Positions 1-36,733 of a stretch of DNA of 36,733 bases are shown one piece after another; the first letter of the stretch is position 1; every line of letters begins with the position of its first letter. The stretch is from an uncultured Gammaproteobacteria bacterium (lineage in GTDB: Bacteria > Pseudomonadota > Gammaproteobacteria > Arenicellales > JAANXG01). Where the stretch lies: the NCBI GenBank assembly GCA_947258975.1, contig CAMYKK010000035.1, positions 1 through 36,733 of the forward strand. The letters run 5' to 3'. Position numbers and translations under genes: made by a program. The notes below the pieces were generated by a model. It saw nothing but the letters and a program-made list of their open reading frames with translations. It did no database searches and was not told where the DNA came from.

Positions 1-34
1 GCATTCATTGACGGGACTTGGGGAGATAAGCTGA

Positions 35-793
35 GTGAAATGCCTGATCATCGCCGCCGGTCAGGGGAGTCGATTGCGGCAGAGGGCAGAAAGTAAGCCC
101 CTGGTTCCGGTACACGGAATTCCTCTAATCCAACGCGTTATTCGTGCCGCTGCAGCAGGCGGTGTGGACGAGTTCTATGTGGTGAGCGGATATCAAGGCC
201 CGCGCCTGCGTGAACATCTGGATCGTTTTGCGGGTGAAGAGGACATCGTTGTCAACCATCTCGTGAACAACCAATGGCAACAGCCCAATGGTGTGTCCGT
301 GTTACAGGCCAAGGGCCATCTAAGCGATCCATTCCTGTTGTTAATGTCTGATCATTTATTTGATCCGTCTATTGTCCGCCAACTTCTCGGTCAACCCATG
401 GTAACCGATGGTTTGATTCTCGCTGTGGACAAGAGACTGAGCAATCCATTGGTGGATCTGGATGATGTCACGCGTGTTTTTTACAGCGATGACAAAATTC
501 TAGACATCGGTAAGGGCTTGGCAGAGTTCAATGCCTTTGACACGGGAATTTTCTACGCTACCCCGGCCCTTTTTGAGGCCCTGGAAGTCAGTGTGGAAAG
601 CAGCGGGAATGCCTCCCTCTCTGGTGGTGTTGCTCACCTGTCCAGTCTCGGGAAGGCAAGAATATTCGATATTGGAGATCGTTTCTGGTTAGACATCGAT
701 GACTCGCGCTCCTATGTTAAGGCAGAGGTTGCGCTGATCGAGAATGACAATCCGGAAGACTCGAGGTACTCGACTCGTTCCGCTATTTCTTAG
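35..793 (+). CDS. MobA-like nucleotidyltransferase, resembling inositol-1-phosphate cytidylyltransferase
   Basis: This 252-aa protein is a single GT-A-type nucleotidyltransferase domain. Visible motifs are the nucleotide-binding loop AAGQGSRL (residues 7-14), SKPLVPV (20-26) and MSDHLFDP (104-111), whose Asp106 should bind metal. The MSDHLF form and the HLVNNQW stretch before it recall the CTP:L-myo-inositol-1-phosphate cytidylyltransferase half of archaeal and bacterial IPCT proteins, so the likely reaction is loading a CMP or other NMP group onto a sugar or inositol phosphate. The substrate cannot be read from sequence. The start is GTG at 35, preceded by GGGAG with 9 nt spacing. No CDP-alcohol phosphotransferase partner lies downstream, and upstream sequence is outside the window. 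A generic sugar-1-phosphate nucleotidyltransferase is the main alternative. Confidence 0.75.
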   Translation: MKCLIIAAGQGSRLRQRAESKPLVPVHGIPLIQRVIRAAAAGGVDEFYVVSGYQGPRLREHLDRFAGEEDIVVNHLVNNQWQQPNGVSVLQAKGHLSDPFLLLMSDHLFDPSIVRQLLGQPMVTDGLILAVDKRLSNPLVDLDDVTRVFYSDDKILDIGKGLAEFNAFDTGIFYATPALFEALEVSVESSGNASLSGGVAHLSSLGKARIFDIGDRFWLDIDDSRSYVKAEVALIENDNPEDSRYSTRSAIS

Positions 794-820
794 ACTCGCC
801 GCTCATAGTGACGGTGATTG

Positions 821-2911
821 ATGGCGCGCAGGCTCCCAAAGATAACTCCTCCCGTCGCAGCAAAGGAAGCGCGTGTATTTCGCATACACGGTCAGGATTA
901 CATCGATCATTACGCATATCTTCGTGACCGCTCCGATCCCCGGCTAGCGGCGTATATCGCCGCGGAGAACGCCTACGCCGCCTCAGTTACGACGCAGTGG
1001 CGTAGGTTACAAAATACATTATTTGCCGAACTAACTCACCGTATGGTGGAAGACGACAACACCGTACCCGAACAGATCAACGAATATTGGTATTACGCCC
1101 GGGTCGAGGCGGGGAAGGAATATCCGCTGCATTGCCGGCGCTCAACCTTGGAAGGCCCTGAGCATGTATATCTCGATGAGAACAACTTGGCGGACGGCAG
1201 GGACTACTTTGACCTTGCCACCTTGAGCGTTTGTCCCCGCCACAGACTGGTGGCATTCGTCGTCGACACGCAAGGCAATGAACGCTTCCGGCTGCGAATC
1301 AAGGAAATCAGCAGCGGAGCACTGCTACCTGACCGTATCCAAGATGTTGGTGAGGACCTTGTGTGGTTACAGGACGGCGACACGTTTCTGTACGCGAAAA
1401 CCGATGCGAACGGCCGACCGTATGCCGTTTATGCACACATTATCGGCACTCCGGTCGCCAGCGATATCTTATTGTTTGAGGAAGGAGATCCTGCGTTTTT
1501 CGTAAATGTCTGGAAGTCCCGCTCAAAGAATTACATATTCATAGAAAGCCAAAGCAATGCCGCGTCCGAGGTGCGTTATGTCGACGCCAGATGTCCTGAT
1601 TTGGCGCCGACGCTTATTAGGGCACGACAGACGGATGTAGAGTACTACGTGGACCATCATGGTGATCGATTCTTTGTATTGACCAACCTCGACGCGCCCG
1701 ACTTCAAGATAATGGAGGCGTCTGTCGATGATCCCACGGTTTGGCGCCAATGGCGACCGGGGCAGCCGGATTCGACTGTTGAGTCCTTGGACCTGTTTGC
1801 TGATTACATGGTAGTCGGAGAACGGCGACACGGCCTCGAACGTCTACGGGTCATCGATATAAGAACCGAACAAGACCATATCATCGCGTTCCCAGATGCC
1901 TTATTTTGTGTCGATGTCGAAGACCTGGACGATTACCACTGTGCATTTCTACGTATGAATTATAGTTCCTTAGTCACACCGGAGCGCGTCATTGACTATG
2001 ACGTATCAAGCCGTCAAAGCAGGGTACGAAAACAACACAAGGTCCCTGGCTACGACGAAACGAACTATCAACTCAGTCGCATGTATGCGAGCAGTGATCA
2101 TGGTTTTCGGATTCCCATTTCGGCGCTGCATCGGAAGGACCTGCTCCTCGAGGGGAACCATCCGCTATTACTTATCGGTTATGGCGCGTACGAAGAGAGC
2201 CTCGATGTCGAATTCAATAGCGATTATCTGAGCCTCCTCGATCGCGGTGTGGTCATCGCCTTGGCTCACGTTCGCGGTGGTGGAGAACTCGGACACGATT
2301 GGTACGAGCAAGGGCGGCTGCGTAATAAGGAACATAGTTTTTCTGACTTTCTGGAATGTGCTGAATATTTGATTTCACGCGGTTATACCGCGGCAGGAAA
2401 AATTGCTGCTTGGGGCGCCAGCGCGGGGGGGTTGTTGGTCGCAGTCGCGGCACAACGCCGACCAGAATTGTTTGCCGCACTTGTGGCGGAGGTGCCGTTC
2501 GTTGATGTTGTCAACACGTTGTTGGATCCGAGCCTGCCCCTGACGGTGCACGATTTCGAAGAATTCGGGAACCCTGCTAACGAAAGCGAATACCACTATC
2601 TGCGGGGTTACTCGCCGTACGACAATGTGAGGACGCAAGATTACCCACCAATGCTGATCACTACAGGGATGCATGATCAACGGGTTGGTTATTGGGAGTC
2701 GCTGAAGTGGGTTGCCAAACTTCGTGCCATAAAAACAGACGACAACCTATTGCTGCTGAAAATCGACACTACGGGACATTACGGGGACGCCGGCCGCTAT
2801 CAGAACTTGAAACGCACCGCCTTGATCTATTCGTTTTTGCTCAATATGTGGGGAATGGGCGACGATGATCGCTCATGCCCGTCGTTAGCCCGGTTACATT
2901 CCGTGTCATGA
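821..2911 (+). CDS. ptrB: Oligopeptidase B (S9A serine peptidase)
   Basis: This is a 696-aa prolyl-oligopeptidase-family serine peptidase of normal family length. An N-terminal beta-propeller (about residues 70-400) is followed by an alpha/beta-hydrolase domain. The catalytic triad is visible: Ser534 in GASAGG, Asp619 in GMHDQRV and His653 in TTGHYGDAGRY. The GYGAYEESLD and AHVRGGGELGHDWYEQGR blocks are typical of oligopeptidase B, which cleaves short peptides after Arg or Lys, usually in the cytoplasm, and no signal peptide is present. ATG at 821 is preferred to the TTG directly before it; no strong Shine-Dalgarno is seen. Its stop shares an ATGA overlap with the following SAM hydrolase gene, implying translational coupling. 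The catalytic-serine motif has Ala where the family more often has a second Gly. Confidence 0.9.
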   Translation: MARRLPKITPPVAAKEARVFRIHGQDYIDHYAYLRDRSDPRLAAYIAAENAYAASVTTQWRRLQNTLFAELTHRMVEDDNTVPEQINEYWYYARVEAGKEYPLHCRRSTLEGPEHVYLDENNLADGRDYFDLATLSVCPRHRLVAFVVDTQGNERFRLRIKEISSGALLPDRIQDVGEDLVWLQDGDTFLYAKTDANGRPYAVYAHIIGTPVASDILLFEEGDPAFFVNVWKSRSKNYIFIESQSNAASEVRYVDARCPDLAPTLIRARQTDVEYYVDHHGDRFFVLTNLDAPDFKIMEASVDDPTVWRQWRPGQPDSTVESLDLFADYMVVGERRHGLERLRVIDIRTEQDHIIAFPDALFCVDVEDLDDYHCAFLRMNYSSLVTPERVIDYDVSSRQSRVRKQHKVPGYDETNYQLSRMYASSDHGFRIPISALHRKDLLLEGNHPLLLIGYGAYEESLDVEFNSDYLSLLDRGVVIALAHVRGGGELGHDWYEQGRLRNKEHSFSDFLECAEYLISRGYTAAGKIAAWGASAGGLLVAVAAQRRPELFAALVAEVPFVDVVNTLLDPSLPLTVHDFEEFGNPANESEYHYLRGYSPYDNVRTQDYPPMLITTGMHDQRVGYWESLKWVAKLRAIKTDDNLLLLKIDTTGHYGDAGRYQNLKRTALIYSFLLNMWGMGDDDRSCPSLARLHSVS

Positions 2912-3639
2912 TCGTTTTGTTCACAGATTTTGGCATACATGATCCCTATGTCGGGCAGATTCATACCGTGTTGGCGCAGCAGGCACCCGGTATTCGAGTT
3001 GTTGATCTGTGCCACAGTGTCCCGGATTTTGATATCAAGGCCGGCGCTTACCTGCTTGCAGCGTTGGTGCCACAAGTTCCAAAGGGCGCGGTCTGCCTCG
3101 GCATCGTCGATCCCGGGGTCGGCAGTCGGCGAGATGCGATCATGGTGTGTGCCGATGAAAGATGGTTCGTCGGACCCGACAACGGGTTGTTCGCTATCGT
3201 CATACGGCGCGCACGGGATGTCGCCAGTTACCGCATAGACTGGCGTCCGGCAGTACTTTCCGACTCCTTTCATGGCCGTGATCTGTTTGCGCCGGTCGCG
3301 GCCATGCTTGCGCAAAGTACGCTGCCGGAACCCGCATCCAGTTATGCACCAATGGCTACCGAAGATTGGCCTGACGATTGGAGTACGGTGATCTATGTCG
3401 ATCATTACGGCAACGCGGTCACCGGTTTGAGGGCGGCTCACATCGATATAGAAACCGTACTCGAGTTTAGGGATACACCGATTCACTATGCCCGTACTTT
3501 CAGCGAAGCCCTGCCGGGACGGGCGTTCTGGTATACCAATTCATGCGGTTTATTGGAAATCGCCATGAACCAGGAGAGCGCGGCGCGAACGCTTGGCATC
3601 CATCACGGAGACAGTGTGCACCTGGTTTCAGCGGGTTAG
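2908..3639 (+). CDS. SAM hydrolase / SAM hydroxide adenosyltransferase family protein (DUF62)
   Basis: This 243-aa protein belongs to the DUF62 family, related to fluorinases and chlorinases, whose characterised non-halogenating members hydrolyse S-adenosylmethionine to adenosine and methionine. Family blocks visible are FTDFG..DPYVG at the N-terminus, DPGVGSRR, FVGPDNGLF, SFHGRDLFAPVAA and a C-terminal YVDHYGNAVTGL. Asp68, Arg75 and His122 occupy the positions of the family's Asp-Arg-His water-activating triad, which supports hydrolysis rather than halogenation. An upstream in-frame ATG at 2875 exists, but MIVLFTDFG from 2908 is the usual N-terminus and gives a 4-nt ATGA overlap with oligopeptidase B. 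The physiological role is unsettled; disposal of SAM or its stereoisomer has been suggested for the family. Confidence 0.88.
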   Translation: MIVLFTDFGIHDPYVGQIHTVLAQQAPGIRVVDLCHSVPDFDIKAGAYLLAALVPQVPKGAVCLGIVDPGVGSRRDAIMVCADERWFVGPDNGLFAIVIRRARDVASYRIDWRPAVLSDSFHGRDLFAPVAAMLAQSTLPEPASSYAPMATEDWPDDWSTVIYVDHYGNAVTGLRAAHIDIETVLEFRDTPIHYARTFSEALPGRAFWYTNSCGLLEIAMNQESAARTLGIHHGDSVHLVSAG

Positions 3640-3782
3640 TCCGCGTATCTCACCCGTCTCCCGCGCGGGGACAAGCACGTCTTCGGGCACAACACCGGGA
3701 ACTCATCGGATCATTCATTCCAAACAATTTGCCAGCGCCTCTTTTTGCCGCCTTGGTTCAATATGCGGGTTAGCACCTTTTT
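3640..3782. other. Intergenic region between convergent genes with a repeat copy
   Basis: This 143-bp gap separates the DUF62 stop from the lpdA stop. It contains a short GC palindrome (CCCGCGCGGG near 3660), which could act in termination, and repeat copy A at its right end. No coding potential was recognised. Confidence 0.6.
3751..3777 (-). repeat. 3'-end repeat, copy A
   Basis: On the plus strand this reads CCTTGGTTCAATATGCGGG followed by TTAGCACC. Read in the sense of lpdA it is TAACCCGCATATTG, starting about 10 nt after the lpdA stop codon. It shares the core CAATATGCGGGYTA with copies B and E and the CCTTGGT flank with D. It is one of six copies in the window that sit at gene 3' ends in the same orientation. 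Confidence 0.7.
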
Positions 3783-5543
3783 CTAGGATCCGGCACTGGT
3801 GCCTTTCTTACTCTTTGGGATGTATAGATCGGTAATAGTCCCTGCAAACGCCTCGGCTGAAAACGCCACGGTCTCCGCTAAGGTTGGATGCGGATGGATT
3901 GTCAAGCCAATATCTTCCGCGTCGCACCCCATCTCGATTGCCAGTGTGGCCTCGGCGATCAGGTCTCCAGCATGGGGTCCAACGATGCCGGCGCCGACAA
4001 TTCGCCCGCTTTCCTCGTTAAACAACAGCTTGGTTAATCCATCTTCGCGGCCAATTCCAAGGGCGCGGCCACTCGCGGCCCACGGAAAAGCGCCCTTTCC
4101 ATATTTCATCCCCTTTTGTTGCGCCTCGGTTTCGGTGACACCGACCCAGGCGATCTCTGGATCGGTGTAGGCGACACTGGGAATGGCGGCAGTGTCAAAT
4201 CCGCTCTTCAATCCTGCGCACACCTCCGCTGCCACCTTGCCCTCGTGGGTGGCCTTGTGCGCCAACATCGGTTGCCCCACGATGTCGCCGATAGCGAAGA
4301 CATGTGTGACGTTGGTACGTTGCTGTTTGTCCACCGGTACGAAACCGCGCTCATCCACCTGGACCCCCGCGTTTTCCGCGCCGATTTCATGCCCATTGGG
4401 CTGCCGGCCGACCGCCACCAACACGTAATCAAAAACGTCGCTTTCGGGCGCCGCATCGCCCTCAAACCAGACCTTGACCTCGTGCTCGTCGGGCTCCATA
4501 CGCGTAACCTTGGTGTTCACGAAAATGTTCTCGTACATCTTGTCGATGCGGCGCTGCAAAGGTTTGACTAGGTCGTTGTCGACACCGGGCAGTAGCGCAG
4601 GGGTGAGTTCGACCACGGTGATCCGGGAGCCGAGTTCGCGATAGACATTGGCCATCTCCAAACCAATGATGCCGCCGCCTATAACCAGCAAACGCTCGGG
4701 AATTTCCTTGAGTGCCAATGCACCCGTTGAGTCAATAACCCGGGGATGGTCGTTGGGCAGTCCGGGGAGCATGATCGACCGGGACCCGGCCGCGATGATG
4801 GCATTGTCGAAGGACACAGCGGTGACACCGTTATCGCCGACCACAACCAGATTGTTGGGACCGATGAATTCCCCGCTGCCCTGTACGACCTCGATCTTAC
4901 GCTGTTTGGCAAGCCCGGTTAGCCCTTTGGTCAAACGACTGACGATCGAATTCTTCCAACCCCGCAGTCGATCCAGATCGATCTTCGGAGCTCCAAACTC
5001 AATACCACAGATGGCCATGTCACGCGCTTCCGCGACCACCTTGGCGGCATGCAGCAGGGCCTTGGAGGGAATGCATCCGACGTTTAGGCAGACGCCGCCC
5101 AACTCCGGATAACGTTCGACCAATATCGTCTTTTTCCCGAGATCTGCGGCGCGAAAGGCAGCAGTATAACCGCCGGGACCGGCACCGAGCACCAACACCT
5201 CTGCGTGCCGATCCGCCTTCATATCCGCAGCGGGTTGCGCTTCGGTCTGTGCATGCGAGCGGGCTGTGGTATCCGGTGACGGGGCCGTCTCGCTGCTCTC
5301 GGTGACGGCGCGCAACGTCATAATCAAAGTTCCTTCCGATACCTTATCGCCGGTCTTGACCATGACATCCTCCACCATGCCCCCCAGGGGAGAGGGGACA
5401 TCGATGGTTGCCTTGTCGCTTTCCAGGGTTATCAGCGGATCCTCTGGATGAATCTCCTCGCCGGGAACAACCAAGACCTCGATGACATCGACATCGTTGA
5501 AATCACCGATGTCGGGCACCTTGATATCGATTTTATTAGCCAA
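3783..5543 (-). CDS. lpdA: Dihydrolipoyl dehydrogenase (E3) with N-terminal lipoyl domain
   Basis: This is the E3 subunit of the pyruvate dehydrogenase complex, reoxidising dihydrolipoamide with NAD+. The 586-aa protein begins with a lipoyl domain (about 1-80, Lys44 in ESDKATIDV), then a Pro/Ala/Thr-rich linker and the flavoprotein disulfide reductase core. The FAD loop GAGPGG is at about residue 120, the redox disulfide Cys152-Cys157 is in GGVCLNVGCIPSK, the NAD loop is GGGIIG, and the catalytic His552-Glu557 pair is in HPHPTLAE. Fusion of a lipoyl domain to E3 is known in a subset of bacteria. The start is TTG at 5543, with only a weak GAGA upstream and no usable ATG before the lipoyl domain. 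It lies 83 nt after aceF, as the last gene of the PDH operon. Confidence 0.95.
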   Translation of the reverse strand: MANKIDIKVPDIGDFNDVDVIEVLVVPGEEIHPEDPLITLESDKATIDVPSPLGGMVEDVMVKTGDKVSEGTLIMTLRAVTESSETAPSPDTTARSHAQTEAQPAADMKADRHAEVLVLGAGPGGYTAAFRAADLGKKTILVERYPELGGVCLNVGCIPSKALLHAAKVVAEARDMAICGIEFGAPKIDLDRLRGWKNSIVSRLTKGLTGLAKQRKIEVVQGSGEFIGPNNLVVVGDNGVTAVSFDNAIIAAGSRSIMLPGLPNDHPRVIDSTGALALKEIPERLLVIGGGIIGLEMANVYRELGSRITVVELTPALLPGVDNDLVKPLQRRIDKMYENIFVNTKVTRMEPDEHEVKVWFEGDAAPESDVFDYVLVAVGRQPNGHEIGAENAGVQVDERGFVPVDKQQRTNVTHVFAIGDIVGQPMLAHKATHEGKVAAEVCAGLKSGFDTAAIPSVAYTDPEIAWVGVTETEAQQKGMKYGKGAFPWAASGRALGIGREDGLTKLLFNEESGRIVGAGIVGPHAGDLIAEATLAIEMGCDAEDIGLTIHPHPTLAETVAFSAEAFAGTITDLYIPKSKKGTSAGS

Positions 5544-5626
5544 ATTTATTCTCTATTGTCTGTTGGGTTGCGATTGTTCAACCGGGTTCACGGCTCGCCA
5601 CACCGATCTTGGAATCCGCAGCAGCT

Positions 5627-7384
5627 TTACAGCAGTAAGCGGCGCGCGTCCTCGAGCACCCGCGACAGGAAAGCAGCGAACCGGGCCGCTTCGGCGCCGT
5701 CAATCACTCTGTGATCGTAGGAAAGTGATAATGGCAGCATCAGGCGGGGTTTGAAATCGTCATCGATGTAGACGGGTTTAATTTGTGCGCGCGACACGCC
5801 TAGAATCGCCACCTCAGGGGCGTTTACGATGGGGGTGAATGCGGTGCCACCGATACCGCCAAGGCTGGATATGGTGAATGTGCCGCCCTGCAGGTCGTTT
5901 GGAGACAGTTTCTTTTGCCTGGCACGTTCGCTGACCTCTTCGAGCTCTTTAGCCAAGTCGAGCACCCCTTTCTGATCGACATCCCGAATCACGGGAACGA
6001 CCAGTCCCTCCTCGGTGTCCACGGCGATTCCCAGGTGAAAGTAACGCTTGATGATCAGGTTCTCGCCACCGTTTTCCAAAGACGCGTTGAAGCTGGGATA
6101 TTGTTTCAATGCGCTGACACACGCCTTCATGATGAATGCAAGCATAGTTAGGCGTATCCCTCGTTGTTCTGCCTCTTCCTGCGCTTGCTTGCGAAAGTTG
6201 TCCAATTCGGTAATGTCTGCCTCGTCGTGATGCGTCACGTGTGGCACGTGCAACCAGGAGCGATGCAGACTCGTGGCAGTCAATTTCTTGATGCGGCCCA
6301 GGGATTGTACTGTTGTCTCGCCAAACTTGGCGAAATCGATTTGCGGCATTTCCGGCAGCAACAGACCCGGGGTTTCCGCAGTCTTCGCAGCCGCCGGAGA
6401 TGGCGGTTGCGCCAGCACTTGTTTCACAAAGGCCTGCACGTCTGGTTTTGCGATGCGTCCCTTGCGGCCGGTGCCCGGCACACGCTGCAGGTCCACGCCC
6501 AGCTCGCGCGCAAAGCGCCGCACGCTCGGGCTGGCATGCGTCTTTGAAGTGCCCGTTGTGTCCACGGGCTCCGGGAGGGTGGGAGGGGGCACGGGTCTTT
6601 CGGGCTGGCCTGCCTGTGCGGCCGGCGCGGCGGATATGGGTGCGGACGCGGCCGTTGGCGTCTGGATCGAGACGTCTGGCGCGGCGGCCACCGCCGCGCT
6701 GGGATGCACCGTCAATATCGGACTGCCTGCAGAAACTTGATCACCCTGGTTGACCAGTACCGCGACCACGGTTCCGGCCATGGGCGCGGGGACATCCATG
6801 GTGGCCTTGTCGCTCTCCAGCGTAATCAAGGGATCTTCGGATTGGACCCGATCACCTGGCGCAACCATGACCTCGATGATGGTGACATCCTGGAAATCAC
6901 CGATTTCCGGAACCTTGACTTCGACCGCCTCGCCGGGCGTTTCCGGGGATTGGGGAGTCAACCGAGGGGTTGCCGCCACCGGGACCGAGGCTGGTTCCGT
7001 TGTGGTAGCAGGTGCCGGGGCGGAATCCACCCCGGTAACGGCAGCGGTTGCGGATGCGGCGTGGTTCAGATCGAGTTGCTGTTGTTGCGCTTCGTTACCT
7101 GTGGTTTGCGGCACTACTGTGGGTGATTTGTCTGCCGCTTCTGTTTCTACCTCCAATACCAAAATCAAATCGCCCCGCGAAACCTTGTCGCCCGTTGCGA
7201 CCAGGAGATCGTTGACTTTACCGGCCATGGGGCTGGGTACATCCATGGTCGCCTTGTCGCTCTCCAGCGTGATGAGAGGCTCCTCACCCTGAATTTCCTG
7301 CCCTTCGCGCACCAGAACTTCGATGACCGGGACGTCTTTGAAATCACCCAGGTCAGGCACGTAGATTTCTTCTAATCTCACCAC
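5627..7384 (-). CDS. aceF: Pyruvate dehydrogenase complex E2, dihydrolipoyl acetyltransferase
   Basis: E2 core of the pyruvate dehydrogenase complex, moving the acetyl group from lipoamide to CoA. The 585-aa chain has two lipoyl domains (Lys44 and Lys193, both in ESDKATMDV) joined by long Ala/Pro/Thr linkers, a peripheral-subunit-binding domain (about 283-320, SPSVRRFARELGVDL then GTGRKGRI) and a C-terminal catalytic domain ending in SYDHRVIDGA with His558 and Asp562. Two lipoyl domains is fewer than the three of E. coli AceF. The start is GTG at 7384, with GAGGGAG upstream, only 16 nt after the aceE stop, so the two are surely cotranscribed. Confidence 0.95.
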   Translation of the reverse strand: MVRLEEIYVPDLGDFKDVPVIEVLVREGQEIQGEEPLITLESDKATMDVPSPMAGKVNDLLVATGDKVSRGDLILVLEVETEAADKSPTVVPQTTGNEAQQQQLDLNHAASATAAVTGVDSAPAPATTTEPASVPVAATPRLTPQSPETPGEAVEVKVPEIGDFQDVTIIEVMVAPGDRVQSEDPLITLESDKATMDVPAPMAGTVVAVLVNQGDQVSAGSPILTVHPSAAVAAAPDVSIQTPTAASAPISAAPAAQAGQPERPVPPPTLPEPVDTTGTSKTHASPSVRRFARELGVDLQRVPGTGRKGRIAKPDVQAFVKQVLAQPPSPAAAKTAETPGLLLPEMPQIDFAKFGETTVQSLGRIKKLTATSLHRSWLHVPHVTHHDEADITELDNFRKQAQEEAEQRGIRLTMLAFIMKACVSALKQYPSFNASLENGGENLIIKRYFHLGIAVDTEEGLVVPVIRDVDQKGVLDLAKELEEVSERARQKKLSPNDLQGGTFTISSLGGIGGTAFTPIVNAPEVAILGVSRAQIKPVYIDDDFKPRLMLPLSLSYDHRVIDGAEAARFAAFLSRVLEDARRLLL

Positions 7385-7400
7385 TAGCAGTCTCCCTCGT

Positions 7401-10076
7401 TCAAGCGGTGGCCGGATACGGCTTTGCTGGATCTATTCCAAGGCGTTGAAGCGCGTCGCTGACCTGGCTCACGTCGATGTCCCCTTGCTCGGCCAAAGCA
7501 TTGAGTGCCGCAACGGTTACAAAGCCCCGATCGATTTCGAAATGATGCCGCAAGTTCTTGCGGGTATCGCTGCGCCCATAGCCATTGGTTCCCAATACCA
7601 CGTACGGCTTGTGTATGAAAGGCCGGATCTGATCTGCGAACAGTTTGATATAGTCGGTCGCGGCAACTACGGGTCCGGGGAAACTGTCCAGGCATTCCTC
7701 CACGTAACTAACCCGGCGCGGTTGATCCGGATGCAGCAGATTCCAACGTTCTTTCTCCAGACCGTCGCGCCTGAGTTCGTTGAAGCTGGTGACGCTCCAC
7801 ACTTCCGCCGCCACGTTGTAATGTTCCTCCAGTATCACCGCGGCGGCCTCCACCTCGCGTAAAATAGCACCACTGCCCAGCAGCTGGACTGACGGCTTCG
7901 GCGCGACGCCCGTCGCGGTTGATCCACGCAAGCGATACATGCCCTTGATTATGCCTTCTTCCACGCCCGTAGGAAGTGCCGGATGGGCATAGTTTTCGTT
8001 CATGACGGTGATGTAGTAATACACATTTTCCTGATCCACGAACATGCGCCGAAGTCCATCATGAATAATCACCGCCAGCTCATACGCATAGGTCGGGTCG
8101 TAGGCGATACAGTTGGGAATCAGCATTGCCTGTATCTGACTGTGGCCATCCTGATGCTGCAGTCCCTCCCCCGCCAACGTCGTGCGTCCTGCGGTTCCGC
8201 CGATCAGAAAACCCCGCGACCGCGAGTCGCCAGCGGCCCACGCGAGATCCCCGACCCTTTGGAAACCAAACATCGAATAAAAGATATAAAAGGGGATCGC
8301 ATTGACCCCGTGATTGGCATATGCGGTTCCAGCCGCCAGCCAGGATGACATACCGCCGGCTTCGCAAATACCCTCCTGAAGCACCTGTCCCTGCTTGTCT
8401 TCACGGTAATACATCAACTGATCGGCGTCCTCCGGCCTATATAATTGGCCTACCGACGAGTAGATGCCTAGCTGGCGAAACAGACCTTCCATGCCGAAGG
8501 TGCGCGATTCATCCGGCACGATGGGGACCACATGCTTACCCATTTGTTTGTCGCGGGTCAGCGCGGTGAGGATGCGCACAAACGCCATAGTAGTGGATAT
8601 CTCCCGCTCTCCTGTTGTTTCAAGTTGCGTCTTGAAGGTCTCCAGCGGCGGGATCGTCAGGGATTCGGCGTCCACGGTCCGGCTCGGCAAAAAGCCGCCC
8701 AGTGCCTTGCGCCGTTCGTGCAGATACTGGATCTCAGGGCTATCGTCCGGCGGCCGGTAGAACGGGATCTCGATCAGCTGATCATCGGATACCGGGATCT
8801 TGAATCGGTCGCGAAACTGACGTATTGACTCCTCGTCCATCTTCTTCTGCTGGTGGGTAATGTTCTGACCTTCTCCAGATTCCCCCATGCCATAGCCCTT
8901 TACCGTCTTGGCGAAGATCACGGTGGGCTGGCCGGTGTGTTGGGTCGCGGCGGCATAGGCGGTGTAAATCTTGTGTGGATCATGGCCGCCGCGGTTGAGT
9001 CGCCAGATATCCTCGTCGGTCATATTGGCCACCATCGCCTTGAGTTCCGGATATTTTCCGAAAAAATGTTCGCGCGTATAAGCGCCGCCTTTGGCCTTGA
9101 AGGCCTGATACTCGCCATCGACCGCTTCCTCCATGCGCTGGCGCAACAATCCCTTGGTATCTCGTATCAGTAACGGATCCCAGTATGAGCCCCAGATTAC
9201 CTTGATGACGTTCCATCCAGCGCCGCGGAAGGCGGACTCCAGCTCCTGAATGATCTTTCCATTTCCCCGCACCGGTCCGTCCAGGCGTTGTAGATTACAG
9301 TTCACGACGAATATGAGGTTGTCGAGTTTCTCGCGGCCCGCAAGGGAGATCGCACCCATTGACTCCGGTTCATCCATTTCACCGTCGCCGCAGAAACACC
9401 AGACTTTACGTTGTGCCGTGTTGGCCAACCCCCGGTCATGGATATATCGCATGAAGCGGGCCTGATAGATCGCCATGATTGGTCCCAACCCCATGGACAC
9501 GGTCGGGAACTGCCAGAAATTCGGCATCAACCAGGGATGGGGATACGAAGACAGTCCGTGGGGCGTGGTTTCCTGTCGAAAGCCGTCCATTTCCTCCTCC
9601 GTCAATCGGCCTTCCAAATACGCGCGTGCGTAGATTCCCGGCGCCGAATGCCCCTGGATATAGATCAAATCTCCGCCATGTTCGTCGTTGCGCGCACGCC
9701 AAAAATGGTTGAACCCAACGTCATATAAGGTCGCAGAAGACGCGAAGCTGGCGATATGGCCGCCAAGTTCAGTGCTCTTGCGATTGGCGCGCAGCACCAT
9801 CGCCATCGCATTCCAGCGTATCAATGAGCGCAGGCGCCATTCGATGGCCGCATCACCTGGGCTCCGTTGTTCCTGGGCCGCAGGGATCGTATTGATGTAA
9901 GCGGTATTGAGACTGTAAGGCAGATAGGCCCCGGATCGACGTGCCTTATCGATAAGCTTGTTCAGCAAGAAGTGCGCGCGTTCTGGTCCTTCATGTTCGA
10001 TAACCGCTTCGAGGGCGTCGAGCCACTCCCGGGTTTCGAGGGCGTCAATATCTTCGAACTTTTCGGCCGGTTGCAT
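7401..10076 (-). CDS. aceE: Pyruvate dehydrogenase E1 component, homodimeric type
   Basis: This 891-aa thiamine-diphosphate enzyme decarboxylates pyruvate and acetylates the E2 lipoyl groups. The thiamine diphosphate/Mg motif is visible as GDGEMDEPES followed by NLIFVVNCN. Other AceE-type blocks include GHSAPGIYARAYLEGRL, VPIVPDESRTFGMEGLF and a C-terminal GTNGYGRSDTRKNLRHHFE. Length matches the homodimeric gammaproteobacterial form rather than the alpha/beta form. ATG at 10076 has a very strong Shine-Dalgarno, AAGGAGG, 7-8 nt upstream. It is first of the aceE-aceF-lpdA cluster, with lipA 217 nt upstream on the same strand. Confidence 0.97.
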   Translation of the reverse strand: MQPAEKFEDIDALETREWLDALEAVIEHEGPERAHFLLNKLIDKARRSGAYLPYSLNTAYINTIPAAQEQRSPGDAAIEWRLRSLIRWNAMAMVLRANRKSTELGGHIASFASSATLYDVGFNHFWRARNDEHGGDLIYIQGHSAPGIYARAYLEGRLTEEEMDGFRQETTPHGLSSYPHPWLMPNFWQFPTVSMGLGPIMAIYQARFMRYIHDRGLANTAQRKVWCFCGDGEMDEPESMGAISLAGREKLDNLIFVVNCNLQRLDGPVRGNGKIIQELESAFRGAGWNVIKVIWGSYWDPLLIRDTKGLLRQRMEEAVDGEYQAFKAKGGAYTREHFFGKYPELKAMVANMTDEDIWRLNRGGHDPHKIYTAYAAATQHTGQPTVIFAKTVKGYGMGESGEGQNITHQQKKMDEESIRQFRDRFKIPVSDDQLIEIPFYRPPDDSPEIQYLHERRKALGGFLPSRTVDAESLTIPPLETFKTQLETTGEREISTTMAFVRILTALTRDKQMGKHVVPIVPDESRTFGMEGLFRQLGIYSSVGQLYRPEDADQLMYYREDKQGQVLQEGICEAGGMSSWLAAGTAYANHGVNAIPFYIFYSMFGFQRVGDLAWAAGDSRSRGFLIGGTAGRTTLAGEGLQHQDGHSQIQAMLIPNCIAYDPTYAYELAVIIHDGLRRMFVDQENVYYYITVMNENYAHPALPTGVEEGIIKGMYRLRGSTATGVAPKPSVQLLGSGAILREVEAAAVILEEHYNVAAEVWSVTSFNELRRDGLEKERWNLLHPDQPRRVSYVEECLDSFPGPVVAATDYIKLFADQIRPFIHKPYVVLGTNGYGRSDTRKNLRHHFEIDRGFVTVAALNALAEQGDIDVSQVSDALQRLGIDPAKPYPATA

Positions 10077-10139
10077 GTTGCGCCTCCTTGGTTTGCCTGC
10101 ACTAGAGCCTGGGGATCGCCGATGACTCTAATTGGGTTC

Positions 10140-10167
10140 GTTATGTATTCGTAATTATGTTTGTCCA
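10140..10167 (-). promoter_or_regulatory. Candidate aceE promoter
   Basis: On the minus strand TGGACA (10162-10167) and CATAAC (10140-10145) are separated by 16 nt, each a partial match to sigma-70 hexamers. It lies in the lipA-aceE gap, leaving a leader of about 55 nt before the strong aceE ribosome-binding site. Support is pattern-level only. Confidence 0.35.
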
Positions 10168-10193
10168 GTCGATCGCAACAAGTGTCGATCGAC
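10168..10193. promoter_or_regulatory. Perfect inverted repeat next to the putative aceE promoter
   Basis: GTCGATCG (10168-10175) and CGATCGAC (10186-10193) form a perfect 8-bp inverted repeat with a 10-nt centre, directly abutting the candidate -35 hexamer. The 18-bp centre-to-centre spacing could place two recognition half-sites roughly two helical turns apart. It does not resemble the E. coli PdhR operator. It may be an operator or a simple hairpin at the end of the lipA transcript. Confidence 0.4.
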
Positions 10194-10293
10194 GTGCTTA
10201 ATGCGGCTCGCCGCCGTTTACCATTCGCCTCCGCACCACCCGGTCGCCATCGCATGCGACAGCGGCGTTGAAATCACGCGGGACGTCAATCCG

Positions 10294-11280
10294 CTAACGC
10301 GGTTGTATGGTCGTATCATTAAATTGCCCATGGGCCTGAAGATCGGCGTGGTAGGAAGACCTGACCATCGGTCCGGATGCCACATGGGAGAAACCTAATT
10401 TGTAACCGAAATCCCGTAACATGTCGAATTCGGCAGGAGGCACGAAGCGTGTAACCGGGAGATGATGTAAGCTGGGTTGAAGATATTGGCCCAAAGTGAT
10501 CATGTCACAGTCATGTTCGCGCAGATCGCGTAACACATGTTTCACTTCGTCGATGTCTTCGCCGAGGCCAAGCATCAATCCGGATTTGGTGGGAATTTGT
10601 GGATGACGCGACTTGAATTCTCTGATCAGATTTAAAGACCAATGATAGTCTGAGCCAGGCCGGGCTTGTTTATACAAACGCGGTACGGTTTCTAGATTGT
10701 GGTTAAACACGTCAGGTGGCGCGGTTGCAATGATACGCAAGGCGATCTCCGCGCGCCCGCGAAAATCGGGTACCAGAATTTCGATCCGTAACTCCGGATT
10801 GTGGGCGCGTGTTTCCCGAATACAGGCAACGAAATGATCCGCGCCGCCGTCGCGCAGATCATCGCGGTCTACCGATGTAATGACAACATAGCGCAGGCCC
10901 ATACGCCGTATGGTGCGCGCCAGGTTTGTTGGTTCATCGGTGTCCAACGGCAGGGGTCGTCCGTGCGCCACATCGCAAAATGGACAGCGGCGGGTACAGA
11001 TATCGCCCATGATCATGAATGTCGCGGTGCCGTGACCAAAACACTCAGGAAGATTGGGGCACGACGCTTCCTCGCAGACGGTGTGTAGATTGTTTTCGCG
11101 TAGCACATGTTTCAGACGCTTGACCTGGTTACCGGATGGCAATCGAACGCGGATCCAGGACGGCTTCTTCAACGGCGCGACGGTCGGTTCAATCTTTATG
11201 GGGATCCGCGCTATCTTTTCCGCACCGCGCAACTTCTCGCCGGTGACCACGGGTTGGGGGCGTTTGGAGATCGCTTTCAT
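10294..11280 (-). CDS. lipA: Lipoyl synthase (radical SAM)
   Basis: LipA inserts two sulfurs into octanoyl groups on lipoyl domains, the last step of lipoate synthesis. The auxiliary cluster ligands [12 protein letters not shown] and the radical-SAM cluster ligands CTRRCPFC are both present, followed by DVAHG, the VDRDDL.DGG block and the C-terminal RSSYHAD containing the conserved Arg-Ser-Ser. At 328 aa it is normal length. ATG at 11280 is preferred to the ATG 6 nt upstream because a GAG lies 7 nt before it. Its place ahead of aceE-aceF-lpdA puts the cofactor enzyme next to the complex carrying the cofactor. No lipB octanoyltransferase lies nearby in the window. Confidence 0.96.
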
Positions 11281-11305
11281 AATCATGCTCTGTAATCAGA
11301 CCCGC

Positions 11306-11337
11306 ATTATACGGATTTTCTCCCCGTCACACGTCAA
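11306..11337 (-). promoter_or_regulatory. Probable lipA promoter
   Basis: A perfect TATAAT is present on the minus strand (11306-11311) about 25 nt upstream of the lipA start. The best -35, TTGACG (11332-11337), is 20 nt away, longer than the usual 16-18. The leader would be short, about 20 nt. Confidence 0.5.
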
Positions 11338-11367
11338 CGGGCGGCGCCGGGGACGGGAAGGTAGCGG

Positions 11368-11413
11368 AACAATCCACGAATCGCCTAAAACTCGTATTCG
11401 GTGGTGGATTGTT
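11368..11413 (-). terminator. Inverted repeat downstream of the HAD gene, terminator-like
   Basis: AACAATCCAC (11368-11377) and GTGGATTGTT (11404-11413) are a perfect 10-bp inverted repeat around a 26-nt interior with smaller complementarity (GAAT/ATTC). It lies about 40 nt after the HAD stop and upstream of the lipA promoter. No run of T follows, so intrinsic termination is uncertain. Confidence 0.4.
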
Positions 11414-11451
11414 TGATCGCCAACGAGCTATCCCGCATCGTTGACTAGACG

Positions 11452-12168
11452 CTAAATCGTAAGTGTTGCTTCGTGCGCCGCCGCCATGTCCTCAAGGCTA
11501 TGGAAATGAAAGTCCACCCGCACCTCGGCGGGTGGTGATTTGGTTGCGCCGAAACCCACTTTGTTATGCCGTCGATCTATCCACGCGGTAGCAAGGCCTA
11601 ACCGAGATGCGGGGACATGATCGTGAAACAAGCTCTGGGCGGTATGCAGGATAGCGGACGGTGCATATCCCCGTCTTTCAAGCTTATCGAGCATATAGTC
11701 GAAGTTCCTCGGATCCGGCTTGTAGGAGCCGATATCCTCCGCCGTATAGATCTGGTCAAATTCAACCTCGAGGCGCCGATTGCTGGCGGCGAAACTTTCG
11801 CGATCTACATTGGAAAGAATGACCAACTTGTAGTATCGCTTGAGATAGGACAGGGCATCGGGGGCATCGGGAAACACCGGCCAATCTCCGATGGAGCGGC
11901 CAAATTGCCCGGCCTGTTCGTGCGTCGCGTCGATTCCCCAATGCTCTGCCAACTGTGTGAACACGTGCCCCAACAACTCTGAGTAACGCATATTTGGCGT
12001 CCGCGCCTGCTGGCGGGATTCGAACTCGGCGAAGGTCTGCAACGCCTGCTCTCGTTCCACGCTACTTCTATCGAGCAAAAAAGACAGGGACGCGAGAATC
12101 CCGGCCTCCCAGTCAATGAGCGTTCCGTAACAATCGAAGGTCAAAACCTTAAAGTCGTTAAGTTTCAT
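11452..12168 (-). CDS. HAD-superfamily hydrolase, haloacid dehalogenase type II-like
   Basis: A 238-aa cytoplasmic HAD phosphatase/dehalogenase-fold protein. Motif I is FDCYGTL with nucleophile Asp12, motif II is ILSNVD, the motif III Lys is in SYKPDPRNF, and the acidic end motif appears as HTAQSLFHDHVPA. This layout matches the L-2-haloacid dehalogenase type II subfamily, but the substrate could equally be a phosphorylated metabolite. The frame is open far upstream (to 12411) and would overlap pdxH; ATG at 12168 is chosen because MKLNDFKVLTFDCYGTL is the standard N-terminus. It lies 91 nt downstream of pdxH on the same strand, separated by repeat copy B. Confidence 0.82.
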   Translation of the reverse strand: MKLNDFKVLTFDCYGTLIDWEAGILASLSFLLDRSSVEREQALQTFAEFESRQQARTPNMRYSELLGHVFTQLAEHWGIDATHEQAGQFGRSIGDWPVFPDAPDALSYLKRYYKLVILSNVDRESFAASNRRLEVEFDQIYTAEDIGSYKPDPRNFDYMLDKLERRGYAPSAILHTAQSLFHDHVPASRLGLATAWIDRRHNKVGFGATKSPPAEVRVDFHFHSLEDMAAAHEATLTI

Positions 12169-12240
12169 CCTGGGAAAGTCCCGGTCTGTAACCTGCACCC
12201 AGTATACCCCACGATGGCGAAGGAATCGGGCGGCGGGGCG

Positions 12241-12262
12241 CCTTGCCGCAATATGCGGGCTA
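12241..12262 (-). repeat. 3'-end repeat, copy B, overlapping the pdxH stop codon
   Basis: On the plus strand it reads CCTTGCCGCAATATGCGGG then CTA. The CTA (12260-12262) is the complement of the pdxH TAG stop, so in the pdxH sense it reads TAGCCCGCATATTG. With its left flank (GGGGCG) it shares CAAGGCGCCCCGC, in sense reading, with copy C. Confidence 0.75.
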
Positions 12263-12913
12263 GGGATATAGCCGGTTGCTTGCCCACGTGGTGCCGTCCA
12301 GATCGAAGCGCAACCGATCATGCAGGCGGTTGGTGCGGCCTTGCCAGAATTCGATACAGTGCGGGTCGACGCGGTAACCGCCCCAGAAATTTGGCAGCGG
12401 TATCTCGTCACCTTGATATTTCGCCTCCAACTCTCGATAGCGGGTCTCTAATTGCCGCCGGTCTTTCAGGCGATCACTTTGCCTGGATGCCCAGGCACCG
12501 ATCTGGCTGCCGCGAGGTCGGGAATGAAAATAGATTTCGGACTGTGCCTGTGGCACACGCGTCACGCCTCCTTCGATTCGCACCTGACGCTGCAAGACAG
12601 GCCAATAGAATACTAAAGCGGCACGTGGATTCTGTTCTAATTCTGCCGCCTTGCGGCTGCCGTAGTTGGTGTAGAAAACGAATCCGTTGTGATCAAAATC
12701 TTTGAGCAGGACCAAGCGCGCCGAGGGCACGGCGTGATTGGTACAGGTCGCCAAGGTGGCAGCCTCCGGTAATAGTAAACCGGATTTTTGCGCCTCGGAG
12801 AACCATGTCCCGAACAGGTCGATCGGATGACGATCGTCATCCGCGTCCGGCAGGCCGCGCACGACTCCCTTTCCCAGAGTGAACACCGCAAGCAGTGATG
12901 ACTTTAACGACAT
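12260..12913 (-). CDS. pdxH: Pyridoxamine/pyridoxine 5'-phosphate oxidase
   Basis: FMN enzyme oxidising pyridoxamine or pyridoxine phosphate to pyridoxal 5'-phosphate. From ATG at 12913 it is 217 aa, essentially the E. coli length. FMN and substrate-binding blocks are visible: RLVLLKDFDHNGFVFYTN, GSRKAAEL, RQVRIEG, YFHSRPRGSQIGAWAS and FWGGYRVDP, then IEFWQGR with NRLHDR. An open upstream extension to a TTG at 12994 nearly touches the ABC ATPase gene but lacks family support. The C-terminus NRLYP is complete. Its TAG stop is the first three bases of repeat copy B. Confidence 0.95.
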   Translation of the reverse strand: MSLKSSLLAVFTLGKGVVRGLPDADDDRHPIDLFGTWFSEAQKSGLLLPEAATLATCTNHAVPSARLVLLKDFDHNGFVFYTNYGSRKAAELEQNPRAALVFYWPVLQRQVRIEGGVTRVPQAQSEIYFHSRPRGSQIGAWASRQSDRLKDRRQLETRYRELEAKYQGDEIPLPNFWGGYRVDPHCIEFWQGRTNRLHDRLRFDLDGTTWASNRLYP

Positions 12914-12996
12914 GTTACTCGTGCTAGTCCTATCGTCTGTGTTGTCAGGGAGCCGTAGGTTCGTATGCCCGTCATTGCATGCATAAGCTGACAATT

Positions 12997-13782
12997 TCAG
13001 GATGCGGGGACCGCCTGATAGTAACCGTTTTGGTACATCAGGTGGATGGGGGTATCAAACAGTTGACTCAGTCGTCGGGCGGACAATATGTTGGATTTTT
13101 CGCCATCGGCGGTTACCCGGCCGCGACTGAGTAAAACAACACGCGATATTTCCGGAGGAATTTCGTGTATGTGATGCGTGACCAGCACAACTGTTTTTCC
13201 GTCCGCCATCAAACCGCGAATGATGTCTAGGTAGCGAAAACAGGCCCTTACATCGAGTCCACTGGTTGGTTCGTCCATCACCAGTGTTTCCGGATCGTTG
13301 ACAAGGGCGCGCCCAAGCAGGAAGCGACGCTGTTCGCCGGTGGACATAGCGGCGAATATTCGGTCTTTTAGATGGGAGATTCCCAAACTATGCATGACAC
13401 TATCGGCTCGAAGCCGTTGTTGGTCGGTAAAGTGCTGATGCTTCCAACGGCCGATACTGGAGTAGTAGCCCGATAAAATGACGTCAGTGCCGACGGCGCG
13501 AGCTGAATAGCTTTGTTGCAGGTCATTGGAAACGATGCCGAGATGAGACCGCAATTCCCAGACATCCCAGCGTTCGCGGCCATAGATGCGAACATAGCTG
13601 CCGTCCTGACGCACCGGATACAACTCCCTGGATAAAAGCTTGAGAAGCGTCGATTTCCCCGCCCCGTTGGGGCCTAAGATCGCGGTGCTGCACCCGTCCG
13701 CGATCTCCAGCGTCAGACCGTTGAATACACGATGCGGACCCCGATAGACAATAGCGTTGTTGATTTCAATGATTTTATCCAT
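12997..13782 (-). CDS. Orphan ABC-type ATPase
   Basis: This 261-aa single ABC nucleotide-binding domain has Walker A GPNGAGKST (37-45), a Q-loop near SNDLQQSYSA, signature STGEQRR in place of the usual LSGGQ, Walker B LVMDEP and switch His in VTHHIHEI. The STGEQ signature and overall pattern recall the stand-alone, permease-less ATPases related to ModF and yeast CAF16 rather than a transporter subunit. No permease or binding protein is adjacent. It precedes pdxH on the same strand. No convincing Shine-Dalgarno precedes ATG 13782. Function is unknown. Confidence 0.85.
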   Translation of the reverse strand: MDKIIEINNAIVYRGPHRVFNGLTLEIADGCSTAILGPNGAGKSTLLKLLSRELYPVRQDGSYVRIYGRERWDVWELRSHLGIVSNDLQQSYSARAVGTDVILSGYYSSIGRWKHQHFTDQQRLRADSVMHSLGISHLKDRIFAAMSTGEQRRFLLGRALVNDPETLVMDEPTSGLDVRACFRYLDIIRGLMADGKTVVLVTHHIHEIPPEISRVVLLSRGRVTADGEKSNILSARRLSQLFDTPIHLMYQNGYYQAVPAS

Positions 13783-13824
13783 CTATCAACGGCGTTGTGA
13801 TATAGAAGGCGTTTTGCGTGTTTT

Positions 13825-14109
13825 TCAGGTTGTGCATAGATATCTTGTTCGTTCGACAATCATATCCTCCACTTTTTCACGATATGCCGCCATATGATCC
13901 GAGTTCCAGTGGGTCTCCAGAGAAGCATCGTCTTGATAAACTTCAACCAGGATAACCTTGTTTTGGGATTCCTTTGGGACCATGACCTGGAAACTCAAGC
14001 AGCCGGGTTCGGTGTTCACCGAAAATTCGCCATGGGCACGCACGATTTGCAGAAACTCAGCGAATTTTTCGGCAGTAATTTCGAGATGCACAATTAGACT
14101 CGTCGCCAT
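13825..14109 (-). CDS. ABM-fold (antibiotic biosynthesis / quinol monooxygenase) protein
   Basis: A 94-aa single-domain protein whose pattern fits the dimeric alpha+beta barrel ABM family that includes YgiN. It has an N-terminal strand (SLIVHLEIT), a helix (AEKFAEFLQIVRAHGEFSVN), the EPGCLSFQV strand and LVEVYQDDASLETHWNSDHM, the segment where the family places its conserved Trp/His. Members oxidise quinols or small aromatics, or degrade haem, and many are uncharacterised. It lies 42 nt upstream of the ABC ATPase gene on the same strand. Oxygenase activity is inferred from family only. Confidence 0.8.
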   Translation of the reverse strand: MATSLIVHLEITAEKFAEFLQIVRAHGEFSVNTEPGCLSFQVMVPKESQNKVILVEVYQDDASLETHWNSDHMAAYREKVEDMIVERTRYLCTT

Positions 14110-14405
14110 GAAAGTGACCCTGTTTATTATTCATCTGTTGAATCATTGGGCATGTTACCTTGGCTCCTCGGATGGGGCTACTTTCATGCAGTAAAAATTA
14201 TTCCCGCACTGAGTTATCGGGAAGGTCTATGTGTTCGGTCACCGATTCTTTCCAGCAGCCGGAACATGAGTATTCCGGCCTATGCAGGGGCATGATAATC
14301 GTTGTATCGCGCCCTGAGCGGTCAGCTTTCGTGCCCTGTTTCCCATTTCGTAATCCGTGCACAGGGCGTAATATACGCTTTGGACACCAGTTCGGGCTGA
14401 AAACC
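14110..14405. other. Divergent intergenic region upstream of the AlgH-like gene
   Basis: This 296-bp region lies between two divergent genes. It is open in the AlgH frame back to 14160, but the predicted residues look non-conserved and follow no domain pattern. It contains an inverted repeat GCCCTGT / ACAGGGC (about 14332-14369), which may be regulatory. No RNA gene was recognised. Confidence 0.45.
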
Positions 14406-15134
14406 ATGTTTCTTGTGCTGCGGACAACCCTCGTCATCGCGCTGGCGATGCTGCTGTCACCGTATATGACGCAAGCGATCGCGTCTAATTCCGGGCTGCA
14501 CCGGCATATCGAGGTTGCCTCAATCCTGCGGTCATCGCAGGAGCGGGTAGGGGGTGCGGCGGTGCTGAGCCCGTTGCTGTCGACCCAGCGATTCTTGCGC
14601 CAGGTGTCGTTGGATCAGGGTGTGTTTCTGGTTGCCAAGCGCCATATCAAGGACCCGCGATTCAAGCAGACGGTTATTCTGATCACCGGCCATGATTCCC
14701 GGGGTAGTATCGGCCTGGTCGTGAACCGCCGCAGTGAGGTGCCAGTGTCCGAAATGTTGCCCGAATGGGCAGGGCTCGTCGATGCCGACGCCCATGTCTA
14801 CTACGGCGGTCCGGTAGAAATCGACCTGGTGCGGTTTCTGATCAGATCTTCGCGGCCCCTGGATATCGGCCACCCCGTATTGGATGACGTCTATATAGTG
14901 GCTAGCAAACTGATGTTTGACACATTTATACGTAACCACGATTCAGCCAACATCGTTCATGCTTATATCGGGTACGCCGGATGGGCGGCCGGGCAACTCG
15001 AGCACGAGGTCGATCGCGGTGATTGGTACGTAGTCCAGGGTAACGCAGAAAAGCTCTTTGACAGCGACCCGGAAACGCTGTGGCAGCAATTCAATCGTGC
15101 GCTATCTGGTAATTGGGTGTATTATCAAGATTGA
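14406..15134 (+). CDS. UPF0301/AlgH (YqgE) family protein with signal peptide
   Basis: The C-terminal ~180 residues are a complete YqgE/AlgH domain, with QGVFLVAKRHIKDPRFKQT, GHDSRGSIGLVVNRRSEV, YYGGPVEID and YIGYAGWAAGQLEHEV. The function of this family is unresolved. From ATG 14406 the protein is 242 aa and starts with what looks like a Sec signal peptide: one Arg, a hydrophobic core LVIALAMLL and an Ala-Ile-Ala cleavage site before Ser27. Ordinary family members are about 187 aa and cytoplasmic, so this form should be exported. Upstream starts (14160, 14292) would bury the hydrophobic segment internally and are less likely. No strong Shine-Dalgarno is visible. Confidence 0.82.
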   Translation: MFLVLRTTLVIALAMLLSPYMTQAIASNSGLHRHIEVASILRSSQERVGGAAVLSPLLSTQRFLRQVSLDQGVFLVAKRHIKDPRFKQTVILITGHDSRGSIGLVVNRRSEVPVSEMLPEWAGLVDADAHVYYGGPVEIDLVRFLIRSSRPLDIGHPVLDDVYIVASKLMFDTFIRNHDSANIVHAYIGYAGWAAGQLEHEVDRGDWYVVQGNAEKLFDSDPETLWQQFNRALSGNWVYYQD

Positions 15135-15177
15135 CTCACCGGTGTTGAGCTGTGGCCGCGGGTGAGGAGACCGGGGA

Positions 15178-15804
15178 TCATTGGGTGTGGACTCGTTTGC
15201 GAAAATGACAATACAAGTACATTTGTTCCACACCACCGGGGGTCAGATGCATTTCCGATTTCTGTTCTTGTAGCTCAAAACCGCCGCCTAGTTCGCTCTG
15301 CAAGAGTTTCGGGTTATACCTTCGCACCTCCAAACCGCTGCATTTAGGCGGGGCTTCCGGAGAGAAAGTCGCAATGATGACATGGCCATCGTCCTTGAGC
15401 GATCGTTGCATGTTTTGCACGTATTGTTGCCGATCGTCAGCTTTTATCAGGAAGTGAAATACGGCACGATCGTGCCAGATATCGTAGTAAGCAGGCGGTA
15501 ATTCGACAGTCTTGACGTCGCCCTCGATCCATTCGACTTTTGCGGCGGCGATCCCGAGCCGTGAACGGGTGGTTGACAACGCGGCACTCGATAGGTCAAG
15601 GACGGTTATCTGCTCATAGCCTCGTCCGCGCAGGTCATCGACCAGCGTCGACGCGCCGCCGCCGACATCGATCACCCGCGCGTTCTTTTCCGCCACGCAG
15701 TTGGCGATCATTGCCAGTGAGGTATGCAAATGCGGTGCATACCATCCCACCCGTTCCGGAGGTTTGGTTGCATACACGTTTTCCCAATGGGACTTGGATT
15801 TCAT
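15178..15804 (-). CDS. Class I SAM-dependent methyltransferase
   Basis: A 208-aa cytoplasmic methyltransferase of the Rossmann-fold class. The N-terminal HWENVYATKPPERVGWY is typical of a small-molecule methyltransferase group often annotated with thiopurine or tellurite-type enzymes. Motif I is VIDVGGGAST, the acidic residue after strand 2 lies in VLDLSSAAL, and WIEGDVKTVELPPAYYDIWHDRAVFHFL covers motifs II and III. The substrate is unknown. It converges with the AlgH gene across 43 nt containing a CTCACC/GGTGAG hairpin. No Shine-Dalgarno is evident at ATG 15804. Confidence 0.82.
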   Translation of the reverse strand: MKSKSHWENVYATKPPERVGWYAPHLHTSLAMIANCVAEKNARVIDVGGGASTLVDDLRGRGYEQITVLDLSSAALSTTRSRLGIAAAKVEWIEGDVKTVELPPAYYDIWHDRAVFHFLIKADDRQQYVQNMQRSLKDDGHVIIATFSPEAPPKCSGLEVRRYNPKLLQSELGGGFELQEQKSEMHLTPGGVEQMYLYCHFRKRVHTQ

Positions 15805-15873
15805 AGCCGAACACGTTTAGGAGTACACGGTAACCAGTGCAGATCATACATCATGAACGTGGGTGACCTGTGA

Positions 15874-16146
15874 TCAAGCCTTTATGAGCGTCCAAATGCC
15901 AATGCCGATAAAGCCGATTCCGGCAAGGTAATGCAGGTGTTTTTCGCTGATATAAAGGGATATGACGCTGCCCGCCATTACCCCTATCGCGGATGCGACA
16001 ATCAGGGCCAAGGAGGCGCCGACAAAAACAGTAAACTTGCTGACTTCCTTGTCTGCCGCGAACAACATGGTGGCAAGCTGCGTTTTATCGCCGAGCTCGG
16101 CGATAAATACCGCGCTGAAAACGGTGATTAATATCTTGAGGTCCAT
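15874..16146 (-). CDS. Half-size GDT1/TMEM165 (UPF0016) membrane transporter
   Basis: This 90-aa protein has one UPF0016 repeat. It shows the signature ELGDKTQ (residues 17-23) in the first hydrophobic segment, a second segment (FVGASLALIVASAIGVMAGSVI) and a third (LAGIGFIGIGIWTLI). Full-length relatives carry two such repeats and export Mn2+ or exchange Ca2+/Mn2+ for protons; single-repeat forms probably dimerise. No second half is present in the window. No yybP-ykoY manganese riboswitch was recognised upstream. It follows the zinc-ribbon membrane protein gene by 99 nt. Confidence 0.88.
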   Translation of the reverse strand: MDLKILITVFSAVFIAELGDKTQLATMLFAADKEVSKFTVFVGASLALIVASAIGVMAGSVISLYISEKHLHYLAGIGFIGIGIWTLIKA

Positions 16147-16245
16147 AGCAAATCGGTGCGTGCCTTTGATATGTGTATTTTTATGTGTGACGCGTGTGTC
16201 GCCACACTACCGTCGATCTATTTTCAGTCATGGACGCACTCTGCG

Positions 16246-16626
16246 TTAGCTGATGAGTTTGTTTACATCGATCTTTTTCGTGTCCGGGCTACGCGGCTCA
16301 TCGGCGATGCGGCCGGACTCCGTCACCGGCGCTTGCGGGTCCTTCTGCGAGCTTTTTACCCGTTTCAACGGCGCCACGTTTTCCCAGATAAGGTCGAACG
16401 TGAGCCACACGCCGCAGAGGATCAGGAACAAGATTCCACTTAGCTTGCCCGTGAGCCACGTCAGGATGAATATTACCGCCAGCAGGCCGGCCACCGCATA
16501 GGGTAGATTCCGGTAGCGAGCAATGACGAACTCGGTACCACAAAAGTCACACTGCGTGGGGCCCAATAGGACGACTTTGCCCACCTTTATTCCTGGTTGG
16601 TTGCATTGACTGCAGGTTCGCCTCAT
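16246..16626 (-). CDS. Small zinc-ribbon membrane protein of unknown function
   Basis: A 126-aa protein starting MRRTCSQCNQ. Two CxxC pairs (CSQC and CDFC, about 25 residues apart) look like a zinc ribbon, followed by two closely spaced transmembrane segments (YAVAGLLAVIFILTWLTG and GILFLILCGVWLTFDLIW) and a charged C-terminal tail. ATG 16626 is preferred to ATG 16650 because GGGGATGG lies just upstream and the Cys motif begins directly. It could be a membrane-tethered metal-binding or assembly factor; no family name is recognised. It is downstream of uvrA on the same strand. Confidence 0.65.
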   Translation of the reverse strand: MRRTCSQCNQPGIKVGKVVLLGPTQCDFCGTEFVIARYRNLPYAVAGLLAVIFILTWLTGKLSGILFLILCGVWLTFDLIWENVAPLKRVKSSQKDPQAPVTESGRIADEPRSPDTKKIDVNKLIS

Positions 16627-16757
16627 ATCGTTACCATCCCCGGTACGCATCGTGTGGTAACGCGGTGTCTCCGTGACCTTGTCGTCGGTGAGGATTTCAT
16701 AGTCGCAACGGCTTTTGTTGTGAGCGCCCGCCGTGCAGTGCGATACACCGCTGGGTG

Positions 16758-19619
16758 TCAGGCACTGCGAATTTCAACATCGCGTCTGCGGTTCAGAACG
16801 GGACGCAAGAAAAGACCGGTGTAAGAGAGATCATGTTTAGCCACGTCTTCGGGTGTTCCCGAAGTTACCATCTCGCCACCGGCGTCGCCGCCTTCTGGTC
16901 CGAGGTCAATAATCCAATCCGCGGTCTTGATTACGTCCAAATTGTGTTCAATGACAACCACGGTGTTACCGTGATCGCGTAAGCGGTGCAATACCCGCAA
17001 CAACTGCTTGATATCGTGAAAGTGCAGGCCCGTAGTGGGTTCATCCAGAATATAAAGTGTCTTGCCGGTATCGCGTTTCGACAATTCACGGGCGAGTTTA
17101 ATTCGTTGCGCCTCGCCGCCGGACAGGGTGGTTGCGCTTTGACCCAGGTGAACATATCCAAGGCCGACATCCAACAGTGTCATTAGCCTGCGTTTGATTA
17201 CCGGCACTGCATAGAAGAACTCCGCCCCTTCCTCCACGGTCATCTCGAGCACCTCGTGAATGTTCTTGCCTTTGTAGCGGATGTCCAGGGTTTCGCGGTT
17301 GTAGCGTTTGGCTTTGCATACGTCACACGATACGTAGATATCAGGAAGGAAATGCATTTCGACCTTGATTAGTCCGTCACCCTGACATGCCTCGCAACGT
17401 CCGCCCCGGACGTTGAACGAAAAACGGCCCGGTTTATAGCCCCGGGCCCTGGACTCAGGCGTGTTCGAGAATAATTCGCGGATTGGGGTGAATAATCCGG
17501 TGTAGGTGGCCGGATTAGAGCGTGGGGTGCGGCCAATGGGGCTTTGATCTATATCAATGATCTTGTCGAAGTTGTCTGTTCCCTCGACCTTTCGGTGTGG
17601 GGATGGATTGTTCTTGCTCTTGTAAAGCCGTTGCGCAACGGCGCGATAGAGGGTGTCGTTGATCAACGTGGATTTGCCCGAGCCCGACACACCGGTCACA
17701 CAGGTGAACAGTCCTACCGGAATCTCGACATCGATGTGTTTCAAGTTGTTGCCCGCTGCGCCGCGCACCACCAACATGTGCCGGGTGTCCACTGGCGTGC
17801 GTTGCTTAGGCACATCGATACATTCATGCGCCGATAGGTAACGGCCGGTCAAGGAGTTGGGATTAGCCATGATTTCATTGATTTTTCCCTGAGCGACGAT
17901 CTGTCCACCGTGCACGCCGGCCCCCGGACCCAGGTCCACGATATGGTCCGCGGCATGTATCGCCTCCTCGTCGTGCTCGACCACGAGTACCGTATTGCCC
18001 AAGTCACGGAGGCGGGTCAAAGTGTTCAGCAGCCGGCCGTTGTCGCGTTGGTGTAATCCGATCGACGGTTCGTCGAGTACGTACATCACCCCCACTAGGC
18101 CGGATCCAATTTGAGATGCCAGGCGTATTCGCTGCGCCTCGCCGCCGGACAAAGTCTCCGCGGACCGCTCCAAGGTCAGGTATTCGAGGCCTACGTTGAC
18201 CAGAAATCCCAGACGTCCCTTGATCTCCTTCACGATTTTTTCGGCGATCTTAGCGTGCTTTCCGGTCAACGCAAGCTTGTCAAAGAATTCGAATGTGTGG
18301 CCCACCGCCAGGTGGGTGATATCGTGGATCGCGCGGCCGGCAACGAATACGTTGCGCGCTTCCTGGCGTAAACGGCTGCCGCCGCAGCTTTTACACGGCT
18401 GCGAGTTGATGAATCGATAGAGATCCTCGCGCACCGCACTCGACTCGGTGTCTCGATAGCGGCGCTCCATATTATGGACCACACCCTCGAATCGATGCGT
18501 GCGCTGCACGCTGCGGCCGCTACTGCGCAAGTAAGTGAACTTAATCTTATCCGTGCCGCTGCCGTAGAGGATCGTTTTTTGAATCGACTTCGGTAACTTG
18601 TTAAACGGCTTATCGACGTCAAACCGATAGTGGCGGGCGAGGCACTGGAGCAGATTGAAGTAAAACGCATTGCGACGGTCCCAACCTTGAATTGCGCCCG
18701 CCGCCAGGCTGAGGCTGGAGTCATAGATAATCCGCTTGGGATCGAAAAACTGTTCTACACCGAGCCCGTCGCAGGTGCGACACGCCCCGGCCGGATTATT
18801 GAACGAGAATAACCTAGGTTCTAACTCACTAATGCTGTAACCGCAATGTGGGCAGGCATACTGGGACGAAAAAACCAACTCATGTTCTTCTGGATGCTCG
18901 TGGTTTGCCAGCGTCAGAACTTTGGCCAGGCCATCAGCGAGACCGAGTGCGGTTTCGAAGGATTCGGCGAGGCGTTGATCGTGGCCGGGACGCACTACGA
19001 GACGATCGACAACCACCTCAATGGTGTGCTTGAAGTTGCGTTTCAATGTTGGGGGATCGTCAAGTTCGATGACCTCACCGTCGATTCGGGCGCGGATGAA
19101 CCCCTGGGTATGCAGGTTATCGATGAGCTGTGAATGCTCTCCTTTACGGTCGCGCACAACCGGGGCCAGCAACAATATTCGTGAGTCCCGGGGTAAGGTC
19201 ATGACCTGGTCCACCATTTGACTCACGGTCTGTGCTTCCAGAGTGGCGTTGTGGTCAGGACAACGCGGATCGCCGACGCGCGCGAATAATAAACGCAGAT
19301 AATCGTAGATTTCAGTCACCGTGCCCACCGTGGAACGGGGATTGTGTGAGGTGGCTTTTTGCTCGATGGATATGGCCGGGGAAAGACCTTCAATCAGGTC
19401 TACGTCGGGCTTTTCCATCAACGACAAGAACTGCCGGGCATAGGCGGATAACGATTCCACGTAGCGGCGTTGGCCTTCCGCGTAGATGGTGTCGAAGGCC
19501 AAAGACGACTTGCCCGAACCAGACAGGCCCGTGATGACGATTAGCTTATCGCGCGGCAGGTCAAGATCGATGTTGCATAAATTGTGGGTACGGGCGCCGC
19601 GGATTCGGATGGTATCCAT
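16758..19619 (-). CDS. uvrA: UvrABC excinuclease subunit A
   Basis: Damage-recognition ATPase of nucleotide excision repair, 953 aa. It has two ABC modules: Walker [10 protein letters not shown] with Lys37 and GVSGSGKST, each with a LSGGEAQRI signature. Zinc modules are CPHCGYS...CRTC and CEACQGDGL...CDVC. The start is ATG 19619 ([14 protein letters not shown]), the standard N-terminus; the open extension to 19718 overlaps the divergent promoter region. A weak promoter pair (TTGCGC, 18 nt, TATAGT) lies upstream on the minus strand. No LexA box (CTG-N10-CAG) was found in the 75-bp divergent gap, so SOS control is not evident. Confidence 0.97.
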
Positions 19620-19693
19620 GGAGATGGTCTGAAAAGATTCAAACCTGATACTATACGCCGCCTTTGTTTCCCCGCGCAAAGCGCAGACTTTCA

Positions 19694-21061
19694 ATGAAAA
19701 AAGACCCCATGAATCCAACCGAACGCCGGGCCGTCGCCACCTTGGCTGGAATATTCGGCTTGCGTATGTTGGGTCTGTTCCTGGTGTTGCCGGTGTTGGC
19801 CTTGTACGCCAAGCGTTTACCGGATCACACGCCGTTGCTGGTCGGCCTTGCTGTCGGCGCCTATGGGCTGACGCAGGCGCTGCTGCAGATACCCTACGGC
19901 TTGTTGTCGGACCGGTTCGGCCGCAAACCCCTAATTACCATCGGGTTATTGGTGTTTGCACTCGGCAGTGTGGTGGCGGCGCTCGCCGACGGTATCTGGG
20001 GGGTGGTTATTGGCCGCGCGCTGCAAGGGGCGGGGGCGATCGCCGCGGTGGTGCTTGCGTTGACGGCGGATCTGACTCGTGAGGAACAACGCACCAAGGC
20101 CATGGCGCTCATCGGAATTTCCATCGGTATGGTGTTTATGATTGCGTTGATTGCCGGTCCAATTCTGGCTGACTGGATCGGCGTATCCGGCATTTTCTGG
20201 GTCACTTGTGCCTTGGCGCTCGCGGCGATAGCGGTGTTGTGGCTGTCGGTGCCCACGCCCATTCAAACCGCGCGGCACGGCGCGGTGCACACCGCCCCCA
20301 GCCAGATCAAGGATGTACTCAAAGATCCCCAGCTGTTGCGTTTCGATGCCGGTATCTTTGTTCTGCATCTGGTGTTGACCGCCATGTTCGTGGTGGTGCC
20401 GTTGGCTATGGTGCATCAGGGCGATTTAGCCGTGGCACACCATTGGCAGGTCTACGTGCCGGTGTTGGTCCTTTCGGTGCTTGCCGTGATTCCGATGATC
20501 TACCTAAGCACCCGGAAACATTTGGTCGGTAAGATCTTTGCCGGCGCTATTCTGCTGTTGATGATGTCTCAGTTGTTGATGTTGTTTGGATACCGCTCGC
20601 TGCTGGGTTTGGCGTTGTCCCTGTGGGTGTTTTTCTGGGGGTTCAATGCCCTGGAAGCCATGTTGCCGTCCTTGATTTCACGGGTCGCGCCCGCCGCGAG
20701 TAAGGGAACCGCGATCGGTGTCTATAACACCTTCGAGTTTTTGGGTGTGTTCGCGGGTGGCGTGGTCGGGGGGTGGATTTACGGAGAGTGGGGGATGGCG
20801 TGGGTATTCTTGTTCTGCCTGTTGATGTCGGGTCTATGGTTGGTGTTGGCACTCACCGGGCCGGCGCTCAGGTTGTTCGACAGCCGTTTGTTGCGAGTGG
20901 GTCATAATGCCCCGGAGCAGGCCAGGGCGCTGGCCAACCGTTTGCTGATGGTGCCGGGTGTGATGGAGGCGATTATCATCGCCGAAGAGGGCGTCGCGTA
21001 CCTCAAGGTCGACGAGCACACATTAGACGAAAAGAAACTTCAGGAATTTTCTGCATCATGA
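19694..21061 (+). CDS. yajR: YajR-type MFS transporter with C-terminal YAM domain
   Basis: A 455-aa major facilitator with about 12 transmembrane segments and the motif A-like loop SDRFGRKPL after TM2. The N-terminus ([20 protein letters not shown]) and [17 protein letters not shown] are very close to E. coli YajR. A C-terminal soluble segment of about 65 residues (from [11 protein letters not shown] to the end) corresponds to the YAM domain, a ferredoxin-like fold seen in YajR. The substrate is unknown. ATG 19694 and ATG 19709 are both possible starts; no clear Shine-Dalgarno. It is divergent from uvrA and followed by ssb, a common gammaproteobacterial order. Confidence 0.88.
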
Positions 21062-21130
21062 CATTGTGGTCAGCGTCTATTAATATGGCGGGACCAATGA
21101 AAATCGGTCATCTAAACCAAAGGAGGAGTT

Positions 21131-21586
21131 ATGGCTAATAGGGGAGTGAACAAGGCGATTTTGATCGGTCATCTCGGGCGCGATCCGGAAATTCGTTATG
21201 CAGCCAGCGGCAGCGCGATCGCCAACATCAATCTGGCGACGAGCGAGAGCTGGAAGGACCGGCAGAGCGGCGAGACGCAGGAACGAACCGAATGGCATCG
21301 CGTGGTGTTTTTCGGCAAGCTGGCGGAGATCGCTGGGGAATATCTGAAAAAGGGGTCCCAGGTTTATGTTGAAGGCCGGTTGCAGACCCGTAAATGGCAG
21401 GATCAGCAGGGCCAGGACCGGTATACGACGGAGATCGTCGCCAACGAGATGACCATGCTGGGTGGCCGTGGCAGTACCCAGGCGCCGGCTTCCAGGGATG
21501 AGTTCGATCAGGCACCCGCCACCGAATCCACCGCCACGGGCACCAGCGATACGTCGGGGGATTTCGACGACGACATACCATTCTGA
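21131..21586 (+). CDS. ssb: Single-stranded DNA-binding protein
   Basis: A 151-aa SSB with an N-terminal OB fold ([54 protein letters not shown]), a Gly/Ala/Ser-rich linker and the acidic C-terminal tip DDDIPF that recruits replication and repair partners. The start ATG 21131 has AAGGAGGAG just upstream, one of the strongest Shine-Dalgarno sites in the window. It is 69 nt after yajR. Confidence 0.97.
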
Positions 21587-21610
21587 TCATCGCCGGTAGA
21601 TTGCTTCACG

Positions 21611-21637
21611 GCGCACTATTCGGGCCCGGGAGTGCGC
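21611..21637 (+). terminator. Hairpin after ssb
   Basis: GCGCACT (21611-21617) and AGTGCGC (21631-21637) form a perfect stem around a 13-nt interior that itself contains CGGGCCCG. It begins 24 nt after the ssb stop. There is no T-run, so it may stabilise the 3' end rather than terminate intrinsically. Confidence 0.45.
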
Positions 21638-21784
21638 TATGGTTTGCGGCCGGAGCATAGTCGGGGTGCTGCGTTACGCGTGAGTTTTTCGGCCCCGGTG
21701 GGTTCAATTGCCGAGGGTTGGTCGGCCGCATCGCCGCGCATCAGGCTGCTGCGTGAACGGCCAGCCGACGTGCGCCATGGGAAT

Positions 21785-22213
21785 ATGTCCACGTTCTATT
21801 ACTCACTGAAGCACGTACATGTAGCCGCGGTTGTCTTGAGCGGTTCGCTTTTTTTCATCCGCGGTGTGTGGATGCTGATCGATTCGCCGCGGCTGAAGCG
21901 GCGCTGGGTTAGAGTCGTGCCGCATGTCGTCGACACCATCCTGCTGTTGAGCGCCATCTCGCTGACGTCAATCATTCAACAGTATCCCTTTGTACACGCC
22001 TGGTTGACGGCGAAGGTCGTCGCCCTGATGCTATATATCGGGGCGGGGATGATTGCAATCCGACATGGGAAGCGAAAATCTGTCAGCGCCGTGGCGTGGA
22101 TCGTTGCGCTGTTAATCTTTGCCTACATCGTCCTCGTCGCTTGGCGTCATAATTCCTGGCCGCAATGGGATACCGCCCCTTACTGTGGGAGCGGCTTGCG
22201 GCCGCGAACATGA
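21785..22213 (+). CDS. SirB-family small membrane protein
   Basis: A 142-aa integral membrane protein with four predicted helices, matching the SirB family: MSTFYYSLKHVHVAAVVLSG, FFIRGVWMLIDSP, HVVDTILLLSAISLTSIIQQYPF, WLTAKVVALMLYIGAGMIAIR and a last helix AVAWIVALLIFAYIVLVAW. The family's biochemical role is unknown. ATG 21785 is the family start; the longer open frame from 21632 is rejected. The final residues (YCGSGLRPRT) are encoded by a REP sequence, so the original stop has probably been replaced by the repeat. Confidence 0.82.
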   Translation: MSTFYYSLKHVHVAAVVLSGSLFFIRGVWMLIDSPRLKRRWVRVVPHVVDTILLLSAISLTSIIQQYPFVHAWLTAKVVALMLYIGAGMIAIRHGKRKSVSAVAWIVALLIFAYIVLVAWRHNSWPQWDTAPYCGSGLRPRT

Positions 22214-22240
22214 AAATCGCGCTTGAAAAGCGCTCCCACA
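22184..22240. repeat. Pair of head-to-head REP sequences (BIME-like)
   Basis: TGTGGGAGCG (22184-22193) and CGCTCCCACA (22231-22240) are perfect 10-bp inverted arms. Inside are two further hairpins, GCGGC/GCCGC (22191-22205) and GCGCTT/AAGCGC (22219-22233). The TGTGGGAGCGGC start followed by a GCCGCGA element is the widespread gammaproteobacterial REP type associated with RAYT transposases. The left unit is translated as the end of the SirB protein. Confidence 0.75.
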
Positions 22241-22302
22241 CAGGCCCTCAGGAACCGCCCCGGGGTCGGAGTCCATACCATCGGTTCCCTCTTTTCTGCG
22301 TA

Positions 22303-22761
22303 TCAGTTATCGGCGCCTTGCTGTTTGGCGCGAAGCTTGGCGGCAACAAACTGCTGATGGGGAATATACAACAGCGATCCAAGCTTGCGCATCAGGTGCA
22401 ACTCATGCGCGTCGAGGTGTTCATCGGCATAGGCGACACGCCACATGAACTCAACCAATCCGATCTTTTGTTCCAATGACCAATGATCATTAATCAACGA
22501 GGTGAACCCGTGCAGGCTGGTGGCATGCTCGGCCTGTTGTTCGGCCAGCTGCATCAGCGTTTCGGTTTCATCCTCCGAGAGACTGAACTGTGTTTGCACC
22601 AGGTCATGGATCTTTGTCCGTTCGGAGTCATCCGTGGAAAAATCGGATCTGCTGACTTCGAATAATAACGCGGCGGCGGCGAGTTGCAGCTGATGCTCCG
22701 AAGGGCCGCTGTCCGGCGCCGCCACCCGACTGTCGAAGAATTTTCTAATCGCGTGAATCAT
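22303..22761 (-). CDS. TerB-like (tellurite-resistance family) protein
   Basis: A 152-aa all-helical protein matching the small TerB-like family: DDSERTKIHDLVQTQFSLS, then EQKIGLVEFMWRVAYADEHLDAHELHLMRKL and LLYIPHQQFVAAK near the C-terminus. The acidic ADEHLDAHE segment resembles the metal-binding acidic patch of TerB. The start is ATG 22761 (MIHAIRKFF); upstream sequence in frame runs into tag and is not conserved-looking. It is 83 nt downstream of tag on the same strand. Tellurite resistance itself is not implied by this domain alone. Confidence 0.78.
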   Translation of the reverse strand: MIHAIRKFFDSRVAAPDSGPSEHQLQLAAAALLFEVSRSDFSTDDSERTKIHDLVQTQFSLSEDETETLMQLAEQQAEHATSLHGFTSLINDHWSLEQKIGLVEFMWRVAYADEHLDAHELHLMRKLGSLLYIPHQQFVAAKLRAKQQGADN

Positions 22762-22844
22762 GTATTCAGGCGGTTTGGCAATATGCAAGTTGAATGATGG
22801 CGATGATGCAATGGAATCTCCTGCGTCACTGCATGCTGCTGCGT

Positions 22845-23426
22845 TTATCTTAGCCGCGCCACGGGCCGGTGACGAAAGCAGCCCGTTATGTGGTCGTTGA
22901 CCAGACCCACCGCCTGCATGTACGCATAACAGATGGTGCTGCCTGCGAATTTGAACCCCCGGCGTTTCATATCCTTGCTGAGCGCATCGGATTGCGGGGT
23001 GGTAGCCGGAATTTGATTCACTCGCCGCCAATTGTTTTGTACCGGACGGCCGTCAACGAATCCCCACAGGTAGCGGTCAAAGTTACCGAATTCCGCCTGT
23101 ACATCGAGAAAGCGTTGTGCGTTATGCACCGCCGCCTGAATCTTGAGACGGTTGCGCACTATACCCTTGTTTTTGAGCAGCGCGACCATCTCCGGTTCCC
23201 GCAAACGAGCCACCCTTAGCGGATCGAAATCATCGAATGCGCGTCGATAGTTAGCCCTTTTTCGCAAGATTGTGATCCAACTCAATCCTGCTTGGGCGCC
23301 CTCCAAGATCAAGAATTCAAACAGCAGTTGGTCGTCATGAACCGGCACGCCCCACTCCTGATCGTGATAAGCGATGTAAAGTGGGTCGGTGCCCGCCCAC
23401 TGGCAGCGGGTATTTGCTTCTATCAC
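22845..23426 (-). CDS. tag: DNA-3-methyladenine glycosylase I
   Basis: Base-excision repair glycosylase removing 3-methyladenine, 193 aa. Family blocks are CQWAGTDPLYIAYHDQEWG, the helix-rich FEFLILEGAQAGLSWITIL, KNKGIVRNRLKI and the C-terminal GFKFAGSTICYAYMQAVG with DH and C...H residues that bind zinc. The start is GTG 23426, overlapping the stop of the GNAT gene as GTGA, so translation is probably coupled. It belongs to the agmatine-operon transcript. Confidence 0.95.
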   Translation of the reverse strand: MIEANTRCQWAGTDPLYIAYHDQEWGVPVHDDQLLFEFLILEGAQAGLSWITILRKRANYRRAFDDFDPLRVARLREPEMVALLKNKGIVRNRLKIQAAVHNAQRFLDVQAEFGNFDRYLWGFVDGRPVQNNWRRVNQIPATTPQSDALSKDMKRRGFKFAGSTICYAYMQAVGLVNDHITGCFRHRPVARLR

Positions 23427-24013
23427 AGGTCCTTGACCATCAGCAGCGCGTCGCCGGTGTGCTGAATCAGCGGGTGAGGCACGACCGGTTGGCGGGCGAT
23501 TACATAGAATCCGTTGCGATCATACAGACGTTTCGCGCCGGCGTTCTGTTCGAACACAATGAGACTGAGTTGTGCGAGGTTCCGGGCGAGTGCATCCTGT
23601 TGCGAGATGTTGATAAACCGCGATCCCACGCCATGGTTGCGGCAGTGGGGGTAGACGGCAACGCCGCAAACATAGTAACTGCCGGGTTGCTCGAGTATTG
23701 CGTACGGCCGCAGCACAGGATCAACGTACGATGCCGGTTGCGGATCGTCTTCCATGCGGTAAGCGACCATCATGCCAACGATTTCCCCGTTGCGTTCGGC
23801 CAGCGTACAATTCCTGTAACTGAACTGCGAGTCCTCGCGCGCGTAACGCCGTGCCCCGACGTCGAGAAAGTCTTCACCCGGTCCCGCGAGCTGGGTCCAG
23901 AGGTAATCGGCCACGCCGTCGGATGCGGTCCTATACAACTGTGCGATGATGCGGCACTCATCGGGAAGCGCCGGCCGGAATTGGACGTCTTGATTGTTCG
24001 ATGTTGTGTTCAA
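23423..24013 (-). CDS. GNAT-family N-acetyltransferase
   Basis: A 196-aa GNAT protein. The acetyl-CoA binding motif is VYPHCRNHGVGSRF, preceded by the strand YYVCGVAV and followed by LIVFEQNAGAKRLYDRNGF, the usual motif B. The substrate is not determinable from sequence. Its position between N-carbamoylputrescine amidase (TTGA start/stop overlap) and tag (GTGA overlap) makes acetylation of a polyamine or related amine an attractive but unproven idea. The start is TTG 24013, with no in-frame ATG before the domain. Confidence 0.87.
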   Translation of the reverse strand: MNTTSNNQDVQFRPALPDECRIIAQLYRTASDGVADYLWTQLAGPGEDFLDVGARRYAREDSQFSYRNCTLAERNGEIVGMMVAYRMEDDPQPASYVDPVLRPYAILEQPGSYYVCGVAVYPHCRNHGVGSRFINISQQDALARNLAQLSLIVFEQNAGAKRLYDRNGFYVIARQPVVPHPLIQHTGDALLMVKDL

Positions 24014-24918
24014 TCTGTAAAGCGTTTGCTAATGTCACCGTAACTGTCGATGCGCCGATCACGCAGGAACGGCCAAATACGGCGCACGTGTTCCGAACGA
24101 TGACGATCAATCGCCACCACGCCGACTTGGGATCGGTCGGCGCCTGCCTGCCACATCATTTCCCCTTGGGGCCCGCACACAAAACTCGTGCCCCAAAATA
24201 TGCTGGCGGACCTGTGGTTGGCTGTCTGTTCATCGCCGACCCGGTTGCTGCAAGCTACCGGCAGGCCATTGGCGATGGCATGACCGCGCTGGATGGTGAC
24301 CCAGCTATCGCGTTGACGCTGCCGCTCGGCGGTGTCGTCCACGGGGTCCCAGCCAATGGCAGAAGGAAACAACAGCATTTCCGCCCCCGCCAAAGTCATC
24401 AAACGCGCGGCTTCCGGATACCACTGGTCCCAACACACCAACACACCCAGCCGTCCCACCGAGGTTTCGATGGGCCGGAAACCCTGGTCGCCGGGCGTGA
24501 AGTAGAATTTCTCCTGATAACCCGGATCGTCGGGAATGTGCATCTTGCGGTAGATCCCGGCCACCGACCCGTTGCGTTCCAGCACCACCGCGGTATTGTG
24601 ATACAGCCCGGCGGTGCGCCGCTCGAACACAGAACCCACGATACAGGTGTCCGTGCGCCGGGCGACATCGCCCAGGGCCTTGGTGGTTGGGCCCGGAACC
24701 GATTCTGCGAGATCAAAATTATCGGGATTTTCGGTGTGACAGAAGTACGCATGATTGTGCAACTCCTGCAGCAACACCAGCTCAGCGCCGCGATCGGCAG
24801 CGTCCTCAATGCCGGCAATCGCACGTGCCAGGTTGAGTTTGCGATCGGCACCGCAGGTGTGTTGTACCACACCGATCGTGAGGGTGGCGGATTCATCCGT
24901 GTTGGTGGGTCGCGTCAT
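24010..24918 (-). CDS. aguB: N-carbamoylputrescine amidase (nitrilase superfamily)
   Basis: A 302-aa carbon-nitrogen hydrolase releasing putrescine, CO2 and ammonia from N-carbamoylputrescine. The Glu-Lys-Cys triad is visible: Glu in LLQELHNHAYF, Lys in YRKMHIPDDPGYQEKFYFTPG and Cys in VLVCWDQWYPEAAR. The HIPDDPGYQEKFYF segment is characteristic of AguB. ATG 24918 overlaps the agmatine deiminase stop by ATGA. Together the two genes form the agmatine to putrescine route. Confidence 0.94.
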   Translation of the reverse strand: MTRPTNTDESATLTIGVVQHTCGADRKLNLARAIAGIEDAADRGAELVLLQELHNHAYFCHTENPDNFDLAESVPGPTTKALGDVARRTDTCIVGSVFERRTAGLYHNTAVVLERNGSVAGIYRKMHIPDDPGYQEKFYFTPGDQGFRPIETSVGRLGVLVCWDQWYPEAARLMTLAGAEMLLFPSAIGWDPVDDTAERQRQRDSWVTIQRGHAIANGLPVACSNRVGDEQTANHRSASIFWGTSFVCGPQGEMMWQAGADRSQVGVVAIDRHRSEHVRRIWPFLRDRRIDSYGDISKRFTD

Positions 24919-25982
24919 CGCACCATTGTACTCCCGCCCAGCAGGGGAACGCCGGCGGATACCTGCAGCGCGGCGCAGTGGATGCCGCCCCCTTGTCGAA
25001 TCAAGGGCCGGGTGTCGATGGGAACGAGGTCACGGTCAGGGAAACAAGTATGCAGCGCCTCCATGGCGGCCCCATCGGCCGGATCGTCGAAAACCGGCAC
25101 CAGGACGGCGCCGTTGATAACGAGAAAGTTGGCATAACTGGCGGGTAGTCGTCGTCCGGCCGCATTATGTATCGGTTTTGGCAGCGGCAGCGGAATCAAG
25201 CGGTAGCGGCCCTCGTCCAGCCGCCGGAATTCGCGCAGTTGCGCCGCCATCGCCTGCAGCGGGGTGAAATGCTCATCGCCTGCGTCGCGGCAGGTGACGT
25301 GGCAAACGGTGGATTCATTACAAAACCGCGCCAAGTTGTCGATGTGGCCGTCGGTATCGTCACCGGCCAAGTAGCCATGTGCCAACCATAATATCCGTCG
25401 CGCGCCCAGGGTGTGTTGCAAGCGCCGGGATATGTCGTGCCGGCTGCGGCTTCCGTTACGGTTGTTAGCGGTTAAACACGATGCGGTGGTGAGCACCGTG
25501 CCCGCGCCGTCGGTGTCGATACTACCGCCTTCCAAGACCCAATCATCGCTGACAGACAAGGGAATGTCGCCAAACACATGTTGGTCCTTGAGGCGCGTAG
25601 CGACCTGATTGTCGAGCGCGGCGTCGAAGCGGTTACCCCAGCCGTTGAACGCGAACTTGAGCAGCTCGTGCGCGCCATTACGTTCGATGCTCAACGGTCC
25701 GTAGTCGCGTATCCATGTGTCGTTATAGGGTGCGATCGCGAAGGCGATACGATCGTTCCCCGGTGCACGTTTTCGGATCAGGGATTGGATATGGTCGCGG
25801 TGTTCGTCGTCACGGCAACAGATCAATACCCTCTGGTAACGGGTTACGGCAGCGGTCAGGTTGACATAGACCGGTTCCGCCTGGTCGAGCAGCGGCCGCC
25901 AGTCGGTTTTGGCGTGGGGCCAGACGAGCAACACGCCGGTTTGCGGTTCCCATTCGGCGACGAGGCGGGGCGCTGACGCCAT
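24915..25982 (-). CDS. aguA: Agmatine deiminase
   Basis: Converts agmatine to N-carbamoylputrescine and ammonia. The pentein-fold motifs are present: NDTWIRDYGP, WVLEGGSIDTDGAG, GDDTDGHIDNLARF with catalytic Asp and His, and QGGGIHC with the nucleophilic Cys. From ATG 25982 (MASAPRLVAEWEPQTG) it is 355 aa, near family length. An ATG at 26039 would add 19 residues but overlaps the upstream gene by 29 nt. Neither start has a good Shine-Dalgarno. It is tightly coupled to aguB. Confidence 0.93.
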   Translation of the reverse strand: MASAPRLVAEWEPQTGVLLVWPHAKTDWRPLLDQAEPVYVNLTAAVTRYQRVLICCRDDEHRDHIQSLIRKRAPGNDRIAFAIAPYNDTWIRDYGPLSIERNGAHELLKFAFNGWGNRFDAALDNQVATRLKDQHVFGDIPLSVSDDWVLEGGSIDTDGAGTVLTTASCLTANNRNGSRSRHDISRRLQHTLGARRILWLAHGYLAGDDTDGHIDNLARFCNESTVCHVTCRDAGDEHFTPLQAMAAQLREFRRLDEGRYRLIPLPLPKPIHNAAGRRLPASYANFLVINGAVLVPVFDDPADGAAMEALHTCFPDRDLVPIDTRPLIRQGGGIHCAALQVSAGVPLLGGSTMVR

Positions 25983-26010
25983 GTGCGGATTACCGGATTT
26001 TACGTCGTTC

Positions 26011-26556
26011 TCAGTGATGGTCCAGTTTGGCAAGCTCATCGAGGATAGATAACATCAGCGAGCCGCTCTTGGCGCTCATTCCCGCGGTAAGTTTTTCTTG
26101 GTCGCGCTCGCCGTCGAGCAACTGCCGGAGGCGTCCTGAGATATGGGCCATATCGCCCCCATGCGCAGTCATCTGCTCACCCATTACGCTCAGCGCCTGG
26201 AGCGCCTGCACATTGCCGCGGCAGGCCATGGCGATCATACTCGCCAGCCCCGGTGCGGCGAAGGATCCGTCTGCCCGGGCGCTGACTTCGGGCAGCGTCG
26301 CGGGGTTTTGCAGACCCTCCAGAATCCCGCTGATAATGGCATGATCCTCCTCGTCGAGACCGGCGAGGATGCCGGTGTCGCGGCGTCCATCCAGGATCAG
26401 CCGCGCTGCCCGTACCGCGTCGGTCCACCCGTTCTCCTCCGCCACCGCCAGGGCCCGGTCCAACTCACGACGGTCATCCAGATTATGTACCGCCCGCACT
26501 ACCCCATGGATGAACTGGGCATGGACTTGGCGAATCTGCTCGATCTTGTCTTTCAT
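26011..26556 (-). CDS. Helical protein of unknown function ahead of the agmatine genes
   Basis: A 181-aa protein with no recognised family. It looks wholly alpha-helical and soluble, with a charged N-terminal half (KDKIEQIRQVHAQFIHGVV), an internal low-complexity Ala/Gly-rich stretch, and a Met/Ser-rich C-terminus. ATG 26556 is preceded by AGGGG at 11 nt; the open frame upstream to 26718 crosses the htpX promoter and is rejected. It is 28 nt upstream of aguA in the same direction, so it is probably the first gene of that operon. Confidence 0.6.
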   Translation of the reverse strand: MKDKIEQIRQVHAQFIHGVVRAVHNLDDRRELDRALAVAEENGWTDAVRAARLILDGRRDTGILAGLDEEDHAIISGILEGLQNPATLPEVSARADGSFAAPGLASMIAMACRGNVQALQALSVMGEQMTAHGGDMAHISGRLRQLLDGERDQEKLTAGMSAKSGSLMLSILDELAKLDHH

Positions 26557-26589
26557 GGCGCCGGACCCCTGAAAAATTTTGTAACTTAC

Positions 26590-26620
26590 CTTGAACTCAA
26601 CGACCTTTATACACATATTA
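26590..26620 (+). promoter_or_regulatory. Sigma-32-like promoter for htpX
   Basis: CTTGAA (26590-26595) is followed after 15 nt by ACACATATTA (26611-26620), close to the heat-shock consensus of CTTGAA, about 13-17 nt, then CCCCATnT. The same bases can be read as a weak sigma-70 site, TTGAAC-N17-CATATT. It lies 31 nt before the htpX start. Confidence 0.45.
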
Positions 26621-26650
26621 GGGCTGTCACTTAAGTGCCGGTGAGCCGTC

Positions 26651-27526
26651 ATGAAACGAATCTTTCTATTCATTGCTACCAATATCGCGATACTGTTGGT
26701 GCTGAGCTTCGCGATCAAGATCCTGGGCCTGGAACCTTATCTCGATCAGGGCGGGCTGAATTATCAGTCATTGCTGATATTTTCCGCCCTGCTGGGCATG
26801 GGTGGCTCGTTCATATCGTTGCTGATGTCGAAGATGAGCGCGAAACGGATGATGGGCGCCCAGGTGATTGAACAACCCACCAATGCTACCGAGACCTGGC
26901 TGGTGGATACCGTCAGACGGCAGGCGGAGGCCGCAGAGATCGGGATGCCGGAGGTGGCGATCTTCGACTCACCCCAAGTCAACGCCTTTGCCACCGGGGC
27001 CAAGCGGAATGATGCTCTGGTCGCGGTGAGCACCGGATTGTTACAATCGATGAGCCGTGACGAAGCGGAGGCGGTGCTGGGTCATGAAATCTCACACGTT
27101 GCCAATGGCGATATGGTGACGCTGGCGCTGATTCAAGGGGTGGTCAATACGTTCGTCTTTTTCCTGTCGCGGATCATCGGTCAGATCGTGGATCGCGCGG
27201 TATTTCGTAGTGAACACGGCCACGGCCCCGGTTTCTGGATCACCAGCATCGTCGCCCAGCTGGTGCTGGGATTCCTCGCCTCAATGATCGTCATGTGGTT
27301 CAGCCGCCAACGTGAGTTCCGCGCCGACACCGGTGGCGCCAAGCTGGCCGGCCGCGAGAGCATGATCGGCGCCCTGGAGCGGCTCAAACAGGCCCACGAA
27401 CCCCCGTTGCCGGATCAACTGGCCGCATTCGGCATCTCCGGCGGCATGGGTCAGGGCTTAAAGCGCCTGTTGATGTCGCACCCGCCCTTGGATGAGCGTA
27501 TCGACGCGTTACGCGCGGCGAGCTGA
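26651..27526 (+). CDS. htpX: Membrane metalloprotease HtpX
   Basis: Zinc metalloprotease of inner-membrane quality control, 291 aa. Two N-terminal transmembrane segments, the zinc motif HEISH with the third ligand region at REFRAD, and two more membrane segments ([18 protein letters not shown] and [19 protein letters not shown]) give the normal M48B layout. The C-terminal [12 protein letters not shown] is also typical. ATG 26651 follows a GGTGAG at 7 nt. It is divergent from the agmatine operon. Confidence 0.96.
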
Positions 27527-27605
27527 AGCGCCCGCTCCGATTTCGGGACTAGCGGTCGGTCGGACTTGGGGCAGATCAACTGCGGTGGCGGGAAAGTTGG
27601 CACCC

Positions 27606-27625
27606 TTAACGATTTCTCTCGTTAA
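27606..27625. terminator. Hairpin between htpX and the barrel gene
   Basis: TTAACGA and TCGTTAA are perfect 7-bp arms around a 6-nt TTTCTC loop, 80 nt after the htpX stop in a convergent gap. It is AT-rich and without a clear T-run. Confidence 0.35.
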
Positions 27626-27696
27626 ATAGCTCGCGATTCAACTCGATATATCCTCAATCTGGTGTCGATCTGCCACCCGCGTCGCCAAGATCACCT

Positions 27697-27711
27697 CGGT
27701 CTGACAGACCG
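27697..27711 (-). terminator. Palindrome directly after the outer-membrane barrel stop
   Basis: CGGTCTG-A-CAGACCG is a perfect palindrome with a single-base centre that begins at the base following the TAG stop of the barrel gene. It may stabilise or terminate the transcript; no T-run follows. Confidence 0.35.
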
Positions 27712-28749
27712 CTACTTGTCGGCAGCCTGTTGACCGCCAAAGGTGTAGGATGCGCCGAGGGTCACACCCGTACGTTCGCTTTCCAACTCGTTCAGATCGG
27801 CAAACTCTCGACCACCACCAGCGGGGAAAACCGACCAGCCGGCTCGTTCGTTGCCGATCTTGGCCTTCCAGTAGCGCAGCCCGGCATGCCCGGTAAAGCT
27901 GCGCGTGAATTGATAACTGAGATTCACTTCCGCATTGAGTGTCTCGCCCTCACCGTCGAGTTTGAAACTCGGGTTCTGAGCGAGATCGGTGCGTAGAAAG
28001 TGCGTATCTTCGTTCTCGACCTTGGTCAGAGGCGAGTAGGCAAGGGTGCCGGAGACAGTGAACTTGTTGTTGAGGCGGTAATAACCGTCGACACCGAGAA
28101 ACAGCGAACGCCATTCGATGTCGTTTTTTATCACGGTGGTATCGTTAAAGCCTACGAATCCCGCAGGCGCACACAAGCTGTTCGGGGCGGTGCACACCGT
28201 TTGCCGGATTCCTGTTGCGCGCGTGTCCTCGGACCAGAGCTGTACCTGACCGAACAAGCCGATACCACCCTTTCTGTCTGGGCGATTGAAGACGTTACGG
28301 CCGAGTTTCAGACTGTAGTAATGCAGACCGTTATCGTTTACCTGGCTCACGGTTCGTGAGAACAAGTGTGCACCGGATCGGGTCGCATCGAAGAACTGAG
28401 CACCGAATGCGCTCAGAAAATCCTCGTCCACCAGCGAGCCCTCGTCGATATCTCCTGAGCCCCACACCAATTCCAGATAAAATCGTTGCGGTAATTCGAT
28501 GTGACCCGTGATCTCTGCCACAGTGCTGTCGATATCCTCGTAGGTGAGCCGGGAAGTGGGGTCGCCGATCGTGGGGTCCTGGGGTGACGCATTGTGGCTC
28601 CAGGTCGTTTCGCCCTTGGAGTCCCAAATCTTGACGCCGACGGTCATCGTGGGACCGGTCTGAAGTTTCGTCCGCCACTCGCCGGATAGCGCAGGTTGTA
28701 CGAGCACCACGCCGGCGAGGCCAATAAGGATAACGATTGTTTTTTGCAT
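27712..28749 (-). CDS. Putative outer-membrane beta-barrel protein
   Basis: A 345-aa protein with an N-terminal signal peptide (KTIVILIGLAGVVLVQPALSG). The rest alternates short hydrophobic/polar strands typical of a barrel, for example FYLELVWGSGDID, LHYYSLKLGRNVF, LFLGVDGYYRLNNKFTVSGTLAYSP, NAEVNLSYQFTRSFTGHAGLRYWK and a final TGVTLGASYTF. The DPTSRLTYEDIDS and GSGDIDEGSLVDEDF segments recall omptin-like or Protochlamydia-type outer-membrane proteins, but no omptin catalytic set is recognised. A 7-residue tail follows the terminal Phe. ATG 28749 has no good Shine-Dalgarno. Function is unknown. Confidence 0.7.
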   Translation of the reverse strand: MQKTIVILIGLAGVVLVQPALSGEWRTKLQTGPTMTVGVKIWDSKGETTWSHNASPQDPTIGDPTSRLTYEDIDSTVAEITGHIELPQRFYLELVWGSGDIDEGSLVDEDFLSAFGAQFFDATRSGAHLFSRTVSQVNDNGLHYYSLKLGRNVFNRPDRKGGIGLFGQVQLWSEDTRATGIRQTVCTAPNSLCAPAGFVGFNDTTVIKNDIEWRSLFLGVDGYYRLNNKFTVSGTLAYSPLTKVENEDTHFLRTDLAQNPSFKLDGEGETLNAEVNLSYQFTRSFTGHAGLRYWKAKIGNERAGWSVFPAGGGREFADLNELESERTGVTLGASYTFGGQQAADK

Positions 28750-28800
28750 GAACGATCTTTAAGTGCGCTGCGTCCCCAATGATTCCATTAACATAGCATA

Positions 28801-28819
28801 AGCGGCCAAAAATGCCGCT
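28801..28819. promoter_or_regulatory. Inverted repeat in the barrel/DUF1015 divergent gap
   Basis: AGCGGC and GCCGCT form a 6-bp inverted repeat around CAAAAAT, about midway between the two divergent genes. It could be an operator acting on either or both genes. Confidence 0.25.
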
Positions 28820-28906
28820 GCGAATGCAGTTTCGTTCATTCAATTTGACGGCGGGGCGTTTGTTGTATTGAATGGCGCGCTTCCTTGTCACCGGTATGAA
28901 TCATCG

Positions 28907-30133
28907 ATGCCCTTAATCAGGCCTTTTCGTGGCTTACGGCCTGCGGCTGAATCCGCGCAAAATATTATCGCACCGCCCTATGATGTATTGACGGCAAACG
29001 AGGCGCGTGCGTTGGTTGCGGATGCGCCGGACAATTTTCTCCACGTCTCGAAACCAGAAATCGATCTGCCCGCGGATGTCCCGGCCGAGGATCCCAGGGT
29101 CTACGCAAAAGGTGCGGAGAACTTTAAACGATTGATTCGCGACGGACTGCTGCGGCAGGACGCGCGGCCGTGTTTTTATCTCTACCGTTTGCGGCGCGCC
29201 GACCACGTGCAGACCGGGATCGTGGTCACCGTTTCGGTAGCGGACTACGAGGCCAATCACATTCGTAAGCACGAGTTGACTCGGCCCGACAAGGAAGACG
29301 ACCGGGTGCGTCATATGGAAGCCCTCAACGCCCAGACCGGTCCTGTGCTGCTGGTCTATCCGGATGATCGATGCGCACAGCAACTGATCGCGAAACAGAG
29401 TGAAACGGCTCCGGTATACGATGCATTGGAGCTCACTGACGTCGAACATACGCTGTGGGTCGTGGATGACGCCGAGACGATCTCCGCCGTGAGACAGGTC
29501 TTCGCAGCGCTGCCGGCCTTTTATATTGCCGACGGCCACCATCGCTCCGCGGCGGCGGCACGGGTCGCAGTACGCCGTGGCCGCGAGGACGACGCCGCGA
29601 ATCATTTTCTTGCGGTGTTGTTCCCGGCATCTCAGACCCAGATATTGGACTACAACCGCTTGATAAGGGACTTGAATGGTTTGTTCCCACAGACGTTTCT
29701 TGAACAGGTTGCACGGCGGTTTTCGGTCAGTGAGCAGGACCAGCCGGTGCGTCCCGCCGTAGCCGGGGAGTTTGGCATGTACCTGGCCGGGCGCTGGTAT
29801 CGCCTGCGTGCGGCTGACGAATGGCTGCACGCCGACGATCCGCTTCTGTGTTTGGATATCAGTATATTGAGCAACTACCTGATCCAACCTCTGCTCGGCA
29901 TCGAGGACGTACGGCGCGACCCACGCATCGAATTTGTTGGCGGTGTAAGGGGGCTCGGTGAACTCCAACGACGCGTCGATAGTGGCGAGATGGCGGTGGC
30001 GTTTTCAATTTACCCGACACCCTTATCGGCGCTCATCGCGGTTGCCGATGCCGGCGAGATCATGCCGCCGAAATCAACCTGGTTTGAACCCAAGCTGGCG
30101 GACGGGTTGGTGTCGCACATGCTCGGCACGTGA
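28907..30133 (+). CDS. DUF1015 family protein
   Basis: A 408-aa soluble protein of the DUF1015 family. The N-terminal MPLIRPFRGLRP and APPYDVLT are diagnostic, as are the KHELTRPDKEDDRVRHMEA stretch and FYIADGHHRSAAAARVA, whose His/Arg residues are strongly conserved in the family and suggest a phosphotransfer or nucleotide-handling site. ATG 28907 gives the exact family start; the open extension to 28868 is rejected. The biochemical role is not settled, and no partner genes are nearby. Repeat copy C follows its stop by about 40 nt. Confidence 0.9.
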   Translation: MPLIRPFRGLRPAAESAQNIIAPPYDVLTANEARALVADAPDNFLHVSKPEIDLPADVPAEDPRVYAKGAENFKRLIRDGLLRQDARPCFYLYRLRRADHVQTGIVVTVSVADYEANHIRKHELTRPDKEDDRVRHMEALNAQTGPVLLVYPDDRCAQQLIAKQSETAPVYDALELTDVEHTLWVVDDAETISAVRQVFAALPAFYIADGHHRSAAAARVAVRRGREDDAANHFLAVLFPASQTQILDYNRLIRDLNGLFPQTFLEQVARRFSVSEQDQPVRPAVAGEFGMYLAGRWYRLRAADEWLHADDPLLCLDISILSNYLIQPLLGIEDVRRDPRIEFVGGVRGLGELQRRVDSGEMAVAFSIYPTPLSALIAVADAGEIMPPKSTWFEPKLADGLVSHMLGT

Positions 30134-30174
30134 ACGCGCCACCGATCCATGGATCCATGAAGATTGGTCGCCTT

Positions 30175-30195
30175 AACCCGAATATGGCACCAAGG
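30175..30195 (+). repeat. 3'-end repeat, copy C
   Basis: In the sense of the upstream DUF1015 gene it reads AACCCGAATATGGCACC then AAGG, and continues into GCGCCCCGC, shared with copy B. It is 41 nt after the DUF1015 stop. Confidence 0.65.
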
Positions 30196-30214
30196 CGCCC
30201 CGCGTCCACTCTTT

Positions 30215-30257
30215 GAATATAGGGGGGTCGGAGTCCGTGACTCCGACCCCTATATTC
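30215..30257. repeat. Near-perfect long hairpin
   Basis: The arms 30215-30235 and 30239-30257 pair over 19 bp with a two-G bulge and a 3-nt CGT loop. It is flanked by repeat copies C and D, and is one of the most stable stem-loops in the window. Confidence 0.85.
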
Positions 30258-30310
30258 ACTCCAGCGCGGCGTCCAGTCGCCCGACCCTGCGACTGCGCGC
30301 AGCACGAGTC

Positions 30311-30351
30311 CCTGCGCCAGCTTCCGGGATCCTTGGTGCAATATCCGGGTT
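30311..30351 (-). repeat. 3'-end repeat, copy D (with extended flank)
   Basis: On the plus strand CCTTGGTGCAATATCCGGG (from 30331) is preceded by CCTGCGCCAGCTTCC (30311-30325), whose exact complement recurs in copy F. In the sense of the DUF3106-like remnant it follows that gene's stop by about 14 nt. Confidence 0.65.
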
Positions 30352-30365
30352 GACCCTGTCCTGAT

Positions 30366-30512
30366 CTATTTCGCGGGAAGGCAGTGGGTGGGAAGATAAC
30401 CGCGCTCCTGCTGAAACTGCTGGCACAGCGCTCGCTGGCGCTGCGGCGGGAGCCTCCCGAACGAGCGCCTTTGGCGTCGCAGTCGCTCCAGTTGCTCTTC
30501 ATCCATTTCCAT
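30366..30512 (-). pseudogene. C-terminal remnant resembling a DUF3106 protein
   Basis: From the ATG at 30512 the frame encodes 48 residues, MEMDEEQLERLRRQRRSFG then RLPPQRQRALCQQF and a short tail. Regularly spaced Glu/Arg with LPPQRQRA resembles the repeated LxPeqR pattern of DUF3106 proteins, which are normally much longer, exported and encoded beside an ECF sigma gene. The N-terminal part is missing. It abuts the sigma-factor remnant in another frame, as if an internal deletion fused the two. Confidence 0.5.
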
Positions 30513-30732
30513 CAAGCGCCGCTTGTTCGTCGCGCAGCGCATAGTAGCCGATGTGATAAGCCTTGCGTTCGACGCTCGCCAGGAACGCATCCAGACCGCC
30601 GTCAGCGGCGGCATCGGTCGGTTGTGAGCGATTGCCGGCCGCGGACACATCCCGCTTGGTCGATCGGCCTTGATCTGCCACTGTCACTAGAATTAGCCCT
30701 GCTGTCCGATGTCGTGTTGCCAAGATCCCCAT
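30499..30732 (-). pseudogene. N-terminal remnant of an ECF sigma factor
   Basis: Within this frame, GGLDAFLASVERKAYHIGYY then ALRDEQAALD strongly resembles the first helices of region 2 of RpoE-like ECF sigma factors. The match stops at ALD (about 30511), where GNG and a stop codon follow instead of the expected helix continuing into the -10 recognition region. Regions 2.3 to 4 are absent, so it cannot be a working sigma factor. The first ~40 residues are probably not original coding sequence. Confidence 0.5.
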
Positions 30733-30814
30733 GTTGGCGGTTCACCTCCCCACGTAATGCTGACCGATTCCATTTACCCAGGCAAGCCGGTCGCCGCGGA
30801 CAACAACCGCGGTA

Positions 30815-31123
30815 TCAATAATAGACCCATCGGCAGTGGCGGCGACCGTGCCGGAAATAACATTCCCTGAATCTCCCGTACGGGCGGTGGGCCCACGGGT
30901 CAACAGGGCCATGATGCGGCCACGGTTGATAGTAATAATCATCCCGGTAATAACGGGGATAGGGGTGTTCGGGGTAGTGTTTATGGGGTCGCTCGTGATG
31001 ATGATGCCGGTGGCCGAAATAGATCCCGAAACCGCTGCCGCCAGCGGCGGCGGCCGGCGGTGAGAGTCCCAGCGCAAGCAGTGCGGCTAATGTCGCTACC
31101 ACCAGTGTCTTGCTGCAGTTCAT
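30815..31123 (-). CDS. Small His/Tyr/Pro-rich exported protein
   Basis: A 102-aa protein with a clear signal peptide (SKTLVVATLAALLALGLSPPAAAA) and a mature part of about 70 residues very rich in His, Tyr, Pro and Arg: GHRHHHHERPHKHYPEHPYP, then YYRDDYYYQPWPHHG, ending in CYFRHGRRHCRWVYY with two Cys. ATG 31123 has GGAGGG 7 nt upstream, better than the ATG 15 nt earlier. The composition suggests periplasmic binding of a transition metal, but this is inference. It is next to the sigma-factor remnant and could once have belonged to that regulon. Confidence 0.7.
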   Translation of the reverse strand: MNCSKTLVVATLAALLALGLSPPAAAAGGSGFGIYFGHRHHHHERPHKHYPEHPYPRYYRDDYYYQPWPHHGPVDPWAHRPYGRFRECYFRHGRRHCRWVYY

Positions 31124-31200
31124 GATCAAACCCTCCATCGCCGCAGGGTGAAAGCCCGTTCAACTACGTATACCAACGGTCCATTGCCGGAGACGGTTGA

Positions 31201-31214
31201 CAATATGCGGGCTA
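31201..31214 (-). repeat. 3'-end repeat, copy E, overlapping the SDR stop codon
   Basis: CAATATGCGGGCTA is identical to copy B over these 14 bases. The CTA (31212-31214) is the complement of the SDR TAG stop, the same register as at pdxH. The flank before the core (GGTTGA) matches other copies only loosely. Confidence 0.7.
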
Positions 31215-32051
31215 CCCCGCGAATTGGCGGATGAAGTGGTCCATCCAGCGATCCGGGAGCCAACGCTTCAAACGCGCCAGTCCATGAGCGGGTACGGTCA
31301 CCAGATAGCGTATACGCGGTTTGGGGCTTTCCACGGCGTGGATGACCTTATCGAGCACGGCGGCAGCGGGCAGGGTGAATGACGCATCCTGCGCGCTCGC
31401 CAGGCGGCGTTCGACCCTCCGGTAGGATTCCTGGTGGGCGCTGTGTGTGTGATCGATATTGGCCTGGTAGTAGCGGTACGCATTGGCCCGGAACCGGCTT
31501 TCAATGGGTCCGGGCTCGATCAGGGAGACGAAGATTCCGGTGCCTTGAAGTTCGAGTCGCATGGTGTCCGACAGTGCCTCGAGGGCATATTTTGACGCGT
31601 TGTAGGCGCCCCGGTAGGCAAGGCAAACCAGGCCGAGGATCGAGCTGATCTGCACAATGCGCCCGGTGCCCTGTTCGCGAAACACCGGAATGAGCCGGGC
31701 CGTCAACTCATGGGTGCCGAACAGGTTGGCCTCAAATTGGGCACGCAGCACATCCCGGGACAGGTCTTCTACGGCCCCCGGCTGGCCGTATGCGCCGTTG
31801 TTGATTAATGCGTACAGCTTGCCGCCGGTATGCCGCAGCACTGCGGATACCGCCTGGTCGATGGACGCCGGCACGCTGAGATCGAGTTGCAGGCTTGTCA
31901 GGCCGTCCCGGGCCAGTGCGTCGATATCCTTGTGCTGGCGAACGGTGGCGAATACCCGGTAGCCGCGGTTCGCCAGGCCCAACGCAATGCAGCGGCCGAT
32001 TCCCGACGAGCAGCCGGTCACCACCACAGATTTGTCGTTTTGTCCAGTCAC
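31212..32051 (-). CDS. Short-chain dehydrogenase/reductase (classical SDR)
   Basis: NAD(P)-dependent oxidoreductase with the classical SDR motifs: nucleotide loop TGCSSGIG near the N-terminus, LDLS after strand 3, NNGAYG, catalytic Ser in QISSILG and Tyr/Lys in YNASKYALE, then EPGPI. From GTG 32051 it is 279 aa. The frame stays open to 32198, with an alternative ATG at 32120; none has a clear Shine-Dalgarno, so the start is uncertain. The substrate is unknown; retinol/steroid-like or fatty-type SDRs share this pattern. Its stop codon is part of repeat copy E. It is divergent from the Gfo/Idh gene. Confidence 0.87.
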   Translation of the reverse strand: MTGQNDKSVVVTGCSSGIGRCIALGLANRGYRVFATVRQHKDIDALARDGLTSLQLDLSVPASIDQAVSAVLRHTGGKLYALINNGAYGQPGAVEDLSRDVLRAQFEANLFGTHELTARLIPVFREQGTGRIVQISSILGLVCLAYRGAYNASKYALEALSDTMRLELQGTGIFVSLIEPGPIESRFRANAYRYYQANIDHTHSAHQESYRRVERRLASAQDASFTLPAAAVLDKVIHAVESPKPRIRYLVTVPAHGLARLKRWLPDRWMDHFIRQFAG

Positions 32052-32133
32052 GGAGGTTAGGGCTTGATTGCCATGGCTTGCAACGCCGATGAGTTTACCT
32101 GGATTTGATCCACGACTCATTCCGCGCGTATGC

Positions 32134-32162
32134 GATACCGACCGCGGATTGTCCTTTATAAT
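32134..32162 (+). promoter_or_regulatory. Probable promoter of the Gfo/Idh-DUF192 pair
   Basis: A perfect TATAAT (32157-32162) lies about 78 nt before the start at 32240. The hexamer at the right distance (GATACC, 32134-32139) is a poor -35, so an activator may be needed, or this is only an AT-rich coincidence. Confidence 0.35.
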
Positions 32163-32239
32163 GGGACCGGCGAGAAAACGATAGTTACCATGATGCACAT
32201 TGAATTAGCGAACACTTTGGGATTGGAAAACGGCTGCCC

Positions 32240-33187
32240 ATGTCAGAAGTACCGCGAATAGGTGTCATCGGGGTCGGCTACCTGGGTCGAATCCATGCCA
32301 AAATCTACGCCGGTATGCCGGACGTGGAACTGGTTGGCGTCGCCGACATCGACGCCGACACTGTCGGTGAAATCAGCGGGCAGTATCAGTGCGCCGGTCA
32401 TACCGATCCCTACGCTCTGATCGATCAGGTCGACGCGGTGAGCATCGCGGTGCCGACCAGCGTGCACAAGGAGGTTGCGTTGCCGTATATCGATGCCGGA
32501 AAACAGGTTCTGCTCGAGAAGCCGATTGCGCCGACGGTAACCGAGGCCAAAGTCATTGTGGACCGTGCGGATCGCGCCGGCGTGGCGTTGTTGATCGGTC
32601 ATTTGGAACGGTTCAACGCGGGCATCATGGCGCTCGCCGATCGCGTGTCGGAGCCGAGATTCATCGAAGTCCACCGGCTAGGTACGTTTGTCGAACGCGC
32701 CACCGACGTTGACGTGGTGACCGACCTGATGATCCATGACATCGACATCGTGTTGTTCCTGATGAACGCGGAATTGACTTACGTCTCTGCAGTCGGATCT
32801 CCGGTGTTGACTGATCATATCGACATCGCTAATGCGCGCTTGGAATTCGACAACAACGCGGTGGCCAACGTCACCGCGAGCCGCGTCTCCAGTCGGAAGT
32901 TTCGGCGCATCCGCGTGTTTGGCGCGGACAGTTATCAGGCCTTGAACTACATTGATCAACAGATCGAGGTGGTGCGCAAGACCGCGCCACGGCCAGGCCA
33001 GAAGTTCCCTGGCCTGGAGACTGAAACCATACAGGTTGCGCCACGCCCGCCCCTGGACGCGGAACTCGAGCACTTCGTGCGGGTCATCCGTAACAACACT
33101 GCGCCGTTGGTGAACGGTCACGACGGCCTCAAGGCCTTGCGAGTGGCGGAACAGGTCAAAGCTAAGATCGACGCCTGCTTGACATGA
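32240..33187 (+). CDS. Gfo/Idh/MocA family oxidoreductase
   Basis: A 315-aa NAD(P)-dependent sugar-type oxidoreductase. It has an N-terminal Rossmann motif GVIGVGYLGRIHAKIY, VDAVSIAVPTSVHKEVA, the conserved EKPIAPT with the catalytic Lys, and GHLERFNAG at the start of the C-terminal domain, followed by LMIHDIDIVLFL carrying the conserved His-Asp. The GHLERFN form is seen in members acting on nucleotide sugars, such as the lipid A-modifying GnnA group, so a cell-envelope sugar is a reasonable guess. ATG 32240 is used. It overlaps the DUF192 gene by ATGA. Confidence 0.9.
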   Translation: MSEVPRIGVIGVGYLGRIHAKIYAGMPDVELVGVADIDADTVGEISGQYQCAGHTDPYALIDQVDAVSIAVPTSVHKEVALPYIDAGKQVLLEKPIAPTVTEAKVIVDRADRAGVALLIGHLERFNAGIMALADRVSEPRFIEVHRLGTFVERATDVDVVTDLMIHDIDIVLFLMNAELTYVSAVGSPVLTDHIDIANARLEFDNNAVANVTASRVSSRKFRRIRVFGADSYQALNYIDQQIEVVRKTAPRPGQKFPGLETETIQVAPRPPLDAELEHFVRVIRNNTAPLVNGHDGLKALRVAEQVKAKIDACLT

Positions 33188-33705
33188 GGGCGAAGCCTTT
33201 GTCGTTACGGTTGTGGTGTACCGCGGTGCTTGTCACGATGTGCCTCGCAGAGTCGAGACCGGCTGCCGCAGCATGTGTACCGGCAACCCCCGAATGGGAG
33301 GCCATGCAATCGCAGCTTATTACCCTCACCCGGGGCGATGGCACCTCAGTGCGGATGTCGGTGAAACTAGCAGACGATGTACGCGAGCGTGCCGCGGGCT
33401 TTCAGCACATCTGCCCCGAGACCGTAAACGATACGCCGATCTTGTTTCTGTTTTCACTACCCACACGGGTTGCATTTCACATGCACAACGTGCACGCGCC
33501 CTTGGACATTGCCTTCATCGATGCCGATGGCCGAATCGTTGACATCCAGCACATGGAGGTGTATGCGACGCGCTCCAACCATAAAGCCAACCGCTACTAC
33601 CGCCCGGCGGCGCCGATCACCGCCGCCCTGGAGACCCGAGCCGGCCTGTTAGCCACCCTCGGCGTAACCGCCGGCAACGCGCGCATCGATTTTGCCACCC
33701 GGTAG
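33184..33705 (+). CDS. DUF192 family exported protein
   Basis: A 173-aa protein with a signal peptide (LWCTAVLVTMCLAES to about residue 29) and a DUF192 domain. The domain shows ERAAGFQHICPE, PILFLFSLPTRVAFHMHNVH, PLDIAFIDADGRIVDIQHME and a C-terminal LETRAGLLATLGVTAG. In most members the block is M..V..PLDi.FiD, as here. Function is unknown; periplasmic location is predicted. Its ATG overlaps the Gfo/Idh stop (ATGA), suggesting coupled synthesis. Confidence 0.88.
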   Translation: MRAKPLSLRLWCTAVLVTMCLAESRPAAAACVPATPEWEAMQSQLITLTRGDGTSVRMSVKLADDVRERAAGFQHICPETVNDTPILFLFSLPTRVAFHMHNVHAPLDIAFIDADGRIVDIQHMEVYATRSNHKANRYYRPAAPITAALETRAGLLATLGVTAGNARIDFATR

Positions 33706-33747
33706 TAAAGGGGCCAGTAAAACTCGGATGCGCTTTCGGCGAACCCT

Positions 33748-33787
33748 GGCCTGCATATGGCACCAGTATCCGGGAAGCTGGCGCAGG
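33748..33787 (+). repeat. 3'-end repeat, copy F (diverged)
   Basis: In the sense of the DUF192 gene it reads GGCCTGCATATGGCACCAG, matching 15 of 21 core positions, then GGAAGCTGGCGCAGG (33773-33787), which is an exact complement of the flank of copy D. It begins 43 nt after the DUF192 stop. Confidence 0.55.
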
Positions 33788-33804
33788 AAAGGAGCGGCTG
33801 GATT

Positions 33805-33841
33805 CCCCGCTGTCCCCCTGCTGTGGGGGGACAAGGCGGGG
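33805..33841. terminator. Very stable hairpin between convergent genes
   Basis: CCCCGC-TGTCCCCC pairs with GGGGGACA-AG-GCGGGG across a 7-nt loop: 14 bp with a 2-nt bulge. A second small stem, GGGGGC/GCCCCC, overlaps its right edge (33838-33851). Located between DUF192 (+) and the glycosyltransferase (-), it may serve both directions. Confidence 0.55.
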
Positions 33842-33924
33842 GCAAGCCCCCTGCTGCGCGGGGACGAGCGCCGGACTGGAGAGGGTGATTTCTTTTTGCG
33901 CTTTTCAGCCCCCCTTTGTTGCTG

Positions 33925-35694
33925 TTATCCCCTCTCTTCTATCGCCGCGATAATGGCGCGCACGCGTTGTATGCCCCTGTTTGGCGTGAAACGTTCCGCT
34001 GCTCGTAGATGCGCATGGTAAGTAGGCATCGCTAATGCCTGGGCCAAGGCGCCTGCGGCAAGATGCAGTTCCACCAAAGCAGAACTGGCGGGCAGCTTAG
34101 CGATAGTTTGAGAGATAAGCGTGTATAGATCCCCGCCCAGCTTACCGGTTGGTCGCGACAGGCGAAGCACGGTGAAACCGTTAAACCGATTGATGGTGAC
34201 TGTTTGCCCGTCTGCCAACGTGCCATAGTCGAAATCACGATGTTCCTTGACAGGGAGAAAAAAGATTGGATAACGGGAGCGGCTCGTCAAAGTGTATTTC
34301 ACGTATTCGTAAATGATAAATATCGGCTCATGGGTCCGCGTCATCAACAACGGCGCCCAATCCGGAATGCGATCTATACCCAAACCGCCTGCGTCTCCAT
34401 GGGGATAGCGCTCGAATCCATAGAATGTCGGCTCCCAATGCGAGTAATCTGCCAGGCTGTCGAACAACAAGAAGTGACTGCGATCGAAATGGGTGCGCAG
34501 ATGTTCCGCAACTGCTCGCCAGTCCGGTTTTATCTGCTGCCGTTTGAAATTCAGTGTTGCACCCACTGTCACCAGGAGCATTGCGAGCAAGCCTGTCGAC
34601 AAAACTATAGTAAGCGTCTGTCTTTTGAGCACCTTTGATGTTACTAGCCTCGCATCGTTAATCGCTGATGCCGCCAACAATAACGAAATCGGAAGCAGAT
34701 ACCACGCATAGGGAGGGCGAAACGGCGCAGCGGCATTAATGTAAAAGACGAGCAGATGAAGAAATAGCGTTAGCGGCAGTAGTGCCCACATGATTTTAAA
34801 GAACAAATCCGATCGCAAACGCGACGTAAAATAGGCAAGCGGTAAAGATGACAATAGTAATAACAGGAGAGGTACGGTAAGCGGTTCTGTTTGCACAGCG
34901 AACGACATCCATATGACCTCTGGATCAAATCTGCTCCATACGTTGTACGCTTCCTTTAATCCGATGAATATGTCAATATTTCTATTAAATCCCTCGCCTG
35001 CCAGGAAAACCAAGGCCGGCAGATATGCGCCGACCCCGAGAGCCAATATGCCGCCGGCCTTGATCAGATGTCTCCATTCTTCATTGTTGTGTCTTTCGCG
35101 AAGGATTGTTACTAACACGGAGATGAGGAGAATAACCACTAAATTGGTTGTGATAATGAGCGGCGCCAACGCCCGGGAGTGAAGAAACAGAACCGTGGAT
35201 GCGAATAAGAGGATCCCGGATATCGTGTGTTGTTTTTTATTACAGAGAAATTCGTTTAACGCCCACAACTGAAGAAGGAACAGACAAATGGCGCTAGCAT
35301 AAGGTCTTACATCTTGCGAAAAGTAAATCATAAACGGCGATAACGATGCGAACAGCCCCACCGACAGCGCTTCCCACCACGATGACAGCCGGAGTCCGAG
35401 AAATACCAACAAAGCGACAGAAATAATGCCAAACACAGCAGCCGGGAGCCGCAAGCCAAAATCGGAATCATTCACTCTGGTCATTAAATACCCGAGGTAG
35501 TAGTCCAGAGGTGGTTGTGACTGGCGCGCAGCGCCTGACGGTATTTCGCTCCAGTCCAATGAATAGTATGACGCTTGATGAACCTCATCCATATTGAAGC
35601 TTTCGTACCCCAATCCATGCAGGCGCAATCCCAATGCCAGGGATACTAGTAAAATAACCAATGCATAATGATTAAGATTGAATCGCCGACTCAT
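33925..35694 (-). CDS. GT-C (PMT/GT39-like) membrane glycosyltransferase
   Basis: A 589-aa polytopic protein with about ten or more transmembrane segments in the N-terminal two thirds and a periplasmic-type C-terminal region. Early loop motifs SFNMDEVHQASYYSLDW (acidic catalytic-type loop), SQPPLDYYLGYL and FSQDVRPYA match the polyprenyl-phosphate-sugar-dependent GT-C family (GT39/GT83-like, PMT_2). The acceptor is unknown; envelope polysaccharide, lipid A or protein are possible. ATG 35694 (MSRRFNLNHYAL) is preferred to the TTG at 35751. It follows the next glycosyltransferase on the same strand by 75 nt. Confidence 0.8.
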   Translation of the reverse strand: MSRRFNLNHYALVILLVSLALGLRLHGLGYESFNMDEVHQASYYSLDWSEIPSGAARQSQPPLDYYLGYLMTRVNDSDFGLRLPAAVFGIISVALLVFLGLRLSSWWEALSVGLFASLSPFMIYFSQDVRPYASAICLFLLQLWALNEFLCNKKQHTISGILLFASTVLFLHSRALAPLIITTNLVVILLISVLVTILRERHNNEEWRHLIKAGGILALGVGAYLPALVFLAGEGFNRNIDIFIGLKEAYNVWSRFDPEVIWMSFAVQTEPLTVPLLLLLLSSLPLAYFTSRLRSDLFFKIMWALLPLTLFLHLLVFYINAAAPFRPPYAWYLLPISLLLAASAINDARLVTSKVLKRQTLTIVLSTGLLAMLLVTVGATLNFKRQQIKPDWRAVAEHLRTHFDRSHFLLFDSLADYSHWEPTFYGFERYPHGDAGGLGIDRIPDWAPLLMTRTHEPIFIIYEYVKYTLTSRSRYPIFFLPVKEHRDFDYGTLADGQTVTINRFNGFTVLRLSRPTGKLGGDLYTLISQTIAKLPASSALVELHLAAGALAQALAMPTYHAHLRAAERFTPNRGIQRVRAIIAAIEERG

Positions 35695-35769
35695 GTGGAT
35701 GAAGAGTAATCCTTTTGTTCCGTTGCGCTTCAACTTCCCTTTATAGTCCAAATGCGATCAGTTTTGATT

Positions 35770-36733
35770 TTATTTCTTCCTAAGATACGGAGTATCGATT
35801 GCCGGTGAGAGTCCGTGCTTCATTCTTATCCATATCCATCGAAACAGCCAAGTCAATCCCATCAAAGTCATGATATAGATCTCCGGGCGCAGGGGGATCG
35901 AGTAGCGGGGAAGCGGATTTGTGACAATGTGCACCGCCAAGAAATACAGAAAAATACTGGAGATGAAGCGCCCGAGATTGATGGCTTGCGTAGACATGTG
36001 GTGCTCGAAACTGGGCAGCCATACGAGTAGTGCGGTAACCAGTCCCGCGATGATAAAGCCCCAATGCAAGAACTGCATGATTTGGAAGGTAATAAAAAAG
36101 AAATCATTGGTGTGATAGGGTGAGGTGTTCACTGGATAGATAAATAGGTCGCCGTCCCCGTTGACAAGATGCTTATCAAAGAACGTTAACGGCTTACCAA
36201 TAAGATACCACTGGATATAGGTCGCGGGATCTTTCGCGAATTCGGACCGCAAGAGTTGCAGCACATCGCCGAGGGTGCGGTAATCGTTGTATTCGAAATC
36301 CCACCGATGTTGCGCCCCCCGGCTTTCGGGCTCTCCGTCGACCATGAGACCGGGATACATGCCGTTGTGGATCGCAACGCTGATCTTGGATTTTGCCTCG
36401 AGTCCCTGTTGTTGGTCGATGTCTAGGTTGCGTATGTGCCACGGACCATAGATCACTGCAAAACCCAGCGCGAGCAACAAGCACTTTGTCAACGCGGCGC
36501 TATGGCGCCGCAAGATGAGGTAAGTCGCGGGCAACACGAAAACTAGGCTGTAGAGCATGGTCGGTTTGATGAGCGTCGCAATGCCCAATGTGATCCCGGT
36601 GATTAGCATCCAAGAACGATAATTACTTGTATCGGCAAAGGAAAAGCTCGCTATCGCCAGCAACAAGACGAAAGTAAATAAAGACTCGGTCAGAAGAAAA
36701 TAGTCGGCGGTGATGAGCTGAGGTGAGACGGCG
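35770..36733 (-). CDS. GT-C-type membrane glycosyltransferase, 5'-truncated by the window
   Basis: The C-terminal 320 or so residues of a second polytopic glycosyltransferase. The frame is open to the window edge, and the residues just inside it (SPQLITADYFLLTESLFTF) match the PMT_2/GT83 segment normally about 100 residues from the start. Hydrophobic helices follow (ITLGIATLIKPTMLYSLVF and others), with a loop GPWHIRNLD and a C-terminal membrane region IFLYFLAVHIVTNPLPRYSIP, a pattern of ArnT-like enzymes. Donor and acceptor are unknown. The start lies outside the window. Confidence 0.75.
   Translation of the reverse strand, partial: AVSPQLITADYFLLTESLFTFVLLLAIASFSFADTSNYRSWMLITGITLGIATLIKPTMLYSLVFVLPATYLILRRHSAALTKCLLLALGFAVIYGPWHIRNLDIDQQQGLEAKSKISVAIHNGMYPGLMVDGEPESRGAQHRWDFEYNDYRTLGDVLQLLRSEFAKDPATYIQWYLIGKPLTFFDKHLVNGDGDLFIYPVNTSPYHTNDFFFITFQIMQFLHWGFIIAGLVTALLVWLPSFEHHMSTQAINLGRFISSIFLYFLAVHIVTNPLPRYSIPLRPEIYIMTLMGLTWLFRWIWIRMKHGLSPAIDTPYLRKK

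What the first reader, a model, noticed from the sequence alone, without database searches (positions are those of the whole stretch)
30175..30351. 177-bp palindromic mini-element made from two inverted repeat copies
Ends matching 19/21 in inverted orientation bound a non-coding segment with a 19-bp-arm hairpin (30215-30257). The structure resembles a MITE or a RAYT-mobilised REP doublet. It also suggests that the 3'-end repeat may be the terminal sequence of a mobile family, with other copies being solo ends.
Basis: partly seen in the sequence, partly recalled or inferred. Interest (0 to 1): 0.55.

Follow-up and report, generated by a model that had tools for sequence, protein, structure and literature searches.

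The report
IS1380-type miniature transposon with nested hairpin
The 177-base palindrome is one worn copy of a family of short, gene-less jumping DNA pieces whose ends match those of a full-size bacterial jumping gene (IS1380 family), and a second hairpin repeat lies inside it; the kind is known, this family appears undescribed.

Summary
The element proper is 30177-30349 (173 bp), with inverted ends of about 20 bp flanked by TTAA/TTGA, and a separate hairpin at 30214-30258. It is a worn, internally shortened copy of a dispersed miniature transposon (MITE) family. The end motif occurs 117 times in this genome at up to 3 mismatches (reversed control 4). A full-length copy matched 11 of 13 genomes of the bacterial family and 0 of 47 others of the order. 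Many copies carry a 4-bp YTAR target duplication; one copy splits a znuA gene, and a sister species lacks the window copy but has another beside the same gene. The ends match IS1380-family insertion sequences: one in this genome has CTAG on both sides, two in the order have TTAG on both sides. Against this: no IS1380 gene was found in the assemblies of several copy-rich relatives. The hairpin is another repeat, with MITE sequence within 200 bp in 11 of 15 places (background 29 of 600); no RAYT could be tied to it. The window's 'solo ends' are complete or truncated copies. New family of a known kind; modest interest.

The parts
30177..30349 (+). MITE copy (173 bp), internally shortened; conserved module at the right
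   Evidence: two-ended detection; 46 local matches from the copy library
30173..30176 (.). left target flank TTAA
   Evidence: YTAR target duplication shown across the family
30350..30353 (.). right target flank TTGA (YTAR with one change)
30177..30196 (+). left terminal inverted repeat CCCGAATATGGCACCAAGGC
30330..30349 (+). right terminal inverted repeat
30197..30213 (+). stub of the left half (CCCCGCGTC.. type seen in full-length copies)
   Evidence: read by eye against the left halves listed
30214..30258 (.). nested REP-like hairpin (stem TGAATATAGGGG..TCGGAGTC, loop CGT)
   Evidence: core found exactly at 15 places in the own genome and 8 in four relatives; MITE sequence within 200 bp at 11 of the 15
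30259..30329 (+). conserved right subterminal module (CGACCCTGCGACTRCGCGCAG..CGCCAGC..CGGGATCC)
   Evidence: all 30 places that were given loci overlap this part; right 94 bp of 38 of 41 oriented copies fall in one cluster
3640..3769 (-). second complete copy, flanked by TTAG on both sides; its right end carries a left-type half
   Evidence: (L031); orientation read
12194..12259 (.). truncated copy whose end at 12259 is followed by CTAG
33750..33881 (-). truncated copy with its outer end at 33750 (flank CTGG, not YTAR)

Best explanation
The feature is a decayed, internally deleted copy of a MITE family that was moved in trans by IS1380-family DDE transposases. Such a transposase recognises the ~16-20 bp ends (CCCGNATATTGCACCA or CCCGNATTTCTCACCA), inserts the element at YTAR tetranucleotides and duplicates them. 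Shown: the dispersed family, its ends, the duplication, a disrupted gene, and autonomous IS1380 elements with the same kind of ends and duplication. Inferred: that these transposases did the moving, and that the window copy (TGCACC end class) was moved by the IS lineage which in this genome was seen only as a remnant. The inner hairpin is a second, independent REP-like repeat that came to lie in MITE copies, here together with loss of the middle of the element. No host function is needed to explain it; an effect on the mRNA 3' end of the upstream DUF1015 gene is possible but untested.
For: Copy number: 117 end motifs <=3 mismatches, control 4; pattern YTARCCYGNATNTNNCACC exact: 66 in the own genome, 137 in G002, 143 in G005, 177 in G008; reversed control 0 in all 60 genomes. 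Target duplication: of 50 two-ended rows, 24 have YTAR on both sides and 14 of these are identical (shuffled pairing 8.1, p 0.007); of the 12 of them with an asymmetric left YTAR, 6 equal the right one and 1 is its reverse complement; without the loci fetched by a pattern that ended in TTAG, 12 of 21 are identical (7.5, p 0.02). Gene disruption: the C203 copy (169 bp, CTAG/CTAG) splits a ZnuA gene, profile positions 1-172 (96 bits) and 177-263 (22 bits, under the cut-off of 29, E 1e-4); leaving out the element and one CTAG gives one 305-codon frame. Empty site: in G004 the DUF1015 spacer lacks the window copy and has its own 267-bp copy further upstream; with both left out, flanks align with gaps of 1, 1 and 2 bases. 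Autonomous partners, all NF033539 at 391-408 bits, cut-off 180: own C102, 1736 bp, CTAG both sides, identical 16-bp ends; G001 C24; G032, 1628 bp, and G040, 1784 bp, both TTAG on both sides; the right end of G040 is CCCGCATATCTCACCA, as in MITE L080. Blind check: 9 genomes outside the family have the end pattern; of the 9 loci fetched, 3 lie beside IS1380 similarity. End class is shared within a copy (25 TGCACC both, 8 CTCACC both, 2 mixed, 14 with an unassigned end, of 49), and five IS transposases fall in two lineages (65-78% identity within, 46-49% between) with TTGCAC/TTTCAC/ATTCAC or CTCACC ends.
Against: No PF13701 match was found in G002, G003, G005, G007 and G008 (5 of the 9 family genomes searched), though four of these are rich in MITE ends; draft assemblies may drop such repeats, but this was not tested. 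Of 15 PF13701 loci, 6 had an end-like sequence within 4 mismatches and 9 had none. The G001 IS has TTAG on one side and TAGC on the other, and the G006 one CTAG and CTTG, so no exact duplication. 6 of 9 end-motif loci outside the family had no IS1380 similarity in the stretch held, and the third positive one (G035) is weak (35% over 72 residues) with no second end. The window copy's flanks are TTAA/TTGA; 26 of 50 two-ended rows lack YTAR on one or both sides. MITE and IS share only the outer ~16 bp, and no movement was seen. In the own genome the TTGCAC-type IS was seen only as a remnant (residues 6-52 of the G001 transposase at 89%). In G004 the target itself is not conserved (TTTG for TTAA).
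Confidence: 0.82

Rival explanations
1. REP doublet/REPIN moved by a RAYT (Y1 HUH) transposase.
For: Compact palindrome with an inner hairpin; a Y1 transposase in a 225-codon frame in the own genome (C6) is flanked by GGGGTC(A/T)GACCCC palindromes that share GGGGTC with the hairpin.
Against: The element has long inverted ends shared with IS1380 elements and a 4-bp target duplication, whereas HUH transposition makes none (established knowledge, recalled). 0 of 30 fetched Y1 loci hold GGGGTCGGAGTC.
Confidence: 0.04
2. The element is a MITE, but moved by another DDE family that uses YTAR targets (for example IS701 or an IS5 group; the YTAR attribution is recalled).
For: A YTAR target duplication is not unique to one family (recalled); several copy-rich relatives show no IS1380 gene.
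Against: The one PF13546 (DDE_5) match in the own genome, C131, lies in a locus with no such end within 4 mismatches. Full IS1380 elements do carry these ends with the duplication. But around the ends only IS1380 was looked for; other DDE families were not searched.
Confidence: 0.1
3. The repeats are kept as host regulatory elements (bidirectional terminators or mRNA 3'-end stabilisers) and are no longer mobile.
For: Strong fold; the window copy begins 43 bp past the DUF1015 stop codon.
Against: Does not explain duplications, gene disruption and different insertion places in sister species. Not exclusive with a MITE origin. No Rfam family reached its gathering score; four weak hits, two of them eukaryotic microRNA families on the hairpin.
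Confidence: 0.04

Closest known systems
IS1380-family insertion sequences (NCBIfam NF033539, Pfam PF13701)
   Same: End sequence; YTAR target duplication as measured here on own C102, G032 and G040
   Different: The element has no gene and is 173 bp (32 of 50 two-ended rows of the family are 238-313 bp) against 1.6-1.8 kb. IS1247 of this family is tabulated with a 5-bp duplication (PMC3281130, passages read); the elements here have 4.
IS- or transposon-derived MITEs, e.g. Tn3-derived TIMEs (PMC4133298, passages read)
   Same: Short, gene-less, inverted ends shared with an autonomous element, target duplication
   Different: Other transposase family; two end classes; one conserved half with several unrelated other halves
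TMos / ISEcp1-type modules of the IS1380 family (PMC9330008, passages read)
   Same: One fixed end joined to variable DNA resembles the one conserved half with changing other half here
   Different: TMos carry the IS itself and adjacent captured DNA; one-ended capture is only an idea for this family
piggyBac elements of animals (PMC10813416 and PMC10140906, passages read; IS1380 used there as distantly related outgroup)
   Same: TTAA-like 4-bp target (rarely TTAG or CTAA) followed by CCC at the element end
   Different: Eukaryotic; ends otherwise not compared; no test of common mechanism made
REP/RAYT and REPIN repeats (PMC3116915, PMC3733652, PMC2817692, PMC3686654; search listing only)
   Same: The nested hairpin is a short dispersed palindrome
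   Different: No RAYT linked to this hairpin; the 173-bp unit has MITE anatomy

Membership tests
MITE (IS-related, non-autonomous) | Short, without a transposase gene | tested here: met
   173 bp, too short for one; no Pfam match in the overlapping antisense ORF tested, 30173-30502; the other, 30060-30341, not tested
MITE (IS-related, non-autonomous) | Terminal inverted repeats | tested here: met
   26 nt at 85%
MITE (IS-related, non-autonomous) | Target duplication | tested here: met
   family level: 14 of 24 YTAR/YTAR copies identical, 26 of 50 rows not YTAR on both sides, 12 of 21 in the less biased subset; the window copy itself has TTAA/TTGA, 1 mismatch
MITE (IS-related, non-autonomous) | Dispersed multicopy | tested here: met
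MITE (IS-related, non-autonomous) | Ends shared with an autonomous element | tested here: met
   IS1380 at own C102, G001, G032, G040; none found in 5 of 9 family genomes
MITE (IS-related, non-autonomous) | Filled and empty sites | tested here: met
   window site empty in G004, target itself diverged; znuA split in C203
MITE (IS-related, non-autonomous) | Movement by the partner transposase in trans | not testable with these tools
   needs a transposition assay
IS1380 family (as an IS) | Encodes an IS1380 transposase | tested here: not met
   no room for the gene in 173 bp; it would be a derivative, not a member
REP/REPIN moved by RAYT (whole element) | Associated with a RAYT gene flanked by the same repeat | tested here: not met
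   0 of 30 fetched Y1 loci carry GGGGTCGGAGTC; 30 of the 34 matches had loci
REP (inner hairpin only) | Short dispersed palindrome in many copies | tested here: met
   core found exactly at 15 places in the own genome
REP (inner hairpin only) | Moved by a RAYT | tested here: inconclusive
   own Y1 gene at C6 is flanked by a related but different palindrome

The most novel reading that the evidence does not exclude
A lineage-wide MITE system in which two IS1380 lineages, distant bacterial relatives of piggyBac that also insert at TTAA-like YTAR sites, each drive a MITE class with matching ends; new MITE types arise by keeping one strong end and capturing fresh DNA at the other (one-ended transposition), while a second mobile hairpin repeat homes into the MITE's own palindromic middle, so that two mobile repeats are nested as host and guest.
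Probability: 0.25. Interest if true: 0.55.

Novelty: new member of a known kind. Interest (0 to 1): 0.36.

Why it matters
It accounts for a large class of repeats in a family of uncultured Gammaproteobacteria and corrects the reading of them as REP doublets or solo ends. If the IS1380 link is confirmed, the family gives many marked insertion sites with which to measure the target rule (YTAR) of bacterial relatives of piggyBac. The nesting of hairpins in MITEs offers a testable case of one small repeat using another as its landing place.

Tried and rejected
RAYT origin of the whole element: rejected. IS701-type origin (PF13546), considered because of the YTAR target: one match in the own genome, in a locus with no such end within 4 mismatches. 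attC/integron site: considered from the TTAACCC..GGGTTAA ends and dropped on inspection (orientation opposite to attC; recalled, not run). Known RNA family: no Rfam hit at its gathering score; four weak hits. Spread on phages or plasmids: no match to the 173 bp at E 1e-5 in either collection. An ultrashort back-to-back end palindrome as a multicopy repeat: the one exact pattern tried was found once in the own genome and once in G025, so dropped. A pairwise alignment of the window copy with one full-length copy placed the left half poorly, so the position of the internal deletion rests on reading the sequences, not on that alignment. Literature: searches for IS1380 with MITE, YTAR, piggyBac/TTAA, CTAG, Acetobacter or target site showed no MITE family with these ends in their listings; passages were read in six papers; the library holds open-licence papers only.

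Full report
What is there. The stretch 30175-30351 has inverted ends of 26 nt at 85% and an inner hairpin at 30214-30258; 30171-30356 folds far better than shuffles (z -7.5, 0 of 200). The mobile unit is 30177-30349, 173 bp; TTAA (30173-30176) and TTGA (30350-30353) flank it. It begins 43 bp past the stop codon of a DUF1015 gene.

It is a family. A search of the own genome (5.49 Mb, 214 contigs) with the element gave 62 matches at E <= 1, a lower bound since 40 of 192 candidates were scored; the end motif TTGNNNCAATATGCGGGTTAG occurs 117 times at up to 3 mismatches, reversed control 4. Of 50 two-ended rows, 32 are 238-313 bp long. All 30 places that were given loci overlap the right ~95 bp of the element. 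Of 45 two-ended copies of 150 bp or more, 41 could be oriented; their right 94 bp form one single-linkage cluster of 38 plus three singles (320 of 820 pairs linked), while the left 110 bp form groups of 15, 13, 4 and 2 plus seven singles (98 of 820 pairs). So one half looks conserved and the other has several types; but most copies were fetched by similarity to the window copy or to one full-length copy and oriented by the conserved part, which favours this result. The group of four (window copy, two overlapping rows of L002, and L010) includes the inserted hairpin.

Distribution. A full-length copy matched 11 of 60 genomes (own included) at E <= 1e-4: 11 of the 13 genomes of the family, 0 of 47 others of the order. 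An exact 22-mer of the conserved module matched four stretches in three named assemblies of uncultured Gammaproteobacteria. The end pattern YTARCCYGNATNTNNCACC had 66 exact matches in the own genome and up to 177 in others of the family, reversed control 0 in all 60 genomes; it was found in 21 of 60, and 184 matches were seen in G025, an order-level relative without the internal sequence. No match in the phage or plasmid collections.

It moved. Of 50 two-ended rows (one copy counted twice through nesting), 24 carry YTAR on both sides and 14 of these are identical, against 8.1 by shuffled pairing (p 0.007). Among the 12 of them with an asymmetric left YTAR, 6 right sides are identical and 1 is the reverse complement, which points to target duplication and not to an extended inverted repeat; the other 26 of 50 rows lack YTAR on one or both sides and are read as decayed or mis-paired. 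Thirty of the loci had been fetched with a pattern ending in TTAG; without them 12 of 21 are identical (7.5 expected, p 0.02). A 169-bp copy in contig C203 with CTAG on both sides splits a zinc-uptake ZnuA gene: the two parts match profile positions 1-172 and 177-263, the second under the curated cut-off, and without the element and one CTAG the frame is open for 305 codons. At the window's own site, sister species G004 keeps the DUF1015 gene and the DNA after it, lacks the window copy, and has its own 267-bp copy further upstream; with both left out the flanks align with gaps of 1, 1 and 2 bases, although the target itself differs. In G001, G002 and G005 other DNA follows DUF1015, so they say little.

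What moved it. PF13701 (IS1380) was sought in 14 genomes: 3 of 9 family genomes searched have a match over the cut-off (own, G001, G006), G004 a weak one, and G002, G003, G005, G007 and G008 none, although four of these are rich in MITE ends. Draft assemblies often drop multicopy elements (inference), but this counts against the reading. Of the 15 loci fetched, 6 had an end-like sequence within 4 mismatches and 9 none. The own element at C102 is 1736 bp with CTAG on both sides and identical 16-bp ends CCTGGATTTCTCACCG. The G001 element has CCCGGATATTGCACGA at its left end and TTAG/TAGC flanks; the G006 one has CTAG and CTTG. The end pattern, searched without regard to genes, was found in 9 genomes outside the family; one locus was fetched from each, and 3 of the 9 lie beside IS1380 transposase similarity, 6 do not. 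Two of the three (G032, 1628 bp; G040, 1784 bp) have both ends and TTAG on both sides, and the right end of the G040 element is CCCGCATATCTCACCA, as at both ends of MITE L080 in G008; the third (G035) is weak and had no second end. The four transposases scanned (own C102, G001, G032, G040) match NF033539 at 391-408 bits, cut-off 180. MITE copies mostly have matched end classes: 25 TGCACC/TGCACC, 8 CTCACC/CTCACC, 2 mixed, 14 with at least one unassigned end, of 49. Five IS transposases fall into two lineages (71-78% and 65% within, 46-49% between) with TTGCAC/TTTCAC/ATTCAC or CTCACC ends (the G040 transposase was not picked up by that script, but is 56% identical to the C102 one, and its left end reads GTCACC). 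That each lineage serves its own MITE class is inference. The window copy is of the TGCACC class at its right end (GGCACC at its left); in the own genome that IS lineage was seen only as a remnant (C2), which fits an old, no longer mobile copy.

The inner hairpin. Its core, GGGGTCGGAGTC-GACTCCGACCCC with a short loop, occurs at 15 places in the own genome and 8 in four relatives, all within the family (exact matches only). At 11 of the 15, sequence matching 24 hairpin-free MITE copies from relatives lies within 200 bp (two of the 11, L127 and L130, only at E 0.001, and L120 at 8e-5), against 29 of 600 random places drawn from the window and seven other own-genome loci. Junctions with the MITE differ between copies (read), so several events are likely. 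A Y1 transposase search gave 34 matches in 11 of 14 genomes, 30 with loci; none of the 30 holds the exact motif, though the own Y1 gene at C6 is flanked by related GGGGTC(A/T)GACCCC palindromes. Whether the hairpin is a RAYT-type REP stays open.

Window neighbours. Besides the element, three other stretches of the window match the copy library: 3640-3769 (complete by its ends, TTAG on both sides; library matches cover 3692-3769), 12194-12259 and 33750-33881 (truncated). A loose scan for ends alone (<=4 mismatches) gave 12 hits in the window against 2 in the reversed window, so single loose ends prove little.

Judgement. A MITE family with IS1380-type ends: a known kind, apparently an undescribed family (literature, open-licence library only). 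The mosaic halves recall the one-ended capture described for ISPme1 and ISEcp1 (PMC9330008, passages), and the TTAA-CCC start recalls piggyBac (PMC10813416, passages); both are leads, not tests.

Noticed in passing
window 30214-30258; own genome, 15 places: REP-like hairpin GGGGTCGGAGTC..GACTCCGACCCC is strongly associated with MITE sequence (11 of 15 against 29 of 600 background), with differing junctions.
   Followed up: partly
window 33750-33881; L048, L013, L130, L131: A second hairpin-like stretch with CTTGTCCCCGC..GGGGGACA also sits in or near MITE copies, close to where the first hairpin sits (read by eye).
   Followed up: no
L044 (own genome C37, near 59303): A ~24-bp tandem array (GTGCTTGTGCTGCGCGGAGTTGCA units) ends near a MITE right end; the unit looks like the reverse complement of the MITE's conserved CTGCGACTACGCGCAGCACAAG module, as if that module had been amplified.
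   Followed up: no
L133 (G004, 3' end of the DUF1015 gene): The G004 MITE lies at the very end of the DUF1015 reading frame and seems to replace its stop, adding a short C-terminal tail read from the MITE (read).
   Followed up: no
G025 (order-level relative): 184 exact matches to the IS1380-type end pattern although the internal MITE sequence was not found there: perhaps another MITE or IS family in high copy.
   Followed up: no
L200 (G015): Short element with CTAACCTGCATATTGCACCA at one end, a 1-mismatch inverted partner about 120 bp on and TTAG beyond: a likely separate MITE type outside the family.
   Followed up: no
L069 (own genome C6, 138810-139109): RAYT-like Y1 transposase flanked by several GGGGTC(A/T)GACCCC palindromes.
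   Followed up: partly
L118 (own genome C2, near 145850-145990): Remnant of the other IS1380 lineage (residues 6-52 at 89% identity to the G001 transposase) near one of the hairpins.
   Followed up: partly
L219 (own genome C46, 24866-24910): A 45-bp palindrome made of two CTCACC-type ends almost back to back: perhaps a minimal MITE of this type, seen once.
   Followed up: no
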